From Thermophilibacter mediterraneus (GTDB lineage: Bacteria; Actinomycetota; Coriobacteriia; Coriobacteriales; Atopobiaceae): a stretch of 64,000 nt of DNA. The position numbers and the translations under genes were made by a program. The notes beneath the pieces were generated by a model. That model was given only the letters and a program-made list of their open reading frames with translations, made no database searches and was not told the origin of the DNA. The stretch lies in the NCBI RefSeq assembly GCF_900119385.1, contig NZ_FPKO01000007.1, positions 62,001-126,000 on the forward strand, given 5' to 3'. Positions 1 through 64,000 of the stretch are shown here, piece by piece. The stretch's first letter is position 1. Each line of letters starts with the position of its first letter.

Positions 1-1002
<1,002 letters not shown>

Positions 1003-1006
1003 CGGT

Positions 1007-1054
1007 GGGACAGCGGGGACGGAGGTGTGACACACCCCCCGTCCCCGCTGTCCC
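1007..1054. repeat. REP-like 48-bp palindrome between ligA and the phosphatase gene
   Basis: The left arm gggacagcggggacgg (1007-1022) is mirrored exactly by 1039-1054. The centre, ggtgtg-a-cacacc, continues the stem, so almost the whole element is self-complementary. It starts just after the ligA stop and ends about 10 nt before the next ribosome binding site. The same arm sequence with small changes recurs at 43057-43100, and a relative lies in rnhA at 34991-35017. This fits a dispersed palindromic repeat. It could also act as a terminator for ligA, but there is no T-run. Confidence 0.75.
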
Positions 1055-1074
1055 GCGCGGGAGGAGGGACGCGC

Positions 1075-1833
1075 ATGACGCGTGATGACACGAGGGCCGA
1101 CTACGGCCGCATAGACTTCGAGGGGCTGCCCAACACGCGCGACCTGGGAGGGCTCGTGGGCGCGGGCGGCAGGCGCGTGCGCCGCGGGCTGCTCCTGCGC
1201 TCGGGAACGCTCTACTTTGCCACGAGCGCCGACCGCAGGCGCCTCATCGAGGACTACCACCTGCGCACGGTCGTCGACCTGCGCGGGGAGGACGAGCTCG
1301 CCGAGTACCCCGACCACATGGAGCGCATGCCCGGCGTGCGCTACGTGCACGCCGACGCCCTCAGGGACGCCGTCGCCGGCATCTCGCAGAACGCGGAGGC
1401 GCGCGAGCGCCTGGAGGCGGCGCGCACCAGCACCGACGACCCGGCCCTCTTCATGGAGACGGTCTACCCGCACATCCTGCTCGGGGAGTCCGGGGTCGCG
1501 GCCTATCGGTCCCTCATGCGATGCGTGCTCGAGACGACGGACGGCGCCGTCCTCTGGCACTGCCACTTCGGGCGCGACCGCTGCGGCATGGGGAGCATGC
1601 TCGTGGAGGCCGCCCTCGGCGTGGACCCGGGGGCCATCGAGGAGGACTACCTCGCCACCAACCGCTTCAACCCCGATCCCGCCGACGAGCGAACCGACGC
1701 CAACCCGCGCTTCATCCGCGCCGCGGTGGGGGCGCTCGACCGGGAGTTCGGCGGCGTCATGGGCTACGTGCGCGAGGCCCTCGGGCTGGGCGAGGCCGAG
1801 GTGTCCGAGCTCCGCGGGCGCTACCTGGAGTAG
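1075..1833 (+). CDS. Tyrosine-protein phosphatase (Tyr_phosphatase_3 / PtpB-like)
   Basis: A 252-residue cytoplasmic protein-tyrosine or dual-specificity/phosphoinositide phosphatase of the PtpB-like family. The opening motif FEGLPNTRDLGGL and the redox-sensitive P-loop HCHFGRDR, with nucleophile Cys163 and Arg169, are diagnostic. The usual next residues TG are CGMG here, so a second cysteine follows the loop arginine, a small oddity. The ATG at 1075 is chosen because a gaggaggga ribosome binding site precedes it; an upstream in-frame GTG at 1027 lies inside a palindromic repeat. The physiological substrate cannot be told from sequence. The next reading frame begins 8 nt after the stop. Confidence 0.9.
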   Translation: MTRDDTRADYGRIDFEGLPNTRDLGGLVGAGGRRVRRGLLLRSGTLYFATSADRRRLIEDYHLRTVVDLRGEDELAEYPDHMERMPGVRYVHADALRDAVAGISQNAEARERLEAARTSTDDPALFMETVYPHILLGESGVAAYRSLMRCVLETTDGAVLWHCHFGRDRCGMGSMLVEAALGVDPGAIEEDYLATNRFNPDPADERTDANPRFIRAAVGALDREFGGVMGYVREALGLGEAEVSELRGRYLE

Positions 1834-1841
1834 GGGGAGCC

Positions 1842-2144
1842 GTGAACCTCCTCACGCGACTTCGGCTGGGCGAGGGCCTCTCCGCGGGGGAGCGCGCCCT
1901 AGCCGAGGTCCTTCTCGCCGACCCCGACGCGCTCGACCGCGCCACCGTCAAGCTCGCCCTCTCGCCGCAGGAGGACCACGCGCGCAAGGTGTCCCCCTTC
2001 GGGACGGGGCTCTCGCTGCTCTTCGTGCTCGACGCGCTCTTCGCGCGCTGCTTCGTCGAGGACTATGACGCCAACCTCGCGCGCCGCTTCGCGTACTACG
2101 ACCGCATCGTCGGGATGGGCGGCTGCGGCGGCGCCTCGACCTGA
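1842..2144 (+). pseudogene. RpiR-type regulator remnant with internal deletion
   Basis: A 100-codon frame beginning GTG after a gggggagcc site. The first ~38 residues (LRLGEGLSAGERALAEVLLADPDAL) resemble the start of the RpiR helix-turn-helix domain. From about residue 52 the sequence (FGTGLSLLFVLDALFARCF ... LARRFAYYDRIV) resembles the extreme C-terminus of the RpiR SIS domain. The rest of the helix-turn-helix and nearly all of the sugar-phosphate-binding SIS domain are absent; family members are about 280 residues. I infer an in-frame internal deletion of an RpiR/MurR regulator. The frame is still open, so a short peptide could be made, but a functional repressor is unlikely. This is from pattern memory, without an alignment. 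Confidence 0.5.
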
Positions 2145-2169
2145 CGACCCCCAGGCCGCGCGCCCCGCG

Positions 2170-3006
2170 CTAGAACCTGTGCAGCGTCGGCTCGCCCGCC
2201 TCGTAGGTGCTAACGCCCGCGAAGCCCAGCTCCTCGAGCTCGCGGTACGCAAGGCGCAGGTAGGACCCGAGGTGCTCGGGGGCGTGCGAGTCCGATCCCA
2301 CGGTGACGACGGTCCCGCCGAGGTCGCGGTAGAGCTCGAGGACCTGGCGCGAGGGCTGGAAGTCCCCCAGGCCGTAGCGGATTCCCGAGGTGTTGACCTC
2401 GATGCCCTTTCCGTCCGCGATCACGCGGCGCAAGATCTCGGCCACGACGTCGCGGACGTTCTCGAAGGGGTAGTCGCCGAAGGGGTCGTAGCGGCGGATG
2501 AGGTCGAGGTGCCCCAGGACCGAGTAGTCGCGGAAGGACTCGACCACGCCGAGGAGCTCGCCGTAGTACGCGTCGTGGATCTCGCGCTGGGAGCGCCCGC
2601 GCTGGAAGTCGCCGTTCCAGTACTCGAGGTTGCCCACCTGGTGGATGGAGCAGATGACGAAGTCGAGCCGGTCGGCCAGGCGTCGCGCGAGCGCGCGGTT
2701 CTGGTCGAGCGTGGTGGTCTGCACGCCCAGCTCGAGGCCCGCACGCAGGCAGATGCGGTCCCCGAGCTGGTCGCGCACCCGACCGAGCTCCTCGAGGTAC
2801 GCCTCGTAGGGGCAGTTGGTGACGGGGTGCCCGTCCTCGAAGCGCGCCCCCTCGGGGTGGTCCCACTCGGGCTTGACGCCGTAGTCGACGTGCTCGGTGA
2901 AGCAGACCTCGTCGAGGTTGAGGCGCAGCGCGTCGCGCGCGACCCGCTCGAGGGGGTAGGTCGAGTCGTCGGAGAAGCCGGTGTGAACGTGGTAGTCGGC
3001 GAGCAT
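2170..3006 (-). CDS. Histidinol-phosphatase-family PHP-domain phosphoesterase
   Basis: A 278-residue PHP-domain metallophosphoesterase of the HisJ/HisK type. The N-terminal DYHVHTGFSDD supplies the first metal-binding histidines (His6, His8). Further metal ligands are in CFTEHVDYG, the SIHQVG segment, GHLDLIRR and the C-terminal VGSDSHAPEHLG. Length and motif order match histidinol phosphatases, which dephosphorylate histidinol phosphate in histidine synthesis. No other his genes are nearby, so the true substrate may be another small phosphate ester. The gene runs convergently to the RpiR remnant with only 25 nt between the stops. A possible -10 (TATCCT, opposite 3036-3041) precedes it on the minus strand. 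Confidence 0.85.
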   Translation of the reverse strand: MLADYHVHTGFSDDSTYPLERVARDALRLNLDEVCFTEHVDYGVKPEWDHPEGARFEDGHPVTNCPYEAYLEELGRVRDQLGDRICLRAGLELGVQTTTLDQNRALARRLADRLDFVICSIHQVGNLEYWNGDFQRGRSQREIHDAYYGELLGVVESFRDYSVLGHLDLIRRYDPFGDYPFENVRDVVAEILRRVIADGKGIEVNTSGIRYGLGDFQPSRQVLELYRDLGGTVVTVGSDSHAPEHLGSYLRLAYRELEELGFAGVSTYEAGEPTLHRF

Positions 3007-3073
3007 GCGGGTCCTCTCTCCTATGGTCTGAGCAGAGGATACACGCCCGCCCCCGCGGGAGGGCCGCTGGCGA

Positions 3074-3099
3074 GAAAAACGGGCGTTTGTCCCGTGACG
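3074..3099 (-). terminator. Probable intrinsic terminator of the AraC-family gene
   Basis: Read on the minus strand, a short stem (acggg ... cccgt, 3079-3083 with 3091-3095) is followed by five T residues. It lies about 80 nt past the stop of the araC-type gene and before the PHP phosphatase gene. The stem is only five pairs, so strength is uncertain. Confidence 0.45.
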
Positions 3100-3172
3100 T
3101 GGCGTCGGACGGCGCGTCGGACGGGACGTTCGTGCCGCCCGACGCGGGGCGGGGCGGCCCCGTCGCGCCCCG

Positions 3173-4021
3173 CTAGGTGTTGTTCCTGCGCCACTCCCGC
3201 GGGGAGACCCCGTAGGTCCCCTTGAACGCGCGCGAGAAGTGGAGCTGGTTGGGGTACCCCACGGCGCGGCCCACCTCGCCCACGGGCAGCGCGGTGAGCT
3301 TGAGCAGCTCGGAGGCCTTGGACATGCGGTAGCCGATGAGGTAGCGCTGGGGGGAGGCGCCCGTCGCGGCCTTGAAGACCTTGCCGAAGTAGCTGCGGTT
3401 GAGCCCCGTGCAGCGGGCGATGTCCTCGACCGTGATGTCGTCCTGGTAGCGCTCCTTGATGAAGTCGATGGCCTCGCGGATGTAGAAGCCCTGCAGCTTG
3501 CCCGCGGGCTGCTCGGAGGGGTGGTCGACCGACCTCAGCAGGTAGTCGAGGAAGAGGTAGGTGTGCCCGATGAGGTGCAGCGGGGAGGCGTCGCGGTTGC
3601 TCGCGAGGTAGCGCATCTCGTCGACCATGCGGGCGCGCAGCTCGCTCGAGAGCGAGCGGTAGACGGGGGAGGAGGGCGTGAGCCCCGCGGTCTCGAGGTC
3701 GTCCCTCACGCGGATGCCGTCGAACTCCACCCAGGCGTACTCCCACGGGTCGTCGAGGTCGGCCACGTAGGTGTTCACCTGGTCGGGGAAGATGAGGAAG
3801 CCCTCGCCCTCGCCGATGCGGTAGTCCCGCTTGGTTCCGTTGCCGTCCGTTGACATGAGCAGGCCGCGCCCCGAGATGATGTAGTGGAAGAGGAAGTGGC
3901 TGCGCCGCGCCGGCCCGAAGGCGTGGCCAGGCTCGCACACCTCGCGGCCGTACTGGTACGGCATGAGGTCGACGTAGTGACCGCTCGGAAACGTGGAGAA
4001 CTCGAGCTCGTGGGCGGGCAT
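3173..4021 (-). CDS. AraC-family transcriptional regulator (sugar-utilisation type)
   Basis: A 282-residue regulator with an N-terminal cupin-like effector domain (residues ~1-160, including HFLFHYIISGRGLL and GFLIFPDQVNTY) and a C-terminal AraC double helix-turn-helix (~185-280: DDITVEDIARCTGLNRSYFGKVFK ... GYPNQLHFSRAFKGTYGVSPREWR). This layout is typical of MsmR/RafR-type activators. It is divergent from the sugar ABC transporter and alpha-galactosidase genes, so it very likely activates them in response to an alpha-galactoside. The ATG at 4021 is preceded by gagaggggg. The intervening region is AT-rich and holds the likely shared regulatory sites. Confidence 0.9.
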   Translation of the reverse strand: MPAHELEFSTFPSGHYVDLMPYQYGREVCEPGHAFGPARRSHFLFHYIISGRGLLMSTDGNGTKRDYRIGEGEGFLIFPDQVNTYVADLDDPWEYAWVEFDGIRVRDDLETAGLTPSSPVYRSLSSELRARMVDEMRYLASNRDASPLHLIGHTYLFLDYLLRSVDHPSEQPAGKLQGFYIREAIDFIKERYQDDITVEDIARCTGLNRSYFGKVFKAATGASPQRYLIGYRMSKASELLKLTALPVGEVGRAVGYPNQLHFSRAFKGTYGVSPREWRRNNT

Positions 4022-4441
4022 CCGACCCCCTCTCCGCGCACGGCCGGATCAGGTCCGGGCCATTGCGAACTCGTATGACGCATTTTGCATAGTATACCAC
4101 ATTTCGTATATATGAGATTCGACATAATGTCGCATCAAGATAGTTCTTCTCGGTGTGATATGAAATCGATTCCTGAAATGTCATGAGCTGAGCACGCAAT
4201 CTACCTGCGCTTTTACAATTGGTCCAAACCGTTTGCCCGTCATATCGTTCCGCTGGTCGATTTGGTGTACTTCTTGTGTAATCTCAAACAGCACCATTAA
4301 CCTGCGAAAACACGAACATATCTATAAAATATACACGAATCAGGTAAAAATGGCGCAAAAGTGCCAGCCTAAAATAAGGGCAACGTAAGGTGGGGCCCGT
4401 GAGCGGCGGCGTGCCGAGCGGGCAGGGAGAAAGGGTTCGCA
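4022..4441. promoter_or_regulatory. AT-rich divergent regulatory region between araC-type gene and sugar transporter operon
   Basis: A 420-nt gene-free stretch that is markedly richer in A+T than its surroundings, especially 4080-4370. Candidate -10 elements are TATACT on the minus strand (opposite 4089-4094) for the regulator and TATAAA at about 4323 for the transporter operon; no strong -35 is visible for either. A 13-bp palindrome, cgacat-a-atgtcg (4120-4132), is a candidate operator. One copy of the dispersed motif (gttcttctcgg, 4143-4153) lies here. No open frame looks real. Confidence 0.6.
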
Positions 4442-5557
<1,116 letters not shown>

Positions 5558-5576
5558 GGAAGGAGGAGCAGAGCAA

Positions 5577-6872
5577 ATGAGAAGTACGCTGACACGTCGC
5601 TCGTTCCTCGGTCTCGGTGGGGCCGCTGCCGCCGCGGTCGCGGGCCTCTCGCTCGCCGGCTGCGAGGGCGAGCGCTCCGACGGCAGGACCGAGATCGAGT
5701 TCGTCTCCTACAAGCGCGAGGCGGTGAGCATCTTCGAGGCGCTCATGGCCGAGTTCAACGAGACCAACGACCACATCTACCTCAACTTCACGAGCCCCAA
5801 CGACGCCGTCACCATCATGAAGACGCGCTTCGTGCGCGAGGACTACCCCGATGTCGTCGCCATCGGCGGCGACGCCTCCTACGCCGACTTCGTCGACTCC
5901 AACATCCTCGCCGACGTCTCGGGCTACCCCGGCATGGAGAAGGTCCAGCCGGCCTACCAGGAGATCATGAAGAGCGTAACCTACGTGCCCATGGACGGCA
6001 TCTACGGCGTGCCCTACATCGCCAACGCCGCGGGCATGCTCTACAACAAGGACATGTTCGCCGAGAAGGGCTGGGACATCCCCGAGACCTGGACCGAGTT
6101 CTGCGACCTCTGCGAGCAGATCAAGGCCGAGGGCGAGGTCCTGCCGCTCTACCTGGGCTTCCTCGACACCTGGACGATCCTCTCCCCGTGGAACTCCATG
6201 CTCGTGGAGCTCGTGCCCTCCGACCACATCCGCAAGGTCAACGCGGGCGAGGCCAAGTTCGCCGACTACTACCGCGAGCCCGCCGAGAAGCTCCTCAAGC
6301 TCCTCGAGTACGGCGAGGACGGCCCGATGGCCTACAGCTACGAGGACGCCTGCACCGCCTTCGCGCGCGGCCAGTCCGCGATGTTCCCCTGCGGCTCGTT
6401 CGCCGTCCCGCAGATCCTCTCGGCCAACCCCGAGATGAACATCGGCCTCTTCGCGATGCCCGCTTCCGACGACCCCGACGACCGCATCGTGGTCTCCGGC
6501 GTCGACCTCTGCTGGAACATGACCGTGGCGAACGAGGACCATCGCGAGCAGATCTACGAGGTCATCGACTTCCTCAACGAGCCCGAGAACCTCCAGACCT
6601 ACTGCGACGACCAGAAGGCCATCCCGTGCATCGAGGGCGACTTCAGGCTCGACCCGCTCTTCGACGACATCCAGTCGTTCCTCGACGAGGGCAAGGTCAT
6701 CGACTACCCCGACCACTCCTACCCGTCGGGCATGGCCTGTGACGCCCAGCTCCAGGCGTTCCTGCTGGACGGGAACGTCGACGCGTTCCTCGAGAACTGG
6801 GACAACCTCTGGCAGCGCTACAACAAGACGGTCATCCGCAAGTACAACGAGTACATGGCGAATCAGGGATAA
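5577..6872 (+). CDS. Sugar ABC transporter substrate-binding lipoprotein (family 1)
   Basis: A 431-residue extracellular solute-binding protein. The N-terminus combines twin arginines (TRRSFLG, Arg7-Arg8), a hydrophobic stretch and a lipobox ending LAGC (Cys29), so Tat export and lipid anchoring are expected. The mature part has the usual family 1 features, for example FNETNDHIYLNF near the start and YNKDMFAEKGWDIPETWTEF in the middle. The ATG at 5577 is preceded by aaggaggag; the frame is open further upstream into msmK-type coding and that part is ignored. Position between the ATPase and two permeases, upstream of an alpha-galactosidase, points to raffinose- or melibiose-type sugars. Confidence 0.92.
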   Translation: MRSTLTRRSFLGLGGAAAAAVAGLSLAGCEGERSDGRTEIEFVSYKREAVSIFEALMAEFNETNDHIYLNFTSPNDAVTIMKTRFVREDYPDVVAIGGDASYADFVDSNILADVSGYPGMEKVQPAYQEIMKSVTYVPMDGIYGVPYIANAAGMLYNKDMFAEKGWDIPETWTEFCDLCEQIKAEGEVLPLYLGFLDTWTILSPWNSMLVELVPSDHIRKVNAGEAKFADYYREPAEKLLKLLEYGEDGPMAYSYEDACTAFARGQSAMFPCGSFAVPQILSANPEMNIGLFAMPASDDPDDRIVVSGVDLCWNMTVANEDHREQIYEVIDFLNEPENLQTYCDDQKAIPCIEGDFRLDPLFDDIQSFLDEGKVIDYPDHSYPSGMACDAQLQAFLLDGNVDAFLENWDNLWQRYNKTVIRKYNEYMANQG

Positions 6873-6887
6873 GGAGGGAAGAGACAC

Positions 6888-7757
6888 ATGGCATCGACCG
6901 CTGTATCAAAGGCGGGGTCCGACAGGAACCGCACCTTCCTCGCGATCCTGATTCCCGTCCTGGTCCTGTTCATCGCGTTCAACACGGTGCCGCTGCTCAC
7001 GGGCTTCTTCTACAGCTTCACCGACTCCAAGGGCTACGGCGCCTTCGAGATCGTGGGCCTGCAGAACTACATCGACCTGTTCCAGGACGCCCGCGTGGGC
7101 AACTCGTACCTGTTCACGTTCAAGATCTCCGTGGTGTCCACGATTCTCGTCAACGTGATCTCGCTCGTCCTGGCCATCGGCCTCTCCAGCAAGATCAAGT
7201 TCAAGAGCGCCCTGCGCGGCATCTACTTCGTGCCCCGCATCCTCGGCGGCCTCGTCGTGGGCTACGTCTTCAGCTACTTCTTCACCTACATCGTGCCCGC
7301 CCTCACCGGCACCACGTCCATGCTGGCGAGCACCGAGTGGGCATGGGTGGCGATCGTCGTGGTGCTCGTCTGGCAGGCGTGCGCCCAGACCACGATCATC
7401 TACATCACCGGCCTCTCGTCGGTTCCCGAGGACGTCTACGAGGCCGGCGCCCTTGACGGCGCGACCGGCTGGGACAAGTTCCGCTACCTCACCTTCCCGC
7501 TCATCATGCCCTCCATCACCACGAACATGGTGCTGGTCATGAAGGACATGCTCATGACCTTCGACCAGATCGTGGCCATGACCTCCGGCGGCCCGGCGCA
7601 GTCCACGGAGTCGATTTCCTACCTCATCTACCAGAACGGCCTCAACAACAGCCAGTTCGGCTTCCAGTGCGCCAACGCGGTGATCTTCTTCATCGTGATC
7701 GCCGTCATCTCCATCGCCCAGACCAAGTTCCTGAACAGTAAGGAGGAGCAGCTCTAA
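6888..7757 (+). CDS. Sugar ABC transporter permease (MsmF/MalF type)
   Basis: A 289-residue inner-membrane permease with about six hydrophobic helices, beginning with FLAILIPVLVLFIAFNTVP. The cytoplasmic EAA loop is EAGALDGATGWDKFRYLTFPLI (split here: EAGALDGATG then WDKFRYLTFP), the contact site for the ATPase. It follows the binding-protein gene by 15 nt with a taaggaggg site, and its stop overlaps the next start by one base. It pairs with the following permease to form the channel of the alpha-galactoside importer. Confidence 0.92.
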   Translation: MASTAVSKAGSDRNRTFLAILIPVLVLFIAFNTVPLLTGFFYSFTDSKGYGAFEIVGLQNYIDLFQDARVGNSYLFTFKISVVSTILVNVISLVLAIGLSSKIKFKSALRGIYFVPRILGGLVVGYVFSYFFTYIVPALTGTTSMLASTEWAWVAIVVVLVWQACAQTTIIYITGLSSVPEDVYEAGALDGATGWDKFRYLTFPLIMPSITTNMVLVMKDMLMTFDQIVAMTSGGPAQSTESISYLIYQNGLNNSQFGFQCANAVIFFIVIAVISIAQTKFLNSKEEQL

Positions 7758-8614
7758 TGGCTAACAACACTGTTCCTGCCAAGGTCAAGGAGCGGGTCAA
7801 CTGGCCCATCACCATCCTGCTCATCATCGGCCTCATCACCATCATCTTCCCGCTCTACATGGCGGTGGTCATCGCCTTCAAGGACCCCTCCGAGATGACC
7901 AACGACATCGCGGGCATCCTGTCGCTGCCCTCCTCGTGGTCGCTCGACAACTTCATCGAGGCGATCCAGGTCACCGACTTCTTCAACTCGTTCATGAACT
8001 CGCTCATCATCACCGTGGCGGCCGTCGTGATCTCGGTCCTCGTGCACTCGCTCGCCGCCTACGCCATCGGGCGTAACATGGACAGCAAGAAGCTCTTCAA
8101 GGCGTCGTACTACTTCATCGTGGCCGGCATGTACGTGCCCTTCGCCATCCTGATGATGCCGCTCGTAAAGCAGACCGCCATCCTGCACCTCGACAACATG
8201 GTCGGCGTCATGGTGCTCTACGTGGTGTTCTACATGCCGATGAACATGATGCTCTACACCGGCTACCTGAGGAACATCCCCACCGCCCTCGAGGAGGCCG
8301 CCCGCGTCGACGGCGCCTCCACCTGGACCACCTACTGGAAGGTCATCTTCCCGCTCATGAAGCCCATGCACGCCACCGTCGCCGTCATCACGGGCCTGGC
8401 CGTGTGGAACGACGTCATGACCCCGCTCGTCATCATGGGCGGCTCCGGCGTCAACACCCTGCCGCTCGCGCAGATGAACTTCCAGACCGCGTTCGCGACG
8501 AACTACAACCTCGCCTTCGCGTCCTACCTGCTCGCCATGCTCCCCATGATCATCTTCTACATCATCGCGCAGAAGCAGATCATCGGTGGCGTCACCAACG
8601 GTGCCGTGAAGTAG
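7757..8614 (+). CDS. Sugar ABC transporter permease (MsmG/MalG type)
   Basis: A 285-residue partner permease with about six membrane helices, starting with ITILLIIGLITIIFPLYMAVV and carrying the EAA loop EEAARVDGASTWTTYWKVIF. The start is embedded in the previous stop (taATG), indicating translational coupling. The last three codons, GTG AAG TAG, recur 46 bp downstream on the far side of a hairpin, which suggests an element inserted exactly at the end of the gene. Confidence 0.92.
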   Translation: MANNTVPAKVKERVNWPITILLIIGLITIIFPLYMAVVIAFKDPSEMTNDIAGILSLPSSWSLDNFIEAIQVTDFFNSFMNSLIITVAAVVISVLVHSLAAYAIGRNMDSKKLFKASYYFIVAGMYVPFAILMMPLVKQTAILHLDNMVGVMVLYVVFYMPMNMMLYTGYLRNIPTALEEAARVDGASTWTTYWKVIFPLMKPMHATVAVITGLAVWNDVMTPLVIMGGSGVNTLPLAQMNFQTAFATNYNLAFASYLLAMLPMIIFYIIAQKQIIGGVTNGAVK

Positions 8615-8660
8615 CGTGCAAAAGGGACAGGCACTTTTGCACACCGGCACTGTGAAGTAG
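8606..8660. repeat. Small hairpin element flanked by 9-bp direct repeats
   Basis: A hairpin with arms gtgcaaaag (8616-8624) and cttttgcac (8634-8642) and loop ggacaggca follows the permease stop directly. The sequence gtgaagtag occurs both at 8606-8614, where it encodes the end of the permease, and at 8652-8660. This gives a 37-bp insert bounded by a 9-bp direct repeat, as expected of a small mobile or REP-like element that duplicated its target. It may also serve as the operon terminator. Confidence 0.6.
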
Positions 8661-8706
8661 GCCGTCCGCACGATGGGGCTCGCCCCGGCCAATGAGGTCC
8701 CCCTGG

Positions 8707-8775
8707 CGCCCGGAATCCATCCGTTTTGTGGTGGGTTCCGGGCGTCCCCACCGACGGGCGCTCTTGAGCTACACT
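8707..8775 (+). promoter_or_regulatory. Hairpin and candidate promoter upstream of the alpha-galactosidase gene
   Basis: A 9-bp inverted repeat cgcccggaa (8707-8715) / ttccgggcg (8736-8744) with a 20-nt loop is followed by a possible -10 element TACACT (8770-8775), 40 nt before the start codon. No good -35 is seen. It may let the glycosidase gene be expressed separately from the transporter. Confidence 0.35.
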
Positions 8776-8814
8776 CCGCCCGGTCGTAATCGCGACGAGA
8801 GAAATCGAGAAGCC

Positions 8815-11004
8815 ATGTCACTGAGCTACGACGCATCCGCACGCACCTTCACCATCAGCACAGCCGCGTCGACCTACCAGATGAAGGTCGACGCCCACGG
8901 CTACCTCCTCCACCTCTACTACGGCGCGCTCGCCACGGGAGACATGTCCTATCTCGTGACCTACGCGGACCGCAGCGGCATGTGCGGGTGCCCGCACGAC
9001 GTGGCCGACCGCACCTACTCGCTCGACGTCCTGCCCCAGGAGTTCCCGTTCCAGGGCGCGGGGGACATGCGCAGCCCGCTTTTGCTCGTCCGCGGCGAGG
9101 ACGGCACCTTCGGCTGCGACCTGCGCTACGTCTCCCATGAGATCCGCCCCGGCAAGTACGGCCTGCCCGGGCTCCCCTCAGTCTACGCACAGGACGGCGA
9201 CGACGCCGAGACCCTCTCGATCACGCTCGCCGACGAGCGGCTCGGGCTCGAGGTCGAGCTCCTCTACGGCGTGATGCCCGCCTACGACGTCATCACGCGC
9301 GCCGCCGTGGTCACCAACCGCGGCGAGGGCCGCGTCACCGTCGAGAAGCTCCAGTCCGCCTGTCTCGACTTCGTCTCCGGCGACTTCGACCTCATCACCT
9401 TCGACGGTCGCCACGCCATGGAGCGCCGGCCCTCCCGCCGCCCGGTCATGAACGGCTCGATGAGCGTCGGCAGCCGACGGGGCATGTCGTCCAACCAGTA
9501 CAACCCCATGATGGTCCTGTGCGACCGTCCCGCCACCGAGACCTCCGGTCGCGCCTGGTCGATGAGCTTCGTCTACAGCGGCGGCTTCCTCGCCGAGGCG
9601 GAGCGCGACCAGTACGAGCAGACCCGCGTGCAGATGGGCCTCGACGACGACCTCTTCTCCTACCCGCTCGAGCCGGGCGAGAAGATCGTGGCGCCCGAGG
9701 TCATCATGTCCTTCTCGCCCGCGGGCATCGAGCGGATCTCCCACAACCTGCACCGCGTCATCCGCGAGCGCGTCTGCCGCGGGCCCTGGCGCGACAGCCC
9801 GCGCCCCGTGCTCATCAACTCCTGGGAGGCGTGCTACTTCGACTTCACGGGCGACAAGCTCGTGGCGCTCGCCAAGAAGGCCGCGAGCCTGGGCCTCGAC
9901 ATGCTCGTCATGGACGACGGCTGGTTCGGGGCGCGCAACGACGACCATCGCGGCCTCGGCGACTGGAAGCCCAACATGGCCAAGCTCGGCGGATCCGTCG
10001 CCGACCTCGCACGCCGCGTGAACGAGGTCGGCCTGGGCTTTGGCATCTGGGTCGAGCCCGAGATGGTCAACGAGGACTCCGACCTCTTCCGCGCGCACCC
10101 CGACTGGGCGCTCGCCATCCCGGGCAAGGCCCCGGTCCTCGGCCGCGACCAGCTCGTGCTCGACCTCTCGCGCGCCGACGTGCGCGACAACCTCTTCGAG
10201 CAGCTCTGCGCGGTGCTCGACCAGGGGGGCATCGACTACGTCAAGTGGGACTACAACCGCTCGATCGTCGACGTCCACTCCCGGGTGACGAGCGACCAGG
10301 GCAAGGTCCTCTACGACTACATGCTCGGCCTCTACGACCTGCTCGAGCGCATCGTGAGCCGCTACCCAGACCTGCTCATCGAGGGGTGCTCCGCGGGCGG
10401 CGGGCGCTTCGACGCCGGTATGCTCCACTACACCCCGCAGATCTGGACCTCCGACAACACTGACGCGCGCAATCGCCTCGAGATCCAGTACGGCACGTCC
10501 TTCGGGTACCCGTGCTCGGCGGTGGGGGCGCACGTCTCCGCCTGCCCCAACGAGATCACCGGGCGCACCATCCCGCTGGGGGCGCGCGGCACCGTCGCCA
10601 TGGCGGGCGGCGCCTTCGGCTACGAGCTCGACCTCATGGAGCTCAACGACCGCGCCTGCGAGATCATTCGAACGCAGGTCGCCACCTACCGCAAGGTCGA
10701 GCACCTCGTGCGCGAGGGGCTCTTCTACCGGCTCTCCGACCCCAAGGACGCGGACGTCGCGGCGTGGGAGTTCGTCAGCGAGGACGGGCGCGAGGCGCTC
10801 GTCTGCGCGGTCGTCACGCGCGTCGACGGCTACGGCAAGGCGCAGTACGTGGTGCCGCGCGGGCTCACGCCGGGCGCCACCTACCGGATGGTGAGCAACG
10901 GCTCCGAGTTCTCGGCCGACGCGCTCATGGACATGGGCCTGCCCCTCACCGTCCCCGCGGGCCCGTACGAGAACTTCATGTACCGCTTCGAGCGCGTGGA
11001 CTAG
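8815..11004 (+). CDS. Alpha-galactosidase, glycoside hydrolase family 36
   Basis: A 729-residue GH36 alpha-galactosidase that releases galactose from raffinose-family sugars and melibiose. It lacks a signal peptide, so it acts in the cytoplasm on sugars imported by the preceding ABC system. The catalytic nucleophile is Asp479 in VKWDYNRSI and the acid/base is Asp547 in WTSDNTDARNRLEIQYG; both match the family's known positions within a residue or two. WEACYFDF, MDDGWFGARNDD and EPEMVNEDSDL are further family landmarks. The ATG at 8815 is favoured because the protein then begins like GH36 homologues. The upstream extension of the frame is non-coding. The site before it (cgagagaaatcgagaa) is only a moderate ribosome binding site. 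Confidence 0.95.
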   Translation: MSLSYDASARTFTISTAASTYQMKVDAHGYLLHLYYGALATGDMSYLVTYADRSGMCGCPHDVADRTYSLDVLPQEFPFQGAGDMRSPLLLVRGEDGTFGCDLRYVSHEIRPGKYGLPGLPSVYAQDGDDAETLSITLADERLGLEVELLYGVMPAYDVITRAAVVTNRGEGRVTVEKLQSACLDFVSGDFDLITFDGRHAMERRPSRRPVMNGSMSVGSRRGMSSNQYNPMMVLCDRPATETSGRAWSMSFVYSGGFLAEAERDQYEQTRVQMGLDDDLFSYPLEPGEKIVAPEVIMSFSPAGIERISHNLHRVIRERVCRGPWRDSPRPVLINSWEACYFDFTGDKLVALAKKAASLGLDMLVMDDGWFGARNDDHRGLGDWKPNMAKLGGSVADLARRVNEVGLGFGIWVEPEMVNEDSDLFRAHPDWALAIPGKAPVLGRDQLVLDLSRADVRDNLFEQLCAVLDQGGIDYVKWDYNRSIVDVHSRVTSDQGKVLYDYMLGLYDLLERIVSRYPDLLIEGCSAGGGRFDAGMLHYTPQIWTSDNTDARNRLEIQYGTSFGYPCSAVGAHVSACPNEITGRTIPLGARGTVAMAGGAFGYELDLMELNDRACEIIRTQVATYRKVEHLVREGLFYRLSDPKDADVAAWEFVSEDGREALVCAVVTRVDGYGKAQYVVPRGLTPGATYRMVSNGSEFSADALMDMGLPLTVPAGPYENFMYRFERVD

Positions 11005-11045
11005 CGTCCGAGCGGAGGGCCCCGCGACTCGCGCGCCTCGGATGC

Positions 11046-11276
11046 GTGCGGGTTGCGGACGGAACCGGGCCCGGAAGTGACCGCAAGTCGCACCTGATTC
11101 GGGTGCGTGCGGGTTGCGGACGGAACCGGGCCCGGAAGTGACCGCAAGCCGCACCTGATTCGGGTGCGTGCGGGTTGCGGACGGAATTGAATCGGAAAGT
11201 GACCGCAGCCCGCACGCCATCCAAGCGCGTGCGGGCTGCGGTCACTTTGACTAGGGGAACCGTCCGGAAGCCGCAC
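11046..11276. repeat. 61-bp-period hairpin array, locus 1 (four units)
   Basis: Four units begin at 11046, 11107, 11168 and 11229, exactly 61 bp apart. Each has a left arm gtgcgggttgcgg (or gtgcgggctgcgg) and an imperfect mirror such as ccgcaagccgcac, enclosing a ~22-nt loop that starts acgg and ends agtga. The loop of the fourth unit is in reverse orientation (tcactt ... accgt). The whole gene-free gap 11005-11330 is essentially this array. The same unit and period recur at 34281 and 60570. It lies between convergently arranged genes (GH36 and GH13). Confidence 0.85.
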
Positions 11277-11330
11277 GCACCCTGGGGGAGGGCGGCTCCC
11301 GGACGGCGGGAGGAGGCGTCTTCGCGGCGC

Positions 11331-13022
11331 CTACCGCACGACCCAGGCGGTGGCGTCCCGGGGCAGGCGCCCGGCGAGCAGCTCGCTGGAGCAGAGGACG
11401 ACCTCGCCCGCGGGCAGCGCGACCGGGCCCTCGCCGAAGTTGGTCACGCTCGTGAGCGTGCGCCCGCCCGCGCAGGGGCGCTCGTAGGCGATGACCTGGT
11501 CGCCGTAGCCCCCGGCCCATGCGAGCGAGGTGTCGCCGGTCGCCGTGAGCAGCTCGGAGCGCATCCCGAGCGCGCGGCGGTAGAACCAGAGCATCGACGC
11601 GGTGTTGGCCTCCTCGACGTCCACCGCGAACTGCGCGAACCACTCCGGCTGGGGCAGGTGCGCAGCCTCGTGCTCCACCGGGGCGGAGAAGCCGAAGTCC
11701 CCGGACTCGTCGACCGCCCTCCAGGGCAGCGGCACGCGGCAGCCGTCCCGGCCCTTGATCGCGTCACCGTGCGTGGTCATGAGCGCCTGCGGGTCCTCGA
11801 GGGCGCCCCAGGGGATGTCCGCCACCTCGAACAGGCCGAGCTCCTCGCCCTGGTAGAGGTAGACCGAGCCGGGGAGCCCCAGCTCCATGAGCAGGGCGGC
11901 GCGGGCGCGACGCGTCCCGAGCTCGCGGTCCTCGTGGTAGGTCCTCCCGTCGCGCAGCAGCCAGTCGGTCACGAGCTGGTGGTGCACCGAGGAGCGGACC
12001 TGCGGCAGGGCGAAGCGCGTGGGGTGGCGCGGCATGTCATGGTTGGAGAGCACCCACGTAGTCGTCGAGCCGGACTGCTCGGCGGCGGCGAGGCCCTTCT
12101 CGATGGCGGTGCGGAACTCGTCGGCGAACCATGCCGCGTTGGAGAGCTGGAAGTTGAAGACCTGCCCGAGTTCGTCGGGGGAGGCGTACATCCACTGGTG
12201 CTCCGGCACGACCCATGCCTCGGCCACGGCGAAGCGCGCGGGCTCGTACTCGTTGAAGACCTGGCGCCACTCGCGGTAGATCTCGTGGACCTCGGGGCGG
12301 TCCCACAGGGGGTTGTCGTCACCGGGCTCGCCCTGGTCGGGGTCGTCGGGCCAGTCGGCGAGCGGACGGCTGTCGAGGTCCTTGGCCAGCGCGTGGGCCA
12401 CGTCGATGCGGAAGCCGTCGGCGCCGCGGTCGCTCCAGAAGCGCAGGGTCTTCTTGAAGTCCTCGTGGACGTCGGGGTTCCCCCAGTTGAGGTCGGCCTG
12501 CTCGACGGCGAAGAGGTGCAGGTACCACTCGCCGTCGCCGACCGGCTCCCAGGCGGGGCCGCCGAAGGTCGACTTCCACCCGTTGGGCGGGAGCTCCCCG
12601 TTCTCGCCGCGGCCGGGACGGAAGACGTAGCGGTCGCGCTCGGGCGACCCGGGGCCCGCGGCGAGCGCGGCCTTGAACCACTCGTGCTCCGTGGAGGTGT
12701 GGTTGGGGACGATGTCGACGACCACCTTCATGCCGGCCTCGTGCGCGGCGGCGCACATCGCGTCGAAGTCCTCGAGCGTGCCCAGGCGCGGGTCGACGTC
12801 GCGGTAGTCCGCCACGTCGTAGCCGCCGTCGACGAGCGGGGAGGGGTAGAACGGCGAGAGCCAGATGGCGTCGATTCCGAGCTCGCGCAGGTAGCCCATG
12901 CGCTCCGTCACGCCCTTGATGTCGCCCAGGCCGTCGCCGTTGGCGTCGTAGAAGCTGCGGGGGTACACCTGGTACACCACGGCCTGCTTCCACCAGTCGG
13001 CGCGCTCGTTGTTTGCAGTCAT
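11331..13022 (-). CDS. Alpha-glucosidase, glycoside hydrolase family 13
   Basis: A 563-residue cytoplasmic GH13 enzyme acting on short alpha-glucans. Family regions are clear: DIVPNHTS (103-110), GFRIDVAH with nucleophile Asp207, VAEAW with acid/base Glu268 and LSNHDMPR with Asp329. The calcium-type loop DANGDGLGDIKGV (26-38) and the QADLNW segment place it among alpha-glucosidase/oligo-1,6-glucosidase enzymes, closest in pattern to actinobacterial AglA. The residue after the nucleophile is Val, often linked to alpha-1,6 activity, so specificity stays open. The ATG at 13022 follows aaaggag; upstream frame is a hairpin region. It is the last gene of the lacI-malQ-glgP operon. Confidence 0.92.
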   Translation of the reverse strand: MTANNERADWWKQAVVYQVYPRSFYDANGDGLGDIKGVTERMGYLRELGIDAIWLSPFYPSPLVDGGYDVADYRDVDPRLGTLEDFDAMCAAAHEAGMKVVVDIVPNHTSTEHEWFKAALAAGPGSPERDRYVFRPGRGENGELPPNGWKSTFGGPAWEPVGDGEWYLHLFAVEQADLNWGNPDVHEDFKKTLRFWSDRGADGFRIDVAHALAKDLDSRPLADWPDDPDQGEPGDDNPLWDRPEVHEIYREWRQVFNEYEPARFAVAEAWVVPEHQWMYASPDELGQVFNFQLSNAAWFADEFRTAIEKGLAAAEQSGSTTTWVLSNHDMPRHPTRFALPQVRSSVHHQLVTDWLLRDGRTYHEDRELGTRRARAALLMELGLPGSVYLYQGEELGLFEVADIPWGALEDPQALMTTHGDAIKGRDGCRVPLPWRAVDESGDFGFSAPVEHEAAHLPQPEWFAQFAVDVEEANTASMLWFYRRALGMRSELLTATGDTSLAWAGGYGDQVIAYERPCAGGRTLTSVTNFGEGPVALPAGEVVLCSSELLAGRLPRDATAWVVR

Positions 13023-13103
13023 CGTCTGCTCCTTTCTGAAGTTTGGGACGGGGTCGTGTCTGGGAAGGGAAGGACGGTCCCCCTCGCGCGGGAACCGGGG
13101 TCT

Positions 13104-13130
13104 GTGAACCGGTGCCCGGCCCCGGTTCAC
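13104..13130. repeat. Intergenic hairpin between glgP and the GH13 gene
   Basis: Perfect 9-bp arms gtgaaccgg (13104-13112) and ccggttcac (13122-13130) with a 9-nt loop, directly after the glgP stop on the minus strand. There is no T-run, so it is either a transcript-stabilising hairpin inside the operon or a palindromic repeat. Confidence 0.6.
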
Positions 13131-13136
13131 GGGACG

Positions 13137-15401
13137 TCACGCGAGATGCCAGATGTCGCGGTCGTACTCGCGGATGGTTCGGTCGGACGAGAAGAACCCG
13201 GACCTCGCGACGTTCACGAGCATCTTCCCCGCCCACGCGTCGCGGTCCTCGTAGTCCGCGAGGCAGCGCTCCTTCACGGAGGCGTAGTCGCGCGCGTCGA
13301 GAAGGGCCATGAAGTAGTCCTTGGCCAGGAAGTCGCGGTACACGCGGGTGAGGCACCCCGCGTCGCCGCGGGCGAGAAGCTCGGGCGAGACGATGAAGTC
13401 GAGCGCCTCCGCGAGCTCTCCGTCGGAGAGCCAGACGTCCCAGGGACGGTAGTCGCCCCGGTCGTAGAGGCCGATGACGTCCTCGGACGAGCGACCGAAC
13501 AGGTAGATGTTCCCCTCGCCCACCAGGTTGGCGATCTCCACGTTCGCCCCGTCGAGCGTGCCGAGCGTCACCGCGCCGTTGGCCATGAACTTCATGTTGG
13601 AGGTGCCGCTCGCCTCCTTGGACGCGAGCGAGATCTGCTCGGAGACGTCGGCGGCGGGGATGAGGTGCTCGGCCGCCGTGACGTTGTAGTTCTCGACGAA
13701 GACGAGGCGCAGCCACGGGGAGACCTGCCCGTCGTCGGCGATGAGGCGCGACAGCGCGAGCAGCAGGGCGATCGTGTCCTTGGCGAGCGTGTAGGCCGGC
13801 GCGGCCTTGGCGCCGAAGATCATGGTGACCGGCCGGTTGGGAACGTTTCCACGCTTGATCTGCAGGTACTTCCAGATGGCGTAGAGGGCGTTCATCTGCT
13901 GGCGCTTGTACTGGTGCATGCGCTTGACCTGGATGTCGAAGACCGAGTCCGGGTCCACCTCGACGCCCTGGGACGCGCGCAGCCACTCGGCCAGCTCGCG
14001 CTTGGCGTCCCGCTTGATGTCGAGGAGCCCTCGCGCGAACGAGGCGTCGCCCGCGAACGGCAGCAGGTCCTCGAGGCGCGACGCGTCGCGCTCCCAGGCG
14101 TCGCCGATCGCGGAGGTGATGTGGTCGGCGAGCGGGCGGTTGCAGCCCATGAGCCAGCGTCGGAAGGTGATGCCGTTGGTCTTGTTGGTGAACTTGCCCG
14201 GGTAGAGCTCGGCGAAGGGCCTCATCTCCGAGGTCACGAGGATCTGCGTGTGAAGCGCGGCGACGCCGTTGACGGCGTGGGAGAAGTGCACGTCCATGTT
14301 GGCCATGTGCACGACGTCGCCACCGTCGACGACGGCCACCGCGTCGCCGCCGCCCCGCTCCCGCGCGAGCGCGTCGAGCCGGCGGATGATGGGCGCGATG
14401 CCAGGGGCGACCTGCTCGATGAAGCGCATGGGCCAGGTCTCGAGGGCCTCGGCGAGGATGGTGTGGTTGGTGTAGGCGCAGGTCCGCTCCACGATGCCCG
14501 CCGCGTCCTCGAACGAGACGCCCCGCTCCATGAGCAGGCGCACGAGCTCGGGGATCACCATCGACGGGTGCGTGTCGTTGATGTGCACGGCGACGTGGGC
14601 GTCGAGCTCCTCCGGGGCGAAGCCGCGCTCCTCCAGCTCGGCGAGGATGAGCTGGGCTCCCGCGGAGACCATGAAGTACTGCTGGTAGACGCGCAGCAGG
14701 CGCCCCGCCTCGTCGGAGTCGTCGGGGTACAGGAAGCTCGTGAGGCTGTGCGCGACGTCGCCCTTGTCGAAGCCGATCCCGTGCTCGGGCGCGGCCGCGG
14801 GCTCGGGGACGTCAAAGAGGTGCAGGCGGTTCACCGTGTCGTTCTTGTAGCCGGGGACCTCGATGTCGAACATTCTGGCCTCGAGGTCGCCGAAGCCAAA
14901 GGGTACCGAGAAGGACCTCCCGGTGTCGATCAGCCAGGACTCGGGCTCGATCCAGGGGTTGGGCTCCTCGCGCTGGACGCCGTCGGCGAGGTCCTGCCGG
15001 AAGAGGCCGTAGTGGTAGTTGAGGCCGACGCCGTCCCCGGCGAGGCCGAGCGAGGCGATGGAGTCGAGGAAGCAGGCGGCGAGGCGGCCCAGGCCTCCGT
15101 TGCCGAGCGAGGGCTCGGGCTCGCAGTCCTCCACGCGGGCGAGCGTGGTGCCGTGCGCGGCGAGGATGCCCTCGACCTCGTCGAGAAGGCCCAGGTTCAT
15201 GAGGTTGGAGCGGAGCAGCCGCCCCACGAGGAACTCGGCCGAGAAGTAGTAGAGCTTGCGCTCGCCGGTGGCGGGGCGCATCTCGAGCTCGAGGTCGCGC
15301 GTCGCGCGCAGCAGCGCGCAGAAGATCTGGGCGTCGCCGGCCTCGTCGAGGGTGAGGCCCATGTCGGCGAGCGCGTCGTTCAGTCGGCTCTCAAAGTCCA
15401 T
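13137..15401 (-). CDS. glgP: Glycogen/maltodextrin phosphorylase (GT35)
   Basis: A 754-residue PLP-dependent phosphorylase that releases glucose-1-phosphate from alpha-1,4-glucans. The cofactor lysine lies in EASGTSNMKFMANGA; other landmarks are EPSLGNGGLGRLAACF, GYKNDTVNRLHLF, HINDTHP and IQVKRMHQYKRQQ. Length is at the short, bacterial-maltodextrin end of the family. The start at 15401 (MDFESRL) is chosen over an upstream in-frame ATG because gaggaggaatgac precedes it. Only one base separates it from the malQ stop (TGA-C-ATG), so the two are translationally coupled. Products feed glycolysis through phosphoglucomutase. Confidence 0.96.
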   Translation of the reverse strand: MDFESRLNDALADMGLTLDEAGDAQIFCALLRATRDLELEMRPATGERKLYYFSAEFLVGRLLRSNLMNLGLLDEVEGILAAHGTTLARVEDCEPEPSLGNGGLGRLAACFLDSIASLGLAGDGVGLNYHYGLFRQDLADGVQREEPNPWIEPESWLIDTGRSFSVPFGFGDLEARMFDIEVPGYKNDTVNRLHLFDVPEPAAAPEHGIGFDKGDVAHSLTSFLYPDDSDEAGRLLRVYQQYFMVSAGAQLILAELEERGFAPEELDAHVAVHINDTHPSMVIPELVRLLMERGVSFEDAAGIVERTCAYTNHTILAEALETWPMRFIEQVAPGIAPIIRRLDALARERGGGDAVAVVDGGDVVHMANMDVHFSHAVNGVAALHTQILVTSEMRPFAELYPGKFTNKTNGITFRRWLMGCNRPLADHITSAIGDAWERDASRLEDLLPFAGDASFARGLLDIKRDAKRELAEWLRASQGVEVDPDSVFDIQVKRMHQYKRQQMNALYAIWKYLQIKRGNVPNRPVTMIFGAKAAPAYTLAKDTIALLLALSRLIADDGQVSPWLRLVFVENYNVTAAEHLIPAADVSEQISLASKEASGTSNMKFMANGAVTLGTLDGANVEIANLVGEGNIYLFGRSSEDVIGLYDRGDYRPWDVWLSDGELAEALDFIVSPELLARGDAGCLTRVYRDFLAKDYFMALLDARDYASVKERCLADYEDRDAWAGKMLVNVARSGFFSSDRTIREYDRDIWHLA

Positions 15402-15402
15402 G

Positions 15403-16941
15403 TCATTCCTCCTCGTTCTTCTCTGCGACGTCACGGGGGGACCGTCCCGTCGCGACGTCGGGCAGGCGGTGATAGAGCTCCATCTGGCGGTGCACGCGCG
15501 CGGCGAGCGCGGGTGAGTCGAAGCCCGGGAGCGCGCGCCACTGCCAGTTGGCGCCGAGCGTCGAGGGCGTGTTGATGCGCGCCTCGCTGCCCAGGCCGAG
15601 CAGGTCCTGCATCTGGACCACGGCGAGGTCGGCGGCGCTCGCCCAGATGGCGCGCATCATGCCCCACCCCTCGCCCTCCCTGGGGTCGAGGTGGAGGTAC
15701 TCGCGAGCGAGCATGGCGTCGTCGAGCGGGGCGCTCTCGAGCCAGCCGAGGGCGGTGTCGTTATCGTGCGTCCCGACGTAGGCGACGCAGTTGGTGGGGT
15801 AGCGGTAGGGGAGGTACTCGCTTCCGGTGCCGTCGCGCGTGTCGAAGGCGAACTCGAGGACCTTCATGCCGGGGAAGCCCGACTCTGCCAGGAGCGCGCG
15901 CACGGAGTCGGTGAGGTAGCCGAGGTCCTCCGCGACGATCTCGCAGCGGCCCATGCGCTTCTCGAGCAGCTCGAACAGCTCGATGCCCGGTCCCCTGCGC
16001 CAGTGCCCGTCGGCCGCGGTGACGGCGCCGGCGGGGATCGCGAAGTAGGTGTCGAACCCGCGGAAGTGGTCGATGCGGAGGATGTCGTAGAGGCGAAGCT
16101 GCGCCTCGATGCGGGCCGTCCACCACTCGTAGCCGTCCGCCTTCATGCGGTCCCACGCAAAGAGGGGGTTGCCCCACAGCTGCCCGATCGCGGAGAAGCC
16201 GTCGGGCGGGACGCCGGCGATCTCACGGGGTCGCAGGCTCTCGTCGAGCTGGAACTGCTCGGGGTGGCTCCACACGTCCGCGGAGTCGTCGGCGACGTAG
16301 AAGGGCAGGTCGCCCATGATGCGGACGCCGCGCGAGCGGGCGTGGTCGTGCAGCCGGTCCCACTGGCGGAAGAACAGGCACTGGACGCCCCTCCAGAAGC
16401 GGACCTCGTCGGCCAGCGCCTCGCGGGCCTCGGCGAGGCCCTCCGGGCTGCGGAAGCGCAGGGCGTCCTCCCAGGCGTGCCAGGGCGCCCCTCCGTGGGC
16501 GTCCTTTGCGGCCATGAACAGCGCGTAGTCGTCGAGCCAGGCCCGCTCGCGGTCGCAGAAGGAGGCGAGCTCGCCCGCCCGGTCCCGCTCGAGGCGGCGC
16601 ACTGCGTGACGGAGCACGTCGAAGCGCTCCCGGTAGAGCGCGCCGTAGTCGACGCGCGCGGGGTCGGAGCCCCAGTCGCGGCCGGCGTACTCGTCCCGGC
16701 AAAGCAGGCCCTCCTCGGCGAGGTCGTCGAGGTCGATCAGGTAGGGGTTGCCGGCAAAGGTCGAGAACGACTGGTACGGCGAGTCCCCGTAGCTCGTGGG
16801 GACGATCGGCAGCACCTGCCAGACCGACACCCCGGCGTCGCTGAGGAAGTCGACGAAGGCGCGCGCCTGCGCGCCCATGGTGCCGACGCCCCACGGCGAG
16901 GGAAGCGCGGTGACGGGCATCAGCACCCCGGAGCTTCTCAT
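15403..16941 (-). CDS. malQ: 4-alpha-glucanotransferase (amylomaltase, GH77)
   Basis: A 512-residue GH77 amylomaltase that rearranges maltodextrins into longer chains for the phosphorylase. Family features include the start LPSPWGVGTMG, the SPYQSFSTFAGNPYLIDLD segment, the nucleophile region RIDHFRGFDTYFAIP, the acid/base segment IVAEDLG and the third acid in VGTHDNDTALGW. The ATG at 16941 follows aaaggagggtgcc. It lies 84 nt downstream of lacI and one base upstream of glgP, so it is part of one glucan operon. Confidence 0.96.
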   Translation of the reverse strand: MRSSGVLMPVTALPSPWGVGTMGAQARAFVDFLSDAGVSVWQVLPIVPTSYGDSPYQSFSTFAGNPYLIDLDDLAEEGLLCRDEYAGRDWGSDPARVDYGALYRERFDVLRHAVRRLERDRAGELASFCDRERAWLDDYALFMAAKDAHGGAPWHAWEDALRFRSPEGLAEAREALADEVRFWRGVQCLFFRQWDRLHDHARSRGVRIMGDLPFYVADDSADVWSHPEQFQLDESLRPREIAGVPPDGFSAIGQLWGNPLFAWDRMKADGYEWWTARIEAQLRLYDILRIDHFRGFDTYFAIPAGAVTAADGHWRRGPGIELFELLEKRMGRCEIVAEDLGYLTDSVRALLAESGFPGMKVLEFAFDTRDGTGSEYLPYRYPTNCVAYVGTHDNDTALGWLESAPLDDAMLAREYLHLDPREGEGWGMMRAIWASAADLAVVQMQDLLGLGSEARINTPSTLGANWQWRALPGFDSPALAARVHRQMELYHRLPDVATGRSPRDVAEKNEEE

Positions 16942-17025
16942 GGCACCCTCCTTTCATCTTGGCCGGGCTCCTCTCGCCCGGCGACTGCTGCCTTCACTGG
17001 CCCGAGGGCCTCGGCGACCGCGGCC

Positions 17026-18036
17026 CTACCCCTCGATCGCGCGGACGCTCTCTCGACGGGCGATCTCGTACGGCACGACCTCGTGCACAGCGGCGGCGCC
17101 CGAGCGCATGCCGTCGAGCAGGATCCGCACGGCGCGCTCGGCGAGCCGGTCGGCGTCCTGTCGGACGGTGGTGATGCGCGGGATGGAGAACTGCGAGAAC
17201 GTGGTGTCGTCGAAGCCGGTGATCGAGACGTCGCCCGGCACGGAGAGCCCGAGGTCGGCGATGGCCCGCACGGCGCCAAAGGCGACTGCGTCGCCGAGCG
17301 AGAAGATCGCGGTGAGGTCGGGGGAGCGGGTCAGGAGCGTCCGCGCCGCCTCGTAGCCGCCGGACTCCGAGTACCCGCTCGGCTCGTAGTCGCGGGCGCG
17401 GTCGAGGGTCACGCCGTGGGCGAGCAGCGCCTCCTCGACGCCGGCGAGGCGCCGGGCGCTGATGAGCTCGCGCTCGGGGTTGCCGCCGATGACGCCGATC
17501 CTGCGGTGCCCGAGGCCCCAGAGGTGCTCGACCATGTCGCGCGAGGCGGCGACGTTGTCGATGGAGACGCTCGAGAGGTTGGGGAAGTCGAGGCCGTCGA
17601 CCACGTTGGTGACGAGCACGCTCGGGACCTCGATCTCGCCGAAGGACTCGCGGAAGTAGCGGGGCTCGCCTCCCAGGAAGAGCATGCCCTTGGGGCGGCG
17701 CGTCTGCTGGTAGCGTATGGCGGTCCGGACCTCCTCGGCGTCGTCGGCGAGGTAGGTGACGGCCAGGTCCTCCTCCTGTGCGGCGAGGGCCGCCTGGATG
17801 CGCTCGAGGATGTCGCCGAAGAGGCGGTTGTTCACGCCCATGACGAAGGCGGCGACGGGGGTCTGCGAGCGCATCTTGAGGTAGCGCGCGTTGGAGTTGG
17901 GCTCGTAGCCGAGCTCCTCCATCACGGCGAGGATGCGCTCCCGCGCGCGGTCGCTCACGTTGGGCTGGTCGTTGATCACGCGGGAGACCGTCCCCACGCC
18001 GTAGCCCGACTTCGCCGCGATGTCGCGTATGTCCAT
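17026..18036 (-). CDS. LacI-family repressor of the alpha-glucan operon
   Basis: A 336-residue LacI/GalR regulator. The N-terminal helix-turn-helix is DIRDIAAKSGYGVGTVSRVINDQPNVS, followed by the hinge helix and a periplasmic-binding-type effector domain ending GDVSITGFDDTTFSQFSIPRITTVRQ. The start at 18036 (MDIRDIAA) is fixed by the conserved N-terminus. A perfect operator-type palindrome lies 39 nt upstream beside a -10 element, so it should repress itself and the following malQ, glgP and GH13 genes. The inducer is probably maltose or a maltodextrin, by analogy with MalR. Confidence 0.93.
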   Translation of the reverse strand: MDIRDIAAKSGYGVGTVSRVINDQPNVSDRARERILAVMEELGYEPNSNARYLKMRSQTPVAAFVMGVNNRLFGDILERIQAALAAQEEDLAVTYLADDAEEVRTAIRYQQTRRPKGMLFLGGEPRYFRESFGEIEVPSVLVTNVVDGLDFPNLSSVSIDNVAASRDMVEHLWGLGHRRIGVIGGNPERELISARRLAGVEEALLAHGVTLDRARDYEPSGYSESGGYEAARTLLTRSPDLTAIFSLGDAVAFGAVRAIADLGLSVPGDVSITGFDDTTFSQFSIPRITTVRQDADRLAERAVRILLDGMRSGAAAVHEVVPYEIARRESVRAIEG

Positions 18037-18074
18037 GGTCGCCGCCTCTCGTCCCGCCGGTCCTTCTCTCCCAT

Positions 18075-18114
18075 GAATTGGAAACGTTTCCAATTCGGTG
18101 TTAGCAGACTTATA
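18075..18114 (-). promoter_or_regulatory. lacI operon promoter and LacI-type operator
   Basis: A 22-bp perfect palindrome (18075-18096; half-site gaattggaaac) with the central CG typical of LacI/GalR operators lies between the promoter and the lacI start. On the minus strand an extended -10 element TGGTATAAG (hexamer opposite 18109-18114) precedes it, placing the expected transcription start at about 18102 next to the operator. No clear -35 is present, as is usual with an extended -10. Confidence 0.8.
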
Positions 18115-18217
18115 CCACCAGATGCCGGAAGGGGAGGTTAGAATCTCGCATTTCCGTTTGCGGCGAAAAACACGCCGCTCGCCGGAGGGCGCCGCGCGGT
18201 TGCAGGGGCGAGCTGGG

Positions 18218-18339
18218 CGTTGTATGCAGATTTTTGGCAAGGCTCCGCAAGTCGGCGCTGAGAATCGATGTTTTCTCAGGTGGAGAAATGCCACTGGCCG
18301 AGTGATACTTTGGGAATCGGAGAAAAACTGCATACAACG
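18218..18339. repeat. 122-bp element bounded by 17-bp inverted repeats
   Basis: Ends are cgttgtatgcag-a-ttttt (18218-18235) and aaaaactgcatacaacg (18323-18339), matching over 17 bp with one inserted base. The interior is richer in A+T than the host and holds a further hairpin, ctgaga ... tctcag. It occupies most of the 356-nt gap between the metallophosphoesterase stop and the lacI promoter. It could be a MITE-like element or a structured RNA; no coding frame is seen. Confidence 0.6.
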
Positions 18340-18392
18340 TGGCTTCAGCCGCTCGTCGGGGGCTGCGGGCTCGCTCGCGCCCGCGCGCGATG

Positions 18393-19034
18393 CTACACGG
18401 CCTCGGCCGGGAACAGCCCGCCGCGTCCGCCGATGGTCTCGTCGGGGAGGTCGAGCAGGTACGACCCGCAGCAGTTGACGATCGTGGTGCCGCTGGGGTG
18501 CTCGACGACGCGCTCGATGCGCCCGTACTCCATGTGGACGTGCCCGTGCAGCAGGTAGCGTGGCCGAACGCGCGAGAGCAGCGCGTCGAACGCCTCGAAG
18601 CCGCGGTGCGGAAGGTCGTCGAGGTCGCCGTAGCCGCGCGCGGGGGCGTGCGTGACCACGAGGTCCACACCCCCCGTCGCGCTGGCGAGAAGCGCCATCC
18701 GCGCCGCGCGCCGGCGCATCTCCGCCTCGGTGAAGCCGTGGACCTCGGGGTTGTAGCGAATCGACCCCCCGAGGCCCATGACGCGCAGGCCGCGATAGTC
18801 GCGCACGTGGCCGTCGATGCTGACGCAGCCCTCGGGCGCGTGGCGGTCGTAGGCGGTGTCGTGGTTTCCCTGGACGTAGAGCAGCGGCACGTTGGCGAGG
18901 GTCACGATGTGCTCGAGGTACACGGCGGGCAGGTCTCCGCAGGAGATGACGAGGTCGACCCCCGCCATGCGCTCGCGGTCCCAGCGTTCGTAGAGCCAGC
19001 CCTCCTCGACGTCCGCGATGGCAAGAATCCTCAT
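18393..19034 (-). CDS. Calcineurin-like metallophosphoesterase
   Basis: A 213-residue phosphoesterase with the family's metal motifs: Asp8 in IADVEEG (the usual DxH has Glu in place of His), CGDL (Asp34), GNHD (Asn57-His58) and late histidines in VTHAPARG and LHGHVHMEYG. It ends in NCCGSYLL. The substrate is unknown; relatives cleave nucleotides or phosphoproteins. It follows the BMP-domain gene by 9 nt on the same strand, so the two are probably co-transcribed. Confidence 0.85.
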   Translation of the reverse strand: MRILAIADVEEGWLYERWDRERMAGVDLVISCGDLPAVYLEHIVTLANVPLLYVQGNHDTAYDRHAPEGCVSIDGHVRDYRGLRVMGLGGSIRYNPEVHGFTEAEMRRRAARMALLASATGGVDLVVTHAPARGYGDLDDLPHRGFEAFDALLSRVRPRYLLHGHVHMEYGRIERVVEHPSGTTIVNCCGSYLLDLPDETIGGRGGLFPAEAV

Positions 19035-19043
19035 GTGTGCCCC

Positions 19044-21005
19044 CTAGCGCGCGGTGTCCCTGAGGAGCACCGTCGCGGGGTCGACGGGGATGACGCCGGC
19101 GACCTCGACCTCGACCTTGCCGTCCCGGTCGAGCTCGCGCTGCTCGGGAAGGCGCCCGACCACGTTCTCGTTCAGCCAGCGCATCCGCACGATCTGCTCG
19201 CTCGTGAGGCGCCCGGCCTCCGGCCCCTGCACCACGTCGCCCCCCTGCGCGCGGAGCTCCCCGGTGAAGGGGTGCACGCGCCCGGAGAGCACCGACTGGC
19301 GCAGCACGTCCACGAGCATGCGCTGCCCGCGCGGCAGCTGGTCGGAGAGGCGCACGTCGAGCACGCCGGCGGACATGCCCCACCAGTAGTTGAGCGACTG
19401 CCCGGGGATCTTCTCGCCCTCCCTCTTCCAGGTGTCGTTGCGGATGGAGCGGACGAGCAGCTCGTAGTAGCGGCCCCACTTCCAGACGGGCTCGGCGAGG
19501 TGGGTCTCGGAGCCGTCGTCCTCCACGCGGTAGAGGCCCCAGGACTCGCGCGGGGCGAGCGGGTTGGCGTAGTCGCGCCCGGAGATGATGTGCACGCCCT
19601 CGTCGCGCAGCTCGCGGCGCCAGTTGTAGTCCTTGGTCGAGAACCACTTGAGGTACACCGTCACGTACGGGTCCACCATCGCGGCGCCGATGGCGAAGGC
19701 GTTGATCTCGGCCACGGTCGAGAAGACCGGTGACTCCGCCACGTAGCCCAGTCGATGGTGCCCGGCGAGGCTCGCCGCGAGCGCCCCGAGCAGAAACTTC
19801 GCCTCGTACATGCGCCCGTAGAACCCGCGCACGGCGCTGTGCGAGAGGCTCACGGAGCAGTTGAGGTAGTCCGGGCCCGGGTGCTCCGCCGCGGCGCGCA
19901 GCGTCTGGCGCATCTGGGTGGGCGCGCAGGTGACGATGAGGTCGGCCCCGTCGGACACCGCCTCGTCGACGGCCTGGTCGAAGGCGGCGTCGGAGCTGCG
20001 GTCGGTGAAGGCGCGCGTGGCGACGGTCCCGCCGAGGCGCTCCTCGAGCTTCTCGCGCCCGCGCTCGTGCAGCGAGATCCAGCCCGACGAGAGCGGGTTG
20101 CGGTCGTAGACGAAGGCCACGCGGAAGGGCTTGGCGAGCACGGCCTTCTTCGCGAGGTTCTTGAGCTTGGGAAGGGGCTTGGTGCCCTCGAGGCTGGGGT
20201 CCTCGAGGTAGGCGCGCGCCCCCTGCCCCTGGGTGACCACGAACTCTCCCCAGATCTTGCCGACCTGCGCGTCGACCTCCCTGGGCGAGAGGCCGCGCAG
20301 GTGGTCGAACCCGAAGATGGAGACGTAGTGCGCGAGGGCGTCCCCCACCTGCAGGTCGAGCGCGTCGCCCCCGTGGGCCCTGAACGCGGCGGAGAACCCG
20401 TCGAACAGCGAGCGCAGGTCGCGAACGACCTCGTCGGGCCAGGGGGTCTCGAGGTCCTGGCCGAGCAGGGCGGCGAGTCGCGCGTAGAACCCCTCCTCGG
20501 ACGAGGTGATGCCGTAGATGGGGCAGACGCGGTAGAAGCGGGTGAACTCGTGGTAGACGCGCAGGCCCTTCTCGTCCGAGGGCATGGGGGTCACGCGCGT
20601 GATGTTTGCCAGGATGGTGGGCATGCCCAGGTAGCGCGAGACCGAGACGCGCTTGTTCCCCTCCTGGACGTAGAAGCGCTGCAGGTACTCGTAGACCACG
20701 ATCGGGTCGCGCAGCCCCTCGGCGCGCTGGGAGTCGATGAGCTCGCTCCACTTCATCGCGAACTCGGACGAGGCCTCCGCGATGGGCAGGAACCCGCTCG
20801 AGAACATGTTCTGCCGCCCGCGCGTCTTGGTCCCCGCGATCAGGCTGAGGTCGATCTCGGTGAGGCCGATGGGGACCTCCCCCTGGTAGCCCTGGTTCTT
20901 GAGGATGTCGTCGAGTGCGGGGGGATAGGGGTAGTGGCCGTCCGAGATGTCGCGGTCGACCTGCTTGAGTCCGAGCTTGCGGGCCTTGGCATAGTCCTCG
21001 AGCAT
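19044..21005 (-). CDS. BMP-domain ligand-binding protein with ParB-like N-terminal region, cytoplasmic
   Basis: A 653-residue protein. The N-terminal half contains a ParB/sulfiredoxin-like segment (RDPIVVYEYLQRFYVQEGNKRVSVSRYLG in pattern, around 100-128; the GNKRVSV box is the key part). From about residue 300 (KPFRVAFVYDRNPLSSGWISLHERGREKL) it matches the basic membrane protein/PnrA-like nucleoside-binding fold, with APTQMRQTL and LGYVAESPVFSTVAEINAFAIGA as landmarks. There is no signal peptide or lipobox, so unlike classical BMP lipoproteins it should stay in the cytoplasm as a sensor or enzyme. No ABC transporter genes adjoin it; a metallophosphoesterase follows. Function is not assigned. 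Confidence 0.7.
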   Translation of the reverse strand: MLEDYAKARKLGLKQVDRDISDGHYPYPPALDDILKNQGYQGEVPIGLTEIDLSLIAGTKTRGRQNMFSSGFLPIAEASSEFAMKWSELIDSQRAEGLRDPIVVYEYLQRFYVQEGNKRVSVSRYLGMPTILANITRVTPMPSDEKGLRVYHEFTRFYRVCPIYGITSSEEGFYARLAALLGQDLETPWPDEVVRDLRSLFDGFSAAFRAHGGDALDLQVGDALAHYVSIFGFDHLRGLSPREVDAQVGKIWGEFVVTQGQGARAYLEDPSLEGTKPLPKLKNLAKKAVLAKPFRVAFVYDRNPLSSGWISLHERGREKLEERLGGTVATRAFTDRSSDAAFDQAVDEAVSDGADLIVTCAPTQMRQTLRAAAEHPGPDYLNCSVSLSHSAVRGFYGRMYEAKFLLGALAASLAGHHRLGYVAESPVFSTVAEINAFAIGAAMVDPYVTVYLKWFSTKDYNWRRELRDEGVHIISGRDYANPLAPRESWGLYRVEDDGSETHLAEPVWKWGRYYELLVRSIRNDTWKREGEKIPGQSLNYWWGMSAGVLDVRLSDQLPRGQRMLVDVLRQSVLSGRVHPFTGELRAQGGDVVQGPEAGRLTSEQIVRMRWLNENVVGRLPEQRELDRDGKVEVEVAGVIPVDPATVLLRDTAR

Positions 21006-21150
21006 GGTGCTCCCTTCCGATGAGGCGGACGTCTCCCCCTGCCCCTATGGTAGCGAAATCGATACCAGCGGGGTCCCGCGAGCACTATAGAACAAAGGAC
21101 AAGGACCGGCGAGAAGGACCCGCGCTCCCCGGCGCCCTGCGCCGGCCGGC

Positions 21151-21346
21151 GCGCACTCGAGCCCCTTCCTGTCCGGGCGGACACAAATCCGGCCGAGTGC
21201 GCGCCGACAACCGTGCACTCGAGCCCTTTCCTGTCCGGGCGGACACAGATCCGGCCGAGTGCGCGCCGGCAACCGTGCACTCGAGCCCTTTCCTGTCCGG
21301 GCGGACACAGATCCGGCCGAGTGCGCGCTCTGCCACGGGAGAGTGC
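21151..21346. repeat. 62-bp-period hairpin array (three units)
   Basis: Three nearly identical units begin gcactcgagccc at 21153, 21215 and 21277, exactly 62 bp apart. In each, gcactcg pairs with cgagtgc about 45 nt later and an inner stem tgtccg-gg-cggaca forms the tip. Degenerate continuations (gagtgcgcgcactc and similar) follow to ~21390. It lies upstream of gltB in a 615-nt gap without a credible gene. A dispersed-motif copy (ggcgagaaggac, 21108-21119) precedes it. Confidence 0.85.
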
Positions 21347-21420
21347 GCGCACTCGACGAAGTTGCGCGCAATCGCGCCGAATGCGCGCCTCCCGCCCTGG
21401 TGCGCCGCGCGCCCCCGCAC

Positions 21421-21546
21421 CGCCGCGCGTCGCGCAGATGGCGGGCGGGAAACGCGTGCGTGGCGGGAGCGTAGCGTTTCCCGCCCGTTACCGCCGCGCG
21501 TCGCGCAGATGGCGGGCGGGAAACGCGTGCGTGGCGGGAGCGTAGC
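21421..21546. repeat. 71-bp tandem duplication upstream of gltB
   Basis: A ~55-bp sequence starting cgccgcgcgtcgcgcagatg occurs at 21421 and again at 21492. The copies are identical through gtagc and are separated by gtttcccgcccgttac. The internal gcgggcgggaaacg is mirrored by cgtttcccgcc in the spacer, so each copy can also form a stem. It lies within 80 nt of the gltB start and may affect its promoter. Confidence 0.8.
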
Positions 21547-21585
21547 AACTTCGTCTCGCTTTTCCGCCGCCCGCCGCCCGCGCCG

Positions 21586-21618
21586 TAGACTCCCCTGTGA
21601 CCACAAGAGAGGGGAGTC
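21586..21618 (+). promoter_or_regulatory. gltB -10 element overlapping a hairpin that pairs with the ribosome binding site
   Basis: Sequence gactcccct (21588-21596) is the exact complement of aggggagtc (21610-21618), which contains the gltB ribosome binding site; the ATG is at 21621. A -10-like TAGACT (21586-21591) overlaps the left arm. If transcription begins upstream of this arm, the stem would hide the ribosome binding site. If it begins within it, the repeat is more likely an operator. Confidence 0.55.
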
Positions 21619-21620
21619 CC

Positions 21621-24600
21621 ATGGCACAGCACGGCCTCTACCGCACCGAGTACGAGCACGACGCGTGCGGCATCGGCGCCATCGCGCACCTGCATGGCAG
21701 GCGCAGCCACCAGACGCTCGACGACGCGCTCTCGGTCCTCGTCAACCTTGAGCACCGTGGCGGCAAGGGCCTCGAGAAGAACACCGGCGACGGAGCGGGC
21801 GTGCTCTTTCAGGTTCCGCACCGCTTCTTCCGCAACGAGGCCCAGAAGGAGGGGCAGCTCCTGCCCGACGAGGGCGACTACGGCGTGGCGATGCTGTTCC
21901 TGCCGCACGAGGACCCTGCCGGCGTGACCGCCGCGCGGCAGGTCTTCGAGCGCGGCTGCGCGGAGTGCGGCGTCCCGCTCATGTTCTGGCGCGAGGTGCC
22001 CGTGGACCCGCACGACCTGGGCTCCACGGCACGCGCCTGCATGCCGACCATCTACCAGGCGTTCCTGCGCCGCCCGGACGACGTCGCGCGCGGCTCCGAC
22101 TTCGAGCGCCGCCTCTACGTCACCCGTCGCACCATCGAGCGCGCCGCCGACGCGGAGCCGGCGCTCGCGGGCAAGATCTTCTACGTGTGCTCCATGTCCA
22201 GTCGCACGATCGTCTACAAGGGCATGCTCGTGGCGACCCAGATGCGTCGCTTCTACCTGGACCTGGGCGACGCCGCGGTCGAGACCGCCCTGGCGCTGGT
22301 GCACTCGCGCTACTCTACCAACACCACCCCCAGCTGGGAGCGCGCGCATCCCAACCGCCTCATCATCCACAACGGGGAGATCAACACCCTGCGCGGCAAC
22401 GTGAGCTGGATTCGCGCCCGCGAGCCCATGCTCTACTCGCCGACGCTCGGGGCGGACCTCGAGCGCGTCATGCCGATCATCAACCGCGAGGGCTCGGACT
22501 CCGCCATCCTCGACAACGTGCTCGAGTTCCTCACGATGAACGGGCGGCCCATCGACCGCGCCGTGACCCTCATGATGCCCGAGCCGTGGGACCACAACGC
22601 CGAGCTCAGCGAGAAGCGCCGCGCCTATGACGCCTACCAGTCCATGCTCATGGAGCCCTGGGACGGCCCGGCGGCGATCGTCTTCACCGACGGCCGGCTC
22701 GTGGGCGCCGCCCTCGACAGGAACGGCCTGCGCCCGGCGCGCTACTACGTCACCCGCGACGAGCGCCTGATCCTCTCCTCCGAGGTGGGCACCATCGACG
22801 TGGAGCCCGAGAACGTCCTGCGCGCGGGCTGCCTCGGCCCGGGCGAGATGCTCGAGGTCGACCCTGACCAGGGGCGCGTCATCTGGAACGACGAGATCCG
22901 CGACCGCTTCGCGGCCGAGAAGCCCTATCGCGACTGGCTCGACCAGGAGACCATCGACCTCGCGGACCTCGCCGACCCGGGCGCCTCCGCCGCCCCGGCG
23001 AAGCGCGACGCGGGCGTTCCGCTCGTGACGCGCATGGCGCGCCTCGGCTACCACTACGACGACGTGGACGAGGTCGTGCGCCCGATGGCGGAGAAGGGCG
23101 GCGTGCCCCTGGCATCCATGGGCACCGACGCCCCGCTCGCGTGCCTCTCCACCAGGCACCGCTCGTTCTTCGACTACTTCAACCAGCTCTTCGCCCAGGT
23201 CACCAACCCGCCGATCGACGCGCTGCGCGAGAGCCTCGTCACGAGCTCCGTGCTCTACCTCGGCAACCACGGCAACCTCCTCGAGGACTGCCGCGACACC
23301 TGCCGGCTGGTGCGCCTGGGCGGCCCCATGCTCAGCGAGGCGGACTTCCGCCGCATCTGCGCGATCGACCGCGTGGGGTTCAAGACCGCCCGGGTGAGCG
23401 CCACCTACCTGCGCTCCGGCGGCGACGGTGCCCTCGAGCGAGCCCTCGACGAGCTCGCGGAGCGCGTCGAGAAGGACGTGCGCGCCGGGGCAAACATCGT
23501 GGTGATCTCGGACCGCGCCGCCGCCGGCGAGGTGAGCATACCGTCGCTGCTGGCCCTGGGCTGCGTGCACAACCACCTCATCCGCTGCGGCCTGCGCACG
23601 CGTGCTGACCTCGTGGTGGAGACGGGCGACGCGTTCTCGGCGCACGACTTCGCGTGCCTCGTGTCCTTCTCGGCGTCCGGCATCTACCCGTACATGGCGC
23701 ACGACTGCATCCGCGACCTCTGCGCGCGCGGCGAGCTCGACCTCGGCCCCGAGGAGGCGCTCGCCAACTACGACCGAGCGGTCACGGCCGGCATCGTCTC
23801 CATCATGTCCAAGATGGGCATCTCCACGATGCAGGGGTACCACTCCGCGCAGATCTTCGAGATCCTGGGCCTGTCCGACGAGCTCGTCGGGAGGTACTTC
23901 ACGTTCACGGCAACGCGCGTGGGCGGCCTCACGACGGCCGACCTCCAGCGCGAGCTCGACGAGCGCTACGACGACGCGCTCGCGCTCGCCGCGAGCCCCG
24001 CGCCCGACCAGCTGCCCACCCTCGGCCTCACCAAGTGGCGCCCGGTCGGAGGCGAGGAGCACCTCATCGACCCGAAGGCCATCTACCTCCTGCAGCGGGC
24101 CTGCCGCGAGGGCGACTACGGCCTCTTCAGGGAGTTCTCCGCGTGGGTGCACCGCGGTGGGCGCGCTGTGACCCTGCGCGACCTCATGGGCTTCTCGCCC
24201 GCCGGCGATCCGGTGCCGCTCGACGAGGTCGAGCCCGCGAGCGAGATCGTGCGCCGCTTCAACACTGGCGCGATGAGCTACGGCTCGATCAGCCGCGAGC
24301 AGCACGAGTGCCTGGCCGTTGCCATGAACCGCCTGCACGGCCGCTCCAACACCGGGGAGGGCGGCGAGGACCCCGCCCGCGAGACCCCGCTGCCGAACGG
24401 AGACTCGCGGCGCTCCGCCATCAAGCAGGTTGCCTCGGGGCGCTTCGGCGTGACGAGCCGCTACCTCTGCTCGGCAGTCGAGATCCAGATCAAGATGGCC
24501 CAGGGCGCCAAGCCCGGCGAGGGCGGGCACCTGCCCGGCAGGAAGGTCTACCCGTGGATCGCGGAGGTGCGCCAGTCCACGCCGGGCGTCGGCCTCATAT

Positions 24601-26216
24601 CGCCGCCGCCCCACCACGACATCTACTCCATAGAGGACCTTGCCGAGCTCATCTTCGACCTGAAGAACGCCAACCCCGAGGCGCGCGTCTCGGTGAAGCT
24701 GTGCGCGCTGGCCGGCGTGGGCACCATCGCCACGGGCGTGGCAAAGGGGGGCGCCGACAAGATCCTCGTCTCCGGGCACAACGGCGGCACCGGGGCCGCC
24801 CCGCGCGACTCGATCTACCATGCCGGCATCCCGTTCGAGATCGGCCTCGCGGAGACGCAGCAGACCCTCGTGCGCAACGGCCTGCGCTCCCGCGTGGTCC
24901 TCGAGACCGACGGCAAGCTCATGAGCGGGCGCGACGTGGCCGTCGCCGCGCTCCTCGGCGCGGAGGAGTTCGGGTTCGCCACCATGCCGCTCATCGCCTG
25001 CGGGTGCCTCATGCAGCGCGACTGCCAGCGAGACACCTGCCCCGCCGGCATCGCCACGCAGAACTGCGCGCTGCGCGGGCGCTTCTCGGGCAGGCCCGAG
25101 CACGTGGTCAACTACATGACCTTCGTCGCCGAGGAGCTGCGCGAGATCATGGCCTCCCTGGGGTTCCGCACCGTTGACGAGATGGTTGGCCGCTCCGACT
25201 GCCTGCGGCAGGTCCCGGTCGCCGGCGAGCGCAACTGGAAGGCGAACAGCCTGGACCTCTCCGACCTCCTCGCCCCGGCGACCTGCGAGTTCGGCCGGAG
25301 CATCCCCGGCGCGGACGCCCCGCACTTCCTCCCCGAGATGGCCCCGGACCTCGAGCTCGACCGCACGCTCGACGCCACGCTCTTCGTGCCCTACACCGAG
25401 GGCGCCCGCGAGCACCTCACCCCCGTCCGCTTTCGCGCGGACATCGACAACGTCAACCGCTGCGTGGGGACGCTGCTGGGAAGCCACGTCACCCGCCGGC
25501 ACCCGGAGGGCCTGCCCGAGGGGTCGATCACGGTCGACTGCGAGGGGTCGGGAGGCCAGAGCTTCGGCGCGTTCCTCCCGGCCGGCGTCACCCTCAACAT
25601 CTCCGGCGACGCCAACGACTACTTCGGGAAGGGGCTCTCGGGCGGCGTGCTCTCGGTGCGGCCGCGCGAGGGGGCGACCTACAAGTTCGACGAGAACGTC
25701 ATCGTGGGCAACGTCGCCTTCTACGGCGCCACGAGCGGCCGCGCCTTCGTGAACGGGCTTGCCGGCCAGCGCTTCTGCGTGCGCAACTCGGGTGCGACGG
25801 TGGTGGTCGAGGGCGTGGGCGCCCACGGCTGCGAGTACATGACGGGGGGACGGGTGCTCGTGCTCGGCGAGGTGGGCCCCAACTTCGCTGCCGGCATGTC
25901 CGGCGGGGTCGCCTACGTCTACGACCAGTTCGGCACGCTCGGGCGCCGCTGCAACGCCGAGCTCGTGGAGCTCGAGGCCCCGAGCGAGTCCGAGCTCGAG
26001 GAGGTTCGCGCCCTCATCGAGGAGCACGTTCGCCGCACGGCGAGCCCTCGCGGCATCAAGATGCTCTACCAGTTCGATTCCATCAGGGACGACTTCGTGA
26101 AGGTCATTCCGCGCGACTACGAGCGCGTCCTGGCGCACGTGGCCGAGGCCGAGGGGCGCGGTGCGACGCGCGAGGAGGCCCTGAGCTACGCGTTCGACGC
26201 GATGAGGGAGGCGTAA
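21621..26216 (+). CDS. gltB: Glutamate synthase, large subunit
   Basis: A 1531-residue GOGAT large subunit that makes glutamate from 2-oxoglutarate and glutamine-derived ammonia. A short propeptide precedes the glutaminase nucleophile Cys16 (DACGIGA). The class II glutaminase domain runs to ~420, the central domain to ~790, and the FMN/2-oxoglutarate synthase domain from ~830 includes NTGEGGEDP, KPGEGGHLPGRKV and SGHNGGTGAAP. The 3Fe-4S cysteines sit around 1130-1145 (ACGCLMQRDCQRDTCPAG). The C-terminal glutamine-transport-like beta helix ends near 1510. gltD follows after 3 nt. The ATG at 21621 is preferred to an in-frame GTG at 21597 because homologues begin at this point. Confidence 0.97.
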   Translation: MAQHGLYRTEYEHDACGIGAIAHLHGRRSHQTLDDALSVLVNLEHRGGKGLEKNTGDGAGVLFQVPHRFFRNEAQKEGQLLPDEGDYGVAMLFLPHEDPAGVTAARQVFERGCAECGVPLMFWREVPVDPHDLGSTARACMPTIYQAFLRRPDDVARGSDFERRLYVTRRTIERAADAEPALAGKIFYVCSMSSRTIVYKGMLVATQMRRFYLDLGDAAVETALALVHSRYSTNTTPSWERAHPNRLIIHNGEINTLRGNVSWIRAREPMLYSPTLGADLERVMPIINREGSDSAILDNVLEFLTMNGRPIDRAVTLMMPEPWDHNAELSEKRRAYDAYQSMLMEPWDGPAAIVFTDGRLVGAALDRNGLRPARYYVTRDERLILSSEVGTIDVEPENVLRAGCLGPGEMLEVDPDQGRVIWNDEIRDRFAAEKPYRDWLDQETIDLADLADPGASAAPAKRDAGVPLVTRMARLGYHYDDVDEVVRPMAEKGGVPLASMGTDAPLACLSTRHRSFFDYFNQLFAQVTNPPIDALRESLVTSSVLYLGNHGNLLEDCRDTCRLVRLGGPMLSEADFRRICAIDRVGFKTARVSATYLRSGGDGALERALDELAERVEKDVRAGANIVVISDRAAAGEVSIPSLLALGCVHNHLIRCGLRTRADLVVETGDAFSAHDFACLVSFSASGIYPYMAHDCIRDLCARGELDLGPEEALANYDRAVTAGIVSIMSKMGISTMQGYHSAQIFEILGLSDELVGRYFTFTATRVGGLTTADLQRELDERYDDALALAASPAPDQLPTLGLTKWRPVGGEEHLIDPKAIYLLQRACREGDYGLFREFSAWVHRGGRAVTLRDLMGFSPAGDPVPLDEVEPASEIVRRFNTGAMSYGSISREQHECLAVAMNRLHGRSNTGEGGEDPARETPLPNGDSRRSAIKQVASGRFGVTSRYLCSAVEIQIKMAQGAKPGEGGHLPGRKVYPWIAEVRQSTPGVGLISPPPHHDIYSIEDLAELIFDLKNANPEARVSVKLCALAGVGTIATGVAKGGADKILVSGHNGGTGAAPRDSIYHAGIPFEIGLAETQQTLVRNGLRSRVVLETDGKLMSGRDVAVAALLGAEEFGFATMPLIACGCLMQRDCQRDTCPAGIATQNCALRGRFSGRPEHVVNYMTFVAEELREIMASLGFRTVDEMVGRSDCLRQVPVAGERNWKANSLDLSDLLAPATCEFGRSIPGADAPHFLPEMAPDLELDRTLDATLFVPYTEGAREHLTPVRFRADIDNVNRCVGTLLGSHVTRRHPEGLPEGSITVDCEGSGGQSFGAFLPAGVTLNISGDANDYFGKGLSGGVLSVRPREGATYKFDENVIVGNVAFYGATSGRAFVNGLAGQRFCVRNSGATVVVEGVGAHGCEYMTGGRVLVLGEVGPNFAAGMSGGVAYVYDQFGTLGRRCNAELVELEAPSESELEEVRALIEEHVRRTASPRGIKMLYQFDSIRDDFVKVIPRDYERVLAHVAEAEGRGATREEALSYAFDAMREA

Positions 26217-26219
26217 GTC

Positions 26220-27674
26220 ATGGGCAAGCCCGGAGCGTTTCTCACGGTGGGCCGCGTGGCCCACGAGCTGCGTGCGGTCGGAGAGCGCGCGCGCGACTAC
26301 CGCGAGCTCTACGAGCAGCTGCCGCCCGATCTCCAGCGCGAGCAGGCGAGCCGCTGCATGATGTGCGGCGTGGCGTTCTGCCAGTCCGGCCTCGGCTTCG
26401 GGGGCGCGCGACCGAGCGGCTGCCCGCTGCACAACCTCATCCCCGAGTGGAACGACCTCCTCTACCGCGGACTCTGGCGCGAGGCGGCCGACCGCCTGGC
26501 GCTCACCTCCCCGCTGCCCGAGTTCACGAGCCGGGTGTGCCCCGCGCTCTGCGAGGCGGCCTGCAACCTCGGGCGCGACGACGAGCCCGAGACCGTCCAC
26601 GACAACGAGCGCGCCATCTCGGACTGGGAGTGGGCCCACGGGGGCCCGCGGCGCTTCGAGCCGGCGGGGCCGGACGCCCCGCGCGCGGCCGTGGTGGGCT
26701 CCGGCCCGGCCGGCCTCGCGGCCGCGTGGGAGCTCGCCCGCCGCGGCGCGCGCGTCACGGTGGTCGAGCGCTCCGACCGTCCCGGGGGCCTGCTCATGTA
26801 CGGCATCCCCAACATGAAGCTGCCCAAGGACGTGGTCGAGCGCCGCGTCGCGCTGATGCGCGAGCTGGGCGTGGAGTTTCGCCTGGGCGCGGACGCGGCC
26901 GAGAAGGACGTGGCGGAGGGGCTCCTCGCCGACTTCGACGCCGTGGTGGTGGCCGTGGGCGCGCGTCGCCCGCACGGTCTCTCGGCGGCGGGGTTCGAGG
27001 AGGGGCGCGCGGCCGGCGGGGTGGTCTTCGCCGTTGACTACCTCACCGCGTCCACGCGCGCCCTGCTCGACGGCGGCGAGCCGGCCGTGAGCGCGGCGGG
27101 GCTCGACGTGGTCGTCATCGGCGGCGGCGACACGGGCAACGACTGCATGGGCACCGCGGTGCGCCAGGGCGCTCGGTCGGTGCGGCAGCTCGAGTTCATG
27201 CCGCGGCCCGCGGACCCGGGCCCGGGAGCCGTGCGCTGGCCCGAGTGGCCCGCCACCCTCAAGACCGACTACGGTCAGGAGGAGGCCATCGAGCTCATGG
27301 GCGGCGAGTGCCGCGCGTGGGCGACGGACACCCGCGAGGTTCTTCTCGACGAGTCGGGCTCGGTGCGCGGCGTGCGCGTGGTCGACCTCGACTGGTCCGG
27401 CGGGCGCCCCGAGGCCGTGGAGGGCTCCGAGCGGGATCTGGCTGCGCAGCTGGTGCTCGTGGCGTGCGGCTTCACGGGGCCGGAGCGCGGCGCGCTCGAG
27501 GCCCTTGGCGTCACCGTGGGGGAGCGCGGGCTGCCCTCGTGCGTCAAGGGGCATCGCGCCTCGGGCTCGGTCTACGTCGCCGGGGACGCGCGCACGGGGT
27601 CGTCCCTCGTGGTGAGCGCCATCGCGGACGCCATGGCCTGCGCGGGCGAGGTCGCCTCCGGGCTGGGGCTCTGA
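26220..27674 (+). CDS. gltD: Glutamate synthase, small subunit
   Basis: A 484-residue flavoprotein that passes electrons from NAD(P)H to GltB. The N-terminal cysteines (CMMCGVAFC, CPLHN, CPALCEAAC) hold two 4Fe-4S clusters. GSGPAGLAAAWELARRGARVTVVER is the FAD-binding Rossmann segment (key residues GxGxxG). A second dinucleotide site VVIGGGDTGNDCMGTA binds NAD(P)H, and the end (VYVAGDARTGSSLVVSAIADA) closes the FAD site. It is coupled to gltB with a 3-nt gap. Together with the type III glutamine synthetase at 38161 it completes the GS-GOGAT route in this window. Confidence 0.97.
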   Translation: MGKPGAFLTVGRVAHELRAVGERARDYRELYEQLPPDLQREQASRCMMCGVAFCQSGLGFGGARPSGCPLHNLIPEWNDLLYRGLWREAADRLALTSPLPEFTSRVCPALCEAACNLGRDDEPETVHDNERAISDWEWAHGGPRRFEPAGPDAPRAAVVGSGPAGLAAAWELARRGARVTVVERSDRPGGLLMYGIPNMKLPKDVVERRVALMRELGVEFRLGADAAEKDVAEGLLADFDAVVVAVGARRPHGLSAAGFEEGRAAGGVVFAVDYLTASTRALLDGGEPAVSAAGLDVVVIGGGDTGNDCMGTAVRQGARSVRQLEFMPRPADPGPGAVRWPEWPATLKTDYGQEEAIELMGGECRAWATDTREVLLDESGSVRGVRVVDLDWSGGRPEAVEGSERDLAAQLVLVACGFTGPERGALEALGVTVGERGLPSCVKGHRASGSVYVAGDARTGSSLVVSAIADAMACAGEVASGLGL

Positions 27675-27676
27675 CC

Positions 27677-27871
27677 ATGCTCGCCCCCGGCGAGAAGGAC
27701 GGCCCCGGCGGCATCGTGTGGCTGGAGAGGGGCGAGGAGCGGCCTTTCGAGCCGCTCCCGGAGCGTCGACGGCCCTGGCTCGAGGAGTCGACGGGATGGG
27801 GCGCGCCGGCCGACGGGGGAGGGCGGGGACCGGACGAGCCGGATGCCCCGAGCGAGCTCGTCTGGCTCTAG
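27677..27871 (+). CDS. Possible 64-residue proline-rich peptide after gltD (doubtful)
   Basis: An ATG 2 nt after the gltD stop opens a 64-codon frame rich in Pro, Glu and Arg, with the repeated short words IVWLE, PWLEE and LVWL. No family is recognised. In favour are tight spacing and an unbroken frame at high G+C. Against it, there is no separate ribosome binding site, and the dispersed motif ggcgagaaggac (27689-27700) sits in it at the after-stop position where it is found behind other genes, which suggests non-coding DNA. Confidence 0.25.
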   Translation: MLAPGEKDGPGGIVWLERGEERPFEPLPERRRPWLEESTGWGAPADGGGRGPDEPDAPSELVWL

Positions 27872-27997
27872 CGGCATGCGCGCACCGCTCTTCTCGCCGC
27901 ATGCGCCCGCCGGGCGCGCCCGCGTGGTCCGCGCAAAACGCACGCTTTCGGGCACGAATCCGTGCGTGCGGATCGGGCTACGCTGAGGCGCCCGGGC
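27872..27997. other. Intergenic stretch with hairpin
   Basis: Between the gltD region and the convergent phospholipase-C-like gene. It contains a hairpin with arms cgcacg and cgtgcg around 27940-27965, which could terminate transcription from either side, though there is no T-run. Nothing else is recognised. Confidence 0.4.
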
Positions 27998-28930
27998 CTA
28001 GTCGTCCGTCCCGGGTCTGCCGGCGTAGCTGAGCCCGCCGACGAGCTCGCGGAACCTCGCCTCGTCGCTGCGCACGAGCGCCTCGGCGAGGGCGGGGTAG
28101 GAGAGCCGGGCCTCGTCGAAGAGGTCGGCGAAGCTCACGTGGCGGACCCTGCCGGTGAAGGGGTCCGCCCAGGGGCGGCAGCCCAGGTTGGCGGCGGGGC
28201 ACTCGGTGCTGCGACGCGCGTAGTGCGCCATCGCCTCGGCGCGGGAGCGGCCGCGCGCGAGGCGCTCGACGGCGCCCGCCGCCCTCGACGCCGGGGAGCC
28301 GGCGGGGTCGATCAGGCGGTAGAGACGCTCGTAGTCCCGGACGCTGGCGGCGTACTCGCGCGCGCTCGCGGCGACGCCGAAGACGGAGAGGGCCATCTGC
28401 GAGAAGAGGGCGCCGCCCACGCGCTCGATGCGCTCCGTCCGCATGAGGTTGCCCGTCGCGGGGCGCTCCTCCACGGTCGCGCTGCAGCGCTCCCACAAGA
28501 TCCATGAGTCGATGTCGGACTCGATCAGCGCGTGGACCTCGCCGGACGCGCGCTCGAGGCTGCGGTCACACGCGCAGAGCGCGCGCTGCTGCGCGATGAC
28601 GAAGGGGTGCGCGCCCCGGTCGAGCGCGTAGTGGCCGAGGAGGCCGAGGACGAAGGCGCGGCCCACGCGCTCGTCGGCGACGGGAAGGCGCCTCACGCCG
28701 TCGCGCAGCGCCATGAACGCACGCGTGACGCGGCCCGCCTGAATCGTGGAGGCGAGGGCGCGGCTGCGCGCGGCGACCGCGGGAAGCGTGGAGAACCGCG
28801 CGAAGAACGGGTCAGGGCCCTGGTTTCCCAGCAGAAAGGCGAGCAGCTCCTCCTCGCCCGAGACGACCTCCTCGGGCAGCAGGCGCGCGACGTCTTCCCC
28901 GAAGATGTGGTGAGTGATGATCGCGGGCAT
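27998..28930 (-). CDS. Zinc-dependent phospholipase C family protein
   Basis: A 310-residue protein with the hallmarks of the PF00882-type zinc-dependent phospholipase C/S1-P1-like fold: N-terminal ITHHIFGEDV, LGNQGPDPFF, LGLLGHYALDRGAHPFV and HALIESDIDSWIL. The conserved His and Asp residues are the presumed metal ligands. No signal peptide is visible, so it probably acts inside the cell, and its substrate is unknown. The ATG at 28930 follows a ggcggaggagagg-type site on the minus strand. Confidence 0.8.
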   Translation of the reverse strand: MPAIITHHIFGEDVARLLPEEVVSGEEELLAFLLGNQGPDPFFARFSTLPAVAARSRALASTIQAGRVTRAFMALRDGVRRLPVADERVGRAFVLGLLGHYALDRGAHPFVIAQQRALCACDRSLERASGEVHALIESDIDSWILWERCSATVEERPATGNLMRTERIERVGGALFSQMALSVFGVAASAREYAASVRDYERLYRLIDPAGSPASRAAGAVERLARGRSRAEAMAHYARRSTECPAANLGCRPWADPFTGRVRHVSFADLFDEARLSYPALAEALVRSDEARFRELVGGLSYAGRPGTDD

Positions 28931-28991
28931 GGCCTCTCCTCCGCCGGGTCCCTGTCCAGACTAGGTTAGCGCAACGACGGCCGGCCGGGCC

Positions 28992-29332
28992 TCAGATGCC
29001 GAGTCCCGCGGCAATGACCGAGACCGTGGTGTAGAGGCTCTTCTCGCCGAGGTCGCGCGACTCGTCGGTGAGGGCTTCGGCGACCTCGGAGATGGAGGCG
29101 TTCCGCCCCGCGCCCGCGCCAGGGCGCGCGGCACGGCCGGCATCTCGTCCACGATGCGCGACGCGGCCACGGCGGGGGGCTCCATCGCCGCGACGGCGTC
29201 CCGCTCGTCCTCGCCGGCCTCCATGCGGTCGTCGATCATCTCCTCGTAGAAGGCGCACGCCCTCGAGGCCTCCTCGGCGCTCAGGTCGGACAGCGCCGCG
29301 CGCAGCTCGGCGAGGTACTCCTGCTTAGTCAT
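28992..29332 (-). pseudogene. DUF1700/HAAS-domain gene, frameshifted and short
   Basis: From ATG 29332 the frame gives a typical DUF1700 start (MTKQEYLAELRAALSDL ... EEMIDDRMEAGEDERDAVAAM). After about residue 76, at the G-rich run near 29110, the meaningful sequence continues in another frame as NASISEVAEALTDESRDLGEKSL and stops at 28992. One base of indel would join the halves into a protein of about 113 residues, still much shorter than usual family members, which continue with membrane helices. These proteins are usually encoded beside PadR regulators, as here: the start overlaps the padR end by 8 nt. A sequencing error in the G-run cannot be excluded. Confidence 0.6.
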
Positions 29333-29639
29333 GGCAAACCCTCCCGATGTAGTCGTAGACCTGCTCCACCTCGGCGCGCTCGGCGGTAACTTGGGCCAGC
29401 CGCGCCCGTCCCGAGTCCGTGATGCGGTAGTACTTGCGCAGCCGCCCGTTGTGCTCGGCGCTGCGCGACGAGACGTGCCCCGCGGCCTCGAGCCGCTTGA
29501 GCACGGGGTAGAGCGTCGACTCCGTGAGCCCGAGCACGCCCGGCACGTCACGAATGATCTGGTAGCCGTACGACTCCTGGTCGCACACGGCCACGAGCAC
29601 GCACGCCTCGATGAAGCCCCGCTTGAGCTGCGCGTCCAC
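29325..29639 (-). CDS. PadR-family transcriptional regulator
   Basis: A 104-residue winged helix-turn-helix regulator of the short PadR-s2 type. LKRGFIEACVLVAVCDQESYGYQIIRDV and GLTESTLYPVLKRLEAAGHV are the DNA-binding core, followed by RKYYRITDSGRARL and a short C-terminal dimerisation helix. The start is GTG at 29639 with aaaggagg 7 nt upstream. A perfect 15-bp inverted repeat covers its own promoter, so autorepression is expected. It is coupled to the disrupted DUF1700 gene, its usual partner. Confidence 0.92.
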   Translation of the reverse strand: MDAQLKRGFIEACVLVAVCDQESYGYQIIRDVPGVLGLTESTLYPVLKRLEAAGHVSSRSAEHNGRLRKYYRITDSGRARLAQVTAERAEVEQVYDYIGRVCHD

Positions 29640-29663
29640 GACGACCCCTCCTTTGATGCCCTA

Positions 29664-29703
29664 TGACGACGTATACTATATTATACATAGTATACGTCGT
29701 CAA
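29664..29703 (-). promoter_or_regulatory. padR promoter overlapped by a perfect operator palindrome
   Basis: Arms tgacgacgtatacta (29664-29678) and tagtatacgtcgtca (29688-29702) are perfect mirrors with a 9-nt AT spacer. On the minus strand a -35 TTGACG (opposite 29698-29703) and a -10 TATAGT (opposite 29675-29680) are 17 bp apart and lie entirely within the palindrome. The inner GTATAC repeats recall PadR sites. The opposite strand has a weaker promoter-like match toward the ferric-type transporter. Confidence 0.8.
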
Positions 29704-29878
29704 CTGGCATTGGGGAGAGGGCGCCACGCGTCGCGCCTCCGGAGTGCAGGCGACCGCTCGGCGATTTCGTTCTGTCATAGTTCTGCAAGAAACGTTAAGA
29801 ACGTGTTAAGGCCTCTTCGACGAGGACTCGTTTGAGAGTGGGCCCGCGAGGGCCCGTCAGCGAAGGGAAGGTTGGACC

Positions 29879-31021
29879 ATGTCGAACATCTCGCGCAGGA
29901 ACTTCATCGCGGCCGGTGCCGCAACGCTCTGCGGACTCGGCCTCGTCGCGTGCAACGGCGACGGCGGCGACGCCCCCTCCGACGGCACCCAGGTCGCGGA
30001 GAACTCCGTCGGTGCGTCCGAGGACCTCATCAAGGCCGCCCAGGAGGAGGGCACCCTCGTCGTCTACGGCTCCTGCGAGGAGGACTACCTTGCCGCCGCC
30101 TGCAACCACTTCCAGGAGGTCTTTGGCATCGAGGTCCAGTACCAGCGCCTCTCCACCGGTGAGGTCCAGGCCAAGATCGAGGAGGAGAACGGCAACCCCT
30201 CCGGCGACGTCTGGTTCGGCGGCACCACCGACCCCTACAACGTCGTGACCGCCGAGGGCCTGCTCGAGCCCTACGAGGCCGCCAACGCCTCCCACATCAC
30301 CGACCCCAAGTACCAGGACGCCGACGGCAACTGGTACGGCATCTACACCGGCCTTCTTGGCATCATGTACAACAAGGACGAGGTCGAGCGCCTGGGCGTC
30401 ACCCCGCCGGAGGACTTCGCCGACCTCACCGACCCGCAGTACGAGGGCCTCATCTGGTCGTCCAACTACAACACGGCCGGCACCGCCAAGCTCATCGTCA
30501 ACACGATGATCCAGAAGTACGGCCACGACGAGGGCATCCAGTTCCTCGTTGACCTCGACAAGAACGTCGAGGTCTACACCAAGTCCGGCTCCGGCCCGTC
30601 CAAGAACATCGGCACCGGCGAGTGCACGATCGGCCTCGGCTTCCTGCATGACGGCATCTTCCAGATCGTCGACCAGGGCTACGAGAACATCGAGCTCGTC
30701 GTCCCGTCCTCCGGCACCTCCTGCGAGGTGGGCGCCACGGCCATCTTCAAGGGCGCCAAGCACCCCAACGCCGCCAAGCTCTGGATCGAGTACGCCCTCT
30801 CGCCCGAGTGCGTCGAGCTCGCCGCGCAGAACGGCTCCTACCAGTTCCTCGTCATCGACAACGCGCAGCAGCCCGAGATCGCCACTGAGTTCGGCCTCGA
30901 CCCGAACAACACGATGGACTATGACTTCGAGGACGCCAAGGCCAACACCGACACCTACGTCGCCGAGGTCATGGAGGCCCTGGGCGGCGGCGACGACCGC
31001 TTTGAGACCGAGGACGCGTAG
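29879..31021 (+). CDS. ABC transporter substrate-binding lipoprotein, ferric-iron/phosphonate type
   Basis: A 380-residue type 2 periplasmic-binding-fold protein of the FbpA/AfuA/PhnS group. The N-terminus SRRNFIAAGA (Arg6-Arg7) plus the lipobox LVAC (Cys25) indicates a Tat-exported lipoprotein. Features include LVVYGSCEEDYL after the linker, GDVWFGGTTDPYN and GIMYNKDEVERLGV. The following permease fusion and ATPase complete an importer of the FbpABC layout. Ligand could be Fe(III), a phosphonate or a sugar phosphate; sequence alone does not decide. The ATG follows gaagggaaggttgg. Confidence 0.85.
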   Translation: MSNISRRNFIAAGAATLCGLGLVACNGDGGDAPSDGTQVAENSVGASEDLIKAAQEEGTLVVYGSCEEDYLAAACNHFQEVFGIEVQYQRLSTGEVQAKIEEENGNPSGDVWFGGTTDPYNVVTAEGLLEPYEAANASHITDPKYQDADGNWYGIYTGLLGIMYNKDEVERLGVTPPEDFADLTDPQYEGLIWSSNYNTAGTAKLIVNTMIQKYGHDEGIQFLVDLDKNVEVYTKSGSGPSKNIGTGECTIGLGFLHDGIFQIVDQGYENIELVVPSSGTSCEVGATAIFKGAKHPNAAKLWIEYALSPECVELAAQNGSYQFLVIDNAQQPEIATEFGLDPNNTMDYDFEDAKANTDTYVAEVMEALGGGDDRFETEDA

Positions 31022-31144
31022 CGCCTCCGCCCGCGCGTTCTTCTCGCCCGCCGCGGCGAGCCACGCGTGACCCGAGCCGCGCCGGGCGGATGCCCTCATC
31101 CGCCCGGCGCCCCTACGTAGGAAGACGAGTTGAAGGGGGTGGCT

Positions 31145-32854
31145 ATGGCTAGAACCCAGAGCGCCGAACTTGACCGCAAGAAGCTCCTGGCCGATCCCAT
31201 CATGATCACCACCATCGTGGTGCTGATAGCGTTTCTGACGCTGTTCATCCTGTACCCGCTCGCGATTCTTCTGGTGGACAGCTTCATCACGGAGCGAGGG
31301 CCGAGCCTTGAGGTCTTCGAGCGCATCTTCCAGATGCACACGTTCACCACCGCGATCACAAACACGCTCTCGGTGGGCCTGCTCGTGAGCGTCGCCTCGG
31401 CGCTCGTGGGGCTGCTGTTCGCCTACGTCGAGGTGTACGTGAAGCTGCGCACGCGGTTCCTCTCGGGACTCTTCAAGGTCGTCTCGATGCTGCCGGTGGT
31501 CTCGCCGCCGTTCGTGCTCTCCCTCTCGGTGATCATGCTCTTCGGCAAGTCCGGCATCGTCACGCGCTACCTGCTCGGCATCTACGACAACTCCGTCTAC
31601 GGCTTCTGGGGCATCTTCGTGGTCCAGACGCTGACGTTTTTCCCCGTGTGCTACATGATGCTGCGCGGCCTGCTCAAAAACATCGACCCGTCGCTGGAGG
31701 AGGCCGCGCGCGACATGGGCGCCAGCCGCTGGAAGGTCTTCACGTCCGTCACGCTGCCGCTCGTCCTGCCGGGACTCGGCAACGCGTTTCTCGTCACCTT
31801 CATCGAGTCGATCGCCGACTTCGCCAACCCCATGATCATCGGCGGCTCCTACGACACGCTCGCCACCACGATCTACCTGCAGATCACGGGCGCCTACGAC
31901 AAGGAGGGCGCCGCCGCGATGGCCGTCGTGCTTCTGTGCATCACGCTGCTCATGTTCATCGTGCAGAAGTACGTGCTCGAGGCCAAGAGCACGGCCACGC
32001 TCACCGGCAAGGCCTCCCGCGCCCGCATGCTCATCACCGACCGCTCCGTGACGCTGCCGCTTACCATCCTGTGCGGCGTCATCGCCGTCTTCGTGGTCGT
32101 GATGTACATCTGCGTGCCGTTTGGCGCCCTGTTCAAGACGTGGGGCTACGACTTCACGCTCACGCCCAAGTGGTTCATCCAGGTCTTCGAGCGCTACCAC
32201 GGCCTCGAGGCGTTCCGCGACTCCTTCGTGCTGTCGCTCATAGCCGCTCCGATCACGGCGCTGCTCTCGATGATCATCTCCTACCTGGTGGTCAAGCGGA
32301 ACTTCCGCACCAAGGGCTTCATCGAGTTCGTCTCGATGCTCGCCATGGCCGTGCCCGGCACGGTCCTCGGCGTCGGCTTCATCCGCGGCTTCTCCGCGGG
32401 CGTCTTCCGCACCGGGTTTCTCCAGGGCCTCTACGGCTCGGCCGCGATTCTGATCATCGTCTTCATCGTGCGCTCGCTTCCCACCGGCACGCGCTCGGGC
32501 ATCTCGGCGCTGCGCCAGATCGACAAGTCCATCGAGGAGAGCGCCTACGACATGGGCGCGGACAGCTTCACGGTCTTCCGGACGGTGACGCTTCCGCTCA
32601 TCAAGGACTCGTTCCTCTCGGGCCTCGTGACCGCGTTCGTCCGCTCCATCACGGCCATCTCCGCGATCATCCTGCTCGTGACGCCGCAGTTCTTCCTCAT
32701 CACGGTGCAGATCAACGAGTTCGCCGAGAAGGGCTCCTACGGCATCGCGTGCGCGTTCGCCACGATTCTGATCGCGATCACCTACGGCTCGGTTCTTCTC
32801 ATGAACCTCGCCATCAAGCACTTTGGGACCAGCAAGTACACCGAGGAGGCTTAA
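31145..32854 (+). CDS. ABC transporter permease, fused double-domain (FbpB type)
   Basis: A 569-residue permease with two MetI-like domains in one chain, about twelve membrane helices. Two EAA loops are visible: LEEAARDMGASRWKVFTSVTLPL-type in the first half (key part EEAARDMGASRWKVF) and EESAYDMGADSFTVFRTVTLPL-type in the second (key part EESAYDMGADSFTVF). This duplication is typical of ferric-iron and phosphonate systems. The ATG at 31145 follows gaagggggtggct. The next gene starts 4 nt after its stop. Confidence 0.92.
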   Translation: MARTQSAELDRKKLLADPIMITTIVVLIAFLTLFILYPLAILLVDSFITERGPSLEVFERIFQMHTFTTAITNTLSVGLLVSVASALVGLLFAYVEVYVKLRTRFLSGLFKVVSMLPVVSPPFVLSLSVIMLFGKSGIVTRYLLGIYDNSVYGFWGIFVVQTLTFFPVCYMMLRGLLKNIDPSLEEAARDMGASRWKVFTSVTLPLVLPGLGNAFLVTFIESIADFANPMIIGGSYDTLATTIYLQITGAYDKEGAAAMAVVLLCITLLMFIVQKYVLEAKSTATLTGKASRARMLITDRSVTLPLTILCGVIAVFVVVMYICVPFGALFKTWGYDFTLTPKWFIQVFERYHGLEAFRDSFVLSLIAAPITALLSMIISYLVVKRNFRTKGFIEFVSMLAMAVPGTVLGVGFIRGFSAGVFRTGFLQGLYGSAAILIIVFIVRSLPTGTRSGISALRQIDKSIEESAYDMGADSFTVFRTVTLPLIKDSFLSGLVTAFVRSITAISAIILLVTPQFFLITVQINEFAEKGSYGIACAFATILIAITYGSVLLMNLAIKHFGTSKYTEEA

Positions 32855-32858
32855 GAGC

Positions 32859-33935
32859 ATGGCTAAGGAGAGAAAGGGCGTGCGCCTGGAGCACGTCTCC
32901 AAGATCTACCAGGACCCCAAGACCAAGAAGGACTTCTACGCGGTCCACGACGCCAACATCGACATCGCCCCGGGCGAGTTCGTGACGCTGCTGGGCCCCT
33001 CCGGCTGCGGCAAGACCACCATCTTGCGCATGATCGCCGGCTTCGAGAGCCCCGACGAGGGCGAGATCTACCTCGGCGGTGAGCCCATCAACGAGCTCAC
33101 ACCCAACAAGCGCGACACGGCGATGGTCTTCCAGAGCTACGCCCTGCTGCCGCACTACAACATCTTCGACAACGTCGCCTACGGCCTCAAGCTCCGCAAG
33201 ATGCCCAAGGACCAGATCTCCGAGAAGGTCCACGCCATCCTCGCCCTGGTGGGCCTGGAGGGCATGGAGGACCGCATGACCAACCAGCTCTCGGGCGGCC
33301 AGCAGCAGCGCGTCGCGCTCGCGCGCGCCCTCGTGCTCGAGCCCGGCGTGCTGCTCTTTGACGAGCCGCTCTCCAACCTCGACGCCAAGCTGCGCGTTGA
33401 CATGCGCAACGAGATTCGTCGCATCCAGCAGCAGGCCGGCATCACGGCCATCTACGTCACGCACGACCAGTCCGAGGCCATGGCGCTCTCCGACAGCATC
33501 ATCGTCATGAAGAAGGGCGTGGTCGACCAGATCGGCGACCCACACACGGTCTACTACCACCCGGTCGACGAGTTCGTCGCCGACTTCATCGGCGAGTCCA
33601 ACTTCCTGCGCGGAAGCCTTGCCGAGAAGGACGGCGAGTCGGGCGTGGCCACGATCGAGGGGCGCGCCGTGGAGGTCGCGAGCGTGGGGCACCTCTCGGT
33701 GGGCGACCCGTGCGTGCTGGTGCTGCGTCCCGAGGCGGCGCGCCTTGCCGACGAGGGCGTGCTGCCGTGTCGCGTGACGCTGTCGCGCTTCATGGGCAAC
33801 TACCAGAACTACCAGGTCATGGTTGGCGACACGCTCGTCAAGATCACCGACTTCAACCCCAAGAACCACAAGATCTACGAGGTGGGCGACGAGGCGTTCG
33901 TCGCCTTCACGGCAGACGACGTGCACGTGCTGTAG
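32859..33935 (+). CDS. ABC transporter ATP-binding protein (FbpC/PotA type)
   Basis: A 358-residue ATPase with Walker A GPSGCGKT, a Q-loop in MVFQSYALLPHYN, signature LSGGQQQRVALARAL, Walker B LLFDEP and switch YVTHDQSEAM. A C-terminal TOBE-type domain begins near residue 240 (FIGESNFLRGSL). The ribosome binding site (gaggagg) lies in the end of the permease gene. It energises the preceding permease fusion. Confidence 0.93.
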   Translation: MAKERKGVRLEHVSKIYQDPKTKKDFYAVHDANIDIAPGEFVTLLGPSGCGKTTILRMIAGFESPDEGEIYLGGEPINELTPNKRDTAMVFQSYALLPHYNIFDNVAYGLKLRKMPKDQISEKVHAILALVGLEGMEDRMTNQLSGGQQQRVALARALVLEPGVLLFDEPLSNLDAKLRVDMRNEIRRIQQQAGITAIYVTHDQSEAMALSDSIIVMKKGVVDQIGDPHTVYYHPVDEFVADFIGESNFLRGSLAEKDGESGVATIEGRAVEVASVGHLSVGDPCVLVLRPEAARLADEGVLPCRVTLSRFMGNYQNYQVMVGDTLVKITDFNPKNHKIYEVGDEAFVAFTADDVHVL

Positions 33936-34009
33936 CGGGCGGGGAGCCCCGTCGCGTCGTCGCGCGCGGTCGGGCGGGGCGTCCCGTCGCGTCGGCCAGC
34001 CCCCTTGCC

Positions 34010-34046
34010 GCGGGCCGCCCTCATTCTCCGGGGCGGCCCGCTCTTC
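34010..34046 (+). terminator. Terminator-like hairpin after the ferric-type ABC operon
   Basis: Ten-base arms gcgggccgcc (34010-34019) and ggcggcccgc (34032-34041) with a 12-nt loop, followed by tcttc. The T-run is weak, as in other terminators here. It lies 75 nt after the ATPase stop. Confidence 0.6.
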
Positions 34047-34280
34047 GTGCGCGGACGCCGTCCCCGCCCGTCGAGGGGGCTCCGTCGGCCGAGCCGTTCG
34101 CGGCCCGGCATTCCCCGGACTGCCGCGCGCTTTGCTACGTTGGGCCCGTGCCCGTGGGGGGCAGCGGACTCGCGAGGAGGGGATGAGGATGGAGCTCGAA
34201 GGCGGCGCGGGGCTGCGGGCGCCTCGAGTGGTGGCGCCTCGACTGGAACGAGCCGAAATCCGGTTCTACCTCGGCCTCGA

Positions 34281-34452
34281 CGTGCGGGTTGCGGACGGTC
34301 CGGAGTCCAAAACCATCCGCAGTCGGCACGTATTTGAGGCGCGTGCGGCTTGCGGTCGAATTGGACCTAGAAAACGTCCACAACCAGCATGTCCCCGAGG
34401 CACGTGCGGGTTGCGGACGCTTTCCGGCACCAGACCGACCGCAACCAGCACG
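34281..34452. repeat. 61-bp-period hairpin array, locus 2 (three diverged units)
   Basis: Units begin cgtgcgg at 34281, 34342 and 34403, exactly 61 bp apart. Right arms are ccgcagtcggcacg, cacaaccagcatg and ccgcaaccagcacg, so pairing is imperfect and loops differ, unlike the near-identical units at 60570. A dispersed-motif copy (gccgagaagaac) follows at 34486-34497. The rest of the 576-nt gap holds a terminator (34010) and, at 34183, an ATG with a gaggagggg site whose frame runs into the array and is probably not a gene. Confidence 0.8.
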
Positions 34453-34511
34453 CTCGCTGCCGCCGCGCTCGTCGTCCCGCCGGCTGCCGAGAAGAACCCG
34501 CGCCCGCGGGG

Positions 34512-35063
34512 CTACCCCTCGAAGCCGACGTCCTCCAGGAGCGCCGACCCGTCGGCCGCGCTCGTGGCCAGCTCGTCGCAGCGCTCGTTCTCGGCGTGCC
34601 CGGCGTGGCCCTTGACCCAGACCCACGTCACGTCGTGCGGCGAGGCGGCGGCGATCAGGCGCTCCCAGAGGTCGACGTTCTTCACGGGCTGCTTGCTCGC
34701 GGTCTTCCAGCCTCGCCGCTGCCAGCCGGCGATCCAGCCCTTGTTGAACGCGTTGCACACGTACTGGGAGTCCGTCGTCATCGTGACCGCGCACGGGCGG
34801 CGCAGCGCCTCGAGCGCCGCGATCGCGCCCATGAGCTCCATGCGGTTGTTCGTGGTGCGACGGTACCCCGCCGAGATCTCGCGCTCGTGGGCGCGCCCGT
34901 CCGGGCCCGTGTAGCGCAGCACGGTCCCGAAGCCGCCCGGCCCCGGGTTTCCGCGCGAGGAGCCGTCGGACCAGGCCATGACGGAAAACTTGACAGATTC
35001 CCCCGTCCCCTCTGTCAGGTTCGTGCCGCCTGCGGCCCGGGAGAAGTCGCTCCAGCTCGCCAT
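34512..35063 (-). CDS. rnhA: Ribonuclease HI
   Basis: A 183-residue RNase H that cleaves the RNA of RNA-DNA hybrids. All catalytic residues are visible: Asp in [15 protein letters not shown], Glu in [10 protein letters not shown], Asp in TTDSQYV and the late His/Asp in [17 protein letters not shown]. The chosen ATG (35063) overlaps the polA stop by one base. A shorter start at 34979 would remove part of the first beta strand (KFSVMAW). The ~27-residue N-terminal extension this implies contains a REP-like hairpin read as coding sequence, an unusual arrangement. Confidence 0.93.
34991..35017. repeat. REP-like hairpin inside the rnhA reading frame
   Basis: Arms tgacag (34991-34996) and ctgtca (35012-35017) enclose attcccccgtcccct. 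The sequence is related to the gggacagNggggacgg arms of the palindromes at 1007 and 43057. In the rnhA frame it encodes the segment LTEGTGESV just before the first catalytic strand, and keeps the frame open. Confidence 0.65.
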
Positions 35064-37771
35064 TACTTCGCCTCCGCCCAGTTGGAGCCGTAGGAGACCT
35101 CGGCCACGAGCGGCACCCTGAGCTCCGCCACGCCCTCCATGGTCTCGCGGACGAGCGTGCTCACGGCCTCGACCTCGCCCTCGGGCACCTCGAGGTCCAG
35201 CTCGTCGTGGATCTGCAGCACGAGCCGGGAGCGCAGGCCCTCCTCGACGAGGCGCGCGGCGACGCGCACCATCGCGATCTTGATGATGTCGGCCGCGGTG
35301 CCCTGCATGGGGTGGTTCATGGCCGTGCGCTCGCCAAAGGCGACGAGCTGGCGGTTCTTCTGCCTGAACTCCTTGATGTGGCGCTTGCGCCCGTAGAGCG
35401 TCTCGGCCCAGCCGCGCTCGTGCGCCACGCGCACCGCCTCGTCGAGAAACGCCCGCACGCCGGGGTATGCCTCGAAGTAGCGGTCGATCATCTCCTGCGC
35501 CTCGGCGCGGGGAATCTTGAGCGAGCTCGCGAGGCCGAACGCCTGCTGCCCGTAGACGATGCCGAAGTTGACCGCCTTGGCGCGGCTGCGAAGCTGCGGA
35601 GTGACCTCGTCCACCGGAACGCCGAAGACGCGCGCCGCCGTTGCCGCGTGGAAGTCCGCGCCCTCGCAGAAGGCGGCGATCAGGTGCTCGTCCCCGGAGA
35701 GGTGGGCCAGGAGGCGCAGCTCGATCTGCGAGTAGTCGCAGGCGAGAAACACGTGGCCCTCCGGCACCGTGAACGCCTGGCGCACGCGATGCCCCAGCTC
35801 GGAGCGGGTGGGGATGTTCTGCAGGTTGGGGTCGGAGCTCGAGAGGCGCCCGGTCGCCGTGACCGTCTGGTTGAGCGTGGTGTGGATGCGCCCGTCGCCG
35901 GCGACGAGCGCCGGCAGCGCGTCGAGGTAGGTCGACTTGATCTTGGCGCGCTCGCGGTACTCCAGGACGTCGGCCACGATCTCGTGGTCGCGCGCGAGGT
36001 CCCCGAGCACCTTGGCGTTGGTCGAGTAGAACCCGCGCTTGGTGCGCTTGAGTCCGTAGGTGGGAAGGCCCAGCACGTCGAAGAGCACGTGGGAGAGCTG
36101 CTGGGGCGAGTCGACGTTGAAGCTCTCGCCTGCCTCGGCGTGGATCCTCTCGACCATCTCGGAGATCTCGGCACCGAGCTCGGCGGACTGCGCGGCGAGG
36201 ATGGCCGTGTCCACGCCGAGCCCCTCGCGCTCCATCTGGGCGAGCACGGGCAGGAGGGGCATCTCCATCTCGTCGAAGAGGCGCGCGGAGCCGTCCTCCT
36301 CGAGGCGCCCGCGCAGCACGGGCACGAGGCGCAGGACGCTCGCCGCCTCGATCGCCGCGGCGGGGACGTCGTCGGTGGGGGAGGGGAGCACGTCGCTCAG
36401 GTACGACTCGGCGAGCTCGCGGACCGCGAAGCTCCCGCGCTCGGAGTCGAGCAGGTAGGCGGCCACGCCCACGTCGAAGATGCGCCCGGGGTCGACCTCG
36501 CGAGCGTCGACGGCCGCCGGCAGCGACGAGTCGGCGGGGCAGGCCACGTGGACGAGCGCCTTGACGTCGCCCGCGGCGAGGCGCCCCTCGCGCAGCAGGC
36601 GCGCGAGCGCGTCGTCGGCCTCGTCTCCCTCGAACCGGCAGAGCCGGTCCCCGACGGCCGCCCACAGCACGTGCGAGAGCCCGAAGAGCGCCCCGTCCGC
36701 GCGGTCGTCGTCGATCGCGCAGCCGATCCAGTCCCCGGCGCGGAGCGCCTCGTCGAGGGCGGCGCGCGCCTCGTCGCCCGCGAGCGGCCCGCCGAGCTCG
36801 ACGGTGGAAGCCGCCCCCGCGGCGGCGCCGTCCTTCTCGCCCAGGGCCTCCCGCGCGGCGGCCACGGCCCCCTCGCCGCCCAGGCGCACGAGGCGGCTCG
36901 TCATGCCGGTGAAGCCGAGCGCGGAGAACGCCCGGGCGACCTCGGCGGCGTCGAAGGTTGGGAAGCGCGCGTCGTCGAGGTCGAGCTCGATCGGAGCGTC
37001 CGTGCGGATCGTTGCCACCCGGCGGCTCACCAGCGCGTCGTCGATGTGGGCGCGCAGGTTCTCGCCCATCTTGCCCTTGACCTCGTCGGCGTGTGCGATG
37101 ACCTCGTCGAGGCTGCCGTACTGCACGATGAGCGCGGCGGCCTTCTTGGGGCCGATGCCCGGCACGCCGGGGATGTTGTCGGAGGAGTCGCCCTTGAGCC
37201 CGTAGAAGTCGGGGACGAGCTCGGGCGTGATGCCGTGGTAGAGGTCCTCGACCGTCGCGGGGTCCATGATCGCGACGTCCGTGACGCCCTTCTTGGTGGA
37301 GACCACCTTCACGCGGTCGGTGGTGAGCTGGTACATGTCTCGGTCGCCGGTGAAGAGCAGCATGGTGTACCCGGCGGCCTCGCCGCGGCGGGCGAGCGTG
37401 CCGAGGATGTCGTCGCCCTCCCAGCCCTCGAGCTCGGCGACCGGCACGTCGAGCGCGCCGAGGAGCTCCTTCACCATGGGGAACTGCTCGCGCAGCGCCG
37501 GGTCCATCGGCGGGCGCTGGGCCTTGTACTGCGGCAGCATCTCCATGCGCACGCGCGGCTTGCCCCTGTCGAAGGCGCAGATCACGCCGTCGGGGCGGAA
37601 CGTGTCCACGAGCTTGATGAACATGTTGAAGAAGCCGAAGAGCGCGTTGGTCGAGCGGCCGTCCGGCGCCGTCATGGGCTGGCGGATTGCGTGGAACGCG
37701 CGGTGCATGAGCGAGTTGCCGTCGATGACGGCGATGGTGCGGGTGGCGGTGCTCTCGGTGGTCTCGGGCAT
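35063..37771 (-). CDS. polA: DNA polymerase I
   Basis: A 902-residue family A polymerase for gap filling and primer removal. The 5' nuclease domain (~10-300) starts [17 protein letters not shown] and includes GDRDMYQL and GIGPKKAA. Polymerase motifs A ([18 protein letters not shown]), B ([14 protein letters not shown]) and C ([11 protein letters not shown]) are intact. The middle domain lacks the acidic motifs of an active 3'-5' exonuclease (its start reads [11 protein letters not shown]), so proofreading is probably absent, as in many bacterial PolA proteins. The ATG at 37771 follows agaggaac. rnhA overlaps its stop by one base, a sensible pairing for RNA primer removal. Confidence 0.96.
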
Positions 37772-37806
37772 GAGGTTCCTCTCGTCCGTGTGTCCGCCCA
37801 ATTGTA

Positions 37807-37818
37807 GGCGAGAAGGAC
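37807..37818 (+). repeat. Dispersed short motif GGCGAGAAGNAC (representative copy)
   Basis: The core CGAGAAGNAC is found on either strand in gene-free DNA at 4143-4153, 21108-21119, 27689-27700, 31037-31048, 34486-34497, 37807-37818, 38023-38034, 40268-40278, 40596-40606, 44785-44796, 57931-57942, 60559-60570 and 60752-60762. One-mismatch copies are at ~3071, 27888 and 37850. Several lie 12-23 nt past stop codons, and pairs in opposite orientation bracket the repeat loci near 37874, 40418 and 60570. The function is unknown. Confidence 0.7.
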
Positions 37819-37873
37819 GGGCGGGGTGCGGGGCCGACCCAGGGGCGAGCTCTTCTCGTCCCACGTCCTCCCA

Positions 37874-37958
37874 AACCTCACAGGTAGTCTTTCTATTCTC
37901 GTTATAACATTATGTACATAAGCCAGAAATTGACGAAAGAACCACTACCTGTGAGGTT
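37874..37958. repeat. 85-bp AT-rich element bounded by perfect 15-bp inverted repeats
   Basis: Ends are aacctcacaggtagt (37874-37888) and actacctgtgaggtt (37944-37958). The 55-nt interior is strongly AT-rich and contains the perfect palindrome ttatgtacataa (37910-37921). It lies in the 389-nt gap between the divergent polA and glnN genes. On the minus strand the interior offers a possible polA -10 (TATAAC). It could be a MITE-like element or a regulatory structure. The rest of the gap holds two dispersed-motif copies and a weak candidate promoter for glnN (aataat at ~38100). Confidence 0.65.
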
Positions 37959-38160
37959 CTGGCGCGGCGGGCGGCTCACCCTGGCCCGCCGGCGGCCTGC
38001 GCGCTGCCCCAGCGCGCCCCGCGTACTTCTCGCCATGAAATCGCAGCGCGCCTGCAACGTAAACGCCCCGTGAGCTTCACGCTGGGGCAACGGTCGTGAA
38101 ATAATGGCGCCGTAGAGTATTCCGCCGTAAGCCACACGCCAAAGACGAAAAGGGGCGCAC

Positions 38161-40251
38161 ATGGGCAAGGACAAGGTCTCGCAGGAGTTCGGCAGCCTGC
38201 TGTTCACGGACGCCGTGATGCAGGAGCGGCTTCCCAAGCCGACCTACAAGGAGCTCCGTCAGGTCATCGACGACGGCAAGCCGCTCGACCTCGACATCGC
38301 CAACGAGGTCGCGCACGCGATGAAGGAGTGGGCGCTCGAGAAGGGCGCCACGCACTTCGCGCACTGGTTCCAGCCGCTCACCGGCATCACCTCCGAGAAG
38401 CACGACAGCTTCCTCACGCCGATCAACGACGGCACGGTCCTCATGTCCTTCTCGGGCAAGGAGCTCGTCCAGGGCGAGCCCGACGCCTCGAGCTTCCCCT
38501 CGGGCGGCCTGCGCGCGACCTTCGAGGCCCGCGGCTACACCGCCTGGGACCCCACGAGCCCGGCCTTCATCAAGGACGAGGTGCTCTGCATCCCCACCGC
38601 CTTCGTCTCCTACACCGGTGAGGCGCTCGACAAGAAGACGCCGCTTCTGCGCTCGCAGGTGGCCCTCGAGGCGCAGGCCAAGCGCGTGCTGGCGCTCTTC
38701 GGCCGCGAGCCCAAGCGCGTGTTCACCACGATCGGCCCCGAGCAGGAGTACTTCCTCATCAAGGAGGAGGACTACGAGAAGCGCCCCGACCTCATCTACT
38801 GCGGGCGCACGCTCTTCGGGTGCGAGCCGGTCAAGGGCCAGGAGCTCGAGGAGCACTACTTCGGCGCCATCAGGCCCACGGTCAACGAGTTCATGAAGGA
38901 GGTCGACGACGAGCTCTGGAAGCTCGGCGTGCCGGTCAAGACCAAGCACAACGAGGTCGCCCCGGCCCAGCACGAGCTCGCCCCGATCTTCGAGCAGGGG
39001 TCGCTCGCCATCGACGACAACCTCCTCACGATGGAGGAGCTCAAGCTGCTGGCCACGCGCCACGGCCTCGCCTGCCTCGAGCACGAGAAGCCGTTCGAGT
39101 ACGTCAACGGCTCCGGCAAGCACAACAACTGGTCCATCTGCGCCGATGGCAAGAACCTGCTCGAGCCCGGCGACGTGCCCTCCGAGAACCTGCAGTTCCT
39201 CGTGTTTCTCGCCGCGCTCGTGGCCGCCGTCGACGAGCACGCCGACCTGCTGCGCATGAGCGTCGCCTCCGCCGGCAACGACCACCGTCTCGGCGCCAAC
39301 GAGGCGCCGCCGGCGATCATCTCCGTCTTCCTGGGCGACCAGCTCCACGCCATCGTGGAGGCACTGATCAACAAGGAGGAGCCGGAGGTCCACGAGGCCG
39401 AGCGCATGGACCTGGGCGTGCCCGCGCTGCCCGACCTGCTGCGCGACTCCACCGACCGCAACCGCACCTCGCCCTTCGCCTTCACGGGCAACAAGTTCGA
39501 GTTCCGCATGTGCGGCAGCCAGCAGAACCTGGCCGACCCCAACGTGGTGCTCAACACCGCCGTGGCCGAGCAGTGCGACCGCTTTGCCACCAAGCTCGAG
39601 GGCAAGACCGGCGACGAGTTCACCAACCTGGCCCTTCGCTGGGTGCGGCACACCCTGCGCGACCACCAGCGCGTGCTCTTCGAGGGCAACGGCTACTCCG
39701 AGGAGTGGGAGGCCGAGGCCGAGCGGCGCGGCCTGCCCAACCTCAAGTCCACCCCGGACACGCTCGCCTGCATCACCGCCCCCGAGACCGTGGCCTTCTA
39801 CGGCAAGTACCACGTCCTGAACGAGGCCGAGCTCCACGCGCGCTACGTCTCCAAGGCCGAGCAGTACGCGAAGCTGCTCAACATCGAGGCGAACACCATG
39901 GTCTACATGGCGCGCCACCTCTACCTGCCGGCGCTGTTCGACTACTCCGGCGACATCGCGAGCTCGGTTGCCACCAAGGCCGAGATCGGCATCGAGAGCC
40001 CCGTCGAGAAGGAGCTCGTGCGCACGCTCACGGACGGCATCTCCGCCATCCACGAGGCGACGGCCGACCTCGAGGCCAACAACTCCGCGGCGCACGCGGT
40101 CGAGGACCCGCAGGAGCAGTGCTTCGCCTACCGCGACACCGTCCTCCCCTCGATGGAGCACCTGCGCGAGTGCGTGGACGCCATGGAGAAGGTCTGCGGC
40201 GCCGAGTACTGGCCCGTGCCCACCTACAACGAGATGCTCTTCTGGGTCTAG
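38161..40251 (+). CDS. glnN: Glutamine synthetase, type III
   Basis: A 696-residue GSIII enzyme, ATP-dependent synthesis of glutamine from glutamate and ammonia. The length and the internal motifs separate it from GSI (~450): [74 protein letters not shown] and [17 protein letters not shown]. The C-terminal third from ~500 is the GSIII-specific extension. The ATG follows gaaaaggggcgcac. With gltBD it provides ammonia assimilation. I see no amtB or PII gene nearby. Confidence 0.97.
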
Positions 40252-40291
40252 GCGCCCTCATCTCCCAGCGAGAAGAACCTTGCGTCCCGAC

Positions 40292-40328
40292 CGCCGCCCC
40301 GTGGGCCCGCTCGGCCCTCGGGGCGGCG
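40292..40328 (+). terminator. Terminator-like hairpin after glnN
   Basis: Arms cgccgcccc (40292-40300) and ggggcggcg (40320-40328) pair perfectly around a 19-nt loop, 40 nt after the stop. There is no T-run, so it may stabilise the 3' end rather than terminate. A dispersed-motif copy precedes it. Confidence 0.5.
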
Positions 40329-40417
40329 CTGTGTCGCGCGGGTGTGCGGGCGGGGCCACGCTGGGTTGGAGCTGGGGTCACGGTGCGGCTGCGGGCGCGC
40401 GTGCACGCGAAAAGGTT

Positions 40418-40760
40418 GCGATTGGGTAGTCCCCGCAGAAAGGGGTGCGATTGGAAACCCCCCGGAGGGGTCCGCGATTGGGAAGTCCTGCCGGAAGGGG
40501 CCGCGATTGGGTAGCAAGTTTGATGTTGGCCGCCCGCTTGCATCAAACATGCTACCCAATCGGTGGGAGGAGCTGACAAATCTGGGGGTTCGACGGTTCT
40601 TCTCGACCGCTTGGGGCCTCTGAACATCAATTGTTATACCCAACCGAGGGGGTTTCCTCGCAAAATCGCTACTCTGGGCGACGCGACCGAGGGCAAATAC
40701 CCAATGGGAGGGCTTCTTTGACAGCGGGGGCGGCGACCGGCGGGACGACTACCCAAAGGG
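40418..40760. repeat. GCGATTGGGTA repeat array: four forward then four reverse copies
   Basis: Forward copies of gcgattgg start at 40418, 40447, 40474 and 40503 (spacing 29, 27, 29 bp), each followed by short C-rich/G-rich stem halves. Reverse copies ctacccaatcg, tacccaaccg, tacccaatgg and tacccaaagg follow at about 40552, 40637, 40698 and 40749. The innermost pair forms a 22-bp stem with one mismatch (40504-40525 with 40541-40562) and a 15-nt loop. Dispersed-motif copies in opposite orientation lie at 40268 and 40596. No gene is seen in 40252-40834. Confidence 0.75.
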
Positions 40761-40834
40761 ACGCGTTTTATGATGGCGGGCCAGCGGGCGGCAGGGCATG
40801 GGGGCGTTCCGGCGACCGCCTCGGCCTGGGCGCG

Positions 40835-41569
40835 CTACCCCTCGTCGCCCAGGCGGCGCACGAGCTCGGGGAGCTCTTGGGCGAGGCGCTCCATCGACCC
40901 GCGCCACACGGCCCCGCGGGGCCTCGCGTGCCCCACGTAGGCGGTGCGCAGCCCGCAGTCGGGGCGCGGCAGGTCGCGGGAGGCGTCGTTGCCGACCATG
41001 AGGCACTCCTCGAGGCGCACGCCCAGCTGGTTCGCGAACTCCTGGTAGTAGCGCGCGCTCGGCTTGCAGCGCGTGGAGTTGTCGATGGTCGAGATCAGGG
41101 CGAAGTCGTCGACGTGGACGCCCGCCCACTCCATGCGGGCGCGGTCGCACGCGAGCGAGAACGTGGGGTTGGTCGCGAGGGCGCAGACGAGCCCCTCGGA
41201 CCAGACGGCGTCGATCGCCCGACGGGCGCCCTCGACGGGCCGGGCGGACACGATGCCGCCCGAGAAGGTGGGGACGACCTCCCGCTCGTAGCAGTCGACG
41301 AGGTCGTGGACGACGGGGTCGTCGAGCGGGATGCCGCAGCCGCGGAAGAACGTCTGGTTGAAGAGCTGCGCGTTGGTGAGCGAGTCGCTGCGGTCCTGGG
41401 CGTCGATGGCGAGGAAGCTCCGGGCGAAGGGGAGCGCGAGCGCGGCGGGGCTCGTGCGCGCGGCGTCCGCGAGCAGCCTCGACGCCCCCGCGACGTAGCG
41501 CAGGATGAACGCGGAGAGGTTAAGGCGCAGCAGCGTGTCGTCAAGGTCGAAGAGCACCGCTTTGATCAC
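40835..41569 (-). CDS. HAD-superfamily hydrolase
   Basis: A 244-residue phosphatase-type HAD protein. Motif I is FDLDDTLL at the N-terminus, motif II the Thr in CALATNPT, motif III the Lys in NSTRCKPSARYY and motif IV VGNDASRDL. A cap domain lies between motifs I and II (~15-100). The start is GTG at 41569, with ggagg 7 nt upstream, giving VIKAVLFDLDD. Substrate is unknown. It is divergent from rpsA. Confidence 0.85.
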   Translation of the reverse strand: MIKAVLFDLDDTLLRLNLSAFILRYVAGASRLLADAARTSPAALALPFARSFLAIDAQDRSDSLTNAQLFNQTFFRGCGIPLDDPVVHDLVDCYEREVVPTFSGGIVSARPVEGARRAIDAVWSEGLVCALATNPTFSLACDRARMEWAGVHVDDFALISTIDNSTRCKPSARYYQEFANQLGVRLEECLMVGNDASRDLPRPDCGLRTAYVGHARPRGAVWRGSMERLAQELPELVRRLGDEG

Positions 41570-41638
41570 GGGTGAGCCTCCGGACGTCGTCGTTGGTGGA
41601 GCGGGTCTGAGAAAATAATAAATACCCAGCCGCGGCGC

Positions 41639-41668
41639 TTGAAATACACACGCGAAAAACGCTACTCT
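41639..41668 (+). promoter_or_regulatory. rpsA promoter
   Basis: A -35 TTGAAA (41639-41644) and a -10 TACTCT (41663-41668) are separated by 18 bp, giving an expected start at about 41675 and a ~140-nt leader. A short hairpin (ggggccccg region, ~41782-41791) lies near the ribosome binding site. Confidence 0.65.
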
Positions 41669-41812
41669 ATCCTCCGTGTGGGCACAGGGCCCGCACAAAC
41701 GTATCTGTCGGCCCCCGAGAGCATGTAAGTTTCCACGTAGACGCCACGATTCTAGGCACTGCAGGCAGCGACCATGACGACCGGGGCCCCGTTTCTCGAA
41801 AGGGGTCCACCT

Positions 41813-42994
41813 TTGAGTGAGATTCAGAACTCGTCCATCTTCGCGCTGGATGACATCTCCGACGAGGAGATGAACAACCTCATCGACGGCACCGTGACCG
41901 ACTTCGACGAGGGCGACCTCGTCACCGGCACCGTCGTGAAGCTCGAGCGCGACGAGGTCCTGCTTGACATCGGCTACAAGTCCGAGGGCGTCATCCCGTC
42001 CCGCGAGCTCTCCATCCGCAAGGACGTCAACCCGGCCGACGTCGTCGCCATGGGCGACGAGATCGAGGCGCTTGTCCTCCAGAAGGAGGACAAGGAGGGC
42101 CGTCTCGTCCTCTCCAAGAAGCGCGCCGAGTACGAGCGCGCCTGGAACGCCGTCGAGGAGAAGTTCAACTCCGGCGAGACCGTCGAGGGCGAGGTCATCG
42201 AGGTCGTCAAGGGCGGCCTGATCCTCGACATCGGCCTGCGCGGCTTCCTGCCCGCCTCCCTCGTCGACCTCCGTCGCGTCAAGGACCTCAACGCCTACCT
42301 CGGCACCCGCATCGAGGCCCGCGTCATCGAGATGGACCGCAACCGCAACAACGTCGTCCTCTCCCGTCGCGTCGTCCTCGAGGAGGCCCGCAAGGCCGAG
42401 CGCCAGGAGATCCTCTCCAAGCTGCAGGTCGGCATGCGCCTCAAGGGCACCGTCTCCTCGATCGTCGACTTCGGCGCCTTCGTCGACCTCGGCGGCATCG
42501 ACGGCCTGGTGCACATCTCCGAGCTCTCCTGGAACCACGTCAACCACCCCTCCGAGGTCGTCAAGGTCGGCCAGGAGGTCGAGGTCCAGGTGCTCGACGT
42601 CGACCTCAACCGCGAGCGCATCTCCCTCGGCCTCAAGCAGACCACCGAGGACCCCTGGCGCACGCTCGTCAAGAAGTACCCCGTCGACGCCATCGTCGAG
42701 GGCACCGTCACCAAGCTCGTCACCTTCGGTGCGTTCGTCGACCTCGGCGAGGGCGTGGAGGGCCTCGTGCACATCTCCGAGATGGCCAAGCAGCACGTGG
42801 ACCAGCCGTCCCAGGTCTGCTCCGTGGGCGACCACGTCCAGGTGAAGGTCATGGAGATCGACCTCGACCGTCGTCGCATCTCCCTGTCCATGAAGGCCGC
42901 CGCCGAGACCCTCGGCACCGAGGTCGAGGTCAAGCCGCTCCCCGAGAGCGACAAGCCGGCCGAGGAGAGCGAGCCCGAGGCCACCGAGGAGTAG
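41813..42994 (+). CDS. rpsA: 30S ribosomal protein S1
   Basis: A 393-residue S1 protein with four S1 RNA-binding domains: GDLVTGTVVKLERDEVLLDIGYKSEGVIP-type (key part GYKSEGVIP), GETVEGEVIEVVKGGLILDIGLRGFLP-type (GLRGFLPAS), GMRLKGTVSSIVDFGAFVDLGGIDGLVHIS-type and a fourth with VDLGEGVEGLVHIS. Four domains is the usual actinobacterial/Firmicute count. It helps the ribosome capture mRNA. I prefer the TTG at 41813 (MSEIQNSS) with aaaggggtccacc just upstream. An in-frame ATG at 41774 would add 13 residues but has a poor site. Confidence 0.94.
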   Translation: MSEIQNSSIFALDDISDEEMNNLIDGTVTDFDEGDLVTGTVVKLERDEVLLDIGYKSEGVIPSRELSIRKDVNPADVVAMGDEIEALVLQKEDKEGRLVLSKKRAEYERAWNAVEEKFNSGETVEGEVIEVVKGGLILDIGLRGFLPASLVDLRRVKDLNAYLGTRIEARVIEMDRNRNNVVLSRRVVLEEARKAERQEILSKLQVGMRLKGTVSSIVDFGAFVDLGGIDGLVHISELSWNHVNHPSEVVKVGQEVEVQVLDVDLNRERISLGLKQTTEDPWRTLVKKYPVDAIVEGTVTKLVTFGAFVDLGEGVEGLVHISEMAKQHVDQPSQVCSVGDHVQVKVMEIDLDRRRISLSMKAAAETLGTEVEVKPLPESDKPAEESEPEATEE

Positions 42995-43017
42995 CTCCTC
43001 GCACAATCCGATTTCTC

Positions 43018-43046
43018 GAGGGGGCCGTCCTTTGGGCGGCCCCCTC
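43018..43046 (+). terminator. rpsA intrinsic terminator
   Basis: A perfect 10-bp stem, gagggggccg (43018-43027) with cggccccctc (43037-43046), has a 9-nt loop and is followed by ttgg. It begins 24 nt after the rpsA stop. Confidence 0.8.
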
Positions 43047-43056
43047 TTGGCACCGC

Positions 43057-43100
43057 GGGACAGGGGGACGGGTGGACTGTCACCGCTCCGTCCCCCTGTC
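43057..43100. repeat. REP-like palindrome upstream of the M42 peptidase gene
   Basis: The left arm gggacagggggacgg (43057-43071) is mirrored by ccgtccccctgtc (43088-43100), with an inner ggtg ... cacc. It has the same architecture as 1007-1054. It lies between the rpsA terminator and the aaggagg site of the next gene, 20 nt before its ATG. Confidence 0.75.
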
Positions 43101-43119
43101 ACATCACAAGGAGGACCCC

Positions 43120-44175
43120 ATGACGCATGACATCGACAAGGACCATCTGCTGGCGACCCTGCGCGAGTGCGTCGAGGTCGAGAGCCCCGTGGGCTACTAC
43201 CCCGAGATCCACGAGTGGCTGCGCGAGACCCTCGGCGAGCTCGGCTACGAGATGACGGTCGACAACAACGCCACGGCCTACGTGCGCGTCCCGGGAAGAA
43301 GCGACGAGAAGACCGTGTGCCTGGGCGCCCACCTCGACACGATCGGGCTCGTGGTCCGCGGCATCAACGAGGACGGGACCCTGCGCGTCCGGCAGCTCGG
43401 CGGCATCAACTACGCGAGTATCGAGGGCGAGACCTGCCTCGTGCACTGCCGCGACGGCCGGACCGTTGCGGGCCAGGTGATCTGCAACCACCACTCCGTC
43501 CACGTGTGGGGCGAGGCGAAGACCGACGAGCGCACCGAGGACACCATGTCGGTCTCGCTCGTGGCCGACGTCAGCTCCGCCGCCGACGCGCGGGCGCTCG
43601 GCGTGGGCGAGGGGGCCGTCATCGGGATCGACCCCCACTTCGAGCTCTTCGACAACGGCTTCGTCATCAGCCGGCACATCGATGACAAGGCTGCCGTCGC
43701 CGTCCTTCTCGACTGCCTGCGCTGGCTGGCCGAGACCGGCGAGCGCCCCGCGTACGACACGCTCTTCGCCTTCCCGATCTACGAGGAGATCGGTCGCGGC
43801 GGGTCCTGGGTGCCCGACGAGGTCGACGAGTACGTCGCCTGCGACATCACGCTCATCGGCCCCGACTACGCGGGCTCGGACGAGCACAGCGTGGGCGTGA
43901 TCTGCTCCGACGCGAAGGGGCCGTACGACTGGGACCTCACCAACACGCTCATCTCCTGCGCGCGCTCCGCGTGCACGCCGGGTCACTGGAACACCCAGGT
44001 CTGCTTCCACTACTCGACCGACGCCAACGCCGCGGCACTCCATGGCAACGACCTCGCCGCAGGCGCCTTCGGCATGGCCTGCCTCAACACGCACGGGCGG
44101 GAGCGCTGCCACGTCGACGCGCTCGTCGAGACCGAGCTGCTCGCCCGGGCCTACCTCATGGGGGAGGGGCGCTAG
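43120..44175 (+). CDS. M42-family metallopeptidase (deblocking aminopeptidase/endoglucanase-M type)
   Basis: A 351-residue cytoplasmic metallo-aminopeptidase of clan MH. Metal and catalytic motifs are GAHLDTIGLVV near residue 70, SRHIDDKAAVAVLLD (Asp ligand), IYEEIGRGG (catalytic Glu-Glu) and a late histidine in NTHGRERCHVDAL. It trims N-terminal residues from peptides. The ATG at 43120 follows aaggaggacccc; an upstream in-frame extension falls inside a REP-like palindrome and is rejected. Confidence 0.92.
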   Translation: MTHDIDKDHLLATLRECVEVESPVGYYPEIHEWLRETLGELGYEMTVDNNATAYVRVPGRSDEKTVCLGAHLDTIGLVVRGINEDGTLRVRQLGGINYASIEGETCLVHCRDGRTVAGQVICNHHSVHVWGEAKTDERTEDTMSVSLVADVSSAADARALGVGEGAVIGIDPHFELFDNGFVISRHIDDKAAVAVLLDCLRWLAETGERPAYDTLFAFPIYEEIGRGGSWVPDEVDEYVACDITLIGPDYAGSDEHSVGVICSDAKGPYDWDLTNTLISCARSACTPGHWNTQVCFHYSTDANAAALHGNDLAAGAFGMACLNTHGRERCHVDALVETELLARAYLMGEGR

Positions 44176-44182
44176 GGCCGAC

Positions 44183-44228
44183 CTCCCGCCCGGGCTGCGT
44201 CGCTCGCGGGGCGCCGCCCGGGCGGGAG
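44183..44228 (+). terminator. Terminator-like hairpin after the M42 peptidase gene
   Basis: Perfect 13-bp arms ctcccgcccgggc (44183-44195) and gcccgggcgggag (44216-44228) with a 20-nt loop, starting 8 nt after the stop. There is no T-run. Confidence 0.6.
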
Positions 44229-44351
44229 CCGCCCCGGTCCGCCCGCGCGCGGCGAGTTTTCGCGGAGAACTCGTCGGGCGTCGCGGGCGGGGTGTACGTG
44301 GCGCCCGTAACGGGTATCAGAGCAGCGTTGGCTCAGGACGGAAGGGATGAC

Positions 44352-44762
44352 ATGGCATCAGGTGACTGGCAGCGCAAGGCGGTCGAGTGGCTGAGGGGGA
44401 GGCAGGGGCCTGACGACCTTGCGGTCTTCTGCGTGAACCTCGCGATCGTCCTGGTGGTCGTGAACCTCTTCGCGCGGGTCGGCGCGCTCGGCTGGGTCGC
44501 GCTCGCCCTCGTCGCGTACGCGATGTTCCGCATCCAGTCCAAGAACCTCGGCAGCCGCTCGCGCGAGAACGCGGCGTTTCTCAAGGCGCTCGGCCCGGCC
44601 CGCCCCTGGGTCCAGAACCCGCGCGCCGCCTGGCGCGAGCTGCGGACGTACCGGCACGTGCGCTGCACGTCCTGCAAGCAGAAGGTCCGCGTTCCGCGCG
44701 GCAAGGGAAAGCTCCGCGTCACCTGCCCGAAGTGCGGGACCAAGTTCGAGGTCAAGGCCTAG
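44352..44762 (+). CDS. Small membrane protein with C-terminal zinc ribbon
   Basis: A 136-residue protein with two adjoining hydrophobic segments (around 25-55: LAVFCVNLAIVLVVVNLF and GWVALALVAYAMF) and a C-terminal zinc ribbon, CTSC ... CPKC (about 108-131), with lysine-rich sequence between. The start at 44352 follows ggaaggga. No specific function is known for this arrangement; a membrane-anchored zinc-ribbon protein is all that can be said. Confidence 0.8.
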   Translation: MASGDWQRKAVEWLRGRQGPDDLAVFCVNLAIVLVVVNLFARVGALGWVALALVAYAMFRIQSKNLGSRSRENAAFLKALGPARPWVQNPRAAWRELRTYRHVRCTSCKQKVRVPRGKGKLRVTCPKCGTKFEVKA

Positions 44763-44794
44763 GTACGCGGTCGCCTAAGGACGGGGCGAGAAGG

Positions 44795-44843
44795 ACCTCC
44801 CAGTGGTATCGTTGTCAGGTCAAACACAACGTGCACGGGAGGT
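44795..44843 (+). promoter_or_regulatory. Two-stem leader structure pairing with the ribosome binding site of the NitT/TauT lipoprotein gene
   Basis: acctccc (44795-44801) is the complement of gggaggt (44837-44843), the ribosome binding site of the gene starting at 44850. Inside it a second stem cgttgt/acaacg (44810-44815 with 44826-44831) forms. A TGGTATCGT extended -10-like element overlaps the interior, so whether the left arm is transcribed is uncertain. No known riboswitch consensus (for example TPP) is recognised. Confidence 0.5.
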
Positions 44844-44849
44844 CACCTC

Positions 44850-45890
44850 ATGTTGAGCAGAAGGAAGTTTCTCCGGGTCGCCGGCGCGGGCGCGGCGGCC
44901 CTCGCGCTTGCGGGCTGCAGCGGCGTCGCCGGGGAGGAGCCCGCGGGCGACGCCACGGACGAGGGGGCGCTCGACGCGACCGAGCCCGTCGAGGTCCGCG
45001 CCGTCGCGCTGAAGGGGCCCACCGCGATGGGGCTCGTGCGCTTCATGAGCGAGGCTGACGCCGGCGAGCTCGCCGACAACGACTACACCTTCGACATCGT
45101 TGCGTCACCCGACGAGGTGACGCCGCTCGTGGCGAAGGGCGAGGTCGACATCGCCGCCGTCCCGGCCAACCTCGCCTCCGTGCTCTACAACAAGACCGAG
45201 GGCGGCGTGCGCGCCATCGCGATCAACACCCTCGGCGTCCTCTACGTCTGCGAGCTCGGCGACAGCGTCCACACGGTGGCCGACCTGCGCGGCAAGACGA
45301 TCTTCGCCTCCGGCAAGGGCTCGACGCCCGAGTACGGTCTTGCCTACGTCCTCGAGAAGAACGGTCTGACGGTGGGCCAGGACGTGACCGTCGAGTGGAA
45401 GAGCGAGCACGCGGAGTGCGTGCAGGCGCTCGCGACCTCCTCGGCAAACGCCGTCGCGATGCTGCCCCAGCCCTTCGTCACCACCGCTCAGGCGCAAAAC
45501 GACCAGATCAGGGTCGCGCTCGACCTCACGGAGGAGTGGGACGCGGTCCAGACCGGTGACGAGCGCAGCTCCATGGTCACCGGCGTCGCCATCGTCCGCT
45601 CCGCCTTTGCCGACGAGCACCCTGACGCCCTCGAGGCGTTCCTCGGGCACTACGCCGACTCCGTCGAGTTCGTGAACGACAACGTTGCCGACGCGGCGCA
45701 GCTCGTGGGCGACTACGACATCGTCACCGCCGAGGTCGCGGAGAAGGCGATCCCGGAGTGCAACATCGTCTGCGTAACCGGAGACGAGATGGAAGAGCGG
45801 CTCTCGGGCTACCTCTCCGTCCTTGCCGACCAGAACCCGCAGGCCGTGGGCGGCTCCGTCCCGGGGGACGACTTCTACTACGGCGCGTAG
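44850..45890 (+). CDS. ABC transporter substrate-binding lipoprotein, NitT/TauT (SsuA/ThiY-like) type
   Basis: A 346-residue binding protein. SRRKFL (Arg4-Arg5) with a lipobox ending LAGC (Cys23) marks another Tat-type lipoprotein. The mature protein has the SsuA/THI5-like two-lobe pattern: LKGPTAMGLVRFM, GEVDIAAVPANLASVLYNK, VADLRGKTIFASGKGSTPEY and MLPQPFVTTA. It opens a three-gene importer with the permease and ATPase that follow. Possible ligands include sulfonates, nitrate or a thiamine precursor; none is favoured by the sequence. Confidence 0.87.
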   Translation: MLSRRKFLRVAGAGAAALALAGCSGVAGEEPAGDATDEGALDATEPVEVRAVALKGPTAMGLVRFMSEADAGELADNDYTFDIVASPDEVTPLVAKGEVDIAAVPANLASVLYNKTEGGVRAIAINTLGVLYVCELGDSVHTVADLRGKTIFASGKGSTPEYGLAYVLEKNGLTVGQDVTVEWKSEHAECVQALATSSANAVAMLPQPFVTTAQAQNDQIRVALDLTEEWDAVQTGDERSSMVTGVAIVRSAFADEHPDALEAFLGHYADSVEFVNDNVADAAQLVGDYDIVTAEVAEKAIPECNIVCVTGDEMEERLSGYLSVLADQNPQAVGGSVPGDDFYYGA

Positions 45891-45893
45891 CGC

Positions 45894-46685
45894 GTGTCCG
45901 GCGCTCCGAACAGGCGACGCGCGGCGGGCGGGCTCCCCGGGACCTGGGGCGCCCGCCTGCTCGCGATTGCCTTCTGGCTCCTCGTCTGGCAGCTCGCGGC
46001 GACGGCGATCGGGTCGAGAATCGTGCTCGTCGGCCCCGTCGAGGTGCTCGCCCGCCTGGCGGAGCTCGCGGGGACGGGCGAGTTCTGGCGCTCTGTCGCC
46101 ACGTCGCTTAGCCGCATCGCCCTGGGCTTCGTGGCGGGCGCGCTCAGCGGCGTTGCCCTCGCGCCCGCGGCGCGGTGCTCGCGGGTCGCGCGCGAGCTGC
46201 TCGCCCCGGTGATGGGCGCGCTCAAGGCGGTCCCCGTCGCCTCCTTCGTCATCCTCGTGCTGATGTGGGTCCCCTCGAGCGAGCTCTCCGTGGTCATAGC
46301 GTGGATCATGACGATGCCGATCGTCTACACCAACGTGCTCGAGGGGATCGAGCAGACCGACCCGGGGCTGCTCGAGATGGCGCGGGTCTTCGGCATCGGT
46401 CCCGTGCAGCGGATCCGCCTCGTCTACGTCACCCAGGTGCTCCCGTACCTTCGCGCCGCGCTTTCGCTCGCGCTCGGGCTCACGTGGAAGGCGGGGGTCG
46501 CGGCCGAGGTGATCGGACTGCCCGACCTCACGATCGGAGAGCACCTCTACGAGGCGAAGGTCTATCTCGACACCCCATCGCTCTTTGCATGGACGGTGGC
46601 GATCGTCGTGCTCTCGGTCGGTCTCGAGGCGCTCGCGCGACGCGCTCTCGACGCGGCGCTGCGCAGATGGGAGGCACGGCCATGA
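45894..46685 (+). CDS. ABC transporter permease, NitT/TauT type
   Basis: A 263-residue permease with about six helices and the family's EAA-like loop LLEMARVFGIGPVQRIRLVYVTQVLPYLRAAL in pattern (key part MARVFGIGPVQRIR). The start is GTG at 45894, 3 nt after the binding-protein stop, without a strong ribosome binding site, so it probably relies on coupling. The ATPase start overlaps its stop (ATGA). Confidence 0.88.
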   Translation: MSGAPNRRRAAGGLPGTWGARLLAIAFWLLVWQLAATAIGSRIVLVGPVEVLARLAELAGTGEFWRSVATSLSRIALGFVAGALSGVALAPAARCSRVARELLAPVMGALKAVPVASFVILVLMWVPSSELSVVIAWIMTMPIVYTNVLEGIEQTDPGLLEMARVFGIGPVQRIRLVYVTQVLPYLRAALSLALGLTWKAGVAAEVIGLPDLTIGEHLYEAKVYLDTPSLFAWTVAIVVLSVGLEALARRALDAALRRWEARP

Positions 46686-47308
46686 GCGAGGGGCTCGCCC
46701 TGGCGGGCGTCAGCAAGGCATACGGTGCCCTGCGCGTGCTCGAAGACGTCACGGCGCGGTTCGCGCCCGGTCGCACGCACGTGCTCATGGGGCCCTCTGG
46801 CGCGGGAAAGACCACGGTGCTGAGGCTGCTCGCGGGGCTCGAGGACCCCGACGCGGGCCGCGTCGAGCGCCCGGTCGGCGCGAGACTCGCCATGACCTTC
46901 CAGGAGGACCGCCTCCTCGACGGCCTCACCGCGACGGCGAACATCCGCCTTCCCCTCGAGCCCCTGCGCGGCGCGCGGCTCGAGCGGGAGCTCGCGCGAG
47001 AGCGCGCGGCGCTCGAGGCGGTGGGGCTGCCTGTGGACCGCAGACCGGTGCGCGAGCTCTCCGGCGGGCAGCGAAGAAGGGTAGCCATCCTGCGGTGCGC
47101 CCTGGCGGATGCGGACGTGATGCTGTTCGACGAGCCCCTCAAGGGCATGGACGAGCGCACCGCGCGGCGGGTCAACGACTTTCTGCGGCCCCTTCTCGCG
47201 GGCCGGACGGTGCTCTGGGTCACTCACGACGAGCGCGAGGTCGCCCTTCTCGACCGACCGCTCCTGTGGACGGTTCGCGAGGGGGGCGTCCGGGGCCCGC
47301 ACATGTGA
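46682..47308 (+). CDS. ABC transporter ATP-binding protein, NitT/TauT type (compact)
   Basis: A 208-residue ATPase with Walker A MGPSGAGKTT, a Q-loop in MTFQEDRLLDGLTA, signature LSGGQRRRVAILRCAL, Walker B VMLFDEPLKGMD and switch WVTHDEREVALL. It is shorter than the usual ~250-residue SsuB/TauB proteins because the C-terminal tail is minimal. The 4-nt ATGA overlap with the permease indicates coupling. Confidence 0.9.
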   Translation: MSEGLALAGVSKAYGALRVLEDVTARFAPGRTHVLMGPSGAGKTTVLRLLAGLEDPDAGRVERPVGARLAMTFQEDRLLDGLTATANIRLPLEPLRGARLERELARERAALEAVGLPVDRRPVRELSGGQRRRVAILRCALADADVMLFDEPLKGMDERTARRVNDFLRPLLAGRTVLWVTHDEREVALLDRPLLWTVREGGVRGPHM

Positions 47309-47342
47309 GATGATAGGTGGCGCACGAATCGAAGGAGGACCC

Positions 47343-48017
47343 ATGCACGTCATCTATCTCGCCGGGGGAATCGCCTCGGGCAAGTCGACCGTTTCCAGGA
47401 CCATGAGGGAGCTCGGTGCCGAGCTGATCGACCTCGACGAGCTCTCCCGCGAGGCGCTCGGCCCCGGGTCGCGGATTCTGCCCCAGATCAGGGCGGAGTT
47501 CGGCGACGACGTCATCAACCCGGTGGGCGGCGTGCGCCGCGACCTGCTCGCCCAGCGCGCCTTTGCCTCGACGGAGCGCACGGTCACGCTCGAGGAGATC
47601 GAGCTCCCGCTGATCGACGAGCTGCTCCGGGCCCGCGTCGCCGCCCTCGCCGAGCAGGAGAGGATCGAGCGCGAGAAGGACCCGGGCGCTCCGGAGAAGG
47701 TCGTGGTGGTGGAGGTGCCGCTGCTCGATCGGATGCGCGGCTCCTTTGACATGGCTGACGAGATCATCGGCGTGGTCTGTCCCGTGCCCGCGCGTCGGGC
47801 CCGCGCGGCGCAGCGCGGCATGGACCCTCGTGACTTCGACCGTCGCCTCCAGCAGCAGCCCTCCGACGCCTACGTGCGCGCTCACTGCAGCCACATCTTC
47901 AACAACATCCGAACCATGGACGTCTTTGTGCAGGAGGTGCGCGACTGGTGGCACGAGCGTGAGGCGCAGGGCTGGGAGAACGTTCCCAAGAGGGGCGCCA
48001 GCAGTGCCAAGGCGTAG
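47343..48017 (+). CDS. coaE: Dephospho-CoA kinase
   Basis: A 224-residue kinase for the last step of coenzyme A synthesis. The P-loop is GGIASGKST at the N-terminus, followed by LIDLDELSREAL and, later, VVVEVPLLDRM and the HIFNNI segment typical of the C-terminal part. The ATG at 47343 with gaaggagga is chosen over an upstream start at 47310. It lies 34 nt after the ABC ATPase gene, and the next gene overlaps its end by 14 nt. Confidence 0.93.
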   Translation: MHVIYLAGGIASGKSTVSRTMRELGAELIDLDELSREALGPGSRILPQIRAEFGDDVINPVGGVRRDLLAQRAFASTERTVTLEEIELPLIDELLRARVAALAEQERIEREKDPGAPEKVVVVEVPLLDRMRGSFDMADEIIGVVCPVPARRARAAQRGMDPRDFDRRLQQQPSDAYVRAHCSHIFNNIRTMDVFVQEVRDWWHEREAQGWENVPKRGASSAKA

Positions 48018-48603
48018 CCGCGAGACGCGCCTGCTCCGCTGGTTTCGCGTGGTCCCCGCGCTCGTCCTGGGGCTCACGCTGGCGATGAGCGCTGGGCTCT
48101 CGGCGGCACCCGTCGAGCTTGTCAGGTCGCTTGCGTTTCCCGTCGACCACGCGGAGGCCATCGTCGCCTCGTCGGGGCGCCATGGGGTCGATCCCAACCT
48201 CGTCTGCGCGGTCATCTCGTGCGAGTCCAGCTGGGACGAGGGCGCCGTCTCCCATGCGGGGGCGATCGGCCTCATGCAGGTCATGCCGTCCACGGCCGAG
48301 AGCCTCGTGAGCCTGGGGATCGTGAGCGCGTCCGAGTTCGATCCCGCCTCGCTTACCGACCCGGAGGTGAACATCGAGTACGGCTGCGCCTATCTCGGCT
48401 ACCTCCAGGACAACCTTTCCGGGCTCGATGAGGTCATCGCTGCGTACAACGCGGGAATCGGCGCGGTGCAGGGGTGGATCGCTGACGGCAGCACCATGCC
48501 CGAGGGCATCGAGTACGCTGAGACCCGCGCCTACCTCGAGCGCGTGCGCGTCGCCTACGAGGGCTACGCGAGGTGCTACCCGGACGGCATCACGGGCGCA
48601 TGA
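48004..48603 (+). CDS. Lytic transglycosylase (SLT domain)
   Basis: A 199-residue secreted or membrane-anchored muramidase-like enzyme that cleaves peptidoglycan glycan strands. The N-terminus is basic and then hydrophobic (RRSRETRLLRWF, then VVPALVLGLTLAMSAGL), a signal anchor. The SLT domain has the catalytic Glu in ISCESSWDEGAVS, then GAIGLMQVMPSTA and IAAYNAG. I infer the GTG at 48004 (aagagggg upstream), within the end of coaE. The 3' end overlaps the convergent TPR gene by 14 nt. Confidence 0.88.
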   Translation: MPRRSRETRLLRWFRVVPALVLGLTLAMSAGLSAAPVELVRSLAFPVDHAEAIVASSGRHGVDPNLVCAVISCESSWDEGAVSHAGAIGLMQVMPSTAESLVSLGIVSASEFDPASLTDPEVNIEYGCAYLGYLQDNLSGLDEVIAAYNAGIGAVQGWIADGSTMPEGIEYAETRAYLERVRVAYEGYARCYPDGITGA

Positions 48604-50959
48604 GCGAGCGGTAGACGTCCGTCAGCGCGTCGTCGCGCGTGAGCTCGACGAAGGCGCCCATGAGCGGCCTCGCGGCGCTGAGGACGCCCGCGTCGACGCA
48701 GGCTCCCGCCGCCGCGCCGAGTCGCTCGCGCAGGAGGTCGACGGGGCCCGCGGGTATGCCGCCCGCCTCGAGCGCGGGCACGACGTCCTTATCGTCGAGC
48801 GGAGCGAGCCCGGGCCCTCCCGCCTCGAGCAGGTCGGCGAGCTCGTCGCGCGCCTGCGCCGCGACCTCCTCGTGGAGGGAGATCGCGCGCTGGTAGCAGG
48901 CGACGGCGAGGTCGCTCCTGCCGAGCTTCCACTCCATGAAGGCGAGGCGGTAGAAGCAGATGGACATGTCGCGGGCGGTGGAGGAGAACTCGATCGCGCG
49001 CATGAGCAGCTCGGCGGACTCGAAGATCCGCGACTGCTCCTCGAGGCACCGGACCTTGGACAGGGCGGCGTCGGGCGTCATGGGCGCCATGCGCACGAGC
49101 GCCTCGGCGTGCGCGAGGGCCTCGTCGTGACGCCCGAGCAGCCCAAGGATGCGCGCGGCGCAGGAGTGGGCGATGTAGTACTCGTCCGGCACGAGGCGCA
49201 CGCGCCTGTCGTCGCCGCGGTGGGAGAGGTTGTAGCTCACGCGCTCGGGGACGGAGTTGAAGTAGCGGTAGACGCAGTCGGCGTCGTCGAGATAGATCCC
49301 CGTCTGCTCGATGGGGGAGATTGCCTGCTGGAGCGTATCCAGGGCGGTCTCGAGCTGGTCGGGCGTCACCTGGCCCTCTCCCAGCGCCCTTCGCGCCTGC
49401 GCGACGGCGGAGCCGAGGGTCCCGCCGTCGACGAAGAGCCGGGCGAGGCCGCCGAGGTCCGACACGTCCGCCGTGCCCTCGACGAGCGCGGCGCACGCGC
49501 GCTCGCAGGCCTGCGCCACCGTGAGGTCCCCGGTCTCGTCGCGAAGCGCCATGAGGCGTGACACGGCGCCCTGCGTGGTCGTCCCGAGCTCGCCGACGAT
49601 GGCGTTCCACGCCGCGGCGCGCGGCGCCTTCTCCATGATGCCGAGGTCGCTGACCGTGCGGGCGCCGCACGAGGCGGCGAGCGCGTCGGTGCAGGGGGCG
49701 CCGTCGAGCTCGGGCTCCCGGTAGCGGGCGGCCGGGCTGAGCTGCTCGCCCTCGAGCTCGAGAAACGGCTCGACCGTCCTGAACCAGCCCGCCGCGTCGA
49801 GCGAGAAGCGCAGCGCGGGGTCGGAGGGCAGGCCCCGGTCGACCACGGACGCCTTTCCGGACGTCGCGGCGAGGCGCTCGAGCGCCTCGTGCGAGAGGTC
49901 GAGCGAGAGCAGCGTCTCCCGCGAGCCATGCTCGTGGCAGTTCACGACCACGCGCTCGACCCTGCGGGACGCGGCGAAGGCCCGACGCGCGAGGAGCAGC
50001 GCGAGGCGCAGCGCGTAGGCGCGCGCCCAGGCCGCCTCCGAGCGGGCGCCCATGAGAGCGAGGCAACCGGGGCGCGGCGTCACGACGCCGATGCCGAAGA
50101 GGCCCCGCTCGAGGTTTGCCTGGAAGGCCATCTCGATGCGGAAGGGGGCGGGGAGGTTCTCGACGGCGTTGGCAAAGCGCAGCCGGCATGCCCACTCCCC
50201 GTCGCCCTCGACGCCCCCGATGAGCGAGGGGACGCTCCCGGGCGCCGACTCGACGGGCCGCAGCCCCGCGATCTCGGAGAGCACCTGCGTGAGGCGCCAG
50301 GTGGGTGACATCCGCTCGGGCCAGGAGCGGCCCATGACGTCGTCGTTGATGTTGAGCGCCGCCTCGAGGGACGTGAGGCGGTCGTAGTCCCGCTCCGAGA
50401 GCTCACCGCCGGAGCGCGGGGCGAGCCACCACCGCCCGTTTCTGCGCAGCCTGATGGCGCGCACCGGGCCCATCTCCTCCCAGGAGGCGAAGCCGATTCG
50501 CCTCAGCAGGGTCGGGAGGACGCCGTAGTCCGCGGGGTCGCCGTGCGACGCGAGGTCCCGCAGGGCGAGGAGCGCGTCGTCCGCATTGACGAGCATGCCC
50601 TCGAGGTTCGCGCGCGGAGCACCCTGCGGGCCGCCCGCCGCCGCTCCCGGGGCGTCAGACGAGCTCGCGTGCTGCCCGTCGTCTGCGGGGGAGCCCTCGG
50701 CGGCGGGCCTCCGGAGCCACGGCCTGTCCGCGAAGTCCTTCTCGGTCCTCCTTCTGCGGCGCTCCGCACCGAGGTAGGCCCCCATGCCGACAAGGAGGAC
50801 GACCATCCCCAGGACCCTGCCCGCGAGACGCGTCCTGAGCGGTCCGCTCTCGGTGGAGAGCACGAGGACCACGCCGAGCGCGACGGCTCCGAGCACCGGG
50901 AGCACGCTCCTCAGAGCCCCCCTGCCGGGGGCCTTCTGCCCGCGATCGCCTCGTTGCAT
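48590..50959 (-). CDS. Membrane-anchored protein with C-terminal TPR-like repeats, function unknown
   Basis: A 789-residue protein with two N-terminal hydrophobic segments ([18 protein letters not shown] and [16 protein letters not shown]) followed by a Pro/Ala/Gly-rich linker (~75-120) and a long soluble region. Helical TPR-like repeats appear towards the C-terminus ([34 protein letters not shown]). I recognise no enzyme domain in the middle. The start at 50959 follows ggaggaggagcgg. Its stop overlaps that of the lytic transglycosylase, but the genes are convergent, so no functional link is implied. Confidence 0.8.
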
Positions 50960-51024
50960 CCGCTCCTCCTCCCTTGGTGGGTCCATTCTAGCCCAGCTCC
51001 GTTTCCGTCCGAAAGAAGATACCA

Positions 51025-51060
51025 GAACACTTGTTTGGTGTCTAGGAAATGGGGTACACT
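51025..51060 (+). promoter_or_regulatory. uvrB promoter with LexA (SOS) box
   Basis: GAACACTTGTTTG (51025-51037) fits the Gram-positive LexA pattern GAAC-N4-GTTY. It overlaps a -35 TTGTTT (51031-51036), which is 18 bp from a -10 TACACT (51055-51060). The uvrB ATG is 30 nt downstream. Confidence 0.7.
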
Positions 51061-51089
51061 TGAGCCAGTCGACGAGAGGGGAGGACGTG

Positions 51090-53321
51090 ATGGGAGAGAC
51101 CGCGTCGGGGGAGCGCTTCGGCGCCGAGCTCGTGCGCTTCGGTCGCGAGTCGGGTGGCGAGCCGCTGCGCGTCGTGTCCCCCTACGAGCCCGCGGGCGAC
51201 CAGCCGCAGGCGATCGAGAAGCTGGCGGACGGCGTGGAGCGCGGCCTTCGCTACCAGACGCTGCTGGGCGTCACGGGGTCGGGCAAGACCTTCACGATGG
51301 CCAAGACCATCGAGCGGCTCGGGCGTCCCACGCTCATCATGGAGCCCAACAAGACCCTTGCCGCCCAGGTGGCGAGCGAGATGCGCGAGCTCTTCCCCAA
51401 CAACGCGGTCGTGTACTTCGTCTCGTACTACGACTACTACCAGCCCGAGGCCTACGTCCCCCAGACGGACACCTACATAGAGAAGGACGCCTCCATCAAC
51501 GAGGAGGTGGAGAAGCTGCGTCACCAGGCGACCTCGAGCCTGCTCTCGCGGCGCGACGTCATCGTGGTCGCCTCGGTCTCGTGCATCTACGGCATCGGCA
51601 GCCCGCAGGACTACGCCGGGCTCGCGCCCAACGTGAGCAAGGACGAGCCGCTCGAGCGCGACGAGCTCATCCGCAGCCTCATCGACATCCAGTACGACCG
51701 AAACGACTACGACCTCTCGCGCGGCACCTTCCGCGTGCGAGGGGACACCGTCGACGTGTTCCCGCCCTACGCGGAGAACCCGCTGCGCGTCTCTTTCTTC
51801 GGGGACGAGGTCGAGCTCATCGCGGAGGTCGACAACGTCACCGGCGAGGTCGTGCGCGAGTTCGACGCAATCCCGATCTGGCCGGCGTCCCACTACGTGA
51901 CCGAGCGCCCCAAGGTCACGCACGCCCTCGAGACCATCAACGAGGAGCTCGAGGAGCGCGTGGCCGAGCTCAAGTCCGCCGACATGCTCCTCGAGGCGCA
52001 GCGGCTGGCGCAGCGCACGAGCTATGACCTCGAGATGCTCGAGACCATGGGATACTGCAACGGCATCGAGAACTACTCGCGCCACCTCGACGGACGCAGG
52101 CCGGGCGAGCCCCCCTACACGCTCATCGACTACTTCCCCGGGGACATGCTCTGCATCATCGACGAGTCACACGTCACGGTGCCCCAGATTCGCGGCATGT
52201 ACGAGGGCGACCGCTCGCGCAAGGTGACCCTCGTCGACCACGGGTTCCGCCTGCCGTCCGCGCTCGACAACCGTCCCCTGCGCTTTGACGAGTTCGAGGA
52301 GCGCGTCCCGCAGTTCATCTACGTCTCCGCCACCCCGGGCGACTACGAGGAGTCGGTCACGCAGCAGGAGGTCGAGCAGATCATCCGTCCCACGGGCCTG
52401 CTCGATCCCAAGGTCGACGTCCGGCCCGTGCGCGGGCAGATCGACGACCTGCTCGCCGAGATCAAGGACCGTGTCTCCAGGAAGGAGCGCGTGCTCGTCA
52501 CCACGCTCACCAAGCGCATGGCAGAGGACCTCACCGACCACCTGCTCGACGAGGGCATCCGCGTGAACTACATGCACTCCGACACTGCCACGCTCGATCG
52601 CGTGGACATCATACGGGACCTGCGCATGGGGAAGATCGACGTGCTCGTGGGCATCAACCTGCTGCGCGAGGGCCTCGACATCCCGGAGGTCTCGCTCGTC
52701 GCCATCCTGGACGCGGACAAGGAGGGGTTCCTGCGCAACAGGCGCTCCCTCATCCAGACCATGGGTCGCGCGGCGCGCAACGCGCAGGGCGAGGTCATCA
52801 TGTACGCGGACGCCGTCACCGACTCCATGCGCGAGGCCATCGGCGAGACGGCCCGCCGCCGCCAGATCCAGGAGGCGTTCAACCTGGAGCACGGCATCGT
52901 GCCGCGCACGGTGAAGAAGTCCATCACGGACGTCTCTTCGTTCATCTCGGACGCGGAGCGCACGCTCGAGGGCAAGACGCGTGACCGCCACGGCACCGGC
53001 AGCCACGGTGCCTTCGAGAGCCTCGCGGCCGCGCCCGAGGCGCCCGAGAGCGCCGAGGTGGCTCAGTCCGTTGCCGCCGAGCTCGCGGGGCTCTCGTCGT
53101 CCGAGGTCTCCGACGTCCTCGACGCCCTCGAGGAGGAGATGGAGGTCGCGTCGGAGGCGATGGACTTCGAGACCGCCGCGCGCCTGCGCGACCAGATCGT
53201 CGCCATCCGCACGCACCTCGAGGGCTCGTCGGCCGACGACGTCATCGCGCGCCTCAAGGCGGGGGCGCGCAAGGGCAGCGCGCACGCCACGCGGCGTCGC
53301 TACCGCCCCCGCAAGAAGTGA
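51090..53321 (+). CDS. uvrB: Excinuclease ABC subunit B
   Basis: A 743-residue DNA damage verification helicase of nucleotide excision repair. Visible are Walker [10 protein letters not shown], the beta-hairpin region [21 protein letters not shown] (key part YYQPEAYVP), the Walker B segment [12 protein letters not shown], helicase motifs [23 protein letters not shown] and QTMGRAARN, and a C-terminal UVR domain ([25 protein letters not shown]) that binds UvrC. The ATG at 51090 follows gaggggagga. A LexA box upstream indicates SOS control. Confidence 0.97.
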
Positions 53322-53329
53322 CCGACCGA

Positions 53330-53351
53330 CCCCCGCGCCCCGGCGCGGGGG
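53330..53351 (+). terminator. GC-rich hairpin after uvrB
   Basis: Arms cccccgcgcc (53330-53339) and ggcgcggggg (53342-53351) form a tight stem 9 nt after the stop, without a T-run. A terminator role is likely but not certain. Confidence 0.5.
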
Positions 53352-53378
53352 AGCGCCGACCGATGAGGGAGTGATGTG

Positions 53379-54590
53379 ATGGACGCGCTCTTCTCGCCGT
53401 CCGAGAGGAACGTCTTCGGGTACCTCTCGCGAGCGTTCGACACCTTTGTCGAGCGACCGCTCTCGGACGTGGACAGCCTCGTGCTGTCGTGCGTCTCGTA
53501 CTTCCGCGTGCCGCGCGAGCTCGGGGGCGCGTGGGAGGGTGACGGGGTGAGCCTTCGCGAGCTGTTCCGCGCCGAGTACGCGGGCGAGATGACGCACGGG
53601 CTCTGGGACCCCGAGGGGCTCTCGCGCCTGCTCGCCCTTCTCGCCGCGAGCCCGCGCTTTCGGGACGTCGTCATGCGAGACCACGTCGACGACTTCAGCG
53701 TGGCGGAGGACAAGCAGTTCTCCGCCTGTACGCTCGACCTCCCCGGGGGTGGGTCGTACGTCTCGTTCAGGGGGACGGACAACACGCTCGTGGGGTGGCG
53801 CGAGGACTTCAACATGGCATTCGAGACCGGGGTCCCGTCGCAGCTCGCCGCGACGGCCTACCTCGAGCGCGCCGCGCGCCGCGCGGAGGGCCCGCTCTGG
53901 GCGGGCGGCCACTCCAAGGGGGGCAACCTCGCCGTCTACGCGGCGTGCACGTGCGACGCCTCCGCGGCGGCGAAGCTCGAGCGCGTGTTCTCTCACGACG
54001 GCCCGGGCTTCACGCGGGAGACCCTCGCGTCGGCCGGCTGGCGGGAGCGCTCCGACCTCGTGTCGAAGACCGTGCCGCGCTCCTCGCTCATCGGGATGCT
54101 CTTCGAGCAGCAGGAGGAGTACGCGGTCGTCGACTCCTCGGTCATGGGCGTGGCGCAGCACGACCCGTTCTCGTGGGTGGTCGACGGCGACGCGTTCGCT
54201 CCCGTCGAGGGCCTCGGCCGCGGCGCGGGGTTCGTGGACGAGAAGCTCAACCAGTGGATCTCGAGCATGACGCGCGAGGAGCGCGAGGGCTTCGTGGGCG
54301 CGCTCTTCTCGGTGCTCGCCGCCGGCGGCAAGGACACCTTCGCCGATTTGGGGGAGAGCTGGCAGACGGCCGTCCCCGCCATGCTGCGTGAGCTGGGAGG
54401 CCTCCCGCCCGAGCGCCGCGAGCACATCACCCGCGCGCTCTCGCTGCTCGTGCGCGCGGCAGTTCCCGGCATCGAGCTTCCCCAGCTCCCCCAGATGCCG
54501 GGGTTCGAGCCCCCGCAGTTCCCTGACCTCGTCGCGCTGCTGCCGGGTAGAATGGGTTCGGAGGAGACGAGCCCGACGACGGGAGGTTGA
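53379..54590 (+). CDS. DUF2974 (Mbeg1-like) alpha/beta-hydrolase-fold protein
   Basis: A 403-residue lipase-like protein. YVSFRGTDNTLVGWREDFNMAF and the nucleophile elbow GGHSKGGNLAVYAA (GxSxG) are characteristic of DUF2974/Mbeg1-like proteins. A later histidine/aspartate segment (SHDGPGFTRETL and SVMGVAQHDPFSW) completes the pattern. No signal peptide is visible. Substrate and role are unknown. The ATG at 53379 lies after gagggagtgatgtg. The PTS IIB gene follows after 1 nt. Confidence 0.85.
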   Translation: MDALFSPSERNVFGYLSRAFDTFVERPLSDVDSLVLSCVSYFRVPRELGGAWEGDGVSLRELFRAEYAGEMTHGLWDPEGLSRLLALLAASPRFRDVVMRDHVDDFSVAEDKQFSACTLDLPGGGSYVSFRGTDNTLVGWREDFNMAFETGVPSQLAATAYLERAARRAEGPLWAGGHSKGGNLAVYAACTCDASAAAKLERVFSHDGPGFTRETLASAGWRERSDLVSKTVPRSSLIGMLFEQQEEYAVVDSSVMGVAQHDPFSWVVDGDAFAPVEGLGRGAGFVDEKLNQWISSMTREEREGFVGALFSVLAAGGKDTFADLGESWQTAVPAMLRELGGLPPERREHITRALSLLVRAAVPGIELPQLPQMPGFEPPQFPDLVALLPGRMGSEETSPTTGG

Positions 54591-54591
54591 C

Positions 54592-54873
54592 ATGGCGAAG
54601 ATCGTGGTAGCGTGCGGGTCCGGAGTGGCGACGTCGGAGATGGTCGCGGTCAAGCTGCGGAGGCTGCTCGCCGAGCGAGGGGCCGAGGCGGAGGTGGTTG
54701 CCGTGGACGTCGCGCACGTGGACGACGCCCTCGTCGACGCGGACGCCTTCGTTCCCGTGGTCAGCACCGAGAGGAGCTACGACGTTCCCACCGTGAGCGG
54801 CGTCGCCTTCCTCACCGGAATGAACCAGGAGGACGAGCTGGAGCGGCTGCTCGACGCCATCCGCGGCCGCTAG
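54592..54873 (+). CDS. PTS galactitol-type IIB component, orphan
   Basis: A 93-residue PTS IIB of the galactitol/lactose-like superfamily. The phosphocysteine is Cys8 in VVACGSGVATSEM, the family's signature at the end of the first strand. No IIA, IIC or sugar-catabolic gene is adjacent, so it is either an orphan subunit or a regulatory module. It is coupled to the DUF2974 gene with a ggaggttgac site in that gene's end. Confidence 0.82.
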   Translation: MAKIVVACGSGVATSEMVAVKLRRLLAERGAEAEVVAVDVAHVDDALVDADAFVPVVSTERSYDVPTVSGVAFLTGMNQEDELERLLDAIRGR

Positions 54874-54920
54874 GGCCGCCGCGCGGGGCGACGCGCGAGC
54901 GCGGGGTCGCGGCCCCGTCC

Positions 54921-56588
54921 CTACGCGCCGGTCCCGTAGGAGGCGACGATCTTCTGCGCCGCGAGGATGCCGTCGGTCGCCGCGCTCATGATGCCCCCGG
55001 CGTAGCCCGCGCCCTCCCCGAGCGGCCAGAGCCCGCGCGCCCCCACGCTCTGTCCGTCGTCGCCGCGCGTCACGCGAACCGGCGAGCTCGACCTGGTCTC
55101 GACGCCGGTGAGCACCGCGTCCTCGACGTCGAAGCCGCGCAGCTTGCGACCGAGTGCGGGAATCGCCGCGCGCAGGGTCTCGGTGACGTACGGAGGCAGG
55201 CAGGGCCCGACCTCGCCCCAGGTGACGCCACGGGGGAAGGTGGGCTCGACGCGCCCTCCCGCGCTCGAGGGGGTATCGCGCAGGAAGTCGCCCACGAGCT
55301 GGGCGGGCGCGACGTAGCCGCCCCCGCCCGCGGCGTACGCCGCGCGCTCGCAGGAGCGCTGCAGCTCGACTCCGGCGAGCACGTCAGACCCGGGGAGGTC
55401 GTCCGGGAACACGTTCGTGAGCAGGCCCGAGTTCGCGTTCGACCCGGCGCGGTCGGAGAGGCTCATGCCGTTCGTGCAGACCCCGCCCGGCTCGCTCGCG
55501 GCGGAGACCACGTAGCCGCCGGGGCACATGCAGAACGAGAACGCGCTGCGCCCGGAGGGCAGGTGGCACGAGAGGCTGTAGGGCGCCGCGCCCAGGGCGG
55601 GGTGGCCGGCGGCGGCGCCGTAGAGGGCGCGGTCGATCTGCGCCTGAAGGTGCTCGATGCGCACGCCCATCGCAAAGGTCTTGCGCTCCATGGGGACGCC
55701 GCGCTCGCGCAGCAGCTCGAAGACGTCGCGAGCCGAGTGGCCGCACGCGAGCGCCACGCACGAGGTCGCGACGCGCTCCTCGCGCACGGAGCCGTCCGGG
55801 CAGAGACTCGTGAGGGTCACGGCGCGAACCGCTCCGTCCACGATGTCGAGGTCGCTCATGCGGCACCTGCACCGCACCTCGCCCCCCGCCTCCTCGATCA
55901 TCCGGACGATGTCGGTCACCACCCTCGGGAGGACGTCGCTTCCCACGTGCGGCTTGGCGTCCCAGAGAATCTGGGGCTGGGCGCCCGCGGAGACGAAGGT
56001 CTCGAGGATGAGGCGGTGCGCGGGGCTCTTGGTCCCGGTCTGGAGCTTTCCGTCCGAGAAGGTGCCGGCCCCGCCCACGCCGAACTGGATGTTGCTCTCG
56101 CAGTCGAGCTCGCCGGTCTCGTCGTGGCGCCGCACGACCTCCGTGCGGCGCGCGGCGTCGTCCCCGCGCTCCACGAGCAGCGGCTCGAGCCCCGCGCGCG
56201 CGAGCGAGAGCGCGCAGAAGAGCCCGGCGCACCCCGCCCCGACGACGACCGGGCGCGCGACGGGGGAGGGGTGGACGTGCTCCGGGAGGCGGAAGGGCTC
56301 CTCGTCAACGACGCGCACGCCCTTGTCGGCGCGCCTCCTGGAGAGTCGCGCGAGGAGCGCGCGCTCGGCCCCCGCCCCGCCGACGAGCTCGGCGCGCAGC
56401 GTGAACGTGAGGTGGACGTCACCGTGGCGACGCGCGTCGATCGAACGGCGCCTGCGGGTGACCGAGGCGAGCTCCCCGGAACCCACGCGGAGCCGGCGCG
56501 CGAGCGCGCGCCGGCACGCGGCGAGCTCGCGGGCGTCCGAGCCGTCAAGATCGGTGAGGGGGATGCGGATGCCAGAGACCTCGAGCAT
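54921..56588 (-). CDS. FAD-dependent dehydrogenase of the COG2509 type
   Basis: A 555-residue flavoprotein. After an N-terminal ~100-residue RNA-binding-like region, the FAD site is VVVGAGCAGLFCALSLARAG with ERGDD at the ribose contact. DCESNIQFGVGGAGTFSDGKL, CHLPSGRSAFSFCMCPGGYVV and the C-terminal GEGAGYAGGIMSAATDG are family landmarks. The enzymatic reaction is not established for this family. It precedes nothing on its strand in a tight operon; the HI0933-type flavoprotein gene ends 129 nt upstream. Confidence 0.87.
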   Translation of the reverse strand: MLEVSGIRIPLTDLDGSDARELAACRRALARRLRVGSGELASVTRRRRSIDARRHGDVHLTFTLRAELVGGAGAERALLARLSRRRADKGVRVVDEEPFRLPEHVHPSPVARPVVVGAGCAGLFCALSLARAGLEPLLVERGDDAARRTEVVRRHDETGELDCESNIQFGVGGAGTFSDGKLQTGTKSPAHRLILETFVSAGAQPQILWDAKPHVGSDVLPRVVTDIVRMIEEAGGEVRCRCRMSDLDIVDGAVRAVTLTSLCPDGSVREERVATSCVALACGHSARDVFELLRERGVPMERKTFAMGVRIEHLQAQIDRALYGAAAGHPALGAAPYSLSCHLPSGRSAFSFCMCPGGYVVSAASEPGGVCTNGMSLSDRAGSNANSGLLTNVFPDDLPGSDVLAGVELQRSCERAAYAAGGGGYVAPAQLVGDFLRDTPSSAGGRVEPTFPRGVTWGEVGPCLPPYVTETLRAAIPALGRKLRGFDVEDAVLTGVETRSSSPVRVTRGDDGQSVGARGLWPLGEGAGYAGGIMSAATDGILAAQKIVASYGTGA

Positions 56589-56717
56589 GGGGATCCTTTC
56601 GCGTGGGCGCGCCGTCCGGCGCCATCGAATAAGAGTACCTGACGAAGGACGGGACGGTCCGGGGGCGGCCTTCGCCGGCCGGTCCCTCTCGGCGCGGGTC
56701 GCGGCCCTTGCGGCGAG

Positions 56718-57866
56718 TCAGCGCCCCGCTGCCAGCGATGCCGCCGCTCGGCCGGCGCGAAGGCCGCTCGCCCATGCCCAGGCGAGGTTGAAGCCGCCGC
56801 ACGCGCCGTCGACGTCGAGCGCCTCGCCGCAGGCGAAGAGTCCCGGCAGCTCGCGCGCCCCGAGCGTCGCGGGGTCGAACTGCGCGCACGCGAGGCCCCC
56901 GCGCGAGACCTGCGCGCGCTCTGGCTCGGCGGGGCCGCGCACGACGAGCCGCAGGTCGAGCGCGCGGTCGAGCGCACCCGGGCCGAGCGCGCCGGCGATC
57001 CGGGGGTCGAGCACGCCCGCGCAGCTCCCGGCCGCTCGAGCGAGGCGGCGGGCCCGCTCGGCGCCGAGGCCCCCCGTGAGGTCGAGCGACACCACGTCCC
57101 CGGGAAGCGCGCGGCGCGAGAGGTCGAAGGTCACGATGCCGGAGATGCCGTACGGCCTGAAGAGCACCTCTCCCCGCTCGACGGCCACCTCGTCGCCGTC
57201 GCGAAGGAGGCGCGCGACCACGTGCGCCCGGCGCCCGTCGAGCGCGTCGAGGGAGACCCCCTCGGGGGCGTCGCACCGCAGCGAGCAGAGCACGGGCCGC
57301 CACGGCGCGCACGCGAGGCCGAGGTCGCGGGCGAGCTGCTCGCCGCCCCCCGCCGCGAGGACCGCCGCCCGGGAGCGGAGCCGCCCGTGCACGCCGTCGC
57401 CGGCGTCGAAGCTCGTGACCCATCCGCCGTCACCCGCGCGCGCCATCGCGGCGACCTCGCGCGCGGGGGCGAGCGTCACGCCCGCGCGCGCGGCGCGCGC
57501 GAGCAGGACCTCGCGCACCGAGGACGCCTGGCGCGAGAGCGGGTAGAGCCGCCCTCCCTCCTCGCGCGCCCACGCGAGGCCGCAGTCCTCGAAGAACGCG
57601 AGCACCTCGTCGCCGAAGCCCGACCCGCACGCGGCCTCGACGAACGCGGGGTCGTTGTAGCGTCCCCATTCCGGGTCGTCGCCGCACAGCCCCGCGTTCA
57701 TGAAGTTGCAGCGCCCGTTGCCGGTGGCCAGGATCGTGCGCCCGCAGGCGACCGAGCGCTCGAGCACGCAGACGCTCGCGCCCTCCTCCGCCGCCGCGAT
57801 CCCCGCCGCGATTCCCGCCGCGCCGCCCCCCGCCACGCAGACGTCGCACGACTCGGGGACGCGCAC
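56718..57866 (-). CDS. HI0933-family (COG2081) NAD(P)/FAD-dependent oxidoreductase
   Basis: A 382-residue flavoprotein. The FAD-binding start is CDVCVAGGGAAGIAAGIAAAEEG, followed by the family's ATGNGRCNFMN, EEGGRLYPLSRQASSV, YGISGIVTFDLSR and, at the end, GEALDVDGACGGFNLAWAWASG. I use the GTG at 57866 because the protein then starts where homologues do. A TTG at 57953 with an aggaggg site would add 29 residues and sit 1 nt past the mrp stop, but that extra stretch contains the non-coding dispersed motif. The reaction is unknown. Confidence 0.82.
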   Translation of the reverse strand: MRVPESCDVCVAGGGAAGIAAGIAAAEEGASVCVLERSVACGRTILATGNGRCNFMNAGLCGDDPEWGRYNDPAFVEAACGSGFGDEVLAFFEDCGLAWAREEGGRLYPLSRQASSVREVLLARAARAGVTLAPAREVAAMARAGDGGWVTSFDAGDGVHGRLRSRAAVLAAGGGEQLARDLGLACAPWRPVLCSLRCDAPEGVSLDALDGRRAHVVARLLRDGDEVAVERGEVLFRPYGISGIVTFDLSRRALPGDVVSLDLTGGLGAERARRLARAAGSCAGVLDPRIAGALGPGALDRALDLRLVVRGPAEPERAQVSRGGLACAQFDPATLGARELPGLFACGEALDVDGACGGFNLAWAWASGLRAGRAAASLAAGR

Positions 57867-57954
57867 GGAAAGCGCGGCGGCGAGCGCCTCCTCCCGCGCC
57901 CGCGCGCGGGAGGGGAGCCTGCCGCCCGAGGTCCTTCTCGCCCGCTGCGCCAAG

Positions 57955-58836
57955 CTAGCCCTCCTGGCCGCCGCGCAGCGCGTCGACGAACTCGGCCACG
58001 CTGACCACCGTGTCGACGGCCTCGGAGAGCGTTCCCGCGGGCAGCTCGTCCTCGAAGGTGCCCCTGTCGCAGGACTCGGCGATGCGCGGGTCAATGGGAA
58101 GCTGCCCCAGCGCCTCGATGTCGAAGGCCTCGGCGGTCTCCTTCAGGCGGGAGGGGCCAAAGGGGTAGATCTTCCTGCCGCAGTCCGGGCACTCGACGTA
58201 CGCCATGTTCTCGACGAGGCCGAGCACGGGCACCTGCATCATGTTGGCCATGTTGACCGCCTTGCCCACGACCATCTGGACGAGGTCCTGCGGCGAGCTC
58301 ACGATGACGATGCCGTCCACCGGCAGCGACTGGAACACGGTGAGCGGCACGTCGCCGGTCCCGGGGGGCATGTCGACGAGCAGGTAGTCGAGCTCGCCCC
58401 AGGCGCAGTCCTCCCAGAACTGCTTGATGGCGCCGGCGACCACGGGCCCGCGCCAGATCACCGGGTCGGTCTCGTGCTCGAGCACGAGGTTGGCGCTCAT
58501 GACCTCGATGCCGCCCTTGGTCCTCACGGGGACGATGAGCTCGTCGACGCCCCTCGCCCGCGCGCCCGAGAGGCCGAGCATCTTGGGGATCGAGGGGCCG
58601 GTGATGTCCGCGTCGAGCACGCCGACGCGCGCGCCGCGCCTCGCGAGCTCCACCGCGAGCACGCCGCACACGAGCGACTTGCCCACGCCCCCCTTCCCCG
58701 ACACCACGCCGATCACGTGGCGGACGTTGGAGTAGTCGTTCTGCTTGAAGAGCTCCGGTCCCTGGGGCTGCTTGCCCTTGCCGTGCAGCACCTCGTCGAC
58801 CTCCTTGCGGAGCCTCTCCTGGTCGCTCGCTTCCAT
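57955..58836 (-). CDS. mrp: Mrp/NBP35-family iron-sulfur carrier P-loop ATPase
   Basis: A 293-residue ParA-like ATPase that assembles and delivers Fe-S clusters. The deviant Walker A is SGKGGVGKS, Walker B lies in LLVDMPPGTGD and the cluster-binding cysteines are in VECPDCGRKIYPFG. The ATG at 58836 follows cgaggagaggaag. The minus-strand region just upstream has a -10-like TAGAAT (opposite 58887-58892). A dispersed-motif copy lies 12 nt beyond its stop on the gene's own strand. Confidence 0.94.
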   Translation of the reverse strand: MEASDQERLRKEVDEVLHGKGKQPQGPELFKQNDYSNVRHVIGVVSGKGGVGKSLVCGVLAVELARRGARVGVLDADITGPSIPKMLGLSGARARGVDELIVPVRTKGGIEVMSANLVLEHETDPVIWRGPVVAGAIKQFWEDCAWGELDYLLVDMPPGTGDVPLTVFQSLPVDGIVIVSSPQDLVQMVVGKAVNMANMMQVPVLGLVENMAYVECPDCGRKIYPFGPSRLKETAEAFDIEALGQLPIDPRIAESCDRGTFEDELPAGTLSEAVDTVVSVAEFVDALRGGQEG

Positions 58837-58990
58837 GCGCTTCCTCTCCTCGGCGCCGCGTGACGGCGCGCGTGTGCAACGTCTCGATTCTACCCAAGGC
58901 ACGGCCGCCGCATGGTGCATACTGGCAGAAGGCGCCATGCGGCGCCCCGCGGAGCCGGGTCGTCCCCGGCCACAAGAGGAGGGAGCTCCC

Positions 58991-59455
58991 ATGATCTTCA
59001 CGTCACTGTCCGAGGCCCCCGTCAGCGGCCTCTCCGCCGACCGTCTCGGGAGGGCGCTCGAGTTCCTTGCCCGCGAGGACCTCGCCGACCTCGAGCCGGG
59101 CCGTCACGAGGTCATGGGCGACGAGGTCTTTGCCAACGTGCAGGAGCTCACGACCGTCCCGTCGGGCGAGAAGAACTACGAGGCGCACCGTCGCTACGCC
59201 GACGTCCACTTCGTGATCAGCGGCACCGAGCTCATCGGCGTGGCGCCGGTGGGGGAGTGCGAGCCGGTCGGCGAGTTCTCCGAGGAGGACGACTTCGGCC
59301 TCTACACCCCGGGGGACCGCGAGTCCTGGGTCGTGGTGCGACCCGGCGAGCTCGTGGTCACGCCGCCCTCCGACGCGCACAAGCCGGGCTGCTGCCCCGC
59401 CGGCGCGGGTCCCGCGCCGCTCAAGAAGGTCTGCGTGAAGGTACTCGTTGACTAG
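58991..59455 (+). CDS. YhcH/YjgK/YiaL-family protein (sugar-acid anomerase type)
   Basis: A 154-residue cupin-fold protein of the DUF386 family, whose members act as sialic-acid or sugar anomerases or in biofilm regulation. EKNYEAHRRYADVHFVISG, GLYTPGDRE and PPSDAHKPGCCP contain the metal-site residues. The ATG follows acaagaggagggagctccc. No sialic-acid genes are near. The next gene overlaps its last 8 nt. Confidence 0.88.
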   Translation: MIFTSLSEAPVSGLSADRLGRALEFLAREDLADLEPGRHEVMGDEVFANVQELTTVPSGEKNYEAHRRYADVHFVISGTELIGVAPVGECEPVGEFSEEDDFGLYTPGDRESWVVVRPGELVVTPPSDAHKPGCCPAGAGPAPLKKVCVKVLVD

Positions 59456-60548
59456 CGGGCTGCCGGCGACCGGGGGCTCCGCCGGCCCCCTCCCCGGCGA
59501 GGACTGGGGCCAGGGCTGCGGCGCCAACTGCTTCACGCTGGACGAGGACGGCTTCACCTGCCGGCGCGTGCTCGACGAGCCCGAGGTCTGGCGCGTGGAG
59601 CTGCTCATGCACGACACGTTCCTGCCCTCGGTCAACGCCTTCGTGGTGCTCGACGGCGACGAGGCGCTCGTGGTGGACGCCGGGACCCCCGACCCCATGA
59701 ACGACACGCGCCTCATGCGCGCCCTCCTCGGCCTGGGGGTCGACCCGACGCGCGCCACGCTCTTCTGCACGCACGCCCACATCGACCACGTGGGGCTCGC
59801 GCGCGAGCTGGCCGAGGCCGGGGCGCGCGTGCTCGTGCCCGAGGGCGTCCTCGCCGACATGCGCCGCTTCGCCGTGAGCGCCTGGCGCGACGAGATGGTG
59901 GCGCGCCTCTCCGCGGAGGGGACGCCCGCCGCGGAGGCCCGGGAGCTCGCCGACGTCATCTGGGACCACGTGGTCAGCTTCGAGCGCGAGAAGATCGCCT
60001 TCGAGACGGTGCGCGTCGGTGCGTCGGTGCGCTGCGGGCGCTGGGAGCTCGAGGTCGTGCCGGCGCCGGGCCACACGCCCGGGCAGTGCGTGCTCTGGGA
60101 GCCCTCCACGCGCACGGCGTTTCTCGGCGACGCGGTGCTCTTCCTCTGCTCCACCTGCGTCGGCTTCTGGGGGGAGGGCGAGGACCCGCTCGGCGAGCAG
60201 CTCGCCACGCTGCGCGCCCTGGCAGCGCGCGGCATCGAGCACGCCTTCATGGGCCACGGCCTGCAGGAGGGCGACGTCGCCGAGCGCTGCCTCGGCAACG
60301 CGGGCCACCACGAGCGCCGGGGGGCCCGCGCCCTGGCCGCGATCCGCGAGCGCCCGGGGCAGACGGGCTACGAGCTCGTGCCGGCGATGGGCTGGCGCGC
60401 GCCCTTCGAGCGCTGGGCCGAGACCCCCGCGATGACGCGGTGGTTCCTCGTGTCCGAGAGCGTCGCGCACCTGGACCACCTCGTCGCGACGGGGGCCGTT
60501 CGCCGCGAGCCCGGGAGGGACGGCGTGAGCCGCTATCTCCCGGCATAG
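59448..60548 (+). CDS. Metallo-beta-lactamase-fold hydrolase
   Basis: A 366-residue MBL-fold protein. Metal ligands are in THAHIDHVGLA (HxHxDH), PAPGHTPGQ, FLGDAVLF and GHGLQEG. A C-terminal winged region (from ~280) resembles the LACTB2/arylsulfatase-like extension. The predicted start is TTG at 59448, overlapping the YhcH gene's end, with a gaaggt site; the first ~20 residues are not well conserved and the true start could be later. Substrate is unknown. A hairpin array begins 22 nt after the stop. Confidence 0.82.
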   Translation: MTSGLPATGGSAGPLPGEDWGQGCGANCFTLDEDGFTCRRVLDEPEVWRVELLMHDTFLPSVNAFVVLDGDEALVVDAGTPDPMNDTRLMRALLGLGVDPTRATLFCTHAHIDHVGLARELAEAGARVLVPEGVLADMRRFAVSAWRDEMVARLSAEGTPAAEARELADVIWDHVVSFEREKIAFETVRVGASVRCGRWELEVVPAPGHTPGQCVLWEPSTRTAFLGDAVLFLCSTCVGFWGEGEDPLGEQLATLRALAARGIEHAFMGHGLQEGDVAERCLGNAGHHERRGARALAAIRERPGQTGYELVPAMGWRAPFERWAETPAMTRWFLVSESVAHLDHLVATGAVRREPGRDGVSRYLPA

Positions 60549-60569
60549 GGCCGCGCCAGCCGAGAAGTA

Positions 60570-60740
60570 CGTGCGGGCTGCGGTCGGTTTCGTGCCCAGG
60601 ACCGTCCGCAACCCGCACGTTCCCCGAACACGTGCGAGTTCCGGTCGGTTTCGTGCCCAGGACCGTCCGCAACCCGCACGTTCCCCGAACACGTGCGAGT
60701 TCCGGTCGGTTTCGTGCCCAGGACCGTCCGCAACCCGCAC
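60570..60740. repeat. 61-bp-period hairpin array, locus 3 (three near-identical units)
   Basis: Units start cgtgcg at 60570, 60631 and 60692, exactly 61 bp apart. Units two and three are identical over their length; unit one differs at a few bases. Each runs from cgtgcgggctgcggtcgg or cgtgcgagttccggtcgg through tttcgtgcccagga to ccgtccgcaacccgcac. The motif gccgagaagtac (60559-60570) abuts the first unit and gttcttctcga (60752-60762) follows the last, in opposite orientation. No gene is seen in 60549-60867. Confidence 0.88.
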
Positions 60741-60840
60741 GTCTTCTTGATGTTCTTCTCGATGTGACTCCTGATGCCCTCGCCGTCAGCTTCCAGGAAG
60801 CGCCCTGATGGCAGACGCCGACCCCGGAGAGCCGTAGGGT

Positions 60841-60866
60841 CGGGCCACCTGGAAGGAGGTGGCCCG
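60841..60866 (+). promoter_or_regulatory. Hairpin containing the ribosome binding site of the GT39-like gene
   Basis: cgggccacct (60841-60850) and aggtggcccg (60857-60866) pair perfectly around ggaagg. The Shine-Dalgarno sequence ggaaggagg spans the loop and right arm, and the ATG follows one base after the stem. Such a stem should strongly reduce ribosome access unless it is opened by a factor, temperature or transcription-coupled translation. Confidence 0.65.
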
Positions 60867-60867
60867 C

Positions 60868-62373
60868 ATGGGAGGGCGAGGGGGCTTTCCGGCCCACGTC
60901 GCGCTGCTCGTCGCGTGCGCTGCGCTGCTGGTGGCGGGGGCGATGCACGACAATCTCTGGTTCGACGAGGCGTACTCGGTGGCGCTCGCGGCGCACTCGG
61001 CGCCGGAGCTGCTGAGGATCGCCGCGACGGACGTCCATCCGCCGCTCTACTACCTCATGCTGCGCGTCGTCTGGCTGCTCGCGGGGGGTCGGGTCTGGGC
61101 GCTCAGGCTGCTCTCGGTCTCCGGGGCGATCGCGGTCGCCGCGCTCGGCCTCACGCACGTGGCGCCGCGCCACGGCCGCGCCGCGGGGATGCGCTTCACG
61201 GCGCTCGTCGCGCTGCTGCCCGCCCCCGCCTACCTCGCGTGCCAGGTGCGCATGTACTCGTGGGCCGCCCTCGCCGCGGCCGCGTGCCTCCTCTGCGCGC
61301 TCGGGGTGCGCGAGCGCGTCGAGAGGGGCCTCGATGCCGAGCCGGCCACCTGGGCGGGCCTCGCGCTCGGCGGCCTCGCGGCGGCGTACCTGCACTACTA
61401 CGCTGCCATGGCCGCCTTCGCCGTCAACGCCTGCCTGCTCGCCTCGCTCCTGCGCCTGCGAGGGGGCGTCGCGCGCCGCGCGGCGCTGACCCAGCTCCTG
61501 CTCGCGCTCGCGCAGGTCGCGGCGTACGCGCCGTGGCTCGTCGTCGTGTCCGGACAGGCCGCGACCGTCTCCGGGGGCTTCTGGGTGCGCCTCGGCCTTG
61601 TCGACGTGCTGCGCCTCGCCGCCGCCCCGCTCGTCAGCGAGCCGCTGGAGGCCGCCGTCGGCTGGTCGCGGCAGATGGTCCTTCTCCTTGCCCTCGCCGC
61701 GCTCTCGCTCTCGCTGCTCGCCGCGGCTGCGCGCGGGGCCCGGCTCGCCGCCCCGGCCCCTCGCCGCGCCGCCTCCTGGGGGCTCGCCTGCTACCTCGCC
61801 CCGGTGCTCGTCGGCGCCGTCGCGGGCGCGGTCCTGAGAACCGCGGTCCTCCACTGGCGCTACCTCTGCGTCAGCGCGGGGCCGCTCGCGCTTGCGGTCG
61901 CCGTCGGGTCGGGCGGGCTGTCCCCCGCGAGGCGCCGGGCGCTCGGCGTCGCGCTCGGTCTCGTCGCGGCGCTCTCGCAGGCGGCCTTCCTGGGCGCCGC
62001 CTACGACCCGGCGAGCCGCGCGCCGGCCGAGATCGTGCGCGAGGCGGGCGCTCCGGTCGCCTCCGCCGACGTGACGCTGCTGGGGAGCCTCGCCGCGTCG
62101 TGCCCCGGCACGGAGCTCGTCTATGCCGACTGGTCGGGCGGCGGCTGGGAGGCGGCCTACGAGGCCTTCGCCCCAGCGATGCGATGCGCCTCCGACCCGG
62201 CCGAGACGCTTTCCCCGGGTGCCCCCGCGCTTCTGTGGCTCTCCGGGGACGGCGCCGAGGCCGTGCGGGCTGCGGACGAGCTCGGCCTGCGCGTCGCGTG
62301 GGAGCGCGAGCTCTGGCGTCCCTACGACCGTCGCACCTACTCCCTCGCCCTGCTCGTGTCTCCCGTCGCATGA
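60868..62373 (+). CDS. GT39-like (PMT-type) membrane glycosyltransferase
   Basis: A 501-residue polytopic membrane protein with roughly ten or more hydrophobic helices. Near the N-terminus, DNLWFDEAYSVALA carries the Asp-Glu pair typical of dolichyl/undecaprenyl-phosphate-mannose-dependent transferases (GT39/ArnT-like), and DVHPPLYYLMLR is the next conserved loop. It probably transfers a sugar from a lipid carrier to an outer target. The ATG at 60868 is chosen over an upstream GTG at 60859. Translation may be limited by the hairpin at its ribosome binding site. Confidence 0.8.
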   Translation: MGGRGGFPAHVALLVACAALLVAGAMHDNLWFDEAYSVALAAHSAPELLRIAATDVHPPLYYLMLRVVWLLAGGRVWALRLLSVSGAIAVAALGLTHVAPRHGRAAGMRFTALVALLPAPAYLACQVRMYSWAALAAAACLLCALGVRERVERGLDAEPATWAGLALGGLAAAYLHYYAAMAAFAVNACLLASLLRLRGGVARRAALTQLLLALAQVAAYAPWLVVVSGQAATVSGGFWVRLGLVDVLRLAAAPLVSEPLEAAVGWSRQMVLLLALAALSLSLLAAAARGARLAAPAPRRAASWGLACYLAPVLVGAVAGAVLRTAVLHWRYLCVSAGPLALAVAVGSGGLSPARRRALGVALGLVAALSQAAFLGAAYDPASRAPAEIVREAGAPVASADVTLLGSLAASCPGTELVYADWSGGGWEAAYEAFAPAMRCASDPAETLSPGAPALLWLSGDGAEAVRAADELGLRVAWERELWRPYDRRTYSLALLVSPVA

Positions 62374-62521
62374 CGGGGGTCGACGGAGTCGCAGCTCGTA
62401 GACGTGGTCAGCGATCCGTCGCGCCCTGACCACGCGCCGCGCCTCGTCGGCGGCATACACTGGTGGCGGGGTCGCCCGGGGTTCCCGGGCGGGGTCGTCG
62501 GCTCGAGCGAGAGGGGGCGCC

Positions 62522-64000
62522 ATGGGACTGGGGAGCGTCGCGGGCGCCGGGACGCGCCGCTGGCCGCTCGCGCTCTGGTGCGCCTGGCTCGCCGTGCTCG
62601 TCGCCTCGCCCGAGTACGACCGCGCCCTCATCGCCGAATCCTCCCATGCCTTCGCCGCCCTCGGCCTCCTGGCGGGGACCGCCTGCTCGCTCGCGCTCCC
62701 GTCCGGCGCGGCGCCGGGGGACGCCGAGAGCGCCGCCGGAGCACCGCTCTCGGGGCTCCTGCGTCGCGCCCGTCCCGTCGCCCTCGGCGCGATCGTGTCC
62801 CTCGGCGCGCTCGCGTCCGTCGCCTCGCTCGCCCTCAACCTCGTCAACTGGGTGGTCACGGGCCTTCTGGGGATATGGGTCTTGGACTCGCCCGTCCCGG
62901 TCGCGCTGATCGACATCTGGACCGGTGCCCGGCCCTGGGCGCCGGCGCTCTCGGCGCTCTCGGGCCTCTCCTGCGCGCTCGCGTGCGTCTCGTGCCTGCG
63001 CGCGGCGCGCGGCACGGGGCCCGAGGCCCGGTCGGTGCCGCTCGCCCCGCTCGCCCTCGCGCTCGCCACGCTCCTGCTCGCGGGGGCGCTCCGTCCCTAC
63101 GTCTGGTTCGGGGTCTGCTGGGTGGGGATCGGTCCCGCCTCAGAGGTGGTCGCGCTTCCGTTCAGGCTCGTCTGGGGCTCCCTCGTCGCGCTCTGCATAT
63201 GCCGTCTCCTCCGCAGGCTCAGCCTTCGCGTCGCCCCCGCCCCGCGCCTCGAGGTGGACGAGGGGGCCCTGCTCGCGCTTCTCGTGGCGGCGCTGGCGCT
63301 GGGCACGCTCGCGCAGCGGTGGCTGGGCTACGTCGTCGGCGTCACCCCCTACGTCCTCTTTGACCTGGCCGACCTCGTCGGGCTCGCGTGGGACCCCGCG
63401 CCCCTCGTGCTCGTCGCCTCGGCCTCCCTCGGCGCGCTCGTGGCGGCGGCGCTGGTCGCCCTGCCCGTCGTCGCGGGGCGCTGGGCTCGATCGCTCGGGG
63501 TCGCGGCGGCTCTGTCGGGAACCGCCGGTCGGCCCGAGGGCGAGGGGGAGGAGGGCGAGAAGGACGCGGGCTCGGCGCGCGCCCCGCTTCGCGAGCTCCT
63601 CGCGCGCGGCCTCACCGAGCGCGAGGCCCAGGCCGTGCGGGCCCTGCTCGACGGCCTGAGCTCACGGGAGGCCGCCGAGCGGCTGGGGCTCGGCGCCTCC
63701 ACGGTGCGCAACTACCAGCAGCGCGCCTACCGAAAGCTCGGCGTCGCGTGCGCGAGCGAGGCGCGCGAGCTCCTTGCCGGCGAGGCTCCCGGGCCGGGCG
63801 CGCCGGGCCCCACGGCGGAGGGGGAGGGCGCGCCCGTCGGCCCCGCGCCCGAGGGCGTCGCGCGCCGCGTCGCCGGCGTGCTGCTGGCGTGCTTCCTGCT
63901 CCTGCCGATCGGCTCCGGCGGCCGCCTCGCATGGTGGGTCTCGGGGCAGGTCGCGACCTGCGCGGCCGGGGGCCTTGCGCTCGCGGCGGCGCTCCTCGCC
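62522..64000 (+). CDS. Multi-spanning membrane LuxR-type regulator (3' end outside window)
   Basis: The frame is open from ATG 62522 (gagagggggcgcc upstream) to the window edge, 493 codons. The first ~330 residues hold about eight to ten hydrophobic helices without a known sensor domain. An acidic linker (PEGEGEEGEKD) leads to a LuxR helix-turn-helix at ~362-415 (GLTEREAQAVRALLDGLSSREAAERLGLGASTVRNYQ). Such membrane-LuxR proteins are abundant in Coriobacteriia. Unusually, hydrophobic segments resume after the DNA-binding domain (VAGVLLACFLLLPIG and on to the edge). A TACACT -10-like element lies at 62456-62461. Confidence 0.85.
   Translation, partial: MGLGSVAGAGTRRWPLALWCAWLAVLVASPEYDRALIAESSHAFAALGLLAGTACSLALPSGAAPGDAESAAGAPLSGLLRRARPVALGAIVSLGALASVASLALNLVNWVVTGLLGIWVLDSPVPVALIDIWTGARPWAPALSALSGLSCALACVSCLRAARGTGPEARSVPLAPLALALATLLLAGALRPYVWFGVCWVGIGPASEVVALPFRLVWGSLVALCICRLLRRLSLRVAPAPRLEVDEGALLALLVAALALGTLAQRWLGYVVGVTPYVLFDLADLVGLAWDPAPLVLVASASLGALVAAALVALPVVAGRWARSLGVAAALSGTAGRPEGEGEEGEKDAGSARAPLRELLARGLTEREAQAVRALLDGLSSREAAERLGLGASTVRNYQQRAYRKLGVACASEARELLAGEAPGPGAPGPTAEGEGAPVGPAPEGVARRVAGVLLACFLLLPIGSGGRLAWWVSGQVATCAAGGLALAAALLA

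Follow-up and report, generated by a model that had tools for sequence, protein, structure and literature searches.

Evenly spaced palindromic DNA repeats essentially restricted to the genus Thermophilibacter

REP and BIME elements are imperfect palindromes of 20–40 bp with a short stem and an unpaired GTAG or CGTC end tag, and they form regularly spaced clusters in which orientation alternates (PMC2817692, PMC3733652). In CGTC-tagged REPs that lack a dedicated transposase, CGTC is the unpaired end tag of a stem of 8–9 bp closed by a loop of 4–5 nt (PMC3733652). RAYT transposases or RNA hairpins are the usual explanations for REP-type repeats; both were tested here, and both fit poorly. Rickettsia palindromic elements (RPE) can sit in frame within protein genes, while the BOX elements of Streptococcus pneumoniae are dispersed, form hairpins and carry a variable number of copies of a middle module.

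The Thermophilibacter repeats resemble REP and BIME in being dispersed extragenic palindromes that lie at gene 3′ ends in convergent and tandem gaps, in regular clusters and with occasional copies inside genes (PMC2817692, PMC3733652). They differ in that the unit is 50 bp rather than 20–40 bp, carries no terminal GTAG or unpaired CGTC tag, and mostly keeps one orientation; in addition, there are two spacing classes and no adjoining RAYT gene. Since these repeats differ from REP in the size of the unit, in the terminal tag and in the link to RAYT, we do not call them REP. A conserved CGTC, the lack of an associated transposase, intragenic copies and species-specific families are shared with CGTC-tagged REPs (PMC3733652). 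Here, however, CGTC is the paired half of an inner core within a 50-bp palindrome. In-frame copies within a gene recall RPE, but the Thermophilibacter arrays are tandem, mostly intergenic and built on fixed steps. Unlike the modules of BOX, which belongs to an unrelated organism, the units are all alike and nearly symmetric. Loops that share a consensus, and linkers that are a single sequence in either orientation, speak against a CRISPR array. As for features of MITEs, some array ends bear CGAGAAGWA or TWCTTCTCG, usually on one side, and no duplication was seen at the luxS-mtnN site described below. Among publications on Thermophilibacter, judged by their titles, we found no description of such repeats.

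The window analyzed here, a 64,000-nt stretch of the Thermophilibacter mediterraneus genome (positions 62001–126000 of contig C3), holds three arrays, none assigned a strand. Named relatives of the tyrS gene of this genome likewise point to Thermophilibacter (Atopobiaceae). Array 1 (11045..11278) comprises four 50-bp units that start at 11045, 11106, 11167 and 11228 in the CGTGC register, between convergent melibiase-like and alpha-amylase-like genes. Array 2 (34281..34452) has three units with starts at 34281, 34342 and 34403, whose loops are unlike from unit to unit, and is flanked by convergent ABC-ATPase-like and RNase H-like genes. Array 3 (60570..60741; starts at 60570, 60631 and 60692) contains three near-identical units and begins 21 nt past the stop codon of a gene for a metallo-beta-lactamase fold. 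It is abutted on the minus strand by the flank motif CGAGAAGTA (60561..60569; TACTTCTCG as read on that strand), and the motif TTCTTCTCG lies on its opposite side on the plus strand (60753..60761). The first-pass annotation had placed ten units at these three loci; all were found there with every step exactly 61 bp, and only the register is one base off, 11046 being the G of GTGC and 34281 and 60570 the C of CGTGC. TRF also reports a period of 61 at 11038–11241 and 60569–60742.

Each unit had been described as a 13-bp stem around a 22-nt loop. The palindrome stands, but a more apt description of the unit is a near-palindrome of 50 bp that has a conserved GGACG-N16-CGTCC core. Its consensus in T. 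mediterraneus is CGTGCGGGTTGCGGACGGTTTCGGGCCCCAAACCGTCCGCAACCCGCACG, followed by an 11-bp linker that reads TGTTTGGGGTA in one of two orientations. The center is often GGGCCC and the outer arms are variable, with a mean deviation from the consensus of 9.2 of 50 positions per unit. In every unit listed (six species, one site), the starts of the GGACG and CGTCC half-sites are 21 bp apart. The notion of a constant step in differing copies holds insofar as loops, linkers and outer arms vary; the copies are nonetheless related, units of different arrays being 75% identical and those of one array 83%. Units were also thought able to flip, and this is borne out by the fourth unit of array 1 (11229 in the earlier register), which is inverted relative to unit 3 and matches its neighbor at 37 of 50 positions when inverted versus 31 of 50 directly. 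A perfect 22-bp inverted repeat spanning the linker between units 3 and 4 (11196..11248, arms 11196–11217 and 11227–11248) is the mark of this inversion. Units follow one another head to tail, and neighbors elsewhere in the genome mostly share an orientation: four of 54 pairs match better inverted, three of them weakly, by only 3 positions each, and the near-symmetry of the unit blurs its orientation.

Array ends often bear CGAGAAGWA or TWCTTCTCG, mostly at one end only. The GAGAAGAAC-type flank motif is about fivefold enriched in intergenic DNA generally, and for that reason we rejected it as a strong genome-wide tag of arrays. TTCTTCTCG is likewise enriched in intergenic DNA. At window positions 31038, 40269, 27691 and 44787, GTTCTTCTCG or its complement, in places in the form CCTTCTCG, lies 17–25 nt past a stop codon with no adjoining palindrome.

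The 13-mer arm GTGCGGGTTGCGG occurs 53 times in the T. mediterraneus genome, against one occurrence of the reversed control. A covariance model of one unit, a search proposed alongside the initial description, returns at least about 75 sites in the 2.37-Mb genome, each exactly 50 bp long, and arm scanning around these sites yields at least 85 units in 31 arrays of one to five units. These counts rest on model searches and the stretches of genome around the matches, and models of this repeat family miss strongly diverged units. Copies therefore lie well outside the window, and their spacing is not random: 52 of the 54 steps measure exactly 61 bp and the other two 60 and 72, steps within one array being non-independent. 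The density of arrays is uneven, with 10 in 1.27 Mb, 8 in 0.49 Mb and 13 in 0.59 Mb on contigs C1, C3 and C6 (chi-square P = 0.04).

Other Thermophilibacter genomes carry units whose outer arms differ while the geometry is kept. Steps of 61 bp account for 25 of 27 in genome G085 and for 12 in G094, which also has one of 71. All 17 steps in G104 fall at 70–72, as do 14 in G099 alongside two of 61, and G108 has 24 steps at 57–62 and 16 at 69–72, the classes sometimes being mixed in one array (71, 58, 58, 71). Pooled over ten genomes, 126 steps lie at 57–62, 49 at 69–72 and none at 63–68, with a single step of 122 that reflects a skipped unit. A scan for the core pair in which arm sequence plays no part, and in which steps may lie anywhere between about 50 and 80, gives, among the matches listed, 83 steps at 59–62, 16 at 69–73 and one at 75, a tally that leaves out four step-63 matches that look like one conserved coding sequence in four genomes. 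The constant step pointed out in the first-pass annotation is conserved genome-wide and across species despite changing loops, linkers and even outer arms; loop sequence, linker sequence and the pairing of arms are all kept less strictly. Among the matches listed in the same scan, the core-pair geometry is present in about half of the 31 genomes of the genus and, outside it, in only two of the same family within 398 Coriobacteriia genomes. The repeat family is essentially restricted to Thermophilibacter. Its presence within the genus is uneven, many of the genomes being draft assemblies: T. mediterraneus, G085, G089, G091, G094, G104 and G108 are rich in arrays, and G087, G088, G098, G106 and G107 gave few or no matches. 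This unevenness offers a route to the putative recognizing protein. The sole element-like match outside the genus, among those listed, lies in another genus of the family (G006:C6:21126-21202) and combines a core pair at a step of 51 with palindrome-like flanks.

Twelve of the 31 arrays in T. mediterraneus lie between convergent, 17 between tandem and two between divergent genes, so that 29 adjoin at least one gene 3′ end. Relative to other intergenic gaps in the same stretches, convergent pairs are in excess (Fisher P = 0.0005) and divergent pairs in deficit (P = 0.01); both values are approximate because genes were called simply from codon usage and the counts for the other gaps were derived by subtraction. 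Turnover between species is evident at the luxS-mtnN gap, which measures 8–10 nt in most species and holds palindrome arrays of unlike sequence in about eight; no target-site duplication was seen there. At one orthologous site, T. mediterraneus has five units and each of two relatives has two, within flanking DNA that is mostly 90–100% alike. For one array, repeats and flanking genes are both 90–100% alike in two species, so mobility is inferred from other sites. The gap between tyrS and the U32 peptidase gene was rejected as a conserved array site since its palindromes belong to families that differ from species to species. Several unrelated elements in that gap (L092-L115) have a common inner TTTTCCCAGTTGG motif.

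Units also occur in frame within a gene that encodes a YqeB-XdhC fusion. They are found in several species, and all steps read are multiples of three: 60 in T. mediterraneus, G085, G091 and G092 and twice in G108, and 72 in G104. Several unit-free species have a short GEKN/AEKN linker at this site. In some species the interdomain linker (L280-L307) carries tandem GEKN/AEKN tetrapeptides, which are in-frame copies of GCCGAGAAGAAC, a motif that flanks palindrome arrays.

Our preferred reading, to which we assign a probability of roughly 0.58, is that these genus-restricted intergenic palindromes behave like REP and BIME, inserting and multiplying as DNA, with their geometry kept by a putative protein that engages them as DNA. 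Arrays would insert, often beside a GAGAAGAAC-type motif, and would then be duplicated by whole units and lost again. A putative dimeric or multimeric protein, which might be a recombinase that moves the arrays or a DNA-binding protein, would engage each palindrome together with its neighbor and so preserve the spacing. Selection of the hairpins as RNA would be expected to match a change in one arm with a change in the other, which is not seen within the T. mediterraneus genome. Over the 14 outer pairs in T. mediterraneus (summed from the pair table), 963 Watson-Crick pairs are seen versus about 975 expected from independent arms, and in a subset of 31 units 83.7% of cells are paired versus 86.1% in shuffles; arm pairing within the genome does not exceed what chance would give at the observed conservation of the arms. 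Pair 15/36 shows a double variant once versus about eight expected from column counts, a deficit that we do not count as a claim in itself since related copies are non-independent. Between species, however, the arms co-vary, so that on this longer timescale symmetry is retained or restored, for which recognition by a dimer, correction by template switching and slow structural selection are three possible causes. Symmetric recognition of DNA would look the same as compensatory change between species, and the point weighs against the preferred reading to the extent that slow structural selection could also give such co-variation.

Transcribed hairpins that act between genes as terminators or stabilizers of mRNA 3′ ends would suit the location of arrays at gene 3′ ends, the T-rich TTCTTCTCG tail at many array ends and the tendency of most window units to fold as single strands better than shuffled sequence (7 of 10 with z below −2.5). 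The lack of arm compensation within the genome speaks against such a role, as does the near equality of G-T and A-C mismatches (34 versus 38) on the transcribed, sense strand of tandem arrays. A scan limited to loops of 3–8 gave no terminator-like match at either array 1 or array 3, and an Rfam search of the window gave no match. Strict spacing between hairpins would be unexpected, and the tolerance of in-frame arrays inside the YqeB-XdhC gene argues against strong termination. Because compensation is absent within the genome, G-T is not favored over A-C and no terminator was found at two arrays, an RNA-hairpin role is improbable, and the repeated RNA structure once suggested for this locus is not supported. 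Mobilization by RAYT (Y1) transposases, the explanation that the general REP-like habit of the repeats would invite, is less probable still. Y1_Tnp genes are present in 28 of the 31 genus genomes, three of them in T. mediterraneus, yet flanks of about 1.5 kb at 31 loci contain no unit, many of these loci have palindromes of their own and of a different type (AAAGGGGACAG), and G085, a 99% complete genome, has many arrays and no Y1_Tnp. The RAYT-like genes at L032 and L172-L199 are often flanked by short palindromes that share the AAAGGGGACAG motif. A gene of 345 aa between two close arrays (C6 449.4–450.4 kb) was examined as a candidate mobilizer and dropped, having no Pfam match and no transposase features that we noticed.

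Two further explanations concern the constancy of the step. Passive tandem duplication, in which a recently spread 61-bp repeat expands and contracts by recombination and the constant step is inheritance only, draws on the whole-unit change in copy number at one orthologous site and on the greater likeness of neighbors than of distant units (83% versus 75%). We regard it as unlikely, given that units deviate so widely from their consensus while the matches in T. mediterraneus are all 50 bp with 11-bp linkers, and given that two length classes are common to unlike linkers in several species. Somewhat less doubtful, and overlapping with the preferred reading, is a role as helically phased host sites, in which a protein dimer would bind each palindrome and cooperate with a neighbor on the same helix face, so that steps would be about 61 bp or about one turn more; the arrays might then be chromosome-organizing or insulator sites at gene ends, with phase as the cause of their geometry. 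Helical phase for a DNA-binding protein had been raised for this locus from the outset, and it remains plausible: there are two step classes 10–11 bp apart with 63–68 empty between them, the core half-sites are always two turns (21 bp) apart, both classes occur inside single G108 arrays, linkers of unlike sequence keep their length, and a single step of 51 is seen in another genus of the family. It sits less well with the fast turnover of arrays between species at one site, with their patchy presence in the genus and with the fact that, at 10.5 bp per turn, neither 61 nor 71 amounts to a whole number of turns. Linker composition, moreover, would yield the same classes. The linker is 11 bp in the ~61 class, often one flank motif such as TACGAGAAGAA, and 19–22 bp in the ~71 class, where 20–22-bp linkers are often two facing motifs, as in TTATTCTCG...CGAGAATAA of G104. 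The quantum may therefore be a helical turn or the difference between one and two copies of a flank motif of ~11 bp. In the latter case, the 10–11 bp between classes is motif length, and 50 bp plus one or two motifs, visible in many linkers, is a simpler rule that also fits; this account was conceived only after the two classes were seen. The relation between the classes rests on two modes only. Most linkers in T. mediterraneus are no longer motif-like yet still measure 11 bp, so that the motif account, too, calls for a length constraint or for recent copying. The most far-reaching possibility, which we consider rather unlikely, is that tandem 50-bp palindromes are read as a helically phased array by a protein that is specific to the genus and binds or recombines DNA. 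On this phased reading, neighboring units would lie on the same helix face, so spacing would be quantized at about 61 and 71–72 bp (perhaps also 51) and would outlast sequence; the in-gene steps of 60 and 72 would then satisfy phase and reading frame together. What keeps the geometry constant can be tested directly, since one site is available in filled and in empty form across some 30 related genomes.

The window contains other repeats. At 21147–21338, another tandem palindromic repeat, unrelated in sequence to the arrays (GCGCGCACTCGAGCCC...GGCCGAGTGCGCGC, center CTGTCCGGGCGGACAC), is present in three copies with a period of 62, beside a degenerate palindrome at 21345–21388. Direct repeats of GCGATTGGGTAG at 40409–40562 are followed by a 22-bp inverted repeat (40504–40525 and 40541–40562) in a long intergenic stretch. 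Two intergenic inverted repeats with arms of 21–24 bp and unrelated sequence are located at 29656–29710 and 37874–37958.
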